This document shows, in pieces, positions 1-64,000 of a stretch of 64,000 nt of DNA. The DNA comes from an uncultured Pelagibacteraceae bacterium. Lineage in GTDB: Bacteria > Pseudomonadota > Alphaproteobacteria > Pelagibacterales > Pelagibacteraceae. Location of the stretch: NCBI GenBank assembly GCA_902624635.1, contig CACNYD010000001.1, positions 364,766 through 428,765 of the forward strand. The letters run 5' to 3'. Each line of letters begins with the position of its first letter. Within the stretch, counting starts at the first letter, position 1. The notes under the pieces are model-generated. The model saw only the letters and a list, made by a program, of their open reading frames with translations. It had not been told where the DNA came from and did not search any database. A program made the translations under genes and the position numbers.

Positions 1-436
1 AAAAAGAAAAATCGTAAACATTTGGTTGAGGAGAAATCGCGATGAATCTATTTATTTCTGGTCTTCTCATTAATAGTTGCATAGCAATTAAAGAGCCAAA
101 AGAGAATCCCGACACCCAACATTGCGAATTGTCAAAATTTTCTCTTTCTAACCAATCTAGTGCTGCTGCAGCGTCTGCCAGTTCTCCTTGTCCATTGTCA
201 AATTCTCCATCACTTTTACCAACACCTCTAAAGTTTACTCGACAGACAGAAAAATCATTTTCCATAAAAGCATGAAAAGTTTCTACAACAACTTTGTTAT
301 TCATCGTCCCTCCATATTGAGGATGAGGCTGTAATACTAAAGCGATAGGTGAAGTACTCTTTTTACTTTTAAAATATTTTGCTTCTAGTCTTCCAGCAGG
401 ACCAGGAATAAATATTTCTAAAATTTTATTATCCAT
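1..436 (-). CDS. alpha/beta hydrolase (partial, runs off window start)
   Basis: Reverse strand reads MDNKILEIFIPGPAGRLEAKYFKSKKSTSPIALVLQPHPQYGGTMNNKVV...VNFRGVGKSDGEFDNGQGELADAAAALDWLERENFDNSQCWVSGFSFGSLIAMQLL with no stop to base 1; HPHPxxGGxMxN and GxSxG-type motifs. Confidence 0.85.
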   Translation of the reverse strand, partial: MDNKILEIFIPGPAGRLEAKYFKSKKSTSPIALVLQPHPQYGGTMNNKVVVETFHAFMENDFSVCRVNFRGVGKSDGEFDNGQGELADAAAALDWLERENFDNSQCWVSGFSFGSLIAMQLLMRRPEINRFIAISPQPNVYDFSF

Positions 437-440
437 AATT

Positions 441-459
441 GATATTGATAATTATTCTC
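441..459. promoter_or_regulatory. Fur-like box candidate
   Basis: GATATTGATAATTATTCTC matches the classical 19-bp Fur consensus GATAATGATAATCATTATC at 16/19 positions. Confidence 0.45.
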
Positions 460-517
460 AAAAAAAAATTACGTTTAACACATGTACGTGACAAAATGTT
501 AGTGTTTTTTTATGTTA

Positions 518-543
518 GATACTTGACTAATTTAGTCGGGTTT
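518..543. promoter_or_regulatory. IscR/Rrf2-type operator candidate upstream of iscR-suf
   Basis: GATACTTGACTAATTTAGTCGGGTTT resembles the type 1 IscR site (ATAxxyGACTrwwwyAGTCrrsTAT); inverted repeat GACT-N5-AGTC. Confidence 0.65.
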
Positions 544-571
544 ATATATATCCCTGATAATTAAAGGTTTT

Positions 572-997
572 ATGAAACTAACATCTAAAGGCAGATATGC
601 GGTAATGGCTTTAGTTGATCTAGCAAGGTTTGACAGTATAAACCCGGTATCACTAAGAGACATATCGCTAAGACAGGGTATCTCACTTGATTACCTAGAA
701 CAAATTTTTTCTAAACTTAGAAAAAAAGAAATTGTTCAGAGTGTAAGGGGAAATCAGGGAGGGTATGTTTTGAACAAAAAAGCTAAAGAAATTAAACTTA
801 CGAATATTTTTGATGCAGTTGATGAAAAAGTAAAAACTGTTCAGTGTAAAAAAGAGTCTAAAAAAGGTTGTAATGGCAGATCGACAAAATGTTTAACTCA
901 CAATTTATGGGATGAACTTGAAAACCATATCAATGATTTTTTTGAGAAAAAAAGTTTAGAAGATCTTGTTAAAGAAAACACTGAAGGAAGAATTTAG
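572..997 (+). CDS. iscR: Rrf2 family transcriptional regulator, IscR-like
   Basis: [19 protein letters not shown]-terminus; Cys triad (C..KKGC...C) in C-terminal region; first gene of suf operon. Confidence 0.9.
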
Positions 998-999
998 AA

Positions 1000-2442
1000 A
1001 TGGATACTAGAGAAAAAGATATAGAAAAGTTAAAAGATTATAAGTACGGTTTTACTACTGATATTGAAAATATAAAAGCTCCAAAAGGCTTGAGCGAAGA
1101 TGTGATCAAGTTCATTTCTAACATCAAAAAAGAACCGCAATGGATGTTAGACTTTAGATTAAAAGCTTATGAGCGATTAAAATCTTTAAAAGAACCAAAT
1201 TGGCAAAAGCCAAAGTATCCTAAAATTGATTATCAAGATTTATACTATTATTCAGCACCAAAAAGTATGAAGGATAAGCCAAAAAGTTTAGACGATCTTG
1301 ACCCTAAACTTTTAGAAACATATAAAAAACTTGGAATTCCTTTACAAGAGCAAGCAAGATTAAATGGAATTGCAGTGGATGCTGTATTTGATTCCGTTTC
1401 AGTTGCAACTACTTTTAAAGGTGAATTAACAAAGCATGGAATAATTTTTTGTTCAATGTCAGAGGCAATTCAAAAACATCCTGATCTTGTTAAAAAATAT
1501 TTAGGTACTGTAATACCAGTTACCGACCATTTCTTTGCCACATTAAACTCCGCTGTATTTACAGATGGATCATTTGTTTATATTCCTAAAGGTGTTAAGT
1601 GCCCTATGGAACTATCGACCTATTTCAGAATAAATGCGTCTCAAACAGGACAATTTGAAAGAACATTGATTATTGCTGATGAAGGTAGTTATGTGAGTTA
1701 CCTTGAGGGATGTACTGCTCCAATGAGAGATGAAAATCAATTACATGCCGCGAATGTAGAATTAATTGCTTTAGATGATGCAGAAATAAAATATTCAACT
1801 GTACAAAATTGGTATCCAGGTGATGAAAATGGTAAAGGAGGAATTTATAATTTTGTAACTAAAAGAGGGTTATGTAAGGGAAAAAATTCTAAGATTTCTT
1901 GGACGCAAGTTGAAACAGGTTCAGCTATAACTTGGAAATATCCAAGCTGTATATTAAAAGGTGATAATTCAATTGGAGAATTTTACTCTATAGCAATTAC
2001 AAACAATCATCAAAAAGCAGATACTGGAACTAAGATGATTCATTTAGGAAAAAATACTAAAAGTAAAATTATTTCCAAAGGTATAAGCGCTGGATTTTCT
2101 GATATGACTTACAGAGGTTTAGTAGATATTAATTCAAAAGCTAAAAATTCCAGTAACTATACACAATGTGACTCATTGCTTATGGGAAATAAGTGTGGCG
2201 CACATACAGTGCCGTATATTAAAAATAAGAATTTTGACTCCAATATTGCCCATGAAGCAACGACATCAAAAATAAGTGAGGAACAATTACATTATTGTCA
2301 ACAAAGAGGACTGAATCCTGAGGAAGCTGTAGGATTAATTGTAAATGGTTTTTGTAAGGAAGTATTACAACAATTACCAATGGAGTTTGCAGTCGAAGCT
2401 CAGAAACTTGTAGGTATTAGTTTAGAGGGGAGTGTTGGCTAA
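1000..2442 (+). CDS. sufB: Fe-S cluster assembly protein SufB
   Basis: 480 aa; SufB hallmark segments ([39 protein letters not shown]). Confidence 0.97.
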
Positions 2443-3176
2443 TGCTTAAAATCAATAATTTAAATGCTAACGTTGAAAATAAGACAATATTAAAGGGTTT
2501 TTCCTTAGACATAAATCCTGGTGAAGTTCATGCAATTATGGGTCCAAACGGGTCGGGAAAAAGCACATTATCAAACATTTTATCAGGTAAAAAAGGGTAC
2601 GAGGTGTCTGGTGAGATCTTATTCGAAAATAAAAATTTATTTGAACTTGAGACAGAAGAAAGAGCACATAAAGGGATATTTTTAGCTTTTCAATATCCAT
2701 TAGAAATTCCAGGAGTAAATACAAATATATTTTTAAAAACATCATTAAACGCAATTAGAAAAGCACGTGGGGAAAAAGAATTAGATGCAATTGAATTTTT
2801 AAAGCTTGTTAAACAAAAAGCTAAAGAATTAAAATTTGATGAAGAAAAACTAAATAGACAATTAAATGTTGGTTTTTCTGGAGGGGAAAAAAAGAAAAAC
2901 GAAATTCTACAAATGTCCATGTTAGCCCCGAAATTATCTATTTTAGATGAAACTGACTCTGGTTTAGATATTGATGCTTTGAAAATAGTAGCCGATGGAG
3001 TTAATACTTTAAGAAATAAAAATAATTCATTTTTAATAATAACTCACTATCAAAGATTATTAGATTATATAAAACCTGACTTTGTTCATGTTTTAATGAA
3101 TGGAAAAATAATAAGATCTGGTGGACCAGAATTAGCAATAGAGTTAGAAAAAAAAGGTTATGAAAGTTTTAATTAA
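2442..3176 (+). CDS. sufC: Fe-S assembly ATPase SufC
   Basis: Walker A GPNGSGKS, signature FSGGEKKKNEILQM. Confidence 0.97.
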   Translation: MLKINNLNANVENKTILKGFSLDINPGEVHAIMGPNGSGKSTLSNILSGKKGYEVSGEILFENKNLFELETEERAHKGIFLAFQYPLEIPGVNTNIFLKTSLNAIRKARGEKELDAIEFLKLVKQKAKELKFDEEKLNRQLNVGFSGGEKKKNEILQMSMLAPKLSILDETDSGLDIDALKIVADGVNTLRNKNNSFLIITHYQRLLDYIKPDFVHVLMNGKIIRSGGPELAIELEKKGYESFN

Positions 3177-4424
3177 ATGAATGAACAATTACAATTAGAT
3201 TTTGATAAAATAATAAAGACTTTAAAAATTTCGGAAAAGGAAATCCAATTAAAAAAAAGTTTTTTAAAGAAATTTATTGAAAACGGCTTTCCAAATAGAA
3301 AACAAGAAGATTGGAAATTTTTAGATATTAGTCAAATTATTAAAAAAAATATTGGTGAATTGACCTTCTTTAACGATTACTCATTACCAAATAAAATTGA
3401 TCCATCTATTTTTGTTAATGGTTTAGAGCACAATAAAATTATTTTTATTAATGGTAGAATTGAAAAAATTGATTTTAATTATGAAGATCAAAGTCAAATT
3501 GAAATAAACGATGAAATTGGAAAAAATATTAAATTTAATTATGAAAATTCTTTAATTGATTTAAATAATGCTTTCACTAATAAAGTTTATAAAATTTTAA
3601 TTAAAAAGAATTATTCTTTAAAGAAACCCTTAATAATCTATCATTCAACAAATAATAAGATTAAGTCAAAAAATGTAAATTTAAGTTTAAATTTTGAATT
3701 AGAGGAAAATAGTTGCTTAAGACTTATTGACTATTTTAGTGACAATACAGACAAAAATTTTGTAAATATTTTGTATAATTTTAATTTAAAAAAATACTCA
3801 ATTCTTAAAAATTATAAACTTGATAAGTTTAGAAATAACAATTTAAAGTACTCATTTAATAATATTGAGCAAGACGATAATAGTATTTCAGAAACATTTA
3901 TATTGTCTGCTGGTTCAGACTATTTTAAAAATGAAGTTAATTGCAATTTAAATGGTGAGTATTCATCTGCTTTTATTAATGGGGTTTTTTCATTAAAAGA
4001 AAATCAACAGCATGAAATTAGATCTACAATAAATCATTTGGTTGAGAACACCAAAAGTTATCAACTTATTAAAAGCGTACTTGGAAAAAATTCAAAATCT
4101 GCGTATCAAGGAAGAATTTTTGTAGACTCTAAAGCTCAAAAAACAGATGGTTATCAGTTAAGTAAAGCAATATTATTAGATGAAACCTCTGAGTTTAATG
4201 CAAAGCCAGAATTAGAAATTTATGCTGATGATGTAAAATGCTCCCACGGATCAGCGTCAGGAAGTTTAAATGAAAACTCAATCTTTTATTTAATGTCTCG
4301 AGGTTTAAACTATCAACAATCTAAAGAACTTTTAATAAATGGATTTTTACTCGATGTTGTTGAAAAAATAACAGATTCAGAAATTAGAAATTTAGTTAAA
4401 AATATTATTGGATTAAAAGAATGA
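3177..4424 (+). CDS. sufD: Fe-S assembly protein SufD
   Basis: C-terminal SufB/D domain (FNAKPELEIYADDVKCSHGSASG); operon position. Confidence 0.95.
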   Translation: MNEQLQLDFDKIIKTLKISEKEIQLKKSFLKKFIENGFPNRKQEDWKFLDISQIIKKNIGELTFFNDYSLPNKIDPSIFVNGLEHNKIIFINGRIEKIDFNYEDQSQIEINDEIGKNIKFNYENSLIDLNNAFTNKVYKILIKKNYSLKKPLIIYHSTNNKIKSKNVNLSLNFELEENSCLRLIDYFSDNTDKNFVNILYNFNLKKYSILKNYKLDKFRNNNLKYSFNNIEQDDNSISETFILSAGSDYFKNEVNCNLNGEYSSAFINGVFSLKENQQHEIRSTINHLVENTKSYQLIKSVLGKNSKSAYQGRIFVDSKAQKTDGYQLSKAILLDETSEFNAKPELEIYADDVKCSHGSASGSLNENSIFYLMSRGLNYQQSKELLINGFLLDVVEKITDSEIRNLVKNIIGLKE

Positions 4425-5641
4425 ATATAAATAACATTAAAAAAGAATTTCCAATTTTTGATGAAAAAATCCAAAATAATGATTTGGTTTATTTGGATAG
4501 TGCTAATTCATCTCAAAAACCCAAGGTAGTTCTAGATAGAATTAATGATTTTTACTCTAAACAATTTTCAAATGTAGGTAGAAGTATTCATTATTTGGCA
4601 GTTGCAGCCACTAATTTGTATGAAAATACAAGGACTTCAGTTCAAAAGTACATAAATGCCAAAGATAAAAATGAAATTGTATTTACCAAAGGTGCTACAG
4701 AGGCTCTTAATTTAGTTGCAAATACTCTTGGCCAGGCAATTTTAGAGCCAAATGATGAAATTTTAATTACAGAATTAGAGCATCATTCAAATTATGTTCC
4801 ATGGCATTTTTTAAGAAAATCTAAAAATATTAAAATAAAGTTTGCAGAAGTAAATGAAGATGGAGACATACCGATTGAAAATATTGAGAAAGAAATTACA
4901 GATAAAACAAAAGTAATAGCTATAACTCATTTATCAAATGTTACTGGTGCAGTTTTACCAATTAAAGAGATAACTCAATTAGCTCATTCAAAGGGTATTG
5001 TTGTAGTAGTAGATGGATGTCAAGGAGGACCACATCTAAAATTAGATATGCAAGACTTGGATTGTGATTTTTATGCAATTTCATGTCATAAAATGTACGG
5101 GCCAACTGGACTTGGAGTTTTGTATGGAAAAAAGAAATGGTTAGAGCAGCTTCCGCCATATCAAGGGGGCGGGGGAATGATAAATGAAGTAAAGAAAGAT
5201 AGAATTTCTTATGGCGAACTTCCAAATAAGTATGAGGCCGGAACAATGGCCACGGCACAAGTAATTGCATTTGATCAATCAATAAAATTTTTAGAAAGTA
5301 TTGGAATTGAAAATATAGTTAAGCATGAAAAAGAACTTATAGAATATGGTCAAGAAATTTTAAAAAAGAATAATTCTGTGAAACTAATTGGAAACCCGAA
5401 AGAAAGAGGAGGAGTATTATCTTTTACTGTTGAAGGAGTTCATCCACATGATATTGCAACTATTTTAGATGAAACTGGAGTTGCTATAAGAGCTGGGCAT
5501 CATTGTTGTCAAATACTTCATGACAAGCTAGGAATACCTGCAAGTGCGAGGGCATCTTTAGGTGTTTATAATACTAAAGATGATCTAGATAAATTAAATG
5601 ATGGAATAAATAATTGTAAAAAAATTTTTGATTTAAAATGA
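4421..5641 (+). CDS. sufS: cysteine desulfurase SufS
   Basis: PLP-lysine segment ISCHKMYGPTGLGVLYG, C-terminal RAGHHCCQ. Confidence 0.96.
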   Translation: MNINNIKKEFPIFDEKIQNNDLVYLDSANSSQKPKVVLDRINDFYSKQFSNVGRSIHYLAVAATNLYENTRTSVQKYINAKDKNEIVFTKGATEALNLVANTLGQAILEPNDEILITELEHHSNYVPWHFLRKSKNIKIKFAEVNEDGDIPIENIEKEITDKTKVIAITHLSNVTGAVLPIKEITQLAHSKGIVVVVDGCQGGPHLKLDMQDLDCDFYAISCHKMYGPTGLGVLYGKKKWLEQLPPYQGGGGMINEVKKDRISYGELPNKYEAGTMATAQVIAFDQSIKFLESIGIENIVKHEKELIEYGQEILKKNNSVKLIGNPKERGGVLSFTVEGVHPHDIATILDETGVAIRAGHHCCQILHDKLGIPASARASLGVYNTKDDLDKLNDGINNCKKIFDLK

Positions 5642-6102
5642 ACTTAAAAGAATTATATCAAGAAATAATCTTAGAGCATGGAAAGAATCCAAGAAATTTG
5701 GGAAAAACAGAAAATTTTAATAAGGATGCTAAAGGAAACAATCCATTATGTGGGGATAATGTACATGTGTATTTAAAATTAAACGATCAGAGAAAAGTAG
5801 AAGATATTTCTTTTGAAGGAAGTGGATGTGCGATATCAATGGCATCAGCTTCAATCATGACTGATTTGATAAAAGGAAAGAGTGACAATGAAGCAAAAGA
5901 AATAATCGAGGATTTTTTAGGAATGATAAAAGAAAATCCTAAACTTAAGAATAATATTTTAAAAGAAGATGACAAAACAAAATTAATGTGTCTGTCTGGA
6001 GTTAAACAGTATCCAATGAGAGTTAAATGTGCTACTTTATCTTGGCACACTTTAGTATCTGCGATGGAAAATGATGGAAAAGAAATAACTACTGAAAATT
6101 AA
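5638..6102 (+). CDS. sufU: SufU/IscU-like Fe-S scaffold/sulfur-transfer protein
   Basis: NPLCGDNV..., GxGCAISMASASIMTD, RVKCATLSW motifs. Confidence 0.9.
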   Translation: MNLKELYQEIILEHGKNPRNLGKTENFNKDAKGNNPLCGDNVHVYLKLNDQRKVEDISFEGSGCAISMASASIMTDLIKGKSDNEAKEIIEDFLGMIKENPKLKNNILKEDDKTKLMCLSGVKQYPMRVKCATLSWHTLVSAMENDGKEITTEN

Positions 6103-6104
6103 AC

Positions 6105-6401
6105 ATGGATATAAAAGATAAAATAATTGATGAAATTAGAAAAATCTATGACCCTGAGATCCCAGTTAATATTTATGAACTTGGTTTGATTTACAATATT
6201 GAAGTTACTGGTAAAAAAGCTAAAATTAAAATGACATTAACTACACCGAATTGTCCAGTTGCAGAAAGTTTACCTAAAGAGGTAAAAGAAAGCGCGATGC
6301 AAGTTGAGGAAATTGATGAGGTTGATCTTGAATTAGTTTGGGATCCTCCCTGGAATAAAGATATGATGTCCGATGCTGCAAAATTAGAGTTAAATTTATA
6401 A
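6105..6401 (+). CDS. sufT: SUF system protein of MIP18/DUF59 family (SufT-like)
   Basis: DPEIPVNIYELGLIYNI, TTPNCPVAESLP, VWDPPW. Confidence 0.85.
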   Translation: MDIKDKIIDEIRKIYDPEIPVNIYELGLIYNIEVTGKKAKIKMTLTTPNCPVAESLPKEVKESAMQVEEIDEVDLELVWDPPWNKDMMSDAAKLELNL

Positions 6402-6733
6402 TGAATCCTATAATAAAATTAAGTGACAATGCAGCTTCAAGAATAAAAGAAATAATGTCTAACGCTGAGACAAAAGCAATTGGTGTTAGAGTTTCAGTTA
6501 AATCTGGAGGTTGTGCAGGAATGTCATATGTTATGGAATATTCTAAAGAAGTTAACCCTAACGATGAGGTAATTGAGGATAAGGGTGTAAAAGTTTATAT
6601 TGATTCTGCAGCCGTTATGTATCTTTTAGGTACAGAAATGGATTACAAAAAAGAGGATTTTTCCTCATCTTTTGTCTTTAATAATCCTAATGAAACTGAG
6701 CGTTGTGGCTGTGGAGAGTCATTTAAAGTATAG
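6401..6733 (+). CDS. A-type Fe-S carrier (IscA/SufA family)
   Basis: VKSGGCAGMSY ... ERCGCGESF A-type carrier cysteines. Confidence 0.93.
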   Translation: MNPIIKLSDNAASRIKEIMSNAETKAIGVRVSVKSGGCAGMSYVMEYSKEVNPNDEVIEDKGVKVYIDSAAVMYLLGTEMDYKKEDFSSSFVFNNPNETERCGCGESFKV

Positions 6734-6790
6734 TCCTATTTTGGACATATCAGGGTTGCATCAAACGCATAGATAAGATAATATCTATTC

Positions 6791-6961
6791 ATGAACATTT
6801 TTGAATTTAGAAATTTGCTCAAGAGTGAAGATAAAAAGGAGAAAAGAAAAAGTTTTCTAAGATCTCTAATTAAATCTGTTGATACTGGAGCAAACGGAAC
6901 ACAAGATTACATTGTTAAAAAAGGTTCTGGCAAAAATAAAATTGCCACTACTAGACAATAA
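6791..6961 (+). CDS. small basic protein of unknown function (56 aa)
   Basis: ATG..TAA ORF MNIFEFRNLLKSEDKKEKRKSFLRSLIKSVDTGANGTQDYIVKKGSGKNKIATTRQ; fills the sufA-glnA gap; below the ORF track length cutoff. Confidence 0.5.
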   Translation: MNIFEFRNLLKSEDKKEKRKSFLRSLIKSVDTGANGTQDYIVKKGSGKNKIATTRQ

Positions 6962-6964
6962 AAT

Positions 6965-8371
6965 TTAACAACTGTAATACATCTCAAACTCTATCGGATG
7001 AGGTGTGTGTTCAAAGTTATGAATTTCTTCAAATTTTAATGCTATGTAAGCATCTATTTGATCATCAGTAAAAACATTGCCTTGTTTCAAGAAATCTCTA
7101 TCTTTATCAAGACTTTCCATTGCTTCTCTTAATGAACCACAAACAGTAGGAATTTTTTTAACTTCCTCTTCAGATAAAGCGTAAAGATCTTTATCAAATG
7201 ATTTACCTGGATCTATTTTATTTTTTATTCCATCTAAACCAGCCATTAACATCGAAGCAAAAGTTAAATATGGATTACCTGCAGCATCACCAAATCTAAT
7301 TTCACATCTAGCAGCTTTTTTACTTAATGTAATTGGAATTCTGCATGATGCTGATCTATTTCTAGCTGAGTAAGCTAATAAAACTGGAGCTTCAAATCCA
7401 GGAATTAGCCTTTTATAACTGTTCGTTGTAGCATTTGAAAAAGCGTTTATCGCTTTAGCATGTTTTAAAATTCCACCTATGTAATATAAAGCTGTATCGG
7501 ATAAACCTGCATACTTATCACCAGAGAATAATGCAGTATCACCTTTCCAAATTGATTGGTGGACGTGCATCCCCGAACCATTGTCACCTTTAACAGGCTT
7601 AGGCATAAAAGTTGCTGTTTTACCAAATGAGTGAGAAACCATATGAACTGCGTATTTATAAAGTTGTAAATTATCTGCTTGATCTACAAGAGTACCAAAA
7701 TACATTCCAAGTTCATGTTGACTTGGAGCAACTTCATGGTGATGCTTTTCAACTTTTATCCCCATCTCTTTCATTGCTTTCAAATACTCACTTCTCATAT
7801 CTTGCTCACTATCAACTGGGGGAACAGGGAAATAACCACCTTTAACTCCAGGTCTGTGACCCATGTTACCATTTTCATATTCTCTTCCAGAATTATAAGG
7901 ACCTTCTTTGCTATCTATTTTAAATCCAGTCTCATTCATATCATTTTTAAATCTCACATCATCAAATACGAAAAACTCTGCCTCTGGTCCAAAATATGCT
8001 TTATCACCAATACCTGAACTTTGTAAGTATGCCTCAGCTTTTTTTGCTGTGCTTCTAGGATCTCTTTCATAAGGATCTTTTTTTATTGCATCTAGAACAT
8101 CACAAAAAAGATTTAAAGTATTATGAGATGTAAATGGATCTACAATTGCTCTTGATGTATCTGGTTTAAGTATCATATCAGACTCGTTAATAGCCTTCCA
8201 ACCAGCAATTGAAGAACCATCAAAAAATATTCCTTCATTCAACATTTCATCATCAACCATTTTTGCATCCATGGTTACATGCTGAAGTTTTCCCCTTGGA
8301 TCGGTAAATCTTAAATCTACGTATTCAATATCCTTGTCTTTTAAAGTTTTTAATACATCACTAGAACTCAT
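6965..8371 (-). CDS. glnA: glutamine synthetase type I
   Basis: 468 aa; [29 protein letters not shown], adenylylation-loop region NLYAL-like ([10 protein letters not shown]). Confidence 0.96.
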
Positions 8372-8512
8372 AAACTCTCCTTTATAATACTGGGCGTTGT
8401 AATATCAAAAAAAGACTGATAAATAATGCTCTTTAAATTAATATCACCTATGCATTTTTTACATAAGTCTAGTATGTAATGCCTAAATTAACTAACAATT
8501 AAAAGTTGAATA

Positions 8513-8992
8513 ATGACTTTATTAGAGAAAGAGCCTGTTAAAAGAGTTGAAAAAATTCTTCGAGAATTCGATGGTGCTCAAAAAATTATTGTTTTAGATA
8601 CTTCTGCAAGAACTGCTCTTGAGGCAGCCTCATCTTTAGGTTGTGAGGTAGGGGCAATTATTAAAAGTTTACTTTTTAAAACTGGTAGTAATTTCACTTT
8701 ATGCCTAGTTGCGGGCGATAAAAGGGCATCATTAAATAAAATAAAAAAAACACTTAAAATAAAAGATGTATCTATGGCATCCGCTGAGGATGTGAAAAAT
8801 ATTACAGGTTATACTATCGGAGGAGTTTCACCTATTGGTCATTTAAAAAAGATCAATATTCTTATAGACAAGTCATTAAACAGATTTAATGCACTATTTG
8901 CTGCAGCAGGTCACCCAAATTGTGTATTTGAGATTGATTTCAACAATTTACAAAAAATTACAAAAGGATATACCGAGGAAATTACTGAATGA
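8513..8992 (+). CDS. YbaK/EbsC family aminoacyl-tRNA editing protein
   Basis: GCEVGAIIKSLLFKTG, AGDKRASLNKI, GYTIGGVSPIGH. Confidence 0.88.
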   Translation: MTLLEKEPVKRVEKILREFDGAQKIIVLDTSARTALEAASSLGCEVGAIIKSLLFKTGSNFTLCLVAGDKRASLNKIKKTLKIKDVSMASAEDVKNITGYTIGGVSPIGHLKKINILIDKSLNRFNALFAAAGHPNCVFEIDFNNLQKITKGYTEEITE

Positions 8993-9876
8993 GACAGCCT
9001 AAAATTATAGATTATCTTTTATTAGTTTTGCTTGCATTAATTTGGGCTTCTGCATTTTTTAATATCAAGATCGCAACATATTCATTTGGACCAGTTACGA
9101 TTGCATTTTTAAGAGTTTTTTTTGGCGCAATACCAGTTTTATTACTTTGTTATTACAAAGATATAAAAATTGAAGCGTTTTCAAAGGATTGGCATTGGTT
9201 TGCTTTAATAGGGTTCATAAACTTAGTTGCACCCTTTTTTTTAATAGCTTATGGAGTTAAATCAGTCCAAAGTAATTTAGCTGCAATTTTAATGTCCACT
9301 ACACCGTTAAGTTCAACTGTGCTTGGACATTTTTATACAACAAATGAAAAATTTAATTTTATAAAAACATTTGGAATTTTGATAGGATTTTCAGGAATAC
9401 TTTATTTATTTTCTGATAATTTATTAATTGATGAAAATAATTTTTTATCTGCTTTATTAATACTTTTAGGTTCAACTTGTTACGTAGTTGGTGGTGTACT
9501 TACTTTAAAGATTAGTAAGAAAAAAAATGAAAATGTAACTGGTTCAATATTGATATGGGCTGTGATTATTTTAATACCTTTTGTTGGTTTTATAGAACAA
9601 CCCTGGAATTTAACACCTAGACTAGATTCTACTATTTCTGTAATTTATCTAGGCCTTGTTTCTACAGGCTTAGCCTGGTTATTGAGATTTCGTATATTAG
9701 TAAATAATGGTTTGATTTTCCAATCTCAAGTATCATATTTAATTCCAATTTTTGGAACAATTTTAAGTTATATTTTTTTAAAAGAATTAATTACTACTAA
9801 AGTATTAATTTCTTTAATAGCTGTTAGCGTTGGAATTTACTTTGTTAGAAAAGCTGATAATAAAAAAATTACTTAA
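8989..9876 (+). CDS. DMT/EamA family transporter
   Basis: 10-TM EamA-like hydrophobic protein (LALIWASAFFNIKIA). Confidence 0.85.
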   Translation: MRQPKIIDYLLLVLLALIWASAFFNIKIATYSFGPVTIAFLRVFFGAIPVLLLCYYKDIKIEAFSKDWHWFALIGFINLVAPFFLIAYGVKSVQSNLAAILMSTTPLSSTVLGHFYTTNEKFNFIKTFGILIGFSGILYLFSDNLLIDENNFLSALLILLGSTCYVVGGVLTLKISKKKNENVTGSILIWAVIILIPFVGFIEQPWNLTPRLDSTISVIYLGLVSTGLAWLLRFRILVNNGLIFQSQVSYLIPIFGTILSYIFLKELITTKVLISLIAVSVGIYFVRKADNKKIT

Positions 9877-10777
9877 GTTTAGAGAAAGCCTCAATATGTG
9901 ATGGTTTTATTTCACAACAACCGCCAATAATTGTAGCTCCTGCATTTTTAAATTTTTTAGCGAATTCAAACAGTTTATTAGGTGTTAAATCTTTTCTGAC
10001 ACCAAGAAATTCATTTGGATTACCGGTTTTACTTTTTTTGTAGGCATTATTGTAATTAGGTTTTGGATTAGTTTTAATGAATGCATTTAATTTAAAACCA
10101 AAAGGGACTTTTAATTTTTTTATTTCTTCAAGATTAAGTTCAAAATTTTCTGGGGAAACACACGACAACATTATCCCCATTAATTTATTATGATCAATAT
10201 CAGTAATAATATTTGAAATACTTTCACCACTTGGCAACCTTGTACCTTCAGAAATATGTGCTCCAATTAAATAAGGTTTGTTAAATTCTTTAATACTGTC
10301 TATTGCAATTCTAAACTCTCTCACACTACTCAAAACATCAAAATAAAAAAAATCAACGTAAGGATTTAATAACCTTGCTTGACTGTTAAAGTTTTCTCTT
10401 ACCTCATCTTCTGCTCTATTATCCGCCTCATAAGTTAAATTTTGAGGAGGTAATCCTCCAGCTACAAGAACATTTGGATAATTTTCTTTTGCTTTTTGCG
10501 CAATTTCACCTGCTTTTTTGTTCAGATATTCGTACTTATCTAAAACATTGTTATCTTTAAGACGAGATTTTCTAGTCGTAAAAGTTGTGGTTACAATTAT
10601 TTCTGCCCCAGCTTTTATAAAATCTAAGTGTATATCTAGTAACAATTGATGGTATTTTTCTTGAAGTAAAGCGTTAGCACTCCACAAAGTACCATTAGGT
10701 TCCATGCCTCTAGCAAGAAGTTCTTGACCCATGCCACCATCTAAAATTTTGACTTTTTTAAAAAAATTTTGATCCAT
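9869..10777 (-). CDS. mmuM: homocysteine S-methyltransferase family protein
   Basis: ILDGGMGQELLARG, Zn-ligand type Cys (SCVSPE) plus GGCC near C-terminus. Confidence 0.8.
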   Translation of the reverse strand: MDQNFFKKVKILDGGMGQELLARGMEPNGTLWSANALLQEKYHQLLLDIHLDFIKAGAEIIVTTTFTTRKSRLKDNNVLDKYEYLNKKAGEIAQKAKENYPNVLVAGGLPPQNLTYEADNRAEDEVRENFNSQARLLNPYVDFFYFDVLSSVREFRIAIDSIKEFNKPYLIGAHISEGTRLPSGESISNIITDIDHNKLMGIMLSCVSPENFELNLEEIKKLKVPFGFKLNAFIKTNPKPNYNNAYKKSKTGNPNEFLGVRKDLTPNKLFEFAKKFKNAGATIIGGCCEIKPSHIEAFSKLK

Positions 10778-10914
10778 TATTTTTCCTAATTACAGAAAAA
10801 AAAATATTAATCATCTTAATTCTTGCCACAAGATATTGTGTTGTATTCAATTACAGGTAGAAAATAAAAATTATAAGAATTGGACACAGACAGCAATTAC
10901 TAGTTTAATTAATT

Positions 10915-12654
10915 ATGGCTACTAAAAGAAAGAAAAAAGCTAAGCCAAAGACCAAGAAAAAAAAAATTAAATTGGTCAAATCATCTAGAAAAATAATAAA
11001 GACGAAAAGAAAAGTTAGGACAAAAAAGTCTGCGACTAAGAAACGTTCAAAAAAATCTAGAAAAAATAATAAGCTTAAATCAACTAAAAAAACAAGAGGA
11101 GTAAAAAAAATGAGTGCAGAGGCTATGAAAGTGTCATCTGTATTAGATACTTCTCATTTGAAAGTAAAATTCCCATTTAAAGCAAAATATGGGAACTACA
11201 TTAACGGTAAGTTTGTAGAACCAAAATCTGGAAAGTATTTTGATAATACATCCCCGATTTCAAATGAAGTAATCTGTTCGATTGCACGATCAAACGAAAA
11301 AGACGTAGACGCTGCATTGGATGCAGCTCACGCGGCTTTCCCAACTTGGGGTAAAACTTCAATTACGGAAAGATCAAACATTCTTCTTAAAATTGCAGAT
11401 GTCATTGAGAAAAATCTTAATGTATTAGCAACAGCTGAATGTTTAGACAATGGTAAGCCAATAAGAGAATGTATGGCTGCTGATTTACCACTAGTAATAG
11501 ATCATTGGAGATATTTTGCTGGAGTAATCAGAGCAGAAGAAGGTTCAGTTGCTGAAATCAGTAACAGTGAATATTCTTATCACATTCCTGAACCACTAGG
11601 TGTAGTTGGACAAATTATACCTTGGAACTTTCCATTATTAATGGCAACCTGGAAACTTGCTCCAGCTTTAGCAGCAGGAAACTGTGTAGTGTTAAAACCA
11701 GCTGAGCAAACACCAGCATCAATCATGTTACTTATGGAACTAATTGGAGACTTATTACCTCCAGGAGTAGTAAACGTTGTAAGTGGTTATGGTTTAGAAG
11801 CTGGTAAACCACTAGCATCATCAAAAAGAATCAAAAAGATTGCTTTCACTGGTGAAACAACAACTGGTAGATTGATTATGCAATATGCATCTCAAAACTT
11901 AATACCAATTACGTTAGAGTTAGGTGGAAAATCTCCAAACATTTTCTTTGAAGACGTTATGGCAAAAGATGATGACTTCTTTGATAAATGTTTAGAAGGT
12001 TTTGCAATGTTTACATTAAACCAGGGTGAAGTTTGTACTTGTCCAAGCAGAGTACTAGTTCAAGAGTCTATCTATGACAAGTTCATGGAAAAAGCTATTG
12101 CTAGAACAAAAGCTGTTAAGCAAGACAATCCTTTAAAAATGGAAACAATGATTGGAGCACAAGCATCATTAGAACAAATGGAAAAAATCAAATCTTATCT
12201 TGATTTAGGTAAGAAAGAAGGTGCCAAGGTTCTATGTGGTGGAAATGTTGCAAAAATCAATAGTGGTTTAGAAAAAGGAAACTACATCGAACCAACTATT
12301 TTTGAGGGTAATAACTCAATGCGTATTTTCCAAGAGGAAATTTTTGGACCAGTTGTATCAGTAACTAAGTTTAAAGATGAGGCAGAAGCATTAGAAATTG
12401 CTAATGATACTCTTTATGGTTTAGGCGCTGGTGTTTGGACTAGAAATGGAAATATCGCTTACAGAATGGGTAGAGAAATACAAGCTGGTAGAGTATGGAC
12501 TAACTGTTATCACGCTTATCCTGCACATGCTGCATTCGGTGGATATAAACAATCTGGTATTGGAAGAGAAACACACAAAATGATGCTTAACCACTACAGA
12601 CAAGTGAAAAATCTTCACGTGTCTTATAGTGAAAAGAAATTAGGCTTCTTTTAA
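10915..12654 (+). CDS. NAD-dependent aldehyde dehydrogenase with 65-aa lysine-rich N-terminal extension (alternative start ATG at 11110)
   Basis: ALDH motifs [16 protein letters not shown]-type ([11 protein letters not shown]), [12 protein letters not shown]; residues 1-65 are 29 K + 7 R. Confidence 0.93.
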
Positions 12655-12671
12655 AGATAATCTTATATATA

Positions 12672-12704
12672 ATGGCCCGTGAGGAATCACGGGCCATATT
12701 TTTT
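12672..12704 (+). terminator. Rho-independent terminator/attenuator between ALDH and DUF779 gene
   Basis: Perfect 11-bp stem ATGGCCCGTGA-GGAA-TCACGGGCCAT followed by ATTTTTT. Confidence 0.88.
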
Positions 12705-13058
12705 ATGAAAGTAAAAGCAACAGACTCAGCACTAAAGTTAATTGAAGAGCTTAAAGCTCAACATGGTGAAGAGCTATTATTTCACCAATCTGGTGGATGT
12801 TGTGATGGAAGTGCACCAATGTGCTATCCAAGAAATGAATATATGGTTGGCTCAAGCGATGTAAAATTAGGTGAAATTGGTGGACTGCCTTTTTACATGA
12901 ACGATGACCAATATGAAAAATGGAAACATACTGATTTAACTATAGATGCAGTTAAAGGTATTGGTGGAATGTTTTCTTTAGATAATGGCACTGGAAAAAG
13001 ATTTTTGACAAAATCTGAGATTTGTTTAGTCGTAGATAACGATAACAAAAAAAATTAA
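12705..13058 (+). CDS. DUF779 family protein (ALDH-associated); ORF track start 12672 lies inside the terminator, start at 12705 preferred
   Basis: GGCCDGSAPMCY motif of DUF779; adjacent to ALDH; ATG at 12705 gives MKVKATDSALKLIEELK. Confidence 0.85.
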   Translation: MKVKATDSALKLIEELKAQHGEELLFHQSGGCCDGSAPMCYPRNEYMVGSSDVKLGEIGGLPFYMNDDQYEKWKHTDLTIDAVKGIGGMFSLDNGTGKRFLTKSEICLVVDNDNKKN

Positions 13059-13074
13059 TCATTTTTAATATTAG

Positions 13075-13545
13075 ATGTCTGTTTATCTTAGCTCTCAAAA
13101 AGTAATTAAAGATTGGATCGATTACAACGATCACATGAATGTTTCATATTATCTATTAATGTTCGATAAATATGGTGCCGATACATTAAATAATATTTTT
13201 AAGATGGGAGAAGAGTCAGCAAAAACAACTAAGAAAAGTACAATGATCGTAGAATCTCACATCACTTATAATCAGGAACTTCAACTAAATGACGAAGTAG
13301 ACATTAATTGTGTTTATTTTGATCATGATAAAAAACGACTTCAATATAAAATGGAAATGATTCACAAAGAAAAAAAGTTTCTTGCATCAACTATTGAAAT
13401 TTTGGCTTTATACGTAGATCTTAATGAAAGGAAAGTTGCTGAGTTTGAGGAAGAAAAGATAATGATAATGGATGATTTTATAAACAATAATAAATCTAAA
13501 TTTAATAATGAAAACCTTAAATTTTCATCCAAACTTAAAAAGTGA
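13075..13545 (+). CDS. 4HBT-like thioesterase family protein
   Basis: VIKDWIDYNDHMNVSYYLLMFDKYGAD resembles hotdog thioesterase N-terminus. Confidence 0.75.
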   Translation: MSVYLSSQKVIKDWIDYNDHMNVSYYLLMFDKYGADTLNNIFKMGEESAKTTKKSTMIVESHITYNQELQLNDEVDINCVYFDHDKKRLQYKMEMIHKEKKFLASTIEILALYVDLNERKVAEFEEEKIMIMDDFINNNKSKFNNENLKFSSKLKK

Positions 13546-14831
13546 AAAAAATATTTATAATTTTAACTTTAAGTTTATTAGCTTCAAACAATCTATTTGC
13601 TGGTGAGTGGTCTAATCAAATTAAATTTAATAAATGGCTTTCTGAAAACGGATATAATCAATATTTAACTGAGCAAGGATCCAGCAATCTAAATATAAAA
13701 ATAAAAAATAAAGCATTATCAGGTACAAATATTGCATATCATTCAAACCCAAATAGAGATACCTTGATTTACTATTTATGGAAATACTCATATAGAGATA
13801 GAAGTGGACATTTAAAAGAGTTTAAACCGACAAATAGTTCCTACGATTTTAAATTCAACTTAATTGAAGATAAATATGTAAAAAAACAAATAAAAACTAA
13901 AGGCATTCTTAGTTATTTATATTACCAAGATGGTCAAGTATTGATTGATGAATTTTCTCCCAAAGAACAATTAGGAGAGTTTTTAAATAATGAAACAAAA
14001 TTTTATTCAATGTCAATGGGTAAGTCAGTAACTTCTTATTTAGTAGGTCACGCAATATGTGAGGGTTATATTGAGGGAGTTGATGCTAGAGTAAATGACT
14101 GGCCTATAATAAAAGATTCTCTTTATCATGATCAAAAATTAATTAATTTTTTAAATATGAATACTGGTGATCAAAAATATATCGACGAGTTTGAAGATGG
14201 TACTAGTAAATTAGGTGCATATGAAGATAGAGATATCGCAACAACCATGCGCTCTTACTTTAATGACCAAAATACAAAAAAATCTAAGGAAAGATACAAT
14301 TACAATGGATTTGTCACTCAGTTAATTTTGAACTATATGAAATTTAAAATTGGTGAAGATTATGACAAATTTTATAGCAAAGTTTTCAACGATAAAATAA
14401 AGATCAAAAATAGCATTCGTTATGGCTACACTAGTTTAAATGAAATTTGGGGAAATGGACATCCCAACATAATGGCAACGAGATTTGACTATCTTAGAAT
14501 AGCAAAAGCTATAATGGATGATTATCAAAACGATACATGTGTTGGAAAATATTTAAAAGAGATTTATAAAAGAAGAATACCAAAAGGAAGCAAAGAAAAT
14601 GAAGAGCCTGCATTTAATCGTACAAAATCATATGGGGGTCAATTCCATATGGATTATCCAGGTTTAAAAGATAAAGTTATATTTGGCATGGGCGGTTATG
14701 GTGGTAATGCAATTTTAATTGATGTAGAAAATTCAAGAATACTGGTTGTTAATTCACTCCATTATAACAACACTAAATATAAATATAATCACAAAAAACT
14801 AATATTAGATCTATTTAAAAAAGGTAAATGA
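13542..14831 (+). CDS. secreted serine hydrolase, beta-lactamase-like
   Basis: Signal peptide MKKIFIILTLSLLASNNLFAG; SMGKSVTSYLVG (SxxK). Confidence 0.8.
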   Translation: MKKIFIILTLSLLASNNLFAGEWSNQIKFNKWLSENGYNQYLTEQGSSNLNIKIKNKALSGTNIAYHSNPNRDTLIYYLWKYSYRDRSGHLKEFKPTNSSYDFKFNLIEDKYVKKQIKTKGILSYLYYQDGQVLIDEFSPKEQLGEFLNNETKFYSMSMGKSVTSYLVGHAICEGYIEGVDARVNDWPIIKDSLYHDQKLINFLNMNTGDQKYIDEFEDGTSKLGAYEDRDIATTMRSYFNDQNTKKSKERYNYNGFVTQLILNYMKFKIGEDYDKFYSKVFNDKIKIKNSIRYGYTSLNEIWGNGHPNIMATRFDYLRIAKAIMDDYQNDTCVGKYLKEIYKRRIPKGSKENEEPAFNRTKSYGGQFHMDYPGLKDKVIFGMGGYGGNAILIDVENSRILVVNSLHYNNTKYKYNHKKLILDLFKKGK

Positions 14832-14839
14832 AAATTAAT

Positions 14840-14868
14840 ATAACTTCCAGTCCGCAGCCGGAAGTTAT
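14840..14868. terminator. hairpin between convergent genes (bidirectional terminator candidate)
   Basis: ATAACTTCC ... GGAAGTTAT perfect 9-bp arms in the 45-bp gap between convergent CDSs. Confidence 0.6.
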
Positions 14869-14876
14869 ACTAAAAA

Positions 14877-15194
14877 TTATTGACCGGGTGCTTTATAGCC
14901 AATCTTACTTGCTTTTGTCGTAGCTTTTGTAAAATCAATCGCTTCAAGCATTGTTAGATTTTTTACAGCGCCAGATGCTTCAACAACTAATTTTATCGCT
15001 GCAAAGTCATCAAAACTTGGAACATCACTAACAACTACAAAATCATAAGAACCTCTAACAATATCCATGCTATGCATTGAACCACCCATAGCTTTTGTTA
15101 ATTGTTCTACTACGGCTTTTCTATCACTTGTTGGATCTTTCAAAAAACCCTGAAAAGCTTTTTCAGTGTAGTTACCCATTATGTATGCTTTCAT
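14877..15194 (-). CDS. GYD domain protein
   Basis: MKAYIMGNYTEKAFQGF... GSYDFVVVSDVPSFDDFAAIKLVVEASG. Confidence 0.8.
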   Translation of the reverse strand: MKAYIMGNYTEKAFQGFLKDPTSDRKAVVEQLTKAMGGSMHSMDIVRGSYDFVVVSDVPSFDDFAAIKLVVEASGAVKNLTMLEAIDFTKATTKASKIGYKAPGQ

Positions 15195-15297
15195 TTAAAC
15201 TCCTTTTTTATAATCATAGAGTATCATCGATCCCGCAATATTTAATGTGTAAAAATTACATAGTAGACACAACCTATAGTAATGTTAGATTAAAATT

Positions 15298-16740
15298 ATG
15301 TACGAAAAATTTGGCCAATTCATTGATGGAAAATGGTGTCCATCATCTGACAAATCAACATATGAAGTTATTAATCCTGCAAATGAGGAAGTTATAGGCC
15401 ACGCATCTAAAGCTACACCAGAAGATGTTGACCGGGCATTAAAATCTGCAGAAAAAGGATTAGAAGTTTGGAAAAAAACACCACCTTGGCAAAGATCTTA
15501 CATCATTAGACGTATTGCAGATAAAATGAGAGAGAAACAAGATATTTTAGCAAAATGGATGACACTAGAAGTTGGCAAACCTTTAGCAGAAGCTAAAGGT
15601 GAAATTAATGGAGCTGCAGATATTTTTGAATGGAATGCAGAGGAAACAAAAAGAATTTATGGACAAACTGTTGAAAGTAGATTTGAAGATACAAGGGTTC
15701 ATGTTTACTACCAACCAGTAGGTGTTGTAGCAGCTTTATCTCCATGGAACTTTCCTGCAGTATTGTCAGCAAGAAAAATTTCTACAGCTTTAGCAGCGGG
15801 TTGCTCAGTTATAATTAAACCAGATGTTATCACCCCTGGTGTAGTAATGGCGATGGTTGACATTTGCCGAGAGTGCGGAGTTCCTGCAGGAGTAGTAAAT
15901 CTTTTATCAGGAGATCCTCCAAGTATAGCACAACAATTAATCGCATCAGATATTGTGAAAAAGATTTCCATCACTGGTTCATCGAGAGTTGGAAAGTTAA
16001 TTTTGAAACAAGCTGCAGATAAAGTTCAAAGAGTAACGATGGAGCTTTCAGGTCATTCACCCTTTATTGTATTTGATGATGCTGATATTAAAAAAGCAGC
16101 TGATATGGCAATTGCTGCTAAATTTAGAAACAATGGTCAAGTTTGCATATCTCCAAACAGATTTTATATTCACGAGAAGAAAAAAGATGAATTTGTAAAT
16201 TTATTTATTGAGAAAACTAAGAAACTGAAAATAGGTGATGGTATGGATCCTGCAACTCAATTAGGTCCATTAACTACAAAAAAGCGACTTAATGAAATAG
16301 AAGAATTAGTCGAAAAAACTAAACAAGAAGGTGCAAAAGTTTTACTTGGTGGAAAAAGACCATCAGGATTTAATAAAGGTTTTTATTATGAACCTACAAT
16401 ATTTGATGATGTAAAAGATGATTTTACAATAATGAAACAAGAACCTTTTGGACCATTGGTTCCAATGTTATCTTTTAAATCTTTCGATGAGGTAATTGAG
16501 AGAGCTAACAATCATGAGCTTGGTTTAAGTAGTTATGTATGTACTAACTCAATGGAGATAGCACATTTAGCATCAGATCAATTAGAGACGGGCACAGTAG
16601 CAATTAATACGCCATTAGTCGCTATTGCAGAAGCTCCTTTTGGGGGAATTAAACAAAGTGGCTATGGACGTGAAGGTGGTTCAATGGCAATAAAAGATTA
16701 TCTTAATATTAAATATACTCATCTTGGTATTAAAGGTTAA
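15298..16740 (+). CDS. aldehyde dehydrogenase family protein
   Basis: VTMELSGHSPFIVFDDAD, NNGQVCISPNRFYI, PFGGIKQSGYGREGG. Confidence 0.93.
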   Translation: MYEKFGQFIDGKWCPSSDKSTYEVINPANEEVIGHASKATPEDVDRALKSAEKGLEVWKKTPPWQRSYIIRRIADKMREKQDILAKWMTLEVGKPLAEAKGEINGAADIFEWNAEETKRIYGQTVESRFEDTRVHVYYQPVGVVAALSPWNFPAVLSARKISTALAAGCSVIIKPDVITPGVVMAMVDICRECGVPAGVVNLLSGDPPSIAQQLIASDIVKKISITGSSRVGKLILKQAADKVQRVTMELSGHSPFIVFDDADIKKAADMAIAAKFRNNGQVCISPNRFYIHEKKKDEFVNLFIEKTKKLKIGDGMDPATQLGPLTTKKRLNEIEELVEKTKQEGAKVLLGGKRPSGFNKGFYYEPTIFDDVKDDFTIMKQEPFGPLVPMLSFKSFDEVIERANNHELGLSSYVCTNSMEIAHLASDQLETGTVAINTPLVAIAEAPFGGIKQSGYGREGGSMAIKDYLNIKYTHLGIKG

Positions 16741-16743
16741 TTG

Positions 16744-17589
16744 ATGAAACTTTTAAGGGTTGGTGAGCATGGTAAGGAAATACCTTCAATTATTGATAAT
16801 CAAAATAATTTTCGAAATTTATCAAATATTTTAAAAGATTTTACACCAGAGAATTTGAATTTTGAAAATTTAGATAAAATAAAAAAGCTAGATTTAAATT
16901 CTCTTCCATTAATCGAAGATAACAAAAGAATTGGACCTTGTGTAATTAAACCAGCAAATTTTATTGCAATAGGTTTAAATTACAAGGCTCATGCCGAGGA
17001 AACAAATTCTAATACACCAAAAGAGCCAATTGTTTTTAACAAATCACCAAACTGTATTGTTGGACCAAACGACAATATTGTAATACCAAAAAATTCAAAT
17101 TCTTTAGACCACGAAGTTGAAATTGCAATGGTGATTGGAAGTAAAGCCAAATATGTTAAAGAAGATGAAGCTCAAAATCATGTACTAGGCTATTGTATTT
17201 GCAATGATATAAGTGAAAGAGAATGGCAAAAAGATAGAGGTGGTCAATGGGTAAAAGGAAAATCTGGAGATACCTTTGGGCCATTGGGTCCTTATTTAGT
17301 AACAAAAGATGAAATAAGCGATCTATTTAATTTAAATTTATCATTAGATCTTAATGGAAAAAGAAGACAAACCGGTAATACCAGTTTGATGATATTCAAT
17401 TTTAATTTCTTAATTTCTTATATCAGTCAATTTATAACTTTAATGCCAGGCGATGTTATTACAACTGGTACACCTGCAGGAGTAGGAATGGGTATGACAC
17501 CACCAGATTATTTAAAAGATGGTGATGAAATGGTTTTAAGAATAGATAATCTCGGTGAACAAAAACTGAAAGTTGTTAAGGAGAAATAA
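16744..17589 (+). CDS. fumarylacetoacetate hydrolase family protein
   Basis: FIAIGLNYKAHAEE, DHEVEIAMVIG, GDTFGPLGPYLV, TGTPAGVGMG; ATG at 16744 preferred over TTG at 16741. Confidence 0.9.
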   Translation: MKLLRVGEHGKEIPSIIDNQNNFRNLSNILKDFTPENLNFENLDKIKKLDLNSLPLIEDNKRIGPCVIKPANFIAIGLNYKAHAEETNSNTPKEPIVFNKSPNCIVGPNDNIVIPKNSNSLDHEVEIAMVIGSKAKYVKEDEAQNHVLGYCICNDISEREWQKDRGGQWVKGKSGDTFGPLGPYLVTKDEISDLFNLNLSLDLNGKRRQTGNTSLMIFNFNFLISYISQFITLMPGDVITTGTPAGVGMGMTPPDYLKDGDEMVLRIDNLGEQKLKVVKEK

Positions 17590-18296
17590 TGATTGAATTA
17601 ATTATTGCCTTTGGTGCCGGATTGATAAGTTTTTTATCACCATGTGTTTTACCACTCATACCTGGTTATATTTCATATATTTCTGGCAGTTCTTTAAATG
17701 AACTTATTGATAAAAAAAATATCAATCTATTTCCAATCATTTTATTTACAGTTGGTTTTTCTATAGTTTTTATAATTTTTGGTGCAGCTTCAACATTTCT
17801 AGGGCAAATTTTTTTAGAGAATTCATCCGAATTAAGAATAGCCGCAGGATTAATAATTATTATCTTATCTCTTCATTTAATTGGAATAATAAATTTGAAA
17901 TTTTTAAATTATGAAAAAAGAATTCAAACAAATATTAATAAAAGTATTTTTAGTCCAATATTAATAGGAATGGCTTTTGCATTTGGTTGGACACCTTGTA
18001 TAGGACCTATTTTAGGATCTATTTTAGTATTAGCAGCAACAGAGGAAAGTTTAAGCCAAGGCGTATTATTATTATCTTTTTACTCTATTGGATTAGCAAT
18101 CCCATTTATTTTGTCAGGTTATTTAATACAAAGATTCCTTATTTTTTCTAAAAACTTCAGAAAAAATATTAATTTAGTATCAAAAATAGGAGGAGTAATT
18201 CTCTTAATAACTGGTATTTTGATATTAACTAATCAACTACAAGCTTTGGGATATTATTTATTAAATATTTTTCCATTCTTACAAAATTTTGGTTAA
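17589..18296 (+). CDS. ccdA: cytochrome c biogenesis protein CcdA family
   Basis: GLISFLSPCVLPLIPGYISYISG, FAFGWTPCIGPILG. Confidence 0.93.
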   Translation: MIELIIAFGAGLISFLSPCVLPLIPGYISYISGSSLNELIDKKNINLFPIILFTVGFSIVFIIFGAASTFLGQIFLENSSELRIAAGLIIIILSLHLIGIINLKFLNYEKRIQTNINKSIFSPILIGMAFAFGWTPCIGPILGSILVLAATEESLSQGVLLLSFYSIGLAIPFILSGYLIQRFLIFSKNFRKNINLVSKIGGVILLITGILILTNQLQALGYYLLNIFPFLQNFG

Positions 18297-18304
18297 ATTA
18301 GATT

Positions 18305-18886
18305 ATGAAAATTTATCAAATAGACTCTAGTGCTAGAAAAGATGGTTCAACATCAAGAGCTTTGGCAAAAAAACTTTTGGATAAGATAAAAAAAACTGGG
18401 GATGAAGTTATTTATAGAGATCTAAATGATGAGATGGTCTTTGTATCCAATTTAACAGAGTCTGGAATGAAAATTGATCCAAAGGATCAAACAGAGACAC
18501 ACAAAAAAATGTTTCAACTATCAGATACACTTGTAAAAGAATTGAAGGAAAGTGATGTTATAATCATATCAGCTCCAATTTATAATTATGGACCTCCAGC
18601 AACTTTAAAAGCATGGTCAGATCTTGCTGCAAGAGTAGGTGAAACTTTTAGATTTAAACCTAACGGGAGAAGAGAAGGGTTATTAAAGAATAAAAAAGCT
18701 TATTTAGTAATTACTTCAGGTGGAACAAAACTAAATAGCAATGAGGATTTTCTTACCCCATGGTTAAAATTTATTTTAAATTTTTTTGGTATAGAAAAAG
18801 TAGAAGTAGTAAGTGCTGACCAAATGTCTCTAGATTATGAAAAATCAATAAGAGATGCTGAGAAACAAATAGAAAATTTATCTTAG
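18305..18886 (+). CDS. FMN-dependent NADH-azoreductase/flavodoxin-like oxidoreductase
   Basis: MKIYQIDSSARKDGSTSRALAKKLL, APIYNYGPPATLKAWSD. Confidence 0.85.
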   Translation: MKIYQIDSSARKDGSTSRALAKKLLDKIKKTGDEVIYRDLNDEMVFVSNLTESGMKIDPKDQTETHKKMFQLSDTLVKELKESDVIIISAPIYNYGPPATLKAWSDLAARVGETFRFKPNGRREGLLKNKKAYLVITSGGTKLNSNEDFLTPWLKFILNFFGIEKVEVVSADQMSLDYEKSIRDAEKQIENLS

Positions 18887-19983
18887 TAATTAAATTTTCT
18901 TTTCAAATGCTTAAGCCTTCCTTCTGTGCTATCATAATCAATATAACAACCTTGAAGAAAACGATTACCCTCATTTGCATCATAAGTGGTTCTTCCATGT
19001 AATAATCTGTAATTATCCATCATTAAAAGGTCACCAGGTAGAAGTTTAAACTCTATTCTGTAACTTTCAGAATTATAGAGTTCTGATATTTTTTTTCTCG
19101 CAGAATAAAATAGATCTAATTTTTCTTTATCTATTAATGGGACAAAATCTAATCTCGGACTAAAACGAACTTGTTTGAAATTTCCATTTTCATCTAACTG
19201 TATCATCTCTGCCCAATCCTCTAAAATTACGCTTTCATCTATAAATTGAAATCGTATTTTAACTTCAGTTAAAATTTTAAAATATTCTGGAAAATCTTTT
19301 TTTAATTTTTCTGAAACAGTATAACCGTCAACTAATGTTGATAAACCACCAGTGACTTCATTTTCAATACAATGAAGTATTTGAATACATGGCACAGGAT
19401 TTCTATAAGGATTATCTGTATGAGGAGCTAAAGGTAAAGATGTGTAAGCTAAGTCATTTGGATTTGGTTTAGATTTTACATTAAAAAACTCACCGAAGTT
19501 TGTACGTCTCACACTCCCTATTGAATTTGCAAAATTTACAATAAAGTTATTTTTTGTGGGTACATTTTTAAAGATTACAAAACCATATTGATAAAAATTA
19601 ATTAGGGCTTTGTACATTTCATCTGTTTCAAATAAATTTTCTTTAAATTCGAAAGTATTTTTATCTTTAAATGAAGAGTCCCATTTTATTTTATCGATTT
19701 GTCTTACTTCGTTGATATTTGAGAATTCTTTAAAAATATCAATTACGGCAATTTTTGTTGATACCCCATCATCAAATTTTATTTGTAAAAAATCACTGGA
19801 TAAACTTAAATCTTTAATTTTAATATTTTCCTCTAATTGAGTTGGATCAAATAATCTCTGTTGAGTAGACTTATCAACAAAATTTTCTCCGTTTACTCTT
19901 TCCCTCAGCCAAAACGGGTGAATTTCTTTTTTTTGGCCGTTACTTTCAAAAAATACCTTGTTATCTTTTAATTCTAATTTCAT
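18883..19983 (-). CDS. gamma-butyrobetaine hydroxylase/TauD-like Fe(II)/2OG dioxygenase
   Basis: N-terminal DUF971-like IHPFWLRERV; HTDNPYR (HxD), LLHGRTTYD distal His/Arg. Confidence 0.88.
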   Translation of the reverse strand: MKLELKDNKVFFESNGQKKEIHPFWLRERVNGENFVDKSTQQRLFDPTQLEENIKIKDLSLSSDFLQIKFDDGVSTKIAVIDIFKEFSNINEVRQIDKIKWDSSFKDKNTFEFKENLFETDEMYKALINFYQYGFVIFKNVPTKNNFIVNFANSIGSVRRTNFGEFFNVKSKPNPNDLAYTSLPLAPHTDNPYRNPVPCIQILHCIENEVTGGLSTLVDGYTVSEKLKKDFPEYFKILTEVKIRFQFIDESVILEDWAEMIQLDENGNFKQVRFSPRLDFVPLIDKEKLDLFYSARKKISELYNSESYRIEFKLLPGDLLMMDNYRLLHGRTTYDANEGNRFLQGCYIDYDSTEGRLKHLKRKFNY

Positions 19984-20047
19984 TTATTTTAAATCATTAT
20001 TTAAAATTTAACTTTAATCAATAGTAATAAAATAGTATTAGATCGTT

Positions 20048-20851
20048 GTGCAAATTTTAAAATCATCAGATTATAAACTTTATTCTAAATTTATTGAGAA
20101 TTTAGCTAATAAATTAACAAGATTTTATTACAATAAATTAAACAAACCTTTTAAAGTATCGAATAAACTCAGAGGCGGTTATGACCCTGTGACAACTGCA
20201 GATAAAGCCTTTGAAAGATTTATCAGAAATGAGATTAGAAAAAAGTTTCCAAGTCACCAAATTATAGGTGAAGAATTTGGTCATAAAAAAAGCAAAAGTG
20301 ATTATTCTTGGGTTATTGACCCTATTGATGGAACCAGATCATTTGTTATAGGAAATCCAACATGGAGTAACTTAATATCTCTTAATTACAAAGGCACTCC
20401 AGTCCTGGGTCTTGCAAATTTTCCAGTACTTAGAAAATATTATTTTAATAGCTCTAATAATTTTGCGTATGTTTCAGATAATGGAAAAAAAAAGAAAATT
20501 ATTGTTAATAGAAAAGCTACTTATTCAAATATGAAATTGTCTGCAGCTTTTCACGGTAGTTTATCATTAGATAAACAAAAAAAAATTCCTCAGATTTTAA
20601 AGAGAATGCAATTTCCCTGCTCGGATGCTTTAAGTTATTCACATTTTGCTGAAGGTAAACTTGATGTTGTTATCCAATGTGGAAATAAAATTTGGGATAT
20701 TCATGCCCTAATTCCAATTATTAAAGCTGCTAAAGGAACTGTTTCAACTTGGAAAAATGATGATGCAATAAAAGCTGGAAATATAATTTGTTCTGCAAAT
20801 ATGAAACTACATAAGAAAATGCTTAAAATTTTAAAACCAGTTTCTAACTAG
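20048..20851 (+). CDS. inositol monophosphatase family (histidinol-phosphatase-like)
   Basis: DPVTTADKAFE, GEEFG, WVIDPIDGTRSF, WDIHALIPI; GTG start. Confidence 0.88.
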   Translation: MQILKSSDYKLYSKFIENLANKLTRFYYNKLNKPFKVSNKLRGGYDPVTTADKAFERFIRNEIRKKFPSHQIIGEEFGHKKSKSDYSWVIDPIDGTRSFVIGNPTWSNLISLNYKGTPVLGLANFPVLRKYYFNSSNNFAYVSDNGKKKKIIVNRKATYSNMKLSAAFHGSLSLDKQKKIPQILKRMQFPCSDALSYSHFAEGKLDVVIQCGNKIWDIHALIPIIKAAKGTVSTWKNDDAIKAGNIICSANMKLHKKMLKILKPVSN

Positions 20852-21200
20852 TTTTACCTAGAGTATTTAACAAAATAACCCCAATAACAATTAAAGTAAT
20901 TCCAATAATGCCATAAAGATTAGGAATTTGATTGTATTTAAAAACACCAAACAATGTTACAGCGGTGATTGTAAGCCCACCATATGTTGCATAAGTGAAT
21001 CCAACTGGGATTACATTCATTGCTTTTGATAAACAAAAAATACATGCAACTATTGAAATTACACAGAGAATTGTTGGCTCTATATTAGCAAATCCATCTG
21101 TTGATTTTAAAAAACCATTAGCTGTTATCCCAAGTATAATTGCTAGAGCCAAAAAAATATAGCCGGATAAATTTATCATTAGCTCACCCTGTCTTGCCAA
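20844..21200 (-). CDS. SMR (small multidrug resistance) family protein
   Basis: 118 aa, four TM, GFTYATYGGLTI motif. Confidence 0.85.
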   Translation of the reverse strand: MARQGELMINLSGYIFLALAIILGITANGFLKSTDGFANIEPTILCVISIVACIFCLSKAMNVIPVGFTYATYGGLTITAVTLFGVFKYNQIPNLYGIIGITLIVIGVILLNTLGKTS

Positions 21201-21519
21201 GTAGATTTACTATCAATACACCTGAAATAATTAATACTAATCCTATAATTGTAAAAAGGTCTGGCATTTGATTAAATCTATATATTCCAACAATAGAAGT
21301 AGCTACAATACACAAACCTGCAAACGATGCATAGGTGATACCAACTGGTATAGTTTTCATAACAATAGAAAGTGTAAACATACATCCAATAATTGTTATT
21401 GCTGTGATTAAACTTGGAATCAAAAGTGTAAAACCATTAGCACTTTTAGCAAAACTATTTGCTGTAGTTCCTAGGATGACAGCAAGTATGAGAATAAGAA
21501 AAGCTATAATGTTGCTCAC
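21184..21519 (-). CDS. SMR family protein (paired paralog)
   Basis: 111 aa, IPVGITYASFAGLCIV motif; overlaps next SMR gene. Confidence 0.85.
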   Translation of the reverse strand: MSNIIAFLILILAVILGTTANSFAKSANGFTLLIPSLITAITIIGCMFTLSIVMKTIPVGITYASFAGLCIVATSIVGIYRFNQMPDLFTIIGLVLIISGVLIVNLLGKTG

Positions 21520-21534
21520 AAATTTAAGATATTC

Positions 21535-21756
21535 TTATTTAGTGATTTTATCTACAATTTTTTTAATTGGTGGGCCTACAAGAAGAGCAGCGATTATTGC
21601 GATGGGTAAACTTATTGACCAGGCTTTAAAAAACCTATCAATATACTCTTCATCCATACCAGTATTTATATAAGTAATAATTAATGTCATAAGTAAACTC
21701 ATGCCAAAACCCATTACAAGTATAAATAAAATATTTGAGTATTTTTTAGGAAACAT
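21535..21756 (-). CDS. DUF2798-like small membrane protein
   Basis: 73 aa with two TM; FVMGFGMSLLMTLIITYINTG...RFFKAWSISLPIA. Confidence 0.65.
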   Translation of the reverse strand: MFPKKYSNILFILVMGFGMSLLMTLIITYINTGMDEEYIDRFFKAWSISLPIAIIAALLVGPPIKKIVDKITK

Positions 21757-22345
21757 TTTTTTTTAGCCACTTGATAGCATCTTCCATCCTGTCATCTCCC
21801 CAAAAAATTTCATTATCTATGATAAACGATGGACTACCAAAGATTTTCTTATCTCGAGCAAAATTTGTATTAGAATGATATTTTTCCTCAATGTCTTTTG
21901 TTTTAGCTTGTGAGATTATTTCGTCTTTATTTAGATTAAGTTCATTGCATATCTCTGAAATTCCAGGGTCTATAGCGGGTTCTTTACCTTCTTGAAACCA
22001 TTTTTTGTAAGTGAGTCTGATATAATCAATCCCCCAGTCCTTTTCTAAACCAAGAATTGCTAATTGATTAGCCAAATCAAACTCTGACAATGGATAGGGC
22101 ACAGGAGTTTTTGCAAAAAAACCATATCCTTCAGCTCTTCGCTCAATGTCTCTCCACATATAATTCACTTTATTAATTTTATCTTTTGGGAAGGGAATAT
22201 TATTCATTTCCTTCATGATTGCTCTTACACTAAATGGTTTCCAATTGAATTTAACCTGGTGTTTTTTTTCAACATCAAGAATTCTTGTTACCGATAAAAA
22301 AGTATAGGTACTGCCTATTGAAAAATAAAAATCTATATTTTTCAT
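21746..22345 (-). CDS. 2-hydroxychromene-2-carboxylate isomerase/DsbA-like oxidoreductase family
   Basis: IDFYFSIGSTYTFLSVTRI, FGSPSFIIDNEIFWGDDRM. Confidence 0.88.
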   Translation of the reverse strand: MKNIDFYFSIGSTYTFLSVTRILDVEKKHQVKFNWKPFSVRAIMKEMNNIPFPKDKINKVNYMWRDIERRAEGYGFFAKTPVPYPLSEFDLANQLAILGLEKDWGIDYIRLTYKKWFQEGKEPAIDPGISEICNELNLNKDEIISQAKTKDIEEKYHSNTNFARDKKIFGSPSFIIDNEIFWGDDRMEDAIKWLKKNVS

Positions 22346-22893
22346 ATACTTTGTTTTTGTAATTCAATTTGAAGCTTTTCTATCATAATCATAGGAGACT
22401 TCATAAATGGATGAACTTTATGAGCTTCAATATAACTATCAATAGCTTTTTGATAATTTTTTAGGGCAGTTTGAACCAAACCTTGACCTGTCAGTGCACC
22501 AAAGTGCCTTTCTTCAATGGCAAGCACTTTATCAATGTCGGCTTGAGATAGTTTGTATTTACCCATTAGATATAAAACAGTTGCTCTTTTATTCCAAGCC
22601 TCTGCCCAATTTGGATCCAGTTTAATAACTTCAGTAAATTTATTGTACGCAGTATCAAGTTTATTATCCATCATAGCAGACGAGCCATCTGCTAATAACT
22701 TTGTTAAACTATTTTTAGATGGATGAGTAATCCAAAGATCCCAAATTTTATCTTCTATCTTTTTTGAATTTTCAAAGTCATTAGCACTTTTTAATTGTAT
22801 AAATAATTTATCAATCTCTCTTTGGTGATTATCATCAGCGAATAATGATGATGAAAATATAAAAAATAATAAAATAAATGAAATTTTTTTCAC
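22342..22893 (-). CDS. secreted TPR-repeat protein
   Basis: Signal peptide; DPNWAEAWNKRATVLYLMGKYKLSQADIDKVLAIEERHFGALTGQG. Confidence 0.8.
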   Translation of the reverse strand: MKKISFILLFFIFSSSLFADDNHQREIDKLFIQLKSANDFENSKKIEDKIWDLWITHPSKNSLTKLLADGSSAMMDNKLDTAYNKFTEVIKLDPNWAEAWNKRATVLYLMGKYKLSQADIDKVLAIEERHFGALTGQGLVQTALKNYQKAIDSYIEAHKVHPFMKSPMIMIEKLQIELQKQSI

Positions 22894-23214
22894 TTACTTA
22901 GATATAGGAGTAGCGCCAGTTTCTAAACTAACAATTTTTCCATCTTTATATCTATAGACTGCCATCACAGCTTCAACATTTCCATCATTAAATGTAACTA
23001 ATGAATGGTGTACGCCCACTTCATCATTTTCATATACAACTCTTGTCTTATCCTGGTTAATATCACCACTCATTGCCCATTTAATAACATCTGCTTTTCC
23101 TAAAGAATTTCCAGATTTGTGCATTGTGAACTTAAAATCATCATGTAAAAGTTCATTCATTGTTGCTTCATCTTTCTTATCAATAGCATCAGTATATCTT
23201 TTTATTAAAGACAT
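22894..23214 (-). CDS. SnoaL/NTF2-like protein
   Basis: YTDAIDKKDEATMNELLHDDFKFTMHKSG; NTF2-like pattern. Confidence 0.65.
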   Translation of the reverse strand: MSLIKRYTDAIDKKDEATMNELLHDDFKFTMHKSGNSLGKADVIKWAMSGDINQDKTRVVYENDEVGVHHSLVTFNDGNVEAVMAVYRYKDGKIVSLETGATPISK

Positions 23215-23565
23215 TTATTCTCCCCACATTCCGTGAAACTCATAAACAACAGCTGGCTCATTTCCTACTACCCAACCATCATGTCCAGGCTGAATTGAAT
23301 AAGCATCCCCAGCTTTATAAGTAAGTTCAGTTCCATCATTATGTTTTGCACAAACAGCCCCTGAAACAATTACACCTAAATGTGTTGCCTGACAGCTATC
23401 ACCACCAACTGTAGGTTTGATATCTTTTGACCATTTCCATCCAGGTTGCAAAGTAAGTTTCATTACTCTTTGGTTTCCAACTTTGACTGCCTCGATCTTT
23501 GCATTATTAAATTTTTCATTAACTTCATCTGCTTTATCAAAAGTTTTTACTTCTACTCCGGCCAT
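23215..23565 (-). CDS. cupin domain protein
   Basis: LQPGWKWSKDIKP..THLGVIVSGAVCAKHNDGTELTYKAGDAYSIQPGHDGWVVG. Confidence 0.8.
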   Translation of the reverse strand: MAGVEVKTFDKADEVNEKFNNAKIEAVKVGNQRVMKLTLQPGWKWSKDIKPTVGGDSCQATHLGVIVSGAVCAKHNDGTELTYKAGDAYSIQPGHDGWVVGNEPAVVYEFHGMWGE

Positions 23566-23574
23566 TGTCCCTCC

Positions 23575-23889
23575 TTAATCGTTAAATATAACTCTCATTT
23601 CGTCCTGAATAGTTCCTTCTTTAAAAACATCCTTCATCTTTTTTTGAAGTTCTATAAACTTAGGATCTGCAGACATATTTTGATCATTCTGAAATGCTTT
23701 ATCTGTAAATTGTTCACCAATAAGAGTTTCTCTCACTGTTCTAGGATTTCCACCGACTTGAAATGAAAAATAAACCTCATGATCAGGATAATGCTTCTTT
23801 CTTACTTCAGCTAGTCCCTTAGAAATTTCCATAGCTTCATTAAGTTTATTATCATAAACACCGATGGTTCTTGTATAGATTACTTTCAT
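23575..23889 (-). CDS. hypothetical protein, possible ferredoxin-like/ABM fold
   Basis: 104-aa ORF with SD-like GGAGGG upstream of the following gene; colinear cluster. Confidence 0.6.
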   Translation of the reverse strand: MKVIYTRTIGVYDNKLNEAMEISKGLAEVRKKHYPDHEVYFSFQVGGNPRTVRETLIGEQFTDKAFQNDQNMSADPKFIELQKKMKDVFKEGTIQDEMRVIFND

Positions 23890-23891
23890 CC

Positions 23892-24179
23892 TTAGGCGTT
23901 ATAATCCATTACATTGTCTTCACATTCAACAAAATTATGAGGTTCAAAGAAATCATTCATTTGACCTAATTGCTTGTTAATTGCATCAGTATCTGTTCCT
24001 TTCCACCAACAAAACATTGTTAAAGTGTCACCGGGAGTATTCCATGTCATTTGACATTTCGCGTTATCGCCAGTCATTGATTTAACAATATCCTCCATTT
24101 TCATTGACCCAACCATTTCCATCATTTTTGCTTTAGCTTCTTTAGATTTAAATGTGTGAGTGACCATATAGTTTTTCAT
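23892..24179 (-). CDS. hypothetical protein, ferredoxin-like small protein
   Basis: 95-aa ORF, colinear cluster. Confidence 0.6.
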   Translation of the reverse strand: MKNYMVTHTFKSKEAKAKMMEMVGSMKMEDIVKSMTGDNAKCQMTWNTPGDTLTMFCWWKGTDTDAINKQLGQMNDFFEPHNFVECEDNVMDYNA

Positions 24180-24215
24180 TTGTTATTTCCTTTTTGTAAT
24201 AAATTTATTTTTTAA

Positions 24216-24422
24216 TTAGCTTTTGAATAGATCTAGAGCTTTACCTAAAAGCTCCTCAGATTTAGCATGGTCACCTGCGTTGTGAGCATCCATACCCTGA
24301 TCTCTTAACTCTTGAGCCTTTTTAATTTTGTCATCAATATTCTTTGCCATCATAGGGCAAGAACCAGCATAAGCTGAGCTAGTAAATAGTACTAAACATA
24401 ATGTAATTATTATCTTTTTCAT
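24216..24422 (-). CDS. small secreted protein (68 aa)
   Basis: Signal peptide MKKIIITLCLVLFTSSAYAG; SD AGGAG upstream. Confidence 0.65.
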   Translation of the reverse strand: MKKIIITLCLVLFTSSAYAGSCPMMAKNIDDKIKKAQELRDQGMDAHNAGDHAKSEELLGKALDLFKS

Positions 24423-24438
24423 TTTTTTCTCCTTTTGT

Positions 24439-24813
24439 TTAATAGATCCCTGACTCTGCTATTTTTTTTATTTCACTTTCAGACCCAGAAATTAGTTTAT
24501 ATATAAAATTATCACAGGCTTTTGTTGTCTCTTCTTCATATGGTTTGCCATAACGAACATCCACAACTTTCAATAATTCTTTATTAAGCTTGTCTTCTTT
24601 CAAGCCCTCTTTTACCAAATAAGAACTTAAAAATTTTTTTGCTGCAAAAGAGTGCACAATTTTTTCTAATTTAAGCTCTCCCTGAGGTATCATGCTATTT
24701 GCATAATAAATTCCAGTACATTCAATTGTTTTTGCTTTATTGTTATCACTCATACCAGCATAAGCTGCGTTGCAAATTGCTATAAATATTAAAGTTGTAA
24801 AAATTTTTTTCAA
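24439..24813 (-). CDS. secreted two-cysteine protein (paralog B)
   Basis: Signal peptide ...AAYAGMS; CTGIYYAN...PQGE...ACDNFI shared with 24818-25192. Confidence 0.7.
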   Translation of the reverse strand: MKKIFTTLIFIAICNAAYAGMSDNNKAKTIECTGIYYANSMIPQGELKLEKIVHSFAAKKFLSSYLVKEGLKEDKLNKELLKVVDVRYGKPYEEETTKACDNFIYKLISGSESEIKKIAESGIY

Positions 24814-24817
24814 AAAA

Positions 24818-25192
24818 TTAATATAAGGTTTGAATTACTTTCTTTACTCTTTCAGCGCCATTAGGGATTGAACTTTCAATAAATGAATGACATGCGTCGG
24901 TTTTTGCTTTGTCATATTTAGAGCCATAGTATTTATCTACAGCTTTATTAACACCATCGTCCCACTCTTTTTCTGGCACTCCTGTTTCAAGAGCGTAGGC
25001 TTTCATTACTTTAACTGAAGCCATTGATTTCTCTTTCATGCTGTATTCGAATTGTTCACCAGATGGCAAAAAGTAGTTTGCCATATAAATACCGCTGCAT
25101 TCCCATGCTTTAGATCTATCGCTATTACTCATTCCTGCGAATGCAATGTTATTCATAGATATAAAAAAAAGAATTATTAAAAATTTTTTCAT
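24818..25192 (-). CDS. secreted two-cysteine protein (paralog A)
   Basis: Signal peptide ...IAFAGMS; CSGIYMAN...PSGE...ACHSFI. Confidence 0.7.
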   Translation of the reverse strand: MKKFLIILFFISMNNIAFAGMSNSDRSKAWECSGIYMANYFLPSGEQFEYSMKEKSMASVKVMKAYALETGVPEKEWDDGVNKAVDKYYGSKYDKAKTDACHSFIESSIPNGAERVKKVIQTLY

Positions 25193-25233
25193 TACGAATT
25201 TTAACTCTTTTAAGTGTTAAGATATATGCGATA

Positions 25234-26235
25234 TTATAGCCAGCTAGGAATAGGTAGATTCTTTTCTTTTAAAAATGATTTGTTAAACATCTTTGAGTTG
25301 TATTTGTCTGACTTATCACACAGGATTGTTACAATTGTTTTTCCTGGACCAAGTTCTTTTCCTAATCTAATTGCTCCAGCAATATTAATTCCACAACTAG
25401 TTCCCAAGCTTAAACCTTCATTTTGAATTAAATCATAAAGAATAGGTAATGCCTCATGGTCGTCAATTGAATATGCATCATCAATTTTTGCATTTTCAAA
25501 ATTTTTTGTTATTCGACTAGATCCTATTCCTTCAGTAATAGAACCTCCTTCAGATTTTAACTCGCCATTTTTAATATAATTGAAGAGTGCTGACCCTTTT
25601 GGATCTGACAGATAAATTTTTACATCTTTATTTTTTTCTTTTAGAGCGTTACTTACACCTGAAATAGTTCCTCCTGTGCCTGATGAACAAACAAATCCAT
25701 CAACTTTTCCGTCAGTCTGTTCCCAGATTTCTTTTCCTGTTCCTTCATAGTGTCCTTTTGCATTTGCGGTATTGTCAAATTGATTTGCCCAAACAACACC
25801 ATTGTTGTTTGTAGGTCTTAATTCATCTGCTAAACGTCCTGCAATTTTAACGAAATTATTTTCATCTTTATAAGGCTTAGCTGGAACTAATCTTAATTCT
25901 GCCCCCAAGTTTCTAATTGTATCTTTTTTTTCTTGAGTTTGATTATCGTTCATTACAATTATTGTTTTATACCCTAATGAATTTCCTAATAGTCCTAAAC
26001 CAATACCTGTATTACCAGCAGTACCCTCAACAACAATACCACCTTTTGCAATAAGTTTTTTTTGTTGAGCGTCTCTAAGCAAAGCAAGTGCAGCTCTATC
26101 TTTTACAGAGCCACCAGGATTCATAAATTCTGCTTTACCATAAATATTACATCCTGTTATTTCTGAAGCAGCCTTTAGTTTTATAAGTGGAGTATTACCA
26201 ATAGAGTCTATAAAAGTATTTCTAATGTCAGACAT
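25234..26235 (-). CDS. cysK: cysteine synthase
   Basis: PLP motif NPGGSVKDRAAL, EGTAGNTGIGL, SSGTGGTISG. Confidence 0.92.
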   Translation of the reverse strand: MSDIRNTFIDSIGNTPLIKLKAASEITGCNIYGKAEFMNPGGSVKDRAALALLRDAQQKKLIAKGGIVVEGTAGNTGIGLGLLGNSLGYKTIIVMNDNQTQEKKDTIRNLGAELRLVPAKPYKDENNFVKIAGRLADELRPTNNNGVVWANQFDNTANAKGHYEGTGKEIWEQTDGKVDGFVCSSGTGGTISGVSNALKEKNKDVKIYLSDPKGSALFNYIKNGELKSEGGSITEGIGSSRITKNFENAKIDDAYSIDDHEALPILYDLIQNEGLSLGTSCGINIAGAIRLGKELGPGKTIVTILCDKSDKYNSKMFNKSFLKEKNLPIPSWL

Positions 26236-26801
26236 TACTCTTCTTTATCAGTAACAGCGTAAGGTTTAAATCCTTTAGTAGCATCACCAACTCTTTTAGC
26301 TGGAATTCCAATCATTATAGATTTTTCTGGCACATCTTTTGTTACAACTGCATTAGCTCCAATTAAAGAATTTTTTCCAATTGTTATTGGCCCTAAAATT
26401 TGAGCACCAGATCCAATAACAACATTGTCCTCTAAAGTTGGGTGTCTTTTAGTATTTCTTTGATCATTAGTATTTATACTCGGAGCAATTCCTCCTAATG
26501 TAACGTTGTGATAAATAGTAACGTTATTCCCGATATCGGATGTTTCACCAATTACAACTCCCATGCCATGATCTATAAATAAATTTTTTCCAATCTTTGC
26601 TTTTGGATGAATCTCAATCCCTGTTAAAAATCTTGAAAATTGTGAAATGACTCTTGCAATCAAATCAAATTTTGCTATTGCAAAAAAATTTGCAATCTTA
26701 TGAAAAAAAATAGCTTTAACTCCAGGATAAGTTAAAATTAAACTCAATTTAGACTTTGCCGCAGGGTCTCGGTCAATTATAGATTGTAGATAATCATTCA
26801 T
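26235..26801 (-). CDS. cysE: serine O-acetyltransferase
   Basis: Hexapeptide repeats; [24 protein letters not shown]. Confidence 0.92.
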
Positions 26802-26872
26802 AAAATTTGTAAGCTTGATATCAAAAGTTGATGGATATATAGTTATTTTATTAACTTTTTAAAGGATTTATT

Positions 26873-27283
26873 ATGTACAGAAATACTAATTGTTTTCATT
26901 TAGCCATACCATGTGGAGATTTAGAGACTGCAAAAAAGTTTTATAGTGAAACGCTTGGATGCAGATTAGACAATTCAGCTCAAGAATGGGCTGATGTTGA
27001 TTTTTGGGGGAATGAGTTAACATTACATGCTAGCGAACATAAGCTTGATAATGAAAGACACGATGTAGATATGGGAAATGTTTCAGTTCCACATTTTGGT
27101 GTTCATTTATCAAGAAAGGATTTTGATACTCTTAAAAATAGATTGAAGGAAAAAGGTGCTAAATATTATGACGAGCCTTATTTAAGATTCAAGGGCACAA
27201 AATATGAGCAAGAAACTTTTTTCATAAAAGATCCTAATGAAAATGTTTTAGAGATTAAGACTCTAACTGCAAACGCTGATTAA
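26873..27283 (+). CDS. glyoxalase/VOC family protein
   Basis: FHLAIPCGDLETAKKFYSETLGCR ... FIKDPNENVLEIK. Confidence 0.88.
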   Translation: MYRNTNCFHLAIPCGDLETAKKFYSETLGCRLDNSAQEWADVDFWGNELTLHASEHKLDNERHDVDMGNVSVPHFGVHLSRKDFDTLKNRLKEKGAKYYDEPYLRFKGTKYEQETFFIKDPNENVLEIKTLTANAD

Positions 27284-27315
27284 ATTTAAATTAAAAAGAT
27301 CTTAAAACGTATTAG

Positions 27316-27930
27316 ATGGAATATCTAGTTTTAGGGTTTTTAACAGGACTAAGTTTAATACTTGCAATAGGTGCTCAAAATATTTTTGTAATAGAGCAGG
27401 GATTAAAAAAACAATATGTATTTTTGGTTTGTATTACCTGCTCAATCTCCGATTTTTTATTAATTTTTTTAGGTATATTTTTATTTCATTTTTTTCATCA
27501 ATATTTCAATATATTTGTAGAGATTGTTTTAAATGTACTATTAATTATTTTTTTGATTTATTTTGTCTTATCAAAAGTAAAAGTTTTTCAACAAAATATA
27601 AATTTAAATAGCAACGTAAAAGATTTTACAAAATTAGAAATATTTCTTAAAACTCTTGGTTTCACCTATCTAAATGCACACGTTTATTCAGACACTGTTT
27701 TCTTTCTTGGAAATTTTTCAAAAAATTTTCTTTTAGATGAAAAAATTTACTTTGGAATTGGAGCATCAATTGCATCTTTTATTTTCTTTTTTGGATTAGG
27801 GTATTTGTCTAATTACTTTTCAACATACGCTCAAAGCAGTAAAACTTGGAAATACATAAATTTATTCATAATTGTTTTTATGAGTGCTTTATCAGTCTAT
27901 ATTGTAAGAGAGACACTATATTTACTTTGA
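27316..27930 (+). CDS. LysE family amino acid exporter
   Basis: LSLILAIGAQNIFVIEQGLK. Confidence 0.88.
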   Translation: MEYLVLGFLTGLSLILAIGAQNIFVIEQGLKKQYVFLVCITCSISDFLLIFLGIFLFHFFHQYFNIFVEIVLNVLLIIFLIYFVLSKVKVFQQNINLNSNVKDFTKLEIFLKTLGFTYLNAHVYSDTVFFLGNFSKNFLLDEKIYFGIGASIASFIFFFGLGYLSNYFSTYAQSSKTWKYINLFIIVFMSALSVYIVRETLYLL

Positions 27931-27999
27931 AAAATAACAATTTTTTAAGACAACTTTAGCGCATAGTAATTTCGTATAAAATAGCTATCTAAGTCCTGC

Positions 28000-28698
28000 A
28001 TGGATAACTTAAGTAAACATTTTGAACCTAAAAATTTAAGTGACAAGGTTGCATTGTCTTTTACAAAATTTTTAAGATTTTTAGCTGATACTTTTTTTAA
28101 AAAAAGATATGGTCATAGGGCTGTTGTCCTGGAAACAATAGCAGCAGTTCCTGGTATGGTTGCAGGTATGATACTGCACTTAAAATCTCTTAGAAAAATG
28201 GAAGATGATAGAGGTTGGATTAAAACTTTATTGGATGAGGCAGAGAATGAAAGAATGCATTTAATGACTTTTATACATGTCGCTAAGCCAACTTTTATAG
28301 AAAGACTAATTATTCTTTTTGCACAGTTTATTTTTATTATTACCTATGCAATAATTTACCTAATTTCTCAAAGAACAGCGCATCGAATTGTTGGATACTT
28401 TGAAGAGGAAGCTGTGATTAGTTATACAGAATATCTTCACGAGTTAGAAAGTGGTGCGATACCTGACGAACCAGCTCCAGAAGTTGCGATTAATTATTGG
28501 AATCTTCCTTTACACTCAACTTTAAAAGATGTGGTTAGAGTTATAAGGGATGATGAAGCAGGACATAGAGATGTAAATCATAACTTTGCAAATGTCATTG
28601 ATAACAGAGTTAATTCTAAAAAGTATAATGAGGAAAATGAAATTGCCTCAGAAAAAGAAAATATTTCTAATAAAGAAAAAAATTTCTCAAACAAATAG
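28000..28698 (+). CDS. aox: alternative oxidase (di-iron ubiquinol oxidase)
   Basis: YGHRAVVLETIAAVPGM, DEAENERMHLMTF, YFEEEAVISYTEY, RDDEAGHRDVNH di-iron ligands. Confidence 0.95.
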   Translation: MDNLSKHFEPKNLSDKVALSFTKFLRFLADTFFKKRYGHRAVVLETIAAVPGMVAGMILHLKSLRKMEDDRGWIKTLLDEAENERMHLMTFIHVAKPTFIERLIILFAQFIFIITYAIIYLISQRTAHRIVGYFEEEAVISYTEYLHELESGAIPDEPAPEVAINYWNLPLHSTLKDVVRVIRDDEAGHRDVNHNFANVIDNRVNSKKYNEENEIASEKENISNKEKNFSNK

Positions 28699-28707
28699 AA
28701 GGTTATT

Positions 28708-29148
28708 ATGGAAAATAAATTAAATATTCTTTGGGCATCAATGTCTGGAACAGCTGAAAATGTGGCGAATAAATTAAATGAAAAAGCAAAATTAATGGGT
28801 TTCGACACTAATCAATTAGAATTAAATCAAGTTACAATGAATGATCTTTCATTAATGAAAAATGTAGCAATAGTTACCTCTACTACTGGCGAAGGTGATT
28901 TACCTACAAATGGTGAGGATTTTTGGGATGATCTTAAAAATTCTGACAAAAATTTCAATAACCTTAAGTATAGTGTATGTGCTTTAGGTGATAGGGGTCA
29001 TGATATTTTTTGTGGAGCTGGAAAAAAAGTTGACGAAAAATTAAGTCTATTAGGTGCTCAAAAGATACTAGATAGACAAGACTGTGATGGTTCTGATGAG
29101 GGATCTGAAAACTGGGGTAATAATTTTTTAGATAAAATTAAAATCTAA
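28708..29148 (+). CDS. flavodoxin (MioC-like)
   Basis: LNILWASMSGTAENVANKL, TTGEGDLPTNGEDFW, ALGDRGHDIFCGAGK. Confidence 0.9.
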   Translation: MENKLNILWASMSGTAENVANKLNEKAKLMGFDTNQLELNQVTMNDLSLMKNVAIVTSTTGEGDLPTNGEDFWDDLKNSDKNFNNLKYSVCALGDRGHDIFCGAGKKVDEKLSLLGAQKILDRQDCDGSDEGSENWGNNFLDKIKI

Positions 29149-29150
29149 AA

Positions 29151-29612
29151 ATGTTTAATAAACGTCAAACACTTAAACTTCTAGGTACATCTTTTATTTC
29201 ATTACTTCTTTTACCTTATAAATATCTATATTCAGCGGCAAAAAAAATTATTAATCCTGAGCTTACAAATAAGCAGAAGGATATAATGTTCAACGAGGGC
29301 ACTGAAAGACCTTTTACAAGCAAACTTTTAGATGAAAAAAGAGTTGGTTTTTACCATTGTGCTAATTGTGGTGCAAAGTTATTTGCTTCAAATGCAAAAT
29401 TTGATAGCGGCACAGGTTGGCCCTCATTTACTGAGGCATTGCCTGGAGCATTTAAAACAAAGATTGACTATTCTTTTGGTATGAAAAGAATTGAATATCA
29501 TTGCGCAAATTGTGGAGTTCATCATGGACATGTTTTTGATGATGGACCTTCATCCACGGGAAAAAGATTTTGTAATAATGGTTTGTGTCTAATCTTTAGA
29601 CCTGAGAATTAA
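29151..29612 (+). CDS. msrB: peptide-methionine (R)-S-oxide reductase MsrB
   Basis: CANCGAKLF, FDSGTGWPSF, HCANCGVHHGHVFDDGP, KRFCNNG. Confidence 0.95.
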   Translation: MFNKRQTLKLLGTSFISLLLLPYKYLYSAAKKIINPELTNKQKDIMFNEGTERPFTSKLLDEKRVGFYHCANCGAKLFASNAKFDSGTGWPSFTEALPGAFKTKIDYSFGMKRIEYHCANCGVHHGHVFDDGPSSTGKRFCNNGLCLIFRPEN

Positions 29613-30895
29613 TTTGAAAACCCATATTTTCTAAGACGCACGTCTCCTGTTCTAGCATGAGCTTCCATTCCCTCATATCTTGAGATCCGAGCACAAGCTG
29701 CACCAACTGATTTAGTTGATTCCTTTGTCATTCTCTGAAAACTTAGAGTTTTTATGAATTTACCAACGAATAAACCACCTGTATATCTACCCGCACCTTT
29801 GGTTGGCAATATATGATTAGTTCCAGAGCATTTATCACCATAAGCAACAGTTGTTTCCTCACCAATAAATAGCGATCCGTAATTCTTTAATCTTTTGTGA
29901 AACCATTCCAGATTTTGTGTTTGAACCTCTAAGTGTTCAGGTGCATATTCATCACTAATAGTTGCCATTTCTTCATCTGTGTCACATAAAATTACCTCAC
30001 CATAATCTCTCCAAGCAGCTTCTGCACTGTTTCTAGGTATTTCAGGAAGCTCAGCAATTAATTCTGGAACTCTTTTTATAACCTCTTCAGCAACTCTTTT
30101 ACTTGTAGTGTATAACCAGGCAGGTGAATTATAACCATGTTCTGCTTGACCCACTAAGTCTACTGCTACCATCTCAGCATCAGCTTTATCATCTGCAATA
30201 ACTGCAATCTCTGTTGGACCTGCAAATAAATCAATTCCAACTTTTCCAAATAAAATTCTTTTAGCTTCTGCAACAAATTGGTTTCCTGGACCTACTAATA
30301 TATCTGCTGGTGGGTTATTAAATAAACCGTTTGTCATAGCTGCAATTCCTGGAACACCACCTAAATTTAAAATAATATCCGCTCCACATAAATTAGCTGT
30401 GTAAACAATAGCAGGATGTGCTCCTATATTTTTTTTTGGTGGACTGCACGCAATGATATTCTTGACTCCAGCAACCTTAGCAGTTGTAACGCTCATAACT
30501 GCAGATGCAATGTGAGCATATCTACCTCCGGGTATATAACAGCCAGCTGTGTTAACAGGTATTAATTTTTGTCCAGCATATAAGCCAGGTGAAAGTTCAA
30601 CTTCAAAATCTTGACCATAATTTTTTAGTTGTGCTTCAGCAAATTTTTTTACTCTTTCATGTGAAAATTGGATATCATCTTTTGTTTTTTGGTCTAATTC
30701 TTTTGAAATTTTCTCTATTTTCTCTTTAGTAACAATGATTTCACCATCATAATCATCAAACTTTTTAGTAAGATTTATACATGCCTCTTCTTTTGAAACT
30801 TCTATTTCTTTTAATAATTTCTTAACAATTTCTGCTGTTTTTGTGTCATCAGTAGATGGAGTTTTAGGGGATTTTTTTAAATATTTAATAGCCAT
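29609..30895 (-). CDS. histidinol dehydrogenase superfamily, sulfopropanediol dehydrogenase (HpsN)-like
   Basis: CYIPGGRYAHIASAVMSVTTAKVAGV, VGPGNQFVAEAKR, QAEHGYNSPAWL; resembles HpsN more than HisD from remembered sequence. Confidence 0.75.
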   Translation of the reverse strand: MAIKYLKKSPKTPSTDDTKTAEIVKKLLKEIEVSKEEACINLTKKFDDYDGEIIVTKEKIEKISKELDQKTKDDIQFSHERVKKFAEAQLKNYGQDFEVELSPGLYAGQKLIPVNTAGCYIPGGRYAHIASAVMSVTTAKVAGVKNIIACSPPKKNIGAHPAIVYTANLCGADIILNLGGVPGIAAMTNGLFNNPPADILVGPGNQFVAEAKRILFGKVGIDLFAGPTEIAVIADDKADAEMVAVDLVGQAEHGYNSPAWLYTTSKRVAEEVIKRVPELIAELPEIPRNSAEAAWRDYGEVILCDTDEEMATISDEYAPEHLEVQTQNLEWFHKRLKNYGSLFIGEETTVAYGDKCSGTNHILPTKGAGRYTGGLFVGKFIKTLSFQRMTKESTKSVGAACARISRYEGMEAHARTGDVRLRKYGFSN

Positions 30896-30955
30896 AATTT
30901 CAATAATTGTTTCAGGTTTATTTAAAGTAAATTAGATTTTATTGCAATGAAACAT

Positions 30956-31867
30956 TTAATCTAACGCAACAACAGCAGCAGCTATTGAGGCTAGTCTAGC
31001 CGGAGCTTCATCTGAACGACTAGTTATTACCACAGGTACTTTACCTCCTACAACTACACCTGCAGCACATGCACCACTAAAATAAATCAACATCTTTACT
31101 AAAGAATTTCCCGTCTCAACACTAGGCACTAACAAAACATCAGCAATACCTGCAACATCATTTTTTATTCCTTTTATAGCCGCAGATTTTTTTGATATAC
31201 TATTATCAAACGCTAGAGGTCCAAATACATCTGCATTTAAATTTTCTTTCTTAGCAAGATTAGTTATTTCCTCAGCTTCTTTAGAACTAGGGATACTATC
31301 TAAAACTTCTTCTGTAGCAGACAATACTGCAATTTTTGGTCTCTTAATTCCAATTCTATGAGAAAAGTTAATTACATTCTTTAATATATGCATTTTAGTT
31401 TTAATGTTTGGTAAAACATTCAATGCACCATCTGTAATTATAAGAGGTTTATCTTCTTTATGTAATGTCATATGCCATATATGACTTAATCTAGTTTTAC
31501 CTAGTAAGTTATATTCTCTTTTAAGCACTTCTTTCATTAAAACATCTGTATGAATATGACCTTTAACTATAATTTTAATTTTTTTCTCACTAGCTAGTTT
31601 TGCAGCTATTGACGCAGTATCATTTTCAATTTGTTCATGAATTATTTGATATTTAGAGATATCCCATTTTAAATCTTGAGCACATTTAAGAATTTCTTTC
31701 TTATCTCCAATAAAAATTGGCTCTATTAAATTTTCATTTACCGCATCCTGAACAGATTGCATTGGTAAAGGTTTGCCAGCATTAACAATACCCGCTTTAA
31801 CACCTTTATTTTTATGAGCTGCATTTAATAGATTATTTGGAACAATAATTTCTTTATTTGACAGCAT
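30956..31867 (-). CDS. phosphate acetyl/butyryltransferase family
   Basis: LLVPSVETGNSLVKMLIYFSGACAAGVVVGGKVPVVITSRSDEAPARLASIA. Confidence 0.88.
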   Translation of the reverse strand: MLSNKEIIVPNNLLNAAHKNKGVKAGIVNAGKPLPMQSVQDAVNENLIEPIFIGDKKEILKCAQDLKWDISKYQIIHEQIENDTASIAAKLASEKKIKIIVKGHIHTDVLMKEVLKREYNLLGKTRLSHIWHMTLHKEDKPLIITDGALNVLPNIKTKMHILKNVINFSHRIGIKRPKIAVLSATEEVLDSIPSSKEAEEITNLAKKENLNADVFGPLAFDNSISKKSAAIKGIKNDVAGIADVLLVPSVETGNSLVKMLIYFSGACAAGVVVGGKVPVVITSRSDEAPARLASIAAAVVALD

Positions 31868-31969
31868 AACTAATTTTTTATGATCTCATATTCTTTTTAT
31901 ATTCTTTGAAATTTTAATTTTTTTTAGATTCATTTATTATCTTTTATATTCATAATCTTCATTTTCAAC

Positions 31970-33895
31970 TTAACCTTTTCCACGCCATGGTATTGTTTTA
32001 TCAATAATTTTTCTTAGCGTTATATCAAATAATAATCCAAGCATTCCCATAATAAAAATTGTTATCCAAATAACCTCATATTGAAAATATTTCTTAGCCA
32101 CATTTTCAACAAATCCAATACCAGTAGTGCCAGCTAAAAATTCTGCAGCTACCAAGGTTCCCCAACACATACCTACTGCAACTCTAATACCAGTAAGTAT
32201 CTCTGGTAAGGAGTTTGGAAAAATAACATATCTTAATATTTGTCTTTTTGATGCTCCTAATGAGTGAGCAGCATGAATTTTTGATAGTTGAGTTCCAGAT
32301 GCTCCTGCTCGAGCTGAAATTATCATTATCGATAATGAAACCATGAATAATAAAAACACTTTTCCAGTATTATCAATTCCCAAAACAGAGATAATAAGAG
32401 GAGCCCATGCAAGAGGCGGCACAGGTCTATAAAGTTCTATCAAAGGATCAAAAAAACCTTTTGCAAATCTATTTAATCCCATAAATAGACCAAGAGGTAC
32501 ACCAATTAATATTCCAAAAACTAAACCAAGAAAAACTCTTAAAAAAGAGTCCCAAATATGTCCGTAAGGTACGGGCACTTTAAATAAATCAAAATCACCA
32601 GTTACAATTTTTAAAACTCCACCCTTGAAGTTCTGTTTTACTATGCCATCTTTAGTATGAACAGGATATTCACCTGGCAAAATATCTGCAATCCAGTCTG
32701 GCAAAATAAAGCCAATCATTTTGCTAACATCAACCATTTGTATCCATAATAAAGGAATATCTTTATAACCTACGCTAGGTTTTGACATTAATATGAATTT
32801 ATTGAGAGTATCAGATGGTTTAGGTAACCATCTACCCGAACCTTGTTCTGAACAACTCGGACCACTAGCAACGATTGTTCCTGCAGGAAATAAGAAAATA
32901 TCAATTAATCTCAATCCACCTTGTTCTTTTTTTTGAGCATTATCAAATTTAATAATTGCTGATTGCATCTTATCTAGTGCATTAGGAGGGTAGATACTCG
33001 CAAATTCTATTCTTCTAGCAATCTTAAGAATATTTTTTGCATATGTTGAAGCCACTTCCTCACTATCACTTAAATTTTTTCTATAAGATTTAATTTCCTC
33101 TTTTAAATCTCTAATCTTATTTTTAAATTGAGGATTATGATTTCTTAACTTGAAAAATTCATCACTTATTAAATTCAATTCTTGTGCGGCAGCGTGAAAC
33201 TTTAAACCTTTATATGTTGCAGGCACCAAAGGTACCTCCAATGTATTTTCGATAGAACCTGAGCCTGCATCGACTTTAGTTATACCCCAACCACCTTCTT
33301 CCTCTACTGCTTTAAGTCGTTCATTGAGTTCCTGCTCATTTTCAAATGGATAATCAGGTTTTTGGAAATTTTCAGTTAAAAGATTTATTTTTCCCGTAAT
33401 ATCATCTATTTTTTGTTGTGTCTCAATCTCTAATAGGTCTTCATTTGTTAGTAAAGGGATAAGCTGAGCAGTTTTGCTAATATAACTAATTAATATTGTT
33501 TTTTGTTGACTATTTAGTTCTTCAGAATTTTGAATTTCACTTTGAATTAATTTTAAGTTTTTGTTTTCTTTTTTTATTTGTGAAGTACTTTTGAACTCTC
33601 TTTCCTCTATTGGAAATTGATATTTTAATCCAAGTAAAGAGTCATTCACTTTTGCAACTTGACATAGCTCATTGGCAGATTTTGGATAAAATCCTTTAGC
33701 AATATCCCAAGAATAATAAAGCCAAATTAAAAGTAAAAAACTACTTCCAACAATTACCCAGTGAGTACCACCTAATGCCCTTTCAGGATTTCCAAATACT
33801 GCATCTACTTTTTCAGTTCTTATTAATCTTCTTCCATAAAGAATACAGCCGACTACAGCGAAGAATATCAGAAAAGTTAATATTTGAGTTATCAT
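31970..33895 (-). CDS. tauC: taurine/sulfonate-type ABC transporter permease with large N-terminal extension
   Basis: C-terminal BPD-type permease (EAA-like HAAHSLGASKRQILRYVIFPNSLPEILTGIRVAVGMCW); about 400 aa upstream. Confidence 0.85.
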   Translation of the reverse strand: MITQILTFLIFFAVVGCILYGRRLIRTEKVDAVFGNPERALGGTHWVIVGSSFLLLIWLYYSWDIAKGFYPKSANELCQVAKVNDSLLGLKYQFPIEEREFKSTSQIKKENKNLKLIQSEIQNSEELNSQQKTILISYISKTAQLIPLLTNEDLLEIETQQKIDDITGKINLLTENFQKPDYPFENEQELNERLKAVEEEGGWGITKVDAGSGSIENTLEVPLVPATYKGLKFHAAAQELNLISDEFFKLRNHNPQFKNKIRDLKEEIKSYRKNLSDSEEVASTYAKNILKIARRIEFASIYPPNALDKMQSAIIKFDNAQKKEQGGLRLIDIFLFPAGTIVASGPSCSEQGSGRWLPKPSDTLNKFILMSKPSVGYKDIPLLWIQMVDVSKMIGFILPDWIADILPGEYPVHTKDGIVKQNFKGGVLKIVTGDFDLFKVPVPYGHIWDSFLRVFLGLVFGILIGVPLGLFMGLNRFAKGFFDPLIELYRPVPPLAWAPLIISVLGIDNTGKVFLLFMVSLSIMIISARAGASGTQLSKIHAAHSLGASKRQILRYVIFPNSLPEILTGIRVAVGMCWGTLVAAEFLAGTTGIGFVENVAKKYFQYEVIWITIFIMGMLGLLFDITLRKIIDKTIPWRGKG

Positions 33896-34693
33896 TTAAT
33901 TATCTTTTCCCATAATTTCCTCTTCCATGTTCCATATCATTTCAAGGATTTCCTCTCGTTTTTGAGAAAACTCTTTGTTTTTTTTAATCTCTCTTAAATC
34001 TTCTTTTAATCCCATTGAAGCAAATGGTAGATTATATTCTTTATGTATCCTTCCTGGTCTTGGAGCCATCACATATAATCTTTCTCCAAGAAGCAAGGCT
34101 TCTTCAACTGAATGAGTAATCAGAATAATTGTTTTGCCAGTTTCTTTCCAAATTTTTAAAACTAGGGACTGCATTTTTTCTCTAGTTAGAGCATCTAGAG
34201 CTCCTAATGGTTCATCCATTAAAATCAAATCTGGGTTATTGATTAGACATCTTGCAAGAGCAACTCTTTGCTGCATTCCTCCAGATAATTGATAAGTCGG
34301 AGTGTTTCCAAAGCCTTTTAATCCAACAATCTCCAACCATTCATCAACTTTTTTTTGAGTTCTAACTGAATCTTCTTTTTTCATTCTTAATCCAAAGTTG
34401 ACATTTTCAGCAACTGTTAGCCATTCAAATAAAGCACCCTGCTGAAAAACCATTCCCCGTTCAACACCGGGTCCATCTATTTCTTTATTATTAAGGGTAA
34501 TACTTCCTGAAGTTGGTCTAATAAATCCTGCAGCAATATTTAATAACGTAGTCTTTCCACAACCAGATGGTCCAAGAACAGTAAGAAGTTCTCCTTTTTT
34601 AAGAGTGAAATTTAAATCTTTTAACGCATGAATAGTTTCTCCTTTAGGAGTTTTGAAAATCATGTTTAGATTTTGTGAGATTAAATCACTCAT
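33896..34693 (-). CDS. tauB: taurine/sulfonate-type ABC transporter ATPase
   Basis: Walker A GPSGCGKTT, LSGGMQQRVALAR, LMDEPLGALDALTR. Confidence 0.92.
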   Translation of the reverse strand: MSDLISQNLNMIFKTPKGETIHALKDLNFTLKKGELLTVLGPSGCGKTTLLNIAAGFIRPTSGSITLNNKEIDGPGVERGMVFQQGALFEWLTVAENVNFGLRMKKEDSVRTQKKVDEWLEIVGLKGFGNTPTYQLSGGMQQRVALARCLINNPDLILMDEPLGALDALTREKMQSLVLKIWKETGKTIILITHSVEEALLLGERLYVMAPRPGRIHKEYNLPFASMGLKEDLREIKKNKEFSQKREEILEMIWNMEEEIMGKDN

Positions 34694-34726
34694 AAAGAAG
34701 CTTTATATTTGAATTTTTAATAAAAA

Positions 34727-34760
34727 AATAGGCACCAATTTATTACAATTGGCGCCTATT
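34727..34760 (-). terminator. intercistronic terminator/attenuator between tauA and tauB
   Basis: Minus-strand RNA AATAGGCGCCAAT-TGTAATAA-ATTGGTGCCTATT (one G-U) followed by a U run. Confidence 0.85.
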
Positions 34761-34781
34761 AAAATTTAAATTACCCTTAGA

Positions 34782-35756
34782 TTATAAAGGTAAGAAACTA
34801 GTATCTACGTTTCCTCTTGGTGTTCCCATTCCTTTTAAGAATGCATCAAGATTTCCACTTTCCATAGATTGTTTAGTTTCCTCTGGTGTTAGAAATTTAA
34901 AGCCACTTAAAGTTTCTTTCATATCAGCAACTTTCATTTCAGAAGCTTTTGACATTGAGTTCATATCGCTTTTACCAGCTCTATATCTCGCATTAGCTTC
35001 ATGAGTTACTTCAATAAAAGTTCTTAGCATACCTGGATTTTCCTTCATAAACTTAGTAGTCACTGAAGTGATATCAATACCTAAGATACCTGCGTCTCTA
35101 GCTTCTTGAACTGTAAGTAATCTAGATCCGACTGCAGTCGCAGCTTTAATTGAGTTACCACCAAATAAACATGCCATTACAACATCACCACTTACTAAAG
35201 CAGCAGCACCTTCTTCAGGGTCCATTTGTATGATATCCATTTTTTTTCTGTCCGCACCAACAACTTTCATACTTTCGTCAAAAACATATTCAGCCATTGT
35301 ACCTAGTGGAACAGCAACTTTTTTACCCTCAAGTTCTGTAGCGTTAGCTTTTGTTATACCTGACGCATTTGATGTTACACATGTCGTACCACCCATTCCG
35401 TATTCCATTGCTATATCTACAAGTTTGATAGGAGCTTTTGATTTAACAGCATTAATGAATGGAACTAAACCTTGAGAGTAAGAGATATCAATATCTCCTG
35501 CTAACATAGCATCAGTCATTGCACCACCATTAGTAAAGTTAGTCCACTTAACAGGAACCCCAAGAGCTTTTGCGAAGTTTTTCTTCATCATGTCTTCTAA
35601 ATTTGGGCTTGGCCACTCTAAGAAGTATGCAACTCTAACTTCATTAGCTGCTGAATTAGCAACTGAAATTGAAAGATTAAGAGCTACAAAACATCCAAGA
35701 ATAAAACTAATTATTTTTTTCATTTTTCCTCTTCCTTGTTTATTTATATGTTTCAA
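34782..35756 (-). CDS. tauA: taurine-type ABC transporter substrate-binding protein (likely start 35723)
   Basis: MKKIISFILGCFVALNLSISVANSA signal peptide; NMT1/TauA-like; SD GGAAGAGGA upstream of ATG at 35723. Confidence 0.9.
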   Translation of the reverse strand: MKHINKQGRGKMKKIISFILGCFVALNLSISVANSAANEVRVAYFLEWPSPNLEDMMKKNFAKALGVPVKWTNFTNGGAMTDAMLAGDIDISYSQGLVPFINAVKSKAPIKLVDIAMEYGMGGTTCVTSNASGITKANATELEGKKVAVPLGTMAEYVFDESMKVVGADRKKMDIIQMDPEEGAAALVSGDVVMACLFGGNSIKAATAVGSRLLTVQEARDAGILGIDITSVTTKFMKENPGMLRTFIEVTHEANARYRAGKSDMNSMSKASEMKVADMKETLSGFKFLTPEETKQSMESGNLDAFLKGMGTPRGNVDTSFLPL

Positions 35757-35809
35757 TTTTAAGATTAATTTGACCTATATGTAAAACAAAAAAATGCTCA
35801 TTCTAGTTA

Positions 35810-35826
35810 CACAACTTTAAGTTGTG
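35810..35826. promoter_or_regulatory. perfect inverted repeat in tauA/tpa divergent promoter region
   Basis: CACAACTT-T-AAGTTGTG. Confidence 0.6.
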
Positions 35827-35898
35827 ACAATTATTTTGGTGGTTTATTGCACTTAATTAGTCTAAGGATTCATTAATTAACCAATTATAAAATTTAAT

Positions 35899-37245
35899 AT
35901 GAGCTCAGAAAAAAGAACATCTGTACCAAATTCTTTAAATGAACACTGGATGCCATTTACTTCTAATAAAGATTTTAAAGAAAATCCAAAACTTATAGTG
36001 GAAGCAAAAGGTGTATATTTAAAAAATCACCAAGGTAAAACGCAAATTGATGCTAGCTCAGGATTATTCTGCAATCCTTTAGGACACGGCAGAAAAGAAA
36101 TTATTGAAGCAATAACAAATCAATTACAGACTTTAGATTATTGCCAACCCTTCCAACAAGGATTTGGCGGATCTTTTGAATTAGCAACTAGAATTTCAAA
36201 ACACACACCAGGAAACTTAAATAAAATTTTTTACACAATTTGTGGATCTACTGCAGTTGAAACAGCGATTAAAATTAGTATTGCTTATCATAAAGCAAGA
36301 GGTGAAGGACAAAGATTCAGATTTGTTGGAAGAGAACGTGCTTATCATGGGATGAATATTGGAGCAACATCAGTTGGTGGCATGATCAATAATGTCAAAG
36401 CATATGCAAGTGTATTGATGCCAGGTGTTGTTCATATGAGACATACACATTTAGATGAACATAAATTTATATCAGGTCAACCTGAAACAGGTGCAGAAAT
36501 TGCAAATGACCTAGAAAGAATTTGTACTAATTTTGGTTCAGAAAATATTGCAGCATGTATTGTTGAACCAATTGCTGGTTCAACAGGAACTTTAGTTCCA
36601 CCAGTTGGATATTTACAAAGATTGAGAGAACTTTGTGACAAACATAAAATACTTTTAATCTTTGATGAAGTAATTACAGGTTGGGGAAGAACTGGTTCAG
36701 CTTTTGGAGCTCAAGAATTTGGCGTAACACCTGACATAATGACCATGGCTAAAGCAACAACAAATGGAATAGTTCCTTTTGGAGTGGTTGCTTGTAAAGA
36801 GGAAATTTATGATGCAGTCATGGATAATTCTCCAAAAGGTGCAATTGAATTATTTCATGGTTACACTTATTCAGGAATACCAATTTCTGTTGCAGCAGCA
36901 TTAGCAGTCCAAGATATTTTTGAAAAAGAAGATATTTTTAATAGAGCAAAAGAATTAGCTCCTTACTTCCAAGAAGGTTTGTTTTCTCTAAAAGATATTG
37001 ATGTGGTGGATAATATTAGAGGTTATGGAATGATGGGTGGTATAGACATAAAAACTGATGGAAGACCTGGCAAGGCAGGCTTAGCTACTTTTAAACATTG
37101 TTATGATGCTGGAGTAAATTTCAAAGCGACTGGTGACTGTTTAATTATAGCACCAATGTTTATTTGTGAAAAAAAACACATTGATGAAATTATAGAGAAA
37201 CTAAGAACCGGAATAACTAATTACGCAAAGAGTAAAAAGAATTAA
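35899..37245 (+). CDS. tpa: class III aminotransferase, taurine-pyruvate aminotransferase-like
   Basis: LNEHWMPFTSNKDFKENPKLIVEAKGVYL, FDEVITGWGRTGS; divergent from tauABC. Confidence 0.85.
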   Translation: MSSEKRTSVPNSLNEHWMPFTSNKDFKENPKLIVEAKGVYLKNHQGKTQIDASSGLFCNPLGHGRKEIIEAITNQLQTLDYCQPFQQGFGGSFELATRISKHTPGNLNKIFYTICGSTAVETAIKISIAYHKARGEGQRFRFVGRERAYHGMNIGATSVGGMINNVKAYASVLMPGVVHMRHTHLDEHKFISGQPETGAEIANDLERICTNFGSENIAACIVEPIAGSTGTLVPPVGYLQRLRELCDKHKILLIFDEVITGWGRTGSAFGAQEFGVTPDIMTMAKATTNGIVPFGVVACKEEIYDAVMDNSPKGAIELFHGYTYSGIPISVAAALAVQDIFEKEDIFNRAKELAPYFQEGLFSLKDIDVVDNIRGYGMMGGIDIKTDGRPGKAGLATFKHCYDAGVNFKATGDCLIIAPMFICEKKHIDEIIEKLRTGITNYAKSKKN

Positions 37246-37254
37246 ATTTCGTTA

Positions 37255-38373
37255 ATGAGAATTGGCGTACCTAAAGAAATTAAACCTCAGGAAAACAGAA
37301 TAGGCTTAACACCAGATAGTGTAAAAACCCTTGTCTCTGAAGGTCATGAGGTATTAGTCGAAGACAACGGAGGCTTTGAAGCAGGTTTCGATAATGATCA
37401 GTACAAAAATGCTGGTGCTAAAATTATTGAAAAAGCTGCTGATATTTTTAATGACGCTGAAATAATTGTAAAAGTTAAAGAACCTCAAAAAGTTGAGGTT
37501 GAGATGATTAAAGAAAATCAGATCGTATATACTTATTTACATCTAGCTGCTGCAAAAGAACTAACGGAAGGTTTAATTAAATCTAAAAGTATAAATATTG
37601 CTTATGAAACTGTGACTGATGATAATGGCAGACTTCCATTACTTGCACCAATGAGTGCGGTAGCTGGACGAATGTCAGTTCAGGCTGGAGCTCATTGTTT
37701 AGAAAAAAATCAAAAGGGTAGAGGAGTTCTATTAGGAGGAGCGCCAGGAGGTGAACCAGCAAATGTATTGATTCTTGGTGGTGGAGTAGTAGGTGAGAAT
37801 GCTGCAATAATAGCTACTGGTATGAGAGCTAAAGTTCATATTGTAGATAAATCTGAAGAAAGATTAAAACAGTTAGTTGAGATGTTTGGTGATAAAATTA
37901 TTCCACAACAAAGTGACAAAATAGATTTAAATAAATTGGTTGCTGAAGCAGATTTATTAGTGGGTGGAGTATTAATACCTGGTGCAGAAGCACCAAAATT
38001 AGTAACCAAAGATATGTTAAAACTAATGAAAAGAGGATCAGTCATTGTGGATGTTGCAATTGATCAGGGTGGGTGTGTTGAAACAAGTAAACCTACAACA
38101 CACGGAAATCCAACATATATAGTCGATGACGTAGTTCATTATTGTGTAGCAAATATGCCTGGTGGAGTTCCTAGAACTTCTACTTTTGCTTTAAATCAAG
38201 CAACCCTTCCTTTTCTAGTGAAATTAGCAAACAAAGGTTATCAAAAAGCTCTTGGTGAAGATAAAAACTTTTTAGCAGGATTAAATGTTTGTAAAGGCCA
38301 TGTGACTTATAAAGCTGTTGCAGATGTTTTTGGACATGAATATGTTAAACCTGGAGATGCAATCAAAAATTAA
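37255..38373 (+). CDS. ald: alanine dehydrogenase
   Basis: MRIGVPKEIKPQENRIGLTP, GGGVVGENAA, GGVPRTSTFALNQATLPF. Confidence 0.95.
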   Translation: MRIGVPKEIKPQENRIGLTPDSVKTLVSEGHEVLVEDNGGFEAGFDNDQYKNAGAKIIEKAADIFNDAEIIVKVKEPQKVEVEMIKENQIVYTYLHLAAAKELTEGLIKSKSINIAYETVTDDNGRLPLLAPMSAVAGRMSVQAGAHCLEKNQKGRGVLLGGAPGGEPANVLILGGGVVGENAAIIATGMRAKVHIVDKSEERLKQLVEMFGDKIIPQQSDKIDLNKLVAEADLLVGGVLIPGAEAPKLVTKDMLKLMKRGSVIVDVAIDQGGCVETSKPTTHGNPTYIVDDVVHYCVANMPGGVPRTSTFALNQATLPFLVKLANKGYQKALGEDKNFLAGLNVCKGHVTYKAVADVFGHEYVKPGDAIKN

Positions 38374-38377
38374 TTAA

Positions 38378-40822
38378 ATGGAAAAAAAACTTCCAAGTAA
38401 CACTAAAGTTGTTGTTATAGGAGGTGGAGTGGTAGGTTGTTCGGTGGCATACCATTTAGCTAAATTTGGATGGAAAGATACAATTCTTTTAGAAAGAGAT
38501 CAGTTAACATCAGGCACAACTTGGCATGCAGCTGGATTGGTCAGTCAATTAGGTCCATCTGCAGCAATTACTAAAATTAGAAAATATACTTTAGATCTTT
38601 ATAAAGAACTCGAAAAAAAAGTTGATCATTCAGCTGGATTAAGATTGAACGGTGCACTTTCAATTGCTGAGAATAAAGGTAGATGGCAAGAACTTCAAAG
38701 ACAAGCAACAACAGCCCAGCTTTTTGATGTTGATGTAAGAATTTTAGATAAAGATCAAATTAAAAAGGATTATCCAATCATAAATACCAATGAAGTTTTA
38801 GGTGGAATTTTGATGCCTGGTGATGGTGCTGCAGATCCATCAGGAGTAACACATATGTTAGCAAAAGCAGCCAGGATGGAAGGAGCAAAGATTTTTGAAA
38901 AATCTCCTGTCGACGAAATTTTAACTAAGAATGGCAAAATTTCTGGAGTAAAAGTAAATGGTCAAAAAATTGATTGTGAGTATATTGTTTTAGCTTCCGG
39001 AATGTGGTCACGCCAAATTGGAGAAAAAGCTGGAGTAAGTATACCTCTTTATCCAGCAGAACATTTTTATATTATTACACAGCCGATTGAAAATCTTTCA
39101 AAAACTTTACCAGTGATAAGAGATTTTGATAATAGAACTTATATAAAAGAAGATGCTGGAAAAATATTAGTTGGTATATTTGAGTCTCAATCTATTCCAG
39201 CTTGGGATAAAATTAATAAAGTTCCAGAGGATTTTTCATTTGGAGAATTTCAAGAAAATTTTGAGCATTTTGAACCTTATTTAGCCACTGCAATAAAAAG
39301 ATTTCCAGTTCTAGAAAAAGCAGGAATTAGAAAATTTTTTTCAGGTCCAGAGTCATTTACTCCAGATACAAATACATTACTAGGAGAAGTACCTGAAATA
39401 AAAAACTTTTTTGTATGTTGTGGTTTAAATAGTATTGGAATTGGAAGTGGGGGAGGTGTTGGTAAAGTTACCGCCGAATGGTTAATAAATGGACATATTA
39501 ATGAAGATATTTTTTGCTATGACATCAAAAGATTTCAAAAATTTCACTCTGAGCTAGGTTTTATTAAAAAAAGAATTACGGAATCTTTAGGAGATTTATA
39601 TGGAATGCATTGGCCGTTTAAACAACACAAAACATCAAGAAATATAAAAACACTTCCATATCACGATGAGTTAAAAAGTTTTGGTGCTTGTTTTGGTGTT
39701 TCTGGAGGATACGAGAGACCAATGTGGTTTGCATTAGATGGAGAAAAAACGGATTACGAATATAGTTATAATTACCAAAATTGGTACCCTTCAGCAGAGT
39801 ATGAAACAAATAATACTATAAAAAATGTTGGATTATTTGATTTAACTCCTTTTTCTAAATTTGAGATTAAATCCGATAAAGCTCACAAGGAATTGCAGAA
39901 AATTTGCACAGCCAACATTCAGAATGAGGCTGGAAAATGTATTTATACACATATGTTAAACTCTGATGGTGGAATTGAAACAGATTTAACAGTTGTTTGT
40001 ATTGATAAAGATTATTTTAGAATAATTAGTTCGGCTGCAACAAGAGAAAGAGATAAATTTCATATAAAAAAACACCTGGCAAAAGATGTTGAGTTGAAAG
40101 ATGTTACGGATGATTTTTGTGTATTCGGTGTTTTTGGACCAAAGAGCCGAGCTTTAATGAAATCAATTTCAAAAGATAATTTCGAAAATGATAATTTTAG
40201 ATTCGGCACAGCAAAATACATAACAATTGAAGGAACTAAAATTTGGACTCAAAGATTGTCTTATGTCGGGGAATTAGGCTACGAGTTATATGTGAAATCT
40301 AAGGAAGCTAAAAAAATTTATGAATTATTAGTTAATAAAGGAAAAGATTTTAATCTCTCGAATTGTGGTATGCACGCTATGGATATTATGCGAATGGAGA
40401 GTGGATTTTTACATTGGGGACACGATATTTCACCAGAGGAAAATCAATATCAAGCAGGTTTATCTTTCACAATAAGTTCTAAAAAAGAGGACGAATTTAT
40501 TGGTAAAAAAGCTTTAGAGAAGATTAAAAAAGAAAAAATTAAAAGTAGATTTGCAATGTTTACTTTAAAAAATACTAAACCAGGTGAACCATTGTTACTT
40601 CATGATGAGCCTATTTATTTAGAAAATAACATTATTGGTAGATCAACATCTGGGAATTATTCCTTTAATTTTAAGAAAAATTTAGCATTTGGTTATATTA
40701 ATAGCGATATTTCAAATGACGAACTTCACAAAAAAGATTTATTTATTGAAGTTGAGAAAAAAAAATATCCAATTGAAATAATTAACAAACCTTTAAAACA
40801 AACTAATTTTAAAAATAATTAA
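38378..40822 (+). CDS. FAD-dependent dimethylglycine/sarcosine dehydrogenase-like protein with GcvT-like C-terminus
   Basis: VVVIGGGVVGCSVAYHLAKFGW; ALDGEKTDYEYSYNYQNWYPSA; GCVT-type C-terminal domain. Confidence 0.9.
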   Translation: MEKKLPSNTKVVVIGGGVVGCSVAYHLAKFGWKDTILLERDQLTSGTTWHAAGLVSQLGPSAAITKIRKYTLDLYKELEKKVDHSAGLRLNGALSIAENKGRWQELQRQATTAQLFDVDVRILDKDQIKKDYPIINTNEVLGGILMPGDGAADPSGVTHMLAKAARMEGAKIFEKSPVDEILTKNGKISGVKVNGQKIDCEYIVLASGMWSRQIGEKAGVSIPLYPAEHFYIITQPIENLSKTLPVIRDFDNRTYIKEDAGKILVGIFESQSIPAWDKINKVPEDFSFGEFQENFEHFEPYLATAIKRFPVLEKAGIRKFFSGPESFTPDTNTLLGEVPEIKNFFVCCGLNSIGIGSGGGVGKVTAEWLINGHINEDIFCYDIKRFQKFHSELGFIKKRITESLGDLYGMHWPFKQHKTSRNIKTLPYHDELKSFGACFGVSGGYERPMWFALDGEKTDYEYSYNYQNWYPSAEYETNNTIKNVGLFDLTPFSKFEIKSDKAHKELQKICTANIQNEAGKCIYTHMLNSDGGIETDLTVVCIDKDYFRIISSAATRERDKFHIKKHLAKDVELKDVTDDFCVFGVFGPKSRALMKSISKDNFENDNFRFGTAKYITIEGTKIWTQRLSYVGELGYELYVKSKEAKKIYELLVNKGKDFNLSNCGMHAMDIMRMESGFLHWGHDISPEENQYQAGLSFTISSKKEDEFIGKKALEKIKKEKIKSRFAMFTLKNTKPGEPLLLHDEPIYLENNIIGRSTSGNYSFNFKKNLAFGYINSDISNDELHKKDLFIEVEKKKYPIEIINKPLKQTNFKNN

Positions 40823-41670
40823 GTTCTATTTCTTAAGAATAATACAAAAAGAACAGAAGTCATCATCATAATCAAAGCATAAGCTGCTGTTGGAACCATG
40901 TAAGTCATATTTTGCCCAAACAATTGAGTTCCAACAAAAACAGCTAATGTTCCATTTTGTAATCCACACTCAAGAGATATACATCTTTGTTGGGCAACAC
41001 CTGATGCAAAAAATTTAGCAACATAGAATCCTATAATCATCATGGAAATATTTAAGATTAAAGCAATAGTTCCAGCTGTACTGAGGAACATTATAATACT
41101 GTCCCATTCCTGAATATAGATAGCAATAAAAACAATTGAAAATAATCCTATAGATATTCTTTCAATAATTTTCATATTATTTTCTATAAAATCACTAAAA
41201 AATTTTCTAATAATCATTCCAATTATTACAGGTACCGTAACCACAAAAAACATCTTCAATGATATACCAAGCATCGAAACTTCTTTTTCAACATAAGTAA
41301 TATCAAATAAATCAATTGATAAAAAAACTATATAAGGGACCGAGACAATACTTATTAAACTGGTAAAAGCAGTAAGAGATATAGATAGCGCAATATCTCC
41401 ATCTGCAAATTTAGTTAGCACATTTGATGTTACTCCACCAGGTGCGGCTGCAATCAACATTACCCCTAACGCTAGCTCAATTGGAGTTTTTAAAATAATT
41501 ATTAATAAATAACCAATAATTGGAAGAACTATTAATTGACAAATTAAACCGACAAAAAATTCTTTCGGATGCTGAAATACTCTTGTAAAATCTTTTACAG
41601 TTAAAGATGCACCGAGCCCTAACATAATTAATGCTAGCGCAAATGGCGCTATTGTCGTTACTATACCCAT
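40819..41670 (-). CDS. bile acid:sodium symporter (BASS) family transporter
   Basis: LGVMLIAAAPGGVTSNVLTKFADGDIALSISLTA, ECGLQNGTLAVFVG. Confidence 0.9.
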   Translation of the reverse strand: MGIVTTIAPFALALIMLGLGASLTVKDFTRVFQHPKEFFVGLICQLIVLPIIGYLLIIILKTPIELALGVMLIAAAPGGVTSNVLTKFADGDIALSISLTAFTSLISIVSVPYIVFLSIDLFDITYVEKEVSMLGISLKMFFVVTVPVIIGMIIRKFFSDFIENNMKIIERISIGLFSIVFIAIYIQEWDSIIMFLSTAGTIALILNISMMIIGFYVAKFFASGVAQQRCISLECGLQNGTLAVFVGTQLFGQNMTYMVPTAAYALIMMMTSVLFVLFLRNRT

Positions 41671-41714
41671 GACCCCTCTGTGTAATATTGCAACAAATTT
41701 AATTTATTAAAGTT

Positions 41715-42692
41715 TTACGAAATTACAAGAAGATTCAAAACTTTACGGATAAACTTCGCTTTAAACTTAAACATTTCTGTTTGATAAGGCAAAATTTTTC
41801 TAAAATTTAATTGACTTAATGTGTATTGTTTTTTTTTATTAATCTTAAGTAAATCTTTTTCTAATAAATATTTACATTTTCTAATAATTGTGGCCCTAGG
41901 AATATTAGTCATATCTGAAATTGACATTGCACTTATTCCCGAGTCTGTCCCAACATTATCTAATAAAATACTATTAGAAGTAAAATAATCTAAAGAGGGT
42001 TTATCATCACCAGTATCCAAATGTTTTGAAACGTTTAACACCTGATTCATTGATACTGTACCCCAAATATGAAATGTTGTTAAATCATTCATAAATTTAT
42101 GGTAACCAATAATTAGTGGTATTTGCATTCGATAAAACCAACGCCAACATAATGTGAACCTTTTTTTTATGATGTTTTCAATTGTTTTTTGATCAAGTTT
42201 TTTAGAATAAATTTTATTTTTTTCCAAAGCTTGGTAAACTCGGTATATATATTTCGAAGAATTTTTAATTTGTTGTTCTGGTTTAACAAAAGGAAAAGCT
42301 TTTCTATCAATTAAAATTTTTTTTTTATTACGATTTATTACTCCTTCTGTTTCAAGTTCTAAAACTTTTCTTCTAACAGTTTCTTTTGGTAAATCTAATT
42401 TTTCACAAAGTTCTGTAATACTAAATTTTTCAATTTGTAGGTTTGATTTCGAATAATAATCATCGTAACTATATTGAATATTCATCTGATCATAAAATTG
42501 TAGAGTTTTTTCAATTAATGAAATTATAATTAGGTATTTATAGTGATCTTTAAATGGTCCATAAACATTGTTCATCCACTGCCATTGATGAGAAATCCAA
42601 TCTTTACTTAAATCAGAGTAATTTGTCATAATGGTCTCAAAGACCTGATCGTCTGTTAGGGTTTTTGAAAAATCTATTTCTTGAATGCTCAT
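41715..42692 (-). CDS. transcriptional regulator with two winged-HTH segments
   Basis: FSITELCEKLDLPKETVRRKVLELETEGVINRNKK and ISAMSISDMTNIPRATIIRKCKYLLEKDLLKINKKKQYTLS. Confidence 0.75.
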   Translation of the reverse strand: MSIQEIDFSKTLTDDQVFETIMTNYSDLSKDWISHQWQWMNNVYGPFKDHYKYLIIISLIEKTLQFYDQMNIQYSYDDYYSKSNLQIEKFSITELCEKLDLPKETVRRKVLELETEGVINRNKKKILIDRKAFPFVKPEQQIKNSSKYIYRVYQALEKNKIYSKKLDQKTIENIIKKRFTLCWRWFYRMQIPLIIGYHKFMNDLTTFHIWGTVSMNQVLNVSKHLDTGDDKPSLDYFTSNSILLDNVGTDSGISAMSISDMTNIPRATIIRKCKYLLEKDLLKINKKKQYTLSQLNFRKILPYQTEMFKFKAKFIRKVLNLLVIS

Positions 42693-42714
42693 AAGTTTGA
42701 CATTGTTAGTAGAA

Positions 42715-42759
42715 ACCCAAATTGAACAGTTGTCAATTTAATAGTGACCCAAATTGAAC
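42715..42759. promoter_or_regulatory. 13-bp direct repeats ACCCAAATTGAAC upstream of the wHTH regulator
   Basis: Copies at 42715-42727 and 42747-42759, 32 bp start to start. Confidence 0.6.
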
Positions 42760-42804
42760 TTTCATTAAATTGTTCGTAACATTAAATATGTTTTAATAAT
42801 AAAA

Positions 42805-43035
42805 ATGACTACTAAAGGCTTTACAGATAATACCAATAATATCGAGACCCCAAATGATATTAATGTTTCTGAAAAGCCTTTAAATCAGAAGAAAATTAGT
42901 TCCGGAAGGGTTGACATCAATGTTCTAAAGTCAAAATTGGAAGCTCAACAAGGAAAAGAGTTAAGAAAAAATATTTTTATTTTTTCATTTTGCGTTTTGC
43001 TGTTAGGCTCAATCGGAATATTTCTATCTTTATAA
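42805..43035 (+). CDS. small single-TM protein (76 aa)
   Basis: ATG ORF, C-terminal TM; shares DINVL...RK pattern with next ORF. Confidence 0.55.
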   Translation: MTTKGFTDNTNNIETPNDINVSEKPLNQKKISSGRVDINVLKSKLEAQQGKELRKNIFIFSFCVLLLGSIGIFLSL

Positions 43036-43077
43036 TTTTATTTGCTAATAATTAAAAAGGATGCTTTATTACGCCAC

Positions 43078-43287
43078 ATGAAAAATTTAGCTAACGCTGT
43101 TAAGGAGAAACTTACTGCAAAGTATAAAGTATCTGAAAGTTCACAGTATAATCATAAAAGCACAGATATTAATGTTCTTCTGAATAGAGTAAAATTAGAT
43201 AGAAAACAAGAAGTTAGAAAAAAGTTTTATTTCTCTGCTGCAGCTTCCACAGGCTTGATTTTATTTGGACTGATAGTTTTCAGCTAA
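43078..43287 (+). CDS. small single-TM protein, paralog of preceding ORF (track start TTG 43042; ATG 43078 preferred)
   Basis: TDINVLLNRVKLDRKQEVRKKFYFSAAASTGLILFGLIVFS. Confidence 0.55.
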   Translation: MKNLANAVKEKLTAKYKVSESSQYNHKSTDINVLLNRVKLDRKQEVRKKFYFSAAASTGLILFGLIVFS

Positions 43288-43378
43288 AATTAAACAATTA
43301 TTCAAAAATTACATTAATTTAATGATTAATAAATATTGAATCAAAATTTATAATAATTATAAATCAACAAAGTTAAAA

Positions 43379-43455
43379 GGCGGGGTAGCTCAGTTGGTTA
43401 GAGCGCGGGACTCATAAGCCCGAGGTCAGTGGTTCGATCCCACTTCCCGCTACCA
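43379..43455 (+). tRNA. tRNA-Met (CAT anticodon)
   Basis: GGCGGGGTAGCTCAGTTGGTTAGAGCGCGGGACTCATAAGCCCGAGGTCAGTGGTTCGATCCCACTTCCCGCTACCA folds as cloverleaf, encoded CCA. Confidence 0.93.
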
Positions 43456-43456
43456 C

Positions 43457-44893
43457 TTAAATCACTTTTTCAATCAACTTAAGATTAATACTATTGAATG
43501 AATTTTCTTTAATTGTTTTAAAATTATTAAATTTTCCAGGTATTTCACAATTATCACCATTTAAGTCATTTAAACAAATAATCCAAACTTTTTGAGAATA
43601 ATTCTTTTGATCTTTAACTAAATAATTAAAAAATTCTATTTCTAAATTATTAATTTTAGAATAATTTTTTAAATAATTTTCAAATGCCTTTGAAATTTCA
43701 CTTTTTAAAAGGTATGTTTTCTCTAAATTGAGAGTTACATTAATATTTGGTGATTTATTTATTTCCAGCAATACAGATTTCAAATCTGGTTTATGTACAG
43801 TTCTCTCTTTAAAAAATTGATTAAATGTTGTTTCAGTAAAAAAATTTCCAATTGTAAAAATTATTAAAAGACTGCAGAGGAATAATCTGTGTTTTTTTGA
43901 CTCTATCTTATCAATCAAGCTTATTATTGATAAAATTACCATTAAAATTAGGTATATCAAATACCTATCAACAACAGCTGGATTAAAAATATAAGAATAT
44001 ATTATTGGTATTGAATAGGAAAATAAAATTGAAATTAATAAAAACATTTCAAATTTTGACTCAAATAAAATAATTTTTATATATTTAATAATCAGATAAA
44101 TGAATATTAAAAGATAAATTCCACCAACTAGTCTTGATCCAAAAAATTTTGAAAAGAAAAAATTTGTAAAAAATTTCCAGTCTATATTTTCGATCCAGAT
44201 TGGCTGATGTGTTGTATTTATAATAAAAAATATAATGAATATTACTGAAAAACAATTAATAAAGATTAGAAGTTTAAAAAGCTTCATCTCAATAACTTTT
44301 TTTGAAAAGTATTTATATATTAAAAATGCTGAATACGAAAAAATTATGATTAAAGCAAAAGGATGAGTAATTATCAAAAGAATACTGGTTAAAAAAAATA
44401 ATAAAAAATCTGAATTTGATTTGATATTTTCAGAGTTAATCAATTTATGGAAATAAAAAATATTAATTACAAAAATAAATAAATACCATGAGTATAATCT
44501 AAGTTCTTGAGAATATTTGATTAAATAAATATTGAAAGCAAGGAGTATGAAAAACACTAATGGCGATTTTCCATTTAGCTTATTTTTATAAAAATAAACT
44601 AAAAAGAATATAGATAAACAATTTAGAATTGATGGCAGGTATCTTGCTATTAAAGTGTCATATCCAAATATGTCAAAATAATTTCTTAAAATAAAATTAA
44701 ATAAAAAAGGAGAATTCTCCAAAGTTTTATGCCTATAGTAAAATTCATTTAAAGTTATAGATGGATCAGATATATAAAAGCTTATAATTTCGTCGATCCA
44801 AAAATCATCATAATTTATGTTATATAACCTGAAGAGAATTGTTATAAATATAAGTACTGAATAATATAAAAAATTTATATTAATCTTATTCAT
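43457..44893 (-). CDS. membrane glycosyltransferase (GT39/PMT-like)
   Basis: Multi-TM; ILFRLYNINYDDFWIDEIISFYIS N-terminal pattern. Confidence 0.75.
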   Translation of the reverse strand: MNKININFLYYSVLIFITILFRLYNINYDDFWIDEIISFYISDPSITLNEFYYRHKTLENSPFLFNFILRNYFDIFGYDTLIARYLPSILNCLSIFFLVYFYKNKLNGKSPLVFFILLAFNIYLIKYSQELRLYSWYLFIFVINIFYFHKLINSENIKSNSDFLLFFLTSILLIITHPFALIIIFSYSAFLIYKYFSKKVIEMKLFKLLIFINCFSVIFIIFFIINTTHQPIWIENIDWKFFTNFFFSKFFGSRLVGGIYLLIFIYLIIKYIKIILFESKFEMFLLISILFSYSIPIIYSYIFNPAVVDRYLIYLILMVILSIISLIDKIESKKHRLFLCSLLIIFTIGNFFTETTFNQFFKERTVHKPDLKSVLLEINKSPNINVTLNLEKTYLLKSEISKAFENYLKNYSKINNLEIEFFNYLVKDQKNYSQKVWIICLNDLNGDNCEIPGKFNNFKTIKENSFNSINLKLIEKVI

Positions 44894-44899
44894 TATAAT

Positions 44900-45937
44900 T
44901 TGTTTAATACAGTTAATAGAAATATGAAATCAAAAATTTTAATTACTGGTTCTCAAGGATTTATCGGAAAAATATTAGTCAATGAATTCAAAAATATTAA
45001 TAAATTGATATTAATTGATAAAAAAAAAAATTTATCAAAACAAAAAAATTTTTATCAAATAAATTTGCTGAAATTAGATAATCTTGAGAAAATATTCAAA
45101 AAACAAAAAATATCAGCAATTATACATCTTGCATCAGAAATATTTGATGATGATAAAAATGTTTATGATTTTAATGTAACAACATCTAGAAACTTAATTT
45201 TGATGGCCGAAAAATATAAAATCAAGAATTTTATCTTTACATCCACTTTTTCTATTTATGAGAAAAATTATATCAAACCAATATTAGAAAAAGAAAATCC
45301 CAGTGCTAAAAATTTATATGGTAAATCTAAATATCAAGTAGAGACAATTTTGAAAGAATCTAAATTAAAGAATTATACTATTCTTAGAGTTCCCATAGTT
45401 GTTGGAAAATCTAGAAGCCACAGAATGGGAATTCTTTTTGAGATGATTAGAAATAATTTTCCATTATTTTTGATTGGCGATGGGAACAATAAAATACAGT
45501 TTATCCAAGTTGATGATCTATGTTTAATTATAAAAAAATGTTTAGGTCTAAAAAAGACCAATATATTTAATGTTGGTACAAAAAAATCTTTCACATTTAA
45601 AGAAAATTTATCTTACATAATTAAAAAATCTAAATCTAAGTCTAAAATTTTTAATGTAAATTATTATTTTGGAAATTTAGCTTTAAATATATTAATTTTT
45701 TTTAATTTAATCGATTTAAATTATTATCACAAAGTGTTACTTACAAAAAATATAGTTTTAAACACAAAAAAAATTTTTAACATATTAAAATTAGATTTGA
45801 ATAAATCTAGCAGGGATATACTTTTAGAAAATTACGAATATTATGTGAAAAATTTAAAAAATATCAATAAAATAAATTCTGGCTCGGACAAAAAACCTAA
45901 TTTAAAAATTTTCAATTTTTTTAAAATCTTTTCTTAA
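44900..45937 (+). CDS. NAD-dependent epimerase/dehydratase (extended SDR)
   Basis: ILITGSQGFIGKIL, HLASEIFDD, SAKNLYGKSKYQVE; ATG at 44924 also possible. Confidence 0.85.
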   Translation: MFNTVNRNMKSKILITGSQGFIGKILVNEFKNINKLILIDKKKNLSKQKNFYQINLLKLDNLEKIFKKQKISAIIHLASEIFDDDKNVYDFNVTTSRNLILMAEKYKIKNFIFTSTFSIYEKNYIKPILEKENPSAKNLYGKSKYQVETILKESKLKNYTILRVPIVVGKSRSHRMGILFEMIRNNFPLFLIGDGNNKIQFIQVDDLCLIIKKCLGLKKTNIFNVGTKKSFTFKENLSYIIKKSKSKSKIFNVNYYFGNLALNILIFFNLIDLNYYHKVLLTKNIVLNTKKIFNILKLDLNKSSRDILLENYEYYVKNLKNINKINSGSDKKPNLKIFNFFKIFS

Positions 45938-46451
45938 GTTTTTTAAAATCTTTTAGACTTAAGTTATTTTTATCTTTATTTGAAATTATTGGTTTTTTAA
46001 TTGGCCAATTAATTTTAAGGTCCTTGTCATCAAACTTAATACCTATCTCACTTTTTTCATCTCTATATTTTGTACAACTATAAACTACATAATTTTCATT
46101 TGATAATGCACAAAAACCATGGGCAAAGCCAGGTGGTATAAAAATAGATTTCGAATTTTTTTCACTTAATATTGTGGATAAATATTTTCCATAAGTTTTT
46201 GAATTTTTTCTTAAATCAACCACAACATCAAATATTTTGCCTTTTATAACGCTAATAAATTTTCCCTGGGAATTTTTTTTTTGTAAGTGAAGACCTCTAA
46301 TTACATTTTTTTTTGAAAATGACATTACTAGAAATGGAAATCTTTTTTTTAGTTTTTTTTCTCTGAGTAATTCTTTAAAATAACCTCTTTTATCTTTAAA
46401 AGCGGTATTATTTATGATTACAAGATCCTTAAATTTTGATTTTTTAATCAT
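45921..46451 (-). CDS. rfbC: dTDP-4-dehydrorhamnose 3,5-epimerase family
   Basis: RGYFKELLREK, VIRGLHLQKKNSQGKFISVIKGKIFDVVVDLRK, PPGFAHGFCAL. Confidence 0.9.
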   Translation of the reverse strand: MIKKSKFKDLVIINNTAFKDKRGYFKELLREKKLKKRFPFLVMSFSKKNVIRGLHLQKKNSQGKFISVIKGKIFDVVVDLRKNSKTYGKYLSTILSEKNSKSIFIPPGFAHGFCALSNENYVVYSCTKYRDEKSEIGIKFDDKDLKINWPIKKPIISNKDKNNLSLKDFKKLKKRF

Positions 46452-47320
46452 TAGATTAATTTTTTAAGATAGGAAGAGTATTCACAATTTCCATAAAACT
46501 TTATTGCTTTTTTTATATCTTTACTATTAATCCAGTTATTTAATAATGCTATTTCTTCGAGACACGCAATCTTAAAACCTTGCCTATTTTCAACCGCCTG
46601 AACAAAAATTGATGTTTTGTAATAATCACTAATAGAACCTGTGTCTAACCAAGCACCACCTCTTCCAAGAAATTCTGCTGAAAGTTTATTCTTAAGTTTA
46701 TATTTATTAATTAAGTCAATGATTTCAAGTTCACCTCTTTTTGAGGGTTTTAAACTCTTTGCATAATCTACAACATTCTTATCAAAAAAATAAAGACCTG
46801 TGATTGCATAATTCGATATAAATTTTTTTGGTTTCTCTTTAATTTTAAGAATTTTTTTATTTTTAAAATTTATTTTTGCAACACCAAAAGCTTCTGGATT
46901 TTTTACACTATGTAGGACTATTCTCGCTCCACTTTTTAATTTGACACAATTAGCCAGAAGTCCTGATAAATTTTGTCCGTAAAAAAAGTTATCCCCCAAA
47001 ATCATAGCAACTCCTGAATTCTTAATAAAATCTTTTCCAATCAAGAATGCATCTGGCAAACCTCTTGGTTCGCTTTGCTCTTTAAAAGTAATATTTACTC
47101 CAAAATTTTTTTTATTTGGAAACAACTTTTTATACTGGTTTAATTGACCTTTATTTACGATAATCAAAATATCTCTTATTTTTGCTAACATTAGTATTGA
47201 TAAAGGATAATAGATCAGAGGCTTATCATAGATTGGTAATAGTTGTTTATTTACCGCCTTAGTTAGTGGGCTCATTCTAGTGCCCATTCCACCAGCCAAA
47301 ATAATCCCTTTTTTTATCAT
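46451..47320 (-). CDS. rfbA: glucose-1-phosphate thymidylyltransferase
   Basis: GIILAGGMGTRMSPLTKAVNKQLLPIYDKPLIYYPLS. Confidence 0.95.
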   Translation of the reverse strand: MIKKGIILAGGMGTRMSPLTKAVNKQLLPIYDKPLIYYPLSILMLAKIRDILIIVNKGQLNQYKKLFPNKKNFGVNITFKEQSEPRGLPDAFLIGKDFIKNSGVAMILGDNFFYGQNLSGLLANCVKLKSGARIVLHSVKNPEAFGVAKINFKNKKILKIKEKPKKFISNYAITGLYFFDKNVVDYAKSLKPSKRGELEIIDLINKYKLKNKLSAEFLGRGGAWLDTGSISDYYKTSIFVQAVENRQGFKIACLEEIALLNNWINSKDIKKAIKFYGNCEYSSYLKKLI

Positions 47321-48330
47321 TATTTACCTAATCTATTTAAAATATCTCTTTTTGAAAGTGATTTAAAGTATGACTTGTTTTCAAAATACCAATTAAGTGT
47401 TAATCGTATTCCTTGTGAAAAATTTATTTTTGGATACCAATTAAGTTTTTTTTTAATTTTATCACTATTTAGTGCATATCTGATATCATGGCCAGGACGA
47501 TCTTTAACAAAATTAATTTTTACTTTTTTACCCAACTTTATAATTTTTTTTGAATTTTTTAAAATTTCTTTGGTGACTTGTAAATTATTCAAGTTTTTGT
47601 TTGAACCAATATTATAAGATTCTCCGATCTTACCTTTAGAGAAAACTTTAATTAATGCCTCACAGTGATCTTTTACGTATATCCATTCTCTTGAATTTTG
47701 CCCTTTTCCATATATTGGTAAAGCTCTATTATTTATTATATTATAAATAAGTTTGGGAATTAATTTCTCTGGATGTTGTTTAGGGCCATAATTATTTGAA
47801 CAATTTGTAATTATTGCGGGTAACTTATAAGTTTTTATGTATGCGCGAACTAAATGATCAGATGCGGCTTTACTTGCTGCATATGGGGAACTTGGTTGAT
47901 AGGGGTACGTTTCGCTGGTCCTTCCTTTTAGAACATCACCATAAACCTCGTCAGTTGAAATATGAATTAATTTTGACTTATTTTTTTTTGAAAAATCCTT
48001 AAAAGATTCAAGTAAATTATATACACCCACGACATTGCTTTGTATAAAATTTCCAGGATTATCAATTGATCTGTCAACATGTGTTTCAGCAGCTAAATTA
48101 AAAATTCCTGAAGGTTTATACTTCATAAATATTTTTCTTATCTTGTTGTTTGCGATATCAAGTTTTATGAATTTATATTTTTTAGATTTCTTAAAATCTT
48201 TAGTATTGTAAAAATTTGAAGAATAGGTACCTTTGTCTATATTGATGATGTAAAAATTTTTTTTTAACAATAGTTCTATAAGATTACTTCCTATAAATCC
48301 TAATCCTCCAGTAACAATGATTTTTTTCAT
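47320..48330 (-). CDS. rfbB: dTDP-glucose 4,6-dehydratase
   Basis: VTGGLGFIGSNLIELLL, AAETHVDRSID, STDEVYGD, YAASKAASDHLVRAY. Confidence 0.95.
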   Translation of the reverse strand: MKKIIVTGGLGFIGSNLIELLLKKNFYIINIDKGTYSSNFYNTKDFKKSKKYKFIKLDIANNKIRKIFMKYKPSGIFNLAAETHVDRSIDNPGNFIQSNVVGVYNLLESFKDFSKKNKSKLIHISTDEVYGDVLKGRTSETYPYQPSSPYAASKAASDHLVRAYIKTYKLPAIITNCSNNYGPKQHPEKLIPKLIYNIINNRALPIYGKGQNSREWIYVKDHCEALIKVFSKGKIGESYNIGSNKNLNNLQVTKEILKNSKKIIKLGKKVKINFVKDRPGHDIRYALNSDKIKKKLNWYPKINFSQGIRLTLNWYFENKSYFKSLSKRDILNRLGK

Positions 48331-48384
48331 TTTTTGATTTTTACATTAAAAATAAATTTTAGTATAGTCGAGTATATATATATT

Positions 48385-49257
48385 ATGTCAATAACTAGGC
48401 AAAATCTTTCGGTGATAATAGTTAGTTACAAAAGTGAGCATGTAATTGAAAATTGTATCAACTCTATTGATAATGAAATTGAAATATTAGTTATCGATAA
48501 TTACGGTGATTACCAACTAAAAGAAAAAATTGAAACTAAGTATAAAAATGTCAAATGTATTTTGTCAAAAGAAAATCTAGGTATGGGTGCAGGAAATAAT
48601 TTAGGTATTAAAAATGTAAATAAAGATTATGTATTAATATTAAATCCAGATATAATTTTAGAGAAAAGTTCTATTGATGAGATGATTATGTCATCAAAAG
48701 AAATTAATAACTTTGGAATTATTGCTCCTCTCTCAGATAAAAATGAATATCCAAATTATACCTTAAAAAAAGGTCATAATTTTAGTCCAACAAAACCCTT
48801 TAAAGTCGAAAGTGTTGATGGATATGCAATGTTGTTAAATCTAAAAAAATTAAAGAAATTAGAAAATTTTTATTTTTTCGATGAAAATTTTTTTTTATAT
48901 CTTGAAAATGAAGATTTATGTAAACGATTAGAAAAAAATAATGAAGATATTTATATAGTTCCAAAATCGAAAATTCATCATCTAGGAGGAAAGGCTGTTG
49001 ATCCAAAATACCAAAATGAAATTGAGTATTTAAGAAATTGGCATTGGATGTGGTCAAAATTTTATTTCAATAAAAAACATTATGGTTATCTGATGGCTAT
49101 ATTTAAGATTTTTAAGAATTTAATTTCAGCCAAGTTAAAATTTTTCTTTTATTTAATAACACTTAATACTTTCAAAAGAAAAATTTATCAGATGAGATTA
49201 TTAGGGCTTATTAGTTCAATGACAGGAAAAAATTCTCATTACAGACCTAAAATTTAA
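48385..49257 (+). CDS. glycosyltransferase family 2 (track start 48334; ATG 48385 preferred)
   Basis: LSVIIVSYKSEHVIENCINSI, NLGMGAGNNLGIKN, VDGYAMLLN. Confidence 0.9.
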   Translation: MSITRQNLSVIIVSYKSEHVIENCINSIDNEIEILVIDNYGDYQLKEKIETKYKNVKCILSKENLGMGAGNNLGIKNVNKDYVLILNPDIILEKSSIDEMIMSSKEINNFGIIAPLSDKNEYPNYTLKKGHNFSPTKPFKVESVDGYAMLLNLKKLKKLENFYFFDENFFLYLENEDLCKRLEKNNEDIYIVPKSKIHHLGGKAVDPKYQNEIEYLRNWHWMWSKFYFNKKHYGYLMAIFKIFKNLISAKLKFFFYLITLNTFKRKIYQMRLLGLISSMTGKNSHYRPKI

Positions 49258-49260
49258 AAA

Positions 49261-49788
49261 TCAATGGCCGGGAAATTCAATTAAGTTTTCTACTTTATAG
49301 CCTTTTTTAACTAAAGCATCTGAGCCATTAAGATCAAAAAGATTTATTACAAATATGAATCCAGCAACTTTTCCTTTAGAAATTTCTACAAGTTTTGCTG
49401 CTGCATCAGCTGTACCACCAGTTGCAATTAAATCGTCAATAATTAAAATAGAATCTCCCTCAATTATTGAATCTTTATGAACTTCTATAGTAGCTTTTCC
49501 ATACTCTAATTCAAAATCAACAGAGTGCACATCAGCTGGCAATTTATCTTTTTTTCTTAACATTATAAATGGTTTTTTTAAAATGTAGGAAACTGCTGAT
49601 GCAAAAACAAATCCTCTCGACTCAATTGCAGCGACTTTATTAAATTTCATATTTTTTGATCTTTCTACAATTTGATCAATTGTTTCTGAAAAAGCTTTTT
49701 CATTTTTAATAAGAGTTGTAATATCTCTGAACAAAATACCTTTTTTTGGATAATCTGGGATAGATCTAATAAAGTCTTTTAAATTCAT
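49261..49788 (-). CDS. apt: adenine phosphoribosyltransferase
   Basis: IPDYPKKGILFRDIT, ESRGFVFA, LIIDDLIATGGTADAA. Confidence 0.95.
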   Translation of the reverse strand: MNLKDFIRSIPDYPKKGILFRDITTLIKNEKAFSETIDQIVERSKNMKFNKVAAIESRGFVFASAVSYILKKPFIMLRKKDKLPADVHSVDFELEYGKATIEVHKDSIIEGDSILIIDDLIATGGTADAAAKLVEISKGKVAGFIFVINLFDLNGSDALVKKGYKVENLIEFPGH

Positions 49789-49829
49789 AAGAGTAAATTA
49801 TAAAAGTATAAATAAATTAATTTTTAAAC

Positions 49830-50702
49830 ATGACAATAAATAAATTAGCAATTATTGGTGGTAGCGGCCTTTATGATGTTGAAGAATTCAAAAATAGGGA
49901 ATTATTAGATTTAACTACACCCTGGGGAAAACCCTCAGATCAAATATTAAAAACAAACTACAATAATAAGGAAGTTTACTTTCTACCAAGACATGGGAGA
50001 GGTCATGTTGTTTCTCCTTCGAAAATAAATTTTCGAGCAAATATCGATGCTCTTAAACAATTAGGAGTTACAGATATTGTATCAGTATCGGCAGTTGGAT
50101 CTCTAAAAGAAGATTTGCCACCAGGAAAATTTGTAATTATTGACCAGTTCATTGATAGAACATTTACAAGAAAAAAAACATTTTTTGATGATGAAATTGT
50201 TGCTCATGTTTCTATGGCACATCCAACATCAAATGGTTTAATGAATGCGTGTGAAGAGGCAATAAAAGAAGAAAAAATTGATTATCAAAGAAATGGAACA
50301 TACGTTGTTATGGAAGGACCTCAATTTTCAACATTAGCAGAATCAAACTTATATAGATCTTGGAAAGCAGATGTAATAGGGATGACCAACATGCCTGAAG
50401 CAAAATTAGCAAGAGAGGCAGAAATTAGATATGCCTCTGTCTCAATGGTTACAGATTATGATTGCTGGCATCCAGATCATGAAAACGTTGATGTTCAACA
50501 AGTAGTAAAAGTTTTATTAGGTAATGCAGCTAAGGCAAAAAATATGATTAAAAATTTGATAGAAAATTTTGAAAGTCATATTGATCCTAAAGATCCAACA
50601 AATAATTGTTTAGATGTAGCTATTATTACTTCACCTGAAAAAAGAACGAAAAAAACTATAGAAAAATTAAATACTGTTGCTGGCAGAGTTTTGAATAAAT
50701 GA
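49830..50702 (+). CDS. mtnP: 5'-methylthioadenosine phosphorylase
   Basis: AIIGGSGLYDVEEF, PRHGRGHVVSPSKINFRANI, MEGPQFSTLAES. Confidence 0.95.
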   Translation: MTINKLAIIGGSGLYDVEEFKNRELLDLTTPWGKPSDQILKTNYNNKEVYFLPRHGRGHVVSPSKINFRANIDALKQLGVTDIVSVSAVGSLKEDLPPGKFVIIDQFIDRTFTRKKTFFDDEIVAHVSMAHPTSNGLMNACEEAIKEEKIDYQRNGTYVVMEGPQFSTLAESNLYRSWKADVIGMTNMPEAKLAREAEIRYASVSMVTDYDCWHPDHENVDVQQVVKVLLGNAAKAKNMIKNLIENFESHIDPKDPTNNCLDVAIITSPEKRTKKTIEKLNTVAGRVLNK

Positions 50703-51769
50703 GAATAGAGGGAAAAGAATATCGGACTATATGGTGTGAAAATAATGTTGTAAAAATTATTGATCAAACAAAACTTCCACACCAATTTACAATAAAAGAT
50801 CTTAAAACAGTCAAGGATGCAATAAATGCAATTAAAGTAATGGAAGTAAGAGGTGCTCCTTTAATAGGAGCGACAGCAGCTTATGGATTGGTTTTAGCAA
50901 TTATAGAAAATAATGATCAATCATTTTTAAAAAAATCTGCAGAAGATTTAATTAGTTCAAGACCAACAGCAATAAATCTAAAGTGGGCTGTTGATAGAAT
51001 GATAAATAAGTTATCAGGTGTGAATACTGATAAAATCTTAGAAATAGCTTTGAATGAAGCAAAAAATATATGTGAAGAAGATGTAAAATTTTGTGAAAAT
51101 ATAGGTTTAAATGGACTAAAAATTATTGAAGAAATTTACAATAAAAAAAAAGATACAGTCAATATATTAACTCATTGTAATGCAGGTTGGCTTGCAACAA
51201 TAAATTGGGGGACTGCAACTTCACCAATTTATCATGCACATAAAAAAGGAATTCCAGTTCACGTTTGGGCAGATGAGACTAGACCGAGAAATCAAGGAGC
51301 AAATCTTACCTCTTATGAATTAAATGAAGAGGGAATTAAAAACACAATCATTGCAGATAATACAGGTGGTGTATTAATGCAAAGAGGTGAAGTTGATATA
51401 TGTATTGTTGGAACAGACAGAACTTTAGCTAATGGAGATGTTTGTAATAAAGTTGGAACTTATCTTAAAGCACTCGCGGCCCATGATAATAAGATTCCAT
51501 TTTATGTTGCATTACCAAGTTCAACAATTGATTGGAATTTAAAAAATCATAAAGATATTCCAATTGAAGAGAGAAATTCAGAGGAATTATCTCATGTAGC
51601 AGGTTTAGATGAAAAAGGAGATATAAAGAAAATACGAATTTATCCAAAAAAAAGTAAAGCTATGAACTTAGCTTTTGATGTAACACCAGCAAAATATGTT
51701 ACAGCCTTAATTACTGAAAAAGGTGTGTGTGAAGCATCGGAAAAAGGACTTAAAGATTTATTTAAATGA
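50699..51769 (+). CDS. mtnA: S-methyl-5-thioribose-1-phosphate isomerase
   Basis: EVRGAPLIGATAAYG, THCNAGWLAT, DNTGGVLMQRGEVDICIVGTDRT. Confidence 0.95.
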   Translation: MRIEGKEYRTIWCENNVVKIIDQTKLPHQFTIKDLKTVKDAINAIKVMEVRGAPLIGATAAYGLVLAIIENNDQSFLKKSAEDLISSRPTAINLKWAVDRMINKLSGVNTDKILEIALNEAKNICEEDVKFCENIGLNGLKIIEEIYNKKKDTVNILTHCNAGWLATINWGTATSPIYHAHKKGIPVHVWADETRPRNQGANLTSYELNEEGIKNTIIADNTGGVLMQRGEVDICIVGTDRTLANGDVCNKVGTYLKALAAHDNKIPFYVALPSSTIDWNLKNHKDIPIEERNSEELSHVAGLDEKGDIKKIRIYPKKSKAMNLAFDVTPAKYVTALITEKGVCEASEKGLKDLFK

Positions 51770-52422
51770 AGAATTTAGATCAAAGAAATCAAATTATTGA
51801 GTATTCATTAAAATTAAATTCTACAAACCTTTCACCTCTTAGATCAGGCAATATATCTTTGAGAGGAACGGAAGATGATGAAGAGGGATACTTGATTACT
51901 CCATCAGGAAAAAGATATGAAACGCTAAAACCTGAAGATATTGTTTTTATGGGTTTGAATGATGAAGAAGAAAAAAACGATTCAGTCAATAAACCTTCAT
52001 CTGAATGGAGATTTCATCGTGATATTTATATAAATAAAAAAGAGGCACACGCCATTGTTCATGCTCATTCTCCACACGCAACAGCTGTATCTTCACATGG
52101 AAAACCTATTCCACCATTCCACTATATGATTGCACTTGCAGGAGGAGATGACATTAAATGTGCTGAATACGCTACTTTTGGAACTGAAGAGTTATCTAAC
52201 AATGTTATCAAAGCCTTAAAAAATAGATCTGCATGTTTAATGTCTAATCACGGCCAGGTTGCTTTTGGTAAGGATTTAGAAAATGCATTTGAACTTGCAC
52301 AAGAGATAGAAAATATTTGTCATCAATACACTATTGCTCTAAAGTTAGGACAGCCTAAGATTCTTTCATATGAAGAGATGAAAAAAGTTTTAGATAAGAC
52401 CAAGAATTATAAAAAAGGGTAA
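51766..52422 (+). CDS. class II (zinc) aldolase, fuculose-1-phosphate aldolase-like
   Basis: SGNISLRG, LITPSGKRYETL, PSSEWRFHRDIY, IVHAHSPHATAVS, HYMIALAGGDDIKCAEYATFGTEELS. Confidence 0.92.
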   Translation: MKNLDQRNQIIEYSLKLNSTNLSPLRSGNISLRGTEDDEEGYLITPSGKRYETLKPEDIVFMGLNDEEEKNDSVNKPSSEWRFHRDIYINKKEAHAIVHAHSPHATAVSSHGKPIPPFHYMIALAGGDDIKCAEYATFGTEELSNNVIKALKNRSACLMSNHGQVAFGKDLENAFELAQEIENICHQYTIALKLGQPKILSYEEMKKVLDKTKNYKKG

Positions 52423-52423
52423 G

Positions 52424-53464
52424 ATGATTAAAGTCGGGGAGCATATTACTTTAGATATTATAGGTACTACAAAAGAGTACGATCCCACAGTTTATGAAAG
52501 AGTTATACATAAAATAGCTAAAGTAGCTAATGTAACTATTTTAAATATTTCAAAATATAAATTTGAACCCCAGGGTTTTACTATTTTAGCTTTATTAGCT
52601 GAAAGTCATATCAGTTTTCATACATTTCCAGAAAATGGAATAATTAGTTTTGATTTTTTTACCTGCGGAAAAATAAGCCCATCAGTAGCAATTGATATTG
52701 TCAAAAAAGAATTTGAACATAAAAGAATTGTAAAAAAAGAATTTAACAGAGATACCAGATCTCTTTACCACGATATTTATAGTTCACCAGGATTACAAAA
52801 ATCATATGTTGTAAATGAAGTTCTAGAGGATTTTAAATCAAAAGTTGGTCAACACATTGAAATCTTAGAATTAGAACAATTTGGAAAGTCTTTATTTATA
52901 GATAGTGAAATACAAGTTGCTGCTTCAGATGAACATTTATATAGTTCAACTTTTGTTGGAGCAGGCTTAAAATTAAATAAAAAAAATGAAAGAGCTGCAA
53001 TAATAGGAGGTGGTGACGGCGGTGTTGCTAGAGAGTGTATTTCAAAAAAATTTAATTTTATTGATTGGTATGAATTAGATCCAGAAGTTGTGGAAGTTTG
53101 TAACAAACATCTTGGTGATATTGGAAAAAAATCTACAGAAAAAAACTCAGTAAAATGTGTATGGGGTGATGCTTTTGAAAGTATAAAGACAGTAAACGAA
53201 GATACATATGATCATATTTTTGTTGATCTAAATGATGATCAGTTTTGTATAGATCTTGCTGCTAAAAATATGGATTCTTTAGTTAAAATACTTAAACCAA
53301 AAGGAGTTATTACCGCACAAGTAGGAAGTCAGGATAAAAAACCTCTTCAAGTTGAAAATTGGTTGAATGTATTTAATCATCATTTTGGAAATACTAATTT
53401 ATCAAGAGTTTACATACCTAGTTTTGATTGTTCTTGGAATTTTTCTTCTTCAATAAATCATTAA
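52424..53464 (+). CDS. fused S-adenosylmethionine decarboxylase (SpeD)-spermidine synthase (SpeE)-like protein
   Basis: SpeD: LLAESHISFHTFPENGIISFDFFTCG; SpeE: IIGGGDGGVARECI...YDHIFVDLNDD. Confidence 0.9.
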   Translation: MIKVGEHITLDIIGTTKEYDPTVYERVIHKIAKVANVTILNISKYKFEPQGFTILALLAESHISFHTFPENGIISFDFFTCGKISPSVAIDIVKKEFEHKRIVKKEFNRDTRSLYHDIYSSPGLQKSYVVNEVLEDFKSKVGQHIEILELEQFGKSLFIDSEIQVAASDEHLYSSTFVGAGLKLNKKNERAAIIGGGDGGVARECISKKFNFIDWYELDPEVVEVCNKHLGDIGKKSTEKNSVKCVWGDAFESIKTVNEDTYDHIFVDLNDDQFCIDLAAKNMDSLVKILKPKGVITAQVGSQDKKPLQVENWLNVFNHHFGNTNLSRVYIPSFDCSWNFSSSINH

Positions 53465-53525
53465 TTTTTTCTTTTTAATATCCACAATTTGTGAAATACT
53501 ATTTTTTTTATTAAAGGAGATAACA

Positions 53526-54353
53526 ATGAATATATTCAAGAAAACTATTTTTTCAGTTTTACTTTCTCTATTGGTAATGGGAAATGTTAATGCTGATAAA
53601 ATAAGAATTGGAACAGAGGGTGCTTATCCTCCATGGAACTCAAAAAATGAGGCAGGTAAGTTAATCGGATTTGAAGTTGAATTAGCTTACACGCTATGCA
53701 GATACATTGGGCAACAATGTGTGATAGTTGAACAAGACTGGGATGGAATGATACCAGCTTTAATCATGAGAAAGTTTGATGCAATAATGGCAGGTATGTC
53801 AATAACTGCAGAAAGGCAAAAAGCTATAAGCTTTTCTCAAGGTTATGCAGATGAAGTTGCATCTTTAGCAGTCATGAAAGGATCTAGCTTGGAAGGTTTA
53901 GATACACCTGCTGGGATAAATCTTACAAAACCAAATGCTGCAGCTAAAAAAGCTCTTAAAACACTTACAGCTGCATTAGCAGGTAAAACTGTTTGTGTAC
54001 AAACTGCTACAATTCACCAAAACTTTTTAGACTCTGGTGACGTTGGAAAAGTAAATGTAAGAACTTACAAAACACAAGACGAAGTTAACTTAGATTTAGC
54101 ATCGGGAAGATGCGATGCTGCATTAGCTGCTGCTGTTGCATTCAGCGATTATGCAGAAAAATCTGGTAAGCCAGTTGTTCTAACTGGACCAACTTTCTCT
54201 GGTGGTGCATTTGGAAACGGTGTTGGAGTAGGTATTAGAAAAGATGATACTGAACTTTTGAAAAAGTTTAACGCCGCTATCAATAAAGCGAGAAAAAACG
54301 GAGACATTAGTAGAATTGCTACTAAGTGGTTTGGTTTCGACGCTTCTATGTAA
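53526..54353 (+). CDS. polar amino-acid ABC transporter substrate-binding protein (HisJ/OccT family)
   Basis: Signal peptide; IRIGTEGAYPPWNSKNEAGKLIGFEVELA...MAGMSITAERQKAISFSQGY. Confidence 0.92.
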   Translation: MNIFKKTIFSVLLSLLVMGNVNADKIRIGTEGAYPPWNSKNEAGKLIGFEVELAYTLCRYIGQQCVIVEQDWDGMIPALIMRKFDAIMAGMSITAERQKAISFSQGYADEVASLAVMKGSSLEGLDTPAGINLTKPNAAAKKALKTLTAALAGKTVCVQTATIHQNFLDSGDVGKVNVRTYKTQDEVNLDLASGRCDAALAAAVAFSDYAEKSGKPVVLTGPTFSGGAFGNGVGVGIRKDDTELLKKFNAAINKARKNGDISRIATKWFGFDASM

Positions 54354-54362
54354 TTAAATTTT

Positions 54363-54396
54363 AGATTTGGCGACTATAATGTATAGTCGCCAATCT
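54363..54396 (+). other. strong intercistronic hairpin without U tract, abutting permease start codon
   Basis: AGATTTGGCGACTATA-ATG-TATAGTCGCCAATCT; ATG of next gene at 54399. Confidence 0.75.
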
Positions 54397-54398
54397 GT

Positions 54399-55091
54399 AT
54401 GGAACTTCTAGCATTTGGAGATACTGGTTGGGGTGATGAATTATTTTATGCAACCCTGATGACCATAGCTGTTTCGATAACAGCAATGTTTATAGGTTTT
54501 CTTTTTGCTTTAATCTTTACTCCATTAAAATTATCAAAAAATAAGTTTTTAAATTTTATCGCAAATTCTTACACAACTATAATAAGAGGTGTTCCAGAAT
54601 TATTAGTAATTTATCTTTTCTTTTTTGGTGGAACTGGCGCAGTAATGTATGTTGCATCAATATTTGGCTATAATGAATATATTGAAATAAATGCATTTAT
54701 CACAGGTGCATTTGCAATTGGGATAATCTCTGGCGCTTATTCGACAGAAGTTTTTAGAGGAGCAATACAATCAATTGATAAAGGCCAGTTCGAAGCTGCC
54801 AATGTATTAGGTCTCAATAAATTTGGAAAATTTTTTAGAATTATCTTACCTCAAACATTAAGATTAGCTATTCCAAATCTAAGTAACGTTTGGCAAATAA
54901 CACTCAAAGATACTTCTTTAATCTCAGTTACTGGTTTAGTTGAAATCATGAGACAATCTTATATTGCTGCTGGATCAACAAGAGATCCATTATTCTTTTA
55001 TTCATTTGCTGCAGTTTTGTATTTACTACTTACTTTTGCGAGCATGAAATTAATCAATAGATTAGAAGTCAAATATAGTAGGGGGTATTAA
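54399..55091 (+). CDS. amino-acid ABC transporter permease
   Basis: HisQ/OccQ-like; RGVPELLVIYLFFFGG, EVFRGAIQSIDKGQFEAANVLG. Confidence 0.92.
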   Translation: MELLAFGDTGWGDELFYATLMTIAVSITAMFIGFLFALIFTPLKLSKNKFLNFIANSYTTIIRGVPELLVIYLFFFGGTGAVMYVASIFGYNEYIEINAFITGAFAIGIISGAYSTEVFRGAIQSIDKGQFEAANVLGLNKFGKFFRIILPQTLRLAIPNLSNVWQITLKDTSLISVTGLVEIMRQSYIAAGSTRDPLFFYSFAAVLYLLLTFASMKLINRLEVKYSRGY

Positions 55092-55765
55092 TGGATCTTG
55101 ATTTAATGATTAATAGTTTCCCAAAGCTACTTAGTGCTGCTGTAATTACTTTAAAACTTCTTTCGGTTTCCTTAATAATTGGACTATTCATAGGATTATT
55201 TTTCTCAATACTTAGATTAAATAAAAATCTATTTATCAATAGATTTGCTTATGGATATTCTTATATTTTTAGAGGCACACCTCTTTTAGTTCAAATTTTT
55301 ATAATTTATTTTGGATTAGGCCAGATTGAATATTTAAGATCGACAGTTTTATGGGTAATTTTGAAAGAACCATATTGGTGTGCGATTATTGCTTTTGCTC
55401 TAAACACGGGTGCTTACACTTCAGAGATATTAAGGTCAGCATTTCAAACAATCAAACCTGGAATAATAGAGGCAGGTAAAAGTTTAGGAATTTCTAATAA
55501 AGTAATCTTTTATAAAATTCAAATTCCTATCGCTATCAGACAATCTTTACCAGCCTATGGAAACGAAATTATCCTAATGATGAAAGGAACTTCTTTAGCT
55601 AGCACAGTCACCATAATGGACCTAACAGGTGTTGCAAAATATATAATTTCAACAACTTTTAAACCAATTGAAGTATTTATAGTTGCTGGTGGAATTTATC
55701 TATTTATGACTTTTATTATTCACAACGTAATTAAATTTTTAGAGAAAAAATATAGTTTTAATTAA
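55091..55765 (+). CDS. amino-acid ABC transporter permease
   Basis: HisM/OccM-like; FRGTPLLVQIFIIYFGLGQ, EILRSAFQTIKPGIIEAGKSLG. Confidence 0.92.
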   Translation: MDLDLMINSFPKLLSAAVITLKLLSVSLIIGLFIGLFFSILRLNKNLFINRFAYGYSYIFRGTPLLVQIFIIYFGLGQIEYLRSTVLWVILKEPYWCAIIAFALNTGAYTSEILRSAFQTIKPGIIEAGKSLGISNKVIFYKIQIPIAIRQSLPAYGNEIILMMKGTSLASTVTIMDLTGVAKYIISTTFKPIEVFIVAGGIYLFMTFIIHNVIKFLEKKYSFN

Positions 55766-56913
55766 AGTATTACTAAATCTAACTTTTGTTTACCAAGTCT
55801 TTCATTACCATCTCCTGTAACTAAATAGGTTTCACCTAGGTTCATGGCTAATTGATTTTCAGAGTCCATTAATATCATATGCATAAAAAAAACGTTTCCA
55901 GGCTGAATTACATAAGGATTGTTTGTATATAGCATTGGCCAATCCATCCAGTTTGGAGAAAAAGTATTTCCTAATGAGTAACCACAAGCGTTCATTCGAG
56001 CTTTTTTAAAACCAAGGTCGTCAAACGTTTTTGCATGAATATCAAAAACTTCTCCAACCTTATTTCCAGGTTTTAATTTATTTTCACAGTTTTTAAGAGC
56101 TTCAACACACGCTTCATGCATTTTATGATGTTTAGGATCCGCTTTACCAATAGGAATAGTTCTAAACATTGCAGAATGGTAATGTCTATAAGTACCAGCC
56201 CACTCAATAGTTAATTGATCTTGTTTATTTAAAATTTGTTTTTCTGCTTGATAACGACAAAGCAGTGCATTTTTACCAGAACCAATTATAAATTCATTTG
56301 CTGGATAATCTCCGCCACCTTCAAATATAACTCTGTTCATTTCTGCTAATATCTTAGATTCACTAATACCAGCTTTTGCATGTTTCCAAACTTCGTCTAA
56401 AGCTTTATCCGCAAGCTCTGCGGCTTTTTTAACATAAACTATTTCTTCATTAGATTTTACTACTCGTAATTTTGATATTAGGTCTGATTTATCCTCAAGT
56501 GAACAATAATTTTTTAAGGACTTGTTTAACCGAATAGCATTATATCCAGTTAAACCGTATGCCTCATATTCTACTCCTAATTTTTTCCCTTTAAGATTTA
56601 ATTCATCCAAAATAACCTTAAGGTTATTAGTTGGATTTGATCCATCTTTATCAACCCAAATTCTGATATCTTCTATGTTTGATGTATTTTGAGCCTGTCT
56701 TAAATCAGGAGTTCTTGTGAGCAGTATTATATTTCCACTTTTATCTAAAACTAATGTCTGAAAAAAAACATAACCAAATGTGTCGTAACCAGTCAACCAA
56801 TACATAGACTCTTGTCTAAACATTAAAAGAGCATCAAGATTTTGCTCCTGCATAGAATTTAATACTTTAGTTTTTCTGTTAGAAAACTCTTCTTTTGAAA
56901 AATGCAAAGCCAT
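55762..56913 (-). CDS. M24 family metallopeptidase-like hydrolase (ectoine hydrolase DoeA/EutD-like)
   Basis: MFRQESMYWLTGYDTFGYVFFQTLVL, FEGGGDYPANEFIIGSGKNALLCRYQ, NACGYSLGNTFSPNWMDWPMLY. Confidence 0.8.
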   Translation of the reverse strand: MALHFSKEEFSNRKTKVLNSMQEQNLDALLMFRQESMYWLTGYDTFGYVFFQTLVLDKSGNIILLTRTPDLRQAQNTSNIEDIRIWVDKDGSNPTNNLKVILDELNLKGKKLGVEYEAYGLTGYNAIRLNKSLKNYCSLEDKSDLISKLRVVKSNEEIVYVKKAAELADKALDEVWKHAKAGISESKILAEMNRVIFEGGGDYPANEFIIGSGKNALLCRYQAEKQILNKQDQLTIEWAGTYRHYHSAMFRTIPIGKADPKHHKMHEACVEALKNCENKLKPGNKVGEVFDIHAKTFDDLGFKKARMNACGYSLGNTFSPNWMDWPMLYTNNPYVIQPGNVFFMHMILMDSENQLAMNLGETYLVTGDGNERLGKQKLDLVIL

Positions 56914-56930
56914 TCTGTAATCTTAAAATA

Positions 56931-57767
56931 TTATTTTAATTTTATATAAGTGATAAAGTTATAATCCAAAAGTTCATCTGAATATTCAAGAATATCCTTG
57001 GGTGTCTCTTGCAATAAAGGTGATTTATACATCTCATTAATCTGATAATTACTTATTAGTGGTGGAAACTCATAATAAGTTTCAAACAAATCATTGAGAT
57101 GACTTGTAGTTTCTTTATTATGTAAGGCATCTCTTATTCTTTGATTAATATTATTAAGGTCAATATTAGAGTTATATTTAGATAAAAATATTTTTTTAAT
57201 TATAATTTTAGTAAATTGATAATAAGTTTTAGTAAGACTTAAAAATCCTGGTTTGTGATTAAAATTGAAATTGTTAGAAATTTGTTTTAAAGTTTGAAAG
57301 TCTCCCTCGTTAGTTGGGTAATTATCTTCTAAGACAATATTTTTGATACCAAAAAAATTTGATTGTTTTATTCTTTCTACATGGTCTACGTGATCGTCAA
57401 AAAAAACTAATGTATTATCTGGTAAATTCTTAAATTCATTGTATTTGAAGTCTAAGGATCTATATTCAGATTTTTTTGAAAAATACTCTCTTTTATTTAA
57501 GTCTATATCGATTGAAATTATTTTTGAATTTGGCAGAGTGTTTTCTATTAACCAAGTAGATTGACCCTTATATACTCCGCTCTCGATAACTAATTCAGGT
57601 TTTAAATTTTTAAGTATTAAATAAAAATAAAACATGTGAGTAAATAACATCCCACCTTTATTATTTTTTATTGGTCTAGTCTTATAAAGAGAGGAAAAAT
57701 CATTTAAAAAATTAAGTTTTTTATATAACCAATTCGGAACGTTTTTCTCAAGAATATTTGAATGCAT
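56931..57767 (-). CDS. methyltransferase-fold protein of unknown function
   Basis: LVIESGVYKGQSTWLIENTLPNSKIISIDID Rossmann SAM-MT-like motif I. Confidence 0.6.
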   Translation of the reverse strand: MHSNILEKNVPNWLYKKLNFLNDFSSLYKTRPIKNNKGGMLFTHMFYFYLILKNLKPELVIESGVYKGQSTWLIENTLPNSKIISIDIDLNKREYFSKKSEYRSLDFKYNEFKNLPDNTLVFFDDHVDHVERIKQSNFFGIKNIVLEDNYPTNEGDFQTLKQISNNFNFNHKPGFLSLTKTYYQFTKIIIKKIFLSKYNSNIDLNNINQRIRDALHNKETTSHLNDLFETYYEFPPLISNYQINEMYKSPLLQETPKDILEYSDELLDYNFITYIKLK

Positions 57768-57772
57768 CTTTT

Positions 57773-58162
57773 TTAGTAATTTGTATATTCTTTTATTTCT
57801 TTAATACTTGATCCTGTATGATTATTGATCTCCAATTTAATTTTTGCTCTATCATCATTTAAAAAATGAACATCTCTTGAAAGTTTTATAAATTTTTCCC
57901 CAAAATCTTTATCTTTTTCACACTGTCTTTTATTATCTTCGATAATCCAAAGTTTACCATTTATTTCTTTCAAAGACTGAAAAAGATTATCAAGTTTATC
58001 ATCAGACTTAATATTTTTTTCTAATTGTTTTTTCAAAATAGTATGTTCATTATTAATAAACTTCAGTTTTTCAACATCTTTAATTTTTACTTGTTTGATT
58101 TCTAAAATAGAAATTTTATCCAAAAGTTCGCCAATTGAGACTTCCACTATAATTTTATTCAT
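57773..58162 (-). CDS. DUF6165-like protein
   Basis: VEVSIGELLDKISILEIKQVKIKD...ELLxLNxxLWxIED pattern. Confidence 0.65.
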   Translation of the reverse strand: MNKIIVEVSIGELLDKISILEIKQVKIKDVEKLKFINNEHTILKKQLEKNIKSDDKLDNLFQSLKEINGKLWIIEDNKRQCEKDKDFGEKFIKLSRDVHFLNDDRAKIKLEINNHTGSSIKEIKEYTNY

Positions 58163-58194
58163 AAAATTTAATACTGTGTTATCTTGTTTTAAAT

Positions 58195-59136
58195 ATGTCT
58201 AATATTTTAATTATTAAACACGGATCATTAGGAGATATAGCTCAAGCAAGTGGTGCAATTCAAGACATATCTGAAAATCACAAAAATGATCGAATTTATT
58301 TGCTTACAACAAAAGCTTATTTAGAAGTTTTTAAAAAAAATCCATTTATACATGAAGTAATTCTAGATAAAAGATTACCAAGATATAATCTCATATACTT
58401 ATATTTCTTAATGAGGGAACTTAAGAAACGTAATTTTTCAAAAGTTTTTGATCTTCAAAATTCTTCTAGAACAAATTTTTATAAGAATATTCTTTTTCCA
58501 AAAGCAAAAAAAGAAATCTGGTCTAGTTCAATTACAACTATGCCTGAAGTGATAAATAAAAAAGAATTTGATAAACATTCAGTTTTAGACAGATTTAATC
58601 ATCAATTACAAACTTCAGGAATGAAAACATCTCACACATTAAATCCTGATTTTAGTTGGGCTTGTTCTGATGTTAGTAAAATTAAAAATAACTTTAAATT
58701 AAATAAATTTATTTTGTTATTTCCTTTTTGCTCGCCACATCTAAGTATCAAAAAATGGCCTTATTATAATGATTTAATAAAATTTATTTCAGAAAAATTT
58801 GATAATGAATATAAAATTGTTACAGCTCCAGGACCCACAGAAATAAATGATGCTAAGCAAATTAATGCCGAAGCTCTAATGGACAATGGTAAAGCCCTTA
58901 ATATTTCTCAATTAACCTCTTTAATTAAAGACAGTTCGTTTGTTATTGCAAATGATACTGGACCAGCACATATTGCAGCTCATGTGGGAGCTAAAGGTTT
59001 AACTTTATTTGGAAAACACACAACTGCTTACAAAGTTAGTATTGAAAGAGAAAATTTTAAAGCAATTGAAGTAACAGATTTAAATAATTTAAGTGCAGAA
59101 AAAGTTTTTGAAAGATTAGTTAATTCTTTAAATTAA
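58195..59136 (+). CDS. glycosyltransferase family 9 (heptosyltransferase-like)
   Basis: ILIIKHGSLGDIAQASGAIQDI, FVIANDTGPAHIAAHVGAKGLTLFG. Confidence 0.88.
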   Translation: MSNILIIKHGSLGDIAQASGAIQDISENHKNDRIYLLTTKAYLEVFKKNPFIHEVILDKRLPRYNLIYLYFLMRELKKRNFSKVFDLQNSSRTNFYKNILFPKAKKEIWSSSITTMPEVINKKEFDKHSVLDRFNHQLQTSGMKTSHTLNPDFSWACSDVSKIKNNFKLNKFILLFPFCSPHLSIKKWPYYNDLIKFISEKFDNEYKIVTAPGPTEINDAKQINAEALMDNGKALNISQLTSLIKDSSFVIANDTGPAHIAAHVGAKGLTLFGKHTTAYKVSIERENFKAIEVTDLNNLSAEKVFERLVNSLN

Positions 59137-60215
59137 TTAAGAATTTTTTTGTACTCTTCTAAAGTTTTATACCATTGAAACTTTGAAACATGCTCTTTGG
59201 CATTTTTTCCAAGTTCAATATATTTTTTATTTTCAATCATTGAATTTAATGATGAATAAATATCATCAAGATTGTTCCCATCACAAATTAACCCAGTTTT
59301 ATCGTGATCAATGGCATCTGATGCACCACCATCTTTCCCCCCTAGTGAGGGAATTCCATATTGTGCAGCCTCTATATAGGCTATTCCAAAACCTTCAACA
59401 GAAGTTTTATGTATTATAGATGGCATGACAAAGATATTTGATTTAGCCACTAGTGCATTTTTTAAATCATTGCTTATATCTTTAAAAAACATTACTTGTG
59501 AGGTTAGATCTAATTCTTCAACTAATTTTTTTATATTTTCCTCCTCATCACCATAACCAATACAAATATAAACAATATCAGGGTATAATTGTTTTAAATT
59601 TCTTAGTGCCATAATTACCTTTTCATGATTTTTTCTTTTATCAAATCTAGAAACAGTAATTAGTCTTGGTGTTTTTACTTTTAATAAACTTTCAACTTTC
59701 TCCAAAGATTTTTTATTTAATTCTTGAACTGGGTCAGCTCCAGGATTAATAACAATAACCTTATCTTGTTTAACACCATTATTTATTGCTAAATTCTTTG
59801 TATACTCAGAATTTGCAATTACTTTTTCCACATTATTAAGAACTTTTATAACTCTTTTATTTAATGAGCTTCCTTGTGGATGGTTGATCTCCTTACCATG
59901 AATTAAACAATATTTTTTTTTATCAGTTTTAATTAATTCTAAACTTTTCCAGTGATCAGCGATGACGCCTTCAACTTTATTTTCTTTTAAAAACTCATTA
60001 ATTAATTGAGCTTTTCTTATTTTCCTAAGAAATTTTATTCCACCAACTCTATCAATTGAAAAACTTGCTTGTTCATCAAAATCTTTATGATTTTGATAAT
60101 AATCTGCAAAAACTTTAATCATGAAATTTTTTGACATTTCACGAGATAAACCCCACATCAAACTTTGCATTCCACCTAATTCAGGTGGAAATGCTCTTGT
60201 TACAATAAGATACAT
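59133..60215 (-). CDS. glycosyltransferase family 4
   Basis: RAFPPELGGMQSLMWGLSREM, TVSRFDKRKNHEKVI, EGFGIAYIEAAQYGIPSLGG. Confidence 0.92.
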   Translation of the reverse strand: MYLIVTRAFPPELGGMQSLMWGLSREMSKNFMIKVFADYYQNHKDFDEQASFSIDRVGGIKFLRKIRKAQLINEFLKENKVEGVIADHWKSLELIKTDKKKYCLIHGKEINHPQGSSLNKRVIKVLNNVEKVIANSEYTKNLAINNGVKQDKVIVINPGADPVQELNKKSLEKVESLLKVKTPRLITVSRFDKRKNHEKVIMALRNLKQLYPDIVYICIGYGDEEENIKKLVEELDLTSQVMFFKDISNDLKNALVAKSNIFVMPSIIHKTSVEGFGIAYIEAAQYGIPSLGGKDGGASDAIDHDKTGLICDGNNLDDIYSSLNSMIENKKYIELGKNAKEHVSKFQWYKTLEEYKKILN

Positions 60216-60769
60216 TAATTAGTTTTCCACTTGATACCACATCCAGCACTAGGAATTTGGTTCTCAGGTCCTTTATTAGTTTCAGCAATTTGTTTCATGG
60301 CTTTTAAAAGATCACTATCCCCGTCTCTCACTGGAATTAATTTTTTTAGCTCTCTTACCCTACCTCTATATTGGAGTTCTAGATTTTTGTTATAACCAAA
60401 GAAATCTGGAGTACATACTGCATCATAAGTTTTTGCAATTTCCTGAGTTTCATCAACTAAATAAGGAAAACCGAATTGATTTTCTTTTGAAAATTTAATC
60501 ATATTTTCAAACGAGTCCTCAGGATAATTTTCTGCATCATTGGCACAAATAGCAACAGAGTTAATACCGATGTCTTTCAATTTTTTACAATCATCAACAA
60601 TATCTTTTGTTACTGCTTTAACATATGGACAGTGATTACAGATGAACATAATTAATGTTCCTTTTTCACCTTTTACATCTGCTAATGAAAGAATTTTACC
60701 TTCTGTTGATTTAAGCTTAAAGTCATGAGCTTTTTGACCAAAATCACATATTGGAGTTTGTATGGGCAT
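60215..60769 (-). CDS. thioredoxin-fold AhpC/TSA-like protein
   Basis: DFKLKSTEGKILSLADVKGEKGTLIMFICNHCPYVKAV. Confidence 0.9.
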   Translation of the reverse strand: MPIQTPICDFGQKAHDFKLKSTEGKILSLADVKGEKGTLIMFICNHCPYVKAVTKDIVDDCKKLKDIGINSVAICANDAENYPEDSFENMIKFSKENQFGFPYLVDETQEIAKTYDAVCTPDFFGYNKNLELQYRGRVRELKKLIPVRDGDSDLLKAMKQIAETNKGPENQIPSAGCGIKWKTN

Positions 60770-60789
60770 AATGTAATAATATATAAATT

Positions 60790-61302
60790 ATGTTTTACGA
60801 TTTAAAAGATAAAAAACCAAAAAACTCTGGCGAAAATTGGGTAGCTCCTAATGCAACTGTAATAGGTGATGTTACTTTAGAAAAAAATTCAAGTATTTGG
60901 TTCAATGCAACCTTAAGAGGAGATGTAGAAAATATTCATATTGGTGAAGGTTCTAATGTTCAAGATGGAAGTGTTCTACACACTGACCCTGGCTATCCAT
61001 TAAAAGTTGGAAAGAATGTTACGATAGGGCATATGGTTATGCTTCATGGCTGTACAATAGGGGATAATAGTTTGATTGGTATTGGAGCAGTAATTTTGAA
61101 TAATGCTAAGATTGGAAAAAACTGTTTAGTTGGTGCAAAAGCATTAATTACAGAAAATAAAGAAATCCCAGATAACTCTTTAGTGATTGGCTCACCTGGT
61201 AAGGTGGTAAGAGAAATTACTGAAGATGAAAAAAAAGCTATTATAGAAAACACAAAGCATTATCAAGATAATTGGAAGAGATATTCTAAATCAATCTTTT
61301 AA
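60790..61302 (+). CDS. gamma-carbonic anhydrase family (left-handed beta helix)
   Basis: [58 protein letters not shown]. Confidence 0.93.
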
Positions 61303-61309
61303 TTACTAA

Positions 61310-61753
61310 TTAAAATTCCTCACAAGTGCCATGAGATAGCACTAAATCATCACTACCATTAATACCAATCAGATCTGTTACAGCAAATCTTAAATTTTTA
61401 GTATTTATGGCAAACATTGTTCCATAAATTGTGTGACATTGCATTATATGCGAAAAAGTTCCTACCATCCGTCTGCAATTTGTTATTGAGTCAGACCTGT
61501 CTTTGCTAGAATAAAAGTTATTTTCAAAATCTATTTTTGCTTTAAATCTTTCAGTATTATAACCATATCTCTTGAAATTTTCTTTTGGAGCAAATCCAGT
61601 TTTTTCAATTTCTATGCAATAATACATTTTTTCTTTTGCTAAAGAATAATTAAAAAAAGTAAAAAATAAGATGAATGTATAAAAAAACAATTTTTTAATT
61701 TTATGAAACATACATGAAAATATGAATATAATACAAAGTGAGATTAATTTCAA
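61310..61753 (-). CDS. hypothetical secreted/membrane-anchored protein
   Basis: N-terminal hydrophobic segment; no family recognised. Confidence 0.5.
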   Translation of the reverse strand: MKLISLCIIFIFSCMFHKIKKLFFYTFILFFTFFNYSLAKEKMYYCIEIEKTGFAPKENFKRYGYNTERFKAKIDFENNFYSSKDRSDSITNCRRMVGTFSHIMQCHTIYGTMFAINTKNLRFAVTDLIGINGSDDLVLSHGTCEEF

Positions 61754-61806
61754 TTCCTTTAAATTAAAAGATTATTTAATGATAATTTTTTCAAGTATTT
61801 AATTAA

Positions 61807-62199
61807 TTATTTTTTGGATAAGGTTTTAAAAGATACTTTCAAATATGGGTGTTTTCTCTTTAATAATTTCTTAATATTTTTGAAAGACTCTTTATGTATT
61901 TTATTCTCAATTAACGAGTTAAATTTTTTACCGTTATAAGCTATTTTAGCTGCTCCACAATCTTCATGATTTAAAACAATTAATTTACTTATTTTATGTA
62001 ACTTTATTGAAGTTTCAAGATTATCCCAAAAAGTTGAATGCCATTTCTTAAATTTTTTATGAGTTACACCAATTGCAGCTCCAGCTATTGTAAAAGCACT
62101 ATATTTGCCTGTGAGTTTTTTTGTTTTTAGATATTTATAAACTTTTGGCTGAAATCGTGGATCCATACAGGATAAAACCATTGCTTCATATTTTTTCAT
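61807..62199 (-). CDS. minimal beta-carbonic anhydrase-like protein (track start 62214; ATG 62199 preferred)
   Basis: VLSCMDPRFQ (CxDxR) and LNHEDCGAA (HxxC); stop/start overlap TAATG with upstream gene. Confidence 0.7.
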   Translation of the reverse strand: MKKYEAMVLSCMDPRFQPKVYKYLKTKKLTGKYSAFTIAGAAIGVTHKKFKKWHSTFWDNLETSIKLHKISKLIVLNHEDCGAAKIAYNGKKFNSLIENKIHKESFKNIKKLLKRKHPYLKVSFKTLSKK

Positions 62200-62798
62200 T
62201 ATGGAACTAGCCAACTTTCTTTTTTGTTCTTTAAATCAAACTTTGCTCTTCTATGTCCTTTAGCTGCAAGATATAACCATTCAATTGATTTAATTTTACA
62301 TTTTATAACTGTAAAATTTTTATAACCTTCTTCACTTTGCTCCATAGTGTAATCGAAATCTTCCAATTTAGATATCATTCCGGAGGTTGGATTTTCTGAT
62401 GTTGTTCCAGGAGGACTATCGGTTAAGTAACATCTCCTGCTTATATGTTGAGTTTTTTTCCAAGATTCTTCTGTTGTAGAATTTTGGTTATTTACTTCAC
62501 ACTCAACTTTTACTCTTAATTGTATTTTTTCCTCTTTATCGTAGAAAACTAAAGAAGCGTTTTTATTTTTCTTTAAAATATTCACTTTTGGAGATCTTAA
62601 ATCAGTATGAAATTGTAATAAATTATTTTCTCTATCTGATTTACGCAAAACAACAATCCTCCCATCAACTTCGCTTTGATGAGCACAAATAAAAACTGGA
62701 ATTCTAAAAGGTGAGCTCCTGTTAGTCACAGCATCATCTAACATAGACCAATATTTATTTTGGATTTCTACAAAATCTTCGTAGTATGCTGGCTGCAT
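62199..62798 (-). CDS. pyridoxamine 5'-phosphate oxidase-like flavin-binding protein
   Basis: FHTDLRSPKVNILKKNKNASLVFYD; SIEWLYLAAKGHRRAKF. Confidence 0.85.
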   Translation of the reverse strand: MQPAYYEDFVEIQNKYWSMLDDAVTNRSSPFRIPVFICAHQSEVDGRIVVLRKSDRENNLLQFHTDLRSPKVNILKKNKNASLVFYDKEEKIQLRVKVECEVNNQNSTTEESWKKTQHISRRCYLTDSPPGTTSENPTSGMISKLEDFDYTMEQSEEGYKNFTVIKCKIKSIEWLYLAAKGHRRAKFDLKNKKESWLVP

Positions 62799-62801
62799 AC
62801 T

Positions 62802-63671
62802 TTACTTTCTAAATCTTTTTATTAAACTTGAAGTATCCCAACGATTACCTCCCATTTCTTGCACTTCACCATAATATTTATCAACAAGCTCAGTGACAGG
62901 TAATAATGAGCCATTATTTTTAGCTTCATCCATTGCAATCTTTAAATCTTTTCTCATCCAGTCTACTGCAAAACCAAAATCAAACTTGTCATCAATCATT
63001 GTTTTATATCTATTCTCCATTTGCCAAGATTGTGCCGCACCTTTTGAAATAACTTCAATTACATCTTCCATGTTTAATCCAGCCTTCATTCCAAAATTTA
63101 TGGCTTCTGATAAACCTTGAACTAAACCTGCAATACAAATTTGATTAACCATTTTTGCAAGCTGTCCATTTCCAGGGCCACCGAGTAATTTCATTTTTTT
63201 GCTGTAACAATCAATTTTATCTTTTGCTTTATCAAAGTCAGCTTGATCACCACCAATCATGACTGTTAAAGCGCCATTCTCTGCACCAGCTTGTCCTCCT
63301 GACACTGGTGCATCTAATGCACCAAATCCATTTTTCTTTGCATAAGCATGTATCTCTCTCGCAATCGTTGCAGAAGCAGTTGTGTTATCAGTATATACAG
63401 CACCTTTTTTAATTGTTTTAAATGCACCGTTATCTCCAAAGGTTACTTCTCTTAAATCATTATCATTTCCAACACATGTAAATATGTATTCAGCATCTTT
63501 TGCAGCTTCAGCTGGAGTATCAGCCATTTTACCATTGTATTCTTTAATCCATTTTTCAGCTTTGGATTTTGTTCTGTTAAAAACAGTTACATTGTGTCCA
63601 CCTTTTGATATATAACCAGCCATTGGATAGCCCATGACACCAAGACCTATGAAAGCAACGTTACAACTCAT
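62802..63671 (-). CDS. 3-hydroxyisobutyrate dehydrogenase/tartronate-semialdehyde reductase family
   Basis: VAFIGLGVMGYPMAGYISKGGHNVTVFNRT, DAPVSGGQAGAENGALTVMIGG. Confidence 0.92.
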   Translation of the reverse strand: MSCNVAFIGLGVMGYPMAGYISKGGHNVTVFNRTKSKAEKWIKEYNGKMADTPAEAAKDAEYIFTCVGNDNDLREVTFGDNGAFKTIKKGAVYTDNTTASATIAREIHAYAKKNGFGALDAPVSGGQAGAENGALTVMIGGDQADFDKAKDKIDCYSKKMKLLGGPGNGQLAKMVNQICIAGLVQGLSEAINFGMKAGLNMEDVIEVISKGAAQSWQMENRYKTMIDDKFDFGFAVDWMRKDLKIAMDEAKNNGSLLPVTELVDKYYGEVQEMGGNRWDTSSLIKRFRK

Positions 63672-63682
63672 AATTTTTTAAT

Positions 63683-64000
63683 ATGTTTAAAAGTTTAAGT
63701 TTAAAAGTAATTATATTTGGATTTATATTTACATTTTTTTCTAGTTTTGGACAGAGTTTTTTTCTTGGTTTTTTTAATTCTAGCATAAGGGATACATTAT
63801 CCATCACCCAGGGACAATTTGGAACAATTTACGCATCTGCAACTTTACTAAGTAGTTTTTTATTAATTTGGGTTGGAAAAAAAATAGATGATATAAATAT
63901 TTTCAAATTTGCATTTTTTGTAACAATACTTTTATCTTTTTCATGTTTTTTCTTTTCAAAAATTTCCTCAATAACTTTTTTATTTATTGCAATTTTTTTA
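63683..64000 (+). CDS. MFS transporter (partial, runs off window end)
   Basis: MFKSLSLKVIIFGFIFTFFSSFGQSFFLGFFNSSIRDTLSITQGQFGTIYASATLLSSFLLIWVGKKIDD, no stop to window end. Confidence 0.8.
   Translation, partial: MFKSLSLKVIIFGFIFTFFSSFGQSFFLGFFNSSIRDTLSITQGQFGTIYASATLLSSFLLIWVGKKIDDINIFKFAFFVTILLSFSCFFFSKISSITFLFIAIFL

Follow-up and report, generated by a model that had tools for sequence, protein, structure and literature searches.

Plasmid initiators of the Rep_3 type (RepE/RepA) carry two tandem winged helices, use iterons and repress their own genes. In the MarR family, helices flank a winged helix-turn-helix (wHTH) domain; each chain has one such domain, and the homodimer gives one operator two of them. 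Taurine operons of other alphaproteobacteria are regulated by TauR, a protein of the MocR/GntR type. We analysed a window (the whole stretch of DNA under study, 64 kb) from the SAR11 lineage (Pelagibacteraceae) that contains a regulator gene, here called REG, with a partial likeness to all three systems. As in Rep_3 initiators, a single REG chain has two winged helices, direct-repeat sites and, apparently, autoregulation. However, Rep_3 proteins act on several iterons at a replication origin, whereas REG has exactly two boxes, which are chromosomal and lie between divergent genes and beside transporter genes, and the Rep_3 profile gave no match to REG in Pfam at E ≤ 1. REG resembles MarR proteins in the helices that flank its wHTHs, but it fuses two modules in a single chain. 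The neighbourhood of REG recalls TauR in its taurine-type transporter, aminotransferase and alanine dehydrogenase genes, but REG itself has no aminotransferase-like domain. A last comparison, made by description and with no homology claimed, is Stf76 of Sulfolobus pSSVx, which is reported to be a wHTH protein recognising two sites in its own promoter (PMC4027180); it comes from an archaeal plasmid-virus and, at 76 aa, is only a fraction of the size of REG.

Family searches gave only generic matches. Three Pfam models exceeded their curated cut-offs by narrow margins, HTH_11 (25.8 vs. 25), HTH_24 (24.4 vs. 21.9) and HTH_DeoR (22.6 vs. 21), and the part of REG that passes them is its first wHTH. 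REG thus shares an ordinary wHTH topology with these models. They describe a domain only, whereas duplication has given the REG chain a pair of wHTHs, and the DeoR-type sugar-phosphate effector domain is absent from its Pfam matches. The MarR models fell short of their cut-offs (MarR_2, 21.7 vs. 27; MarR, 12.2 vs. 24.6), as did GntR (11.7 vs. 27), for which no effector-domain match was found. NCBIfam returned nothing above its cut-offs, and a sequence search of the PDB nothing below E = 0.7. Fold searches of the PDB and of the viral models in BFVD found no whole-fold relative at E ≤ 0.001; the PDB fold matches do include the MarR members SlyA, OhrR and MexR, but weakly. Literature searches on Pelagibacter regulation and transport and on regulator architectures likewise turned up nothing about the family. 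An initial sequence-only reading had not recognised the suggested autoregulatory architecture from any named family, and the Pfam, NCBIfam, fold and literature searches agree.

The regulator gene and its two modules, each made of helices, a wHTH and a further helix, are as follows.

41715–42692, minus strand: REG, the regulator gene, an ORF of 325 aa
REG residues ~8–160: module 1
REG residues ~161–325: module 2

AlphaFold2 predicted the structure of REG with high confidence (pLDDT 87.3, pTM 0.86) and folded two confident wHTH units, the first as H92–99/H103–115/E119–122/E125–129 and the second as H255–262/H266–278/E282–284/E290–292. The two wHTH segments proposed from sequence, at about residues 90–125 and 250–295, are therefore both predicted to fold as HTH (units 92–129 and 255–292), rather than one of them alone. 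We split a 130-sequence alignment of the REG family in two and compared the N-half and C-half profiles with hhalign, which aligned them across 148 columns at E = 4.7e-14. This profile match indicates that the whole of REG is a tandem duplication of one module, and the two wHTHs are the two ends of that duplication. The Trp/Tyr-rich middle that had been read as a separate domain is actually the end of module 1 together with the helical start of module 2. The recognition helices, PKE[TS]xRRK and IPR[AP]TxxRK, vary little; they are kept in nearly all 23 REG representatives, among members that are about 30% identical overall.

Upstream of REG lies a pair of identical direct repeats.

42715–42727, minus strand: proximal box, GTTCAATTTGGGT on the gene strand, within the REG promoter spacer; conserved in relatives
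42747–42759, minus strand: distal box, likewise GTTCAATTTGGGT when read along the gene, and 32 bp further upstream than the proximal box

Both boxes read ACCCAAATTGAAC, their start-to-start distance is 32 bp and the pair lies 22 bp upstream of the REG ATG, exactly as the sequence-only reading had placed them. A spacing of 32 bp corresponds to three helical turns, so the earlier description of two sites on the same DNA face also stands. The consensus of the 13-bp boxes on the gene strand is GTYCANNNTGGGT. The exact 13-mer occurs in the source genome only in these two copies; relaxing the motif to GTTCANNNTGGGT adds a single unpaired site, which is about the chance expectation. We collected 80 relatives by a genome scan, all Pelagibacteraceae/Pelagibacterales. 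Of the resulting 81 upstream regions (window included), 80 have both boxes with a spacing of exactly 32 bp. The exception, L025, has a spacing of 31 bp and a damaged distal box. Across 39 non-redundant upstream regions, invariance is confined to the two boxes, the −35 element TTGACA and single bases nearby.

We also scanned 247 Pelagibacterales genomes with a pattern that knew the boxes alone and permitted any spacing of 28–36 bp. One pair per genome was found in 100 of them, all with a spacing of 32 bp (a 45-bp match), while the reversed control pattern had no matches in the same genomes. The chance expectation is about 7e-6 pairs per genome. A 13-mer present twice in a single AT-rich genome could arise by chance, and the repeats could in principle be functionless, either fortuitous or recently duplicated; the near-complete conservation, the identical spacing of all 100 blind pairs and the low expectation refute this, and we assign it a vanishingly small probability. 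The repeats might also be read by another regulator, with REG downstream by coincidence. The near absence of other copies in the genome means that there is no regulon by which this could be judged. However, 30 of the 30 fetched blind-scan pairs lie directly upstream of a REG-family gene in the same orientation, although some of these members are only about 30% identical and their neighbourhoods vary, so that a separate reader is very improbable. (Small negative box-to-gene distances among the fetched matches reflect upstream in-frame ATGs.)

The genes adjoining REG are also conserved.

40819–41670, minus strand: SBF, a transporter of the sodium/bile-acid symporter family (Pfam SBF, E = 2e-37), 44 bp downstream of REG
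42805–43035, plus strand: s1, a small single-TM protein of 76 aa with an RVDIN[VI]L motif ahead of the predicted TM segment
43078–43287, plus strand: s2, a second small single-TM protein of 69 aa, a paralogue of s1

SBF is directly downstream of REG in 80/80 relatives of the window's clade and, on the same strand, is probably co-transcribed with it. The s1 gene is divergent from REG in 78 of 79 testable relatives, and s2 is present in 76/76. The small proteins, which stand in tandem (42805–43287) and share a DIN[VI]L motif, have no significant Pfam family. In distant members of the family, REG is mostly accompanied by SBF and a small protein, with changed gene orders.

The boxes lie among predicted elements of two promoters.

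42731–42736, minus strand: −35 element of the REG promoter, TTGACA, 100% conserved in the 39 non-redundant upstream regions
42708–42713, minus strand: −10 element of the REG promoter, TCTACT, 17 bp from the −35 element; family consensus TCtaaT
42770–42775, plus strand: −35 element of the divergent small membrane-protein gene, TTGTTC, with conserved CAA at columns −45 to −43
42789–42797, plus strand: extended −10 element of the divergent promoter, TGTTTTAAT, at a distance from the distal box that is kept in both promoter registers

Over the same 39 regions, the first T of the REG −10 element is conserved at 0.92 and its last T at 1.00, while the spacer of the divergent promoter (columns about −61 to −46) is essentially free. 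The REG promoter occurs in two registers. In the first, which is that of the window's clade, it has the form TTGACA-N17-TCtaaT, with the proximal box within the 17-bp spacer. In the second, found in distant members, the distal box is overlapped at its end by a TTGACT element placed 11 bp further upstream, and the proximal box contains the presumed −10 element (CATATT-like). The promoter has thus shifted by 11 bp while the box pair has remained 32 bp apart, so the spacing is not a by-product of promoter position. It is probably set by the protein, and the simplest means would be contact between the bound molecules. Whichever the register, one of the boxes covers part of the core promoter, a sign of repression of REG; with the proximal box filling the TTGACA promoter spacer of the window's clade, autorepression is implied. 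The autoregulatory arrangement suggested at the outset is thus borne out as far as position goes, with conserved boxes in REG's own promoter.

The fixed distance between the divergent −10 element and the distal box, kept while the REG promoter slides 11 bp, would also fit a two-way switch, in which REG activates the divergent small-protein gene through the distal box and the proximal box provides negative feedback on REG. In the window, the centre of the distal box is about 51 bp upstream of the predicted divergent start. In addition, REG and the small-protein families share a presence pattern in genus g1, where 67 genomes have both and 9 have neither (76/76 concordant; genomes were searched with both profiles and the lists compared by hand, and shared ancestry weakens the statistic). 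However, the start sites of both REG and the divergent gene are predictions from the DNA, and the fixed distance may stem from common ancestry. We give the two-way switch less than an even chance. It is compatible with repression of REG through a cooperative pair, and both could hold.

How the two boxes are occupied is suggested by their internal structure. Each 13-bp box contains two invariant 5-bp blocks, GTYCA and TGGGT, about 8 bp apart. With two recognition helices on every REG chain, the most economical reading is that each box takes up a single chain. The sequence-only reading had instead favoured a single polypeptide placing one HTH on each box. Such bridging would match two wHTHs per chain to two boxes per operator, and the rigid 32-bp spacing would be set inside one molecule. 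We consider it unlikely: two invariant 5-bp blocks per box are more than one wHTH normally reads, and by a size estimate 32 bp (~106 Å) is too long for a compact chain of 325 residues to span. One polypeptide per box, with neighbours in contact, is therefore the more likely arrangement. An internal pseudo-palindrome in the box, RYYCANNNTGRRY, was not significant, as 20% of shuffles were as good, and it does not serve as evidence here.

From these features we infer a mechanism that we regard as reasonably probable as a whole. REG would be a one-component transcription regulator that arose by tandem duplication of a helical and wHTH module, which places two recognition helices on one chain. One chain would bind one 13-bp box, and two chains, lying on one face of the DNA at a distance of three helical turns, would touch and bind cooperatively. 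The proximal chain would cover the REG promoter and repress the REG-SBF operon. The distal chain would stabilise the proximal one, and would also adjoin the promoter of the divergent small membrane-protein gene. A metabolite, probably tied to SBF and to the neighbouring sulfonate and methylamine genes, would be expected to alter binding.

Those neighbouring genes form a sulfonate/taurine-like cluster at 29609–40822 of the window. It includes a TauABC-type transporter, whose permease (641 aa) has a long N-terminal extension, as well as a phosphate acetyl/butyryl-transferase, a HisD-family dehydrogenase, a class-III aminotransferase (omega-aminotransferase), an alanine dehydrogenase and a dimethylglycine-dehydrogenase (DMGDH)-like FAD/GcvT enzyme. 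Because taurine/sulfonate ABC, aminotransferase, alanine dehydrogenase and DMGDH-like genes adjoin the module, a sulfonate or a methylamine is our guess for the REG ligand. In distant members (L145, L147, L151 and L152, stretches of about 3 kb each), REG and the small protein likewise have a TauC-like permease fragment, resembling that of the window, no more than about 1.5 kb away.

We also considered that REG, SBF and the small single-TM protein could be one sensing device, in which the small protein would use its conserved RVDIN motif to tether REG to the membrane or to signal transporter activity to REG. If so, transport flux, not free ligand, would set the occupancy of a rigid two-box operator. 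This proposal is doubtful, and we mention it as a long shot.

SAR11 bacteria are the most abundant bacteria of the ocean. According to one description, few transcriptional regulators are annotated in their cells (PMC13198564), and testing these is made harder by the absence of a genetic system, which was reported in 2011 (PMC3090418). In the present case a regulator family, its operator and the geometry of its promoter emerge from sequence alone. REG with its box pair seems to represent a family of self-regulating switches that has not been described before, associated with a nutrient transporter and a tiny membrane protein. The strict 32-bp spacing, unaltered by a promoter shift of one helical turn, offers a clean natural case of operator geometry that is apparently set by the protein complex.

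Within the order, the REG family profile matched 288 of 397 genomes, which represent 7 of 13 genera. Among 385 class-level genomes, no full-length homologue was found outside Pelagibacterales, where matches were of wHTH size only. As a component of the joint explanation above, and with the same fair probability, we take REG to be specific to SAR11.

Some members have conserved recognition helices and no box pair upstream (L129–L133, L130 among them, L135, L138, L139 and L140), and genus g158 is also box-free. An operator universal in the family is ruled out by L129–L133, L138 and genus g158; by these upstream regions, the box pair marks part of the REG family, not all of it. In box-free clades these helices are nearly unchanged, so the operator cannot be predicted from helix sequence alone, a point against the mechanism proposed above.

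A wider local regulon was also ruled out, as the 822 kb around the 80 relatives contained no extra GTYCANNNTGGGT boxes. Five looser matches in that DNA are a single GATCANGGTGGGT site at one conserved position, on the opposite strand about 4.6 kb from REG (L023, L043, L047, L055 and L056); this site is probably coding sequence. Just past the module, the window holds NAD-epimerase and dTDP-sugar (rfbABC-like) genes at 44900–48330, which suggests the edge of a surface-polysaccharide region.
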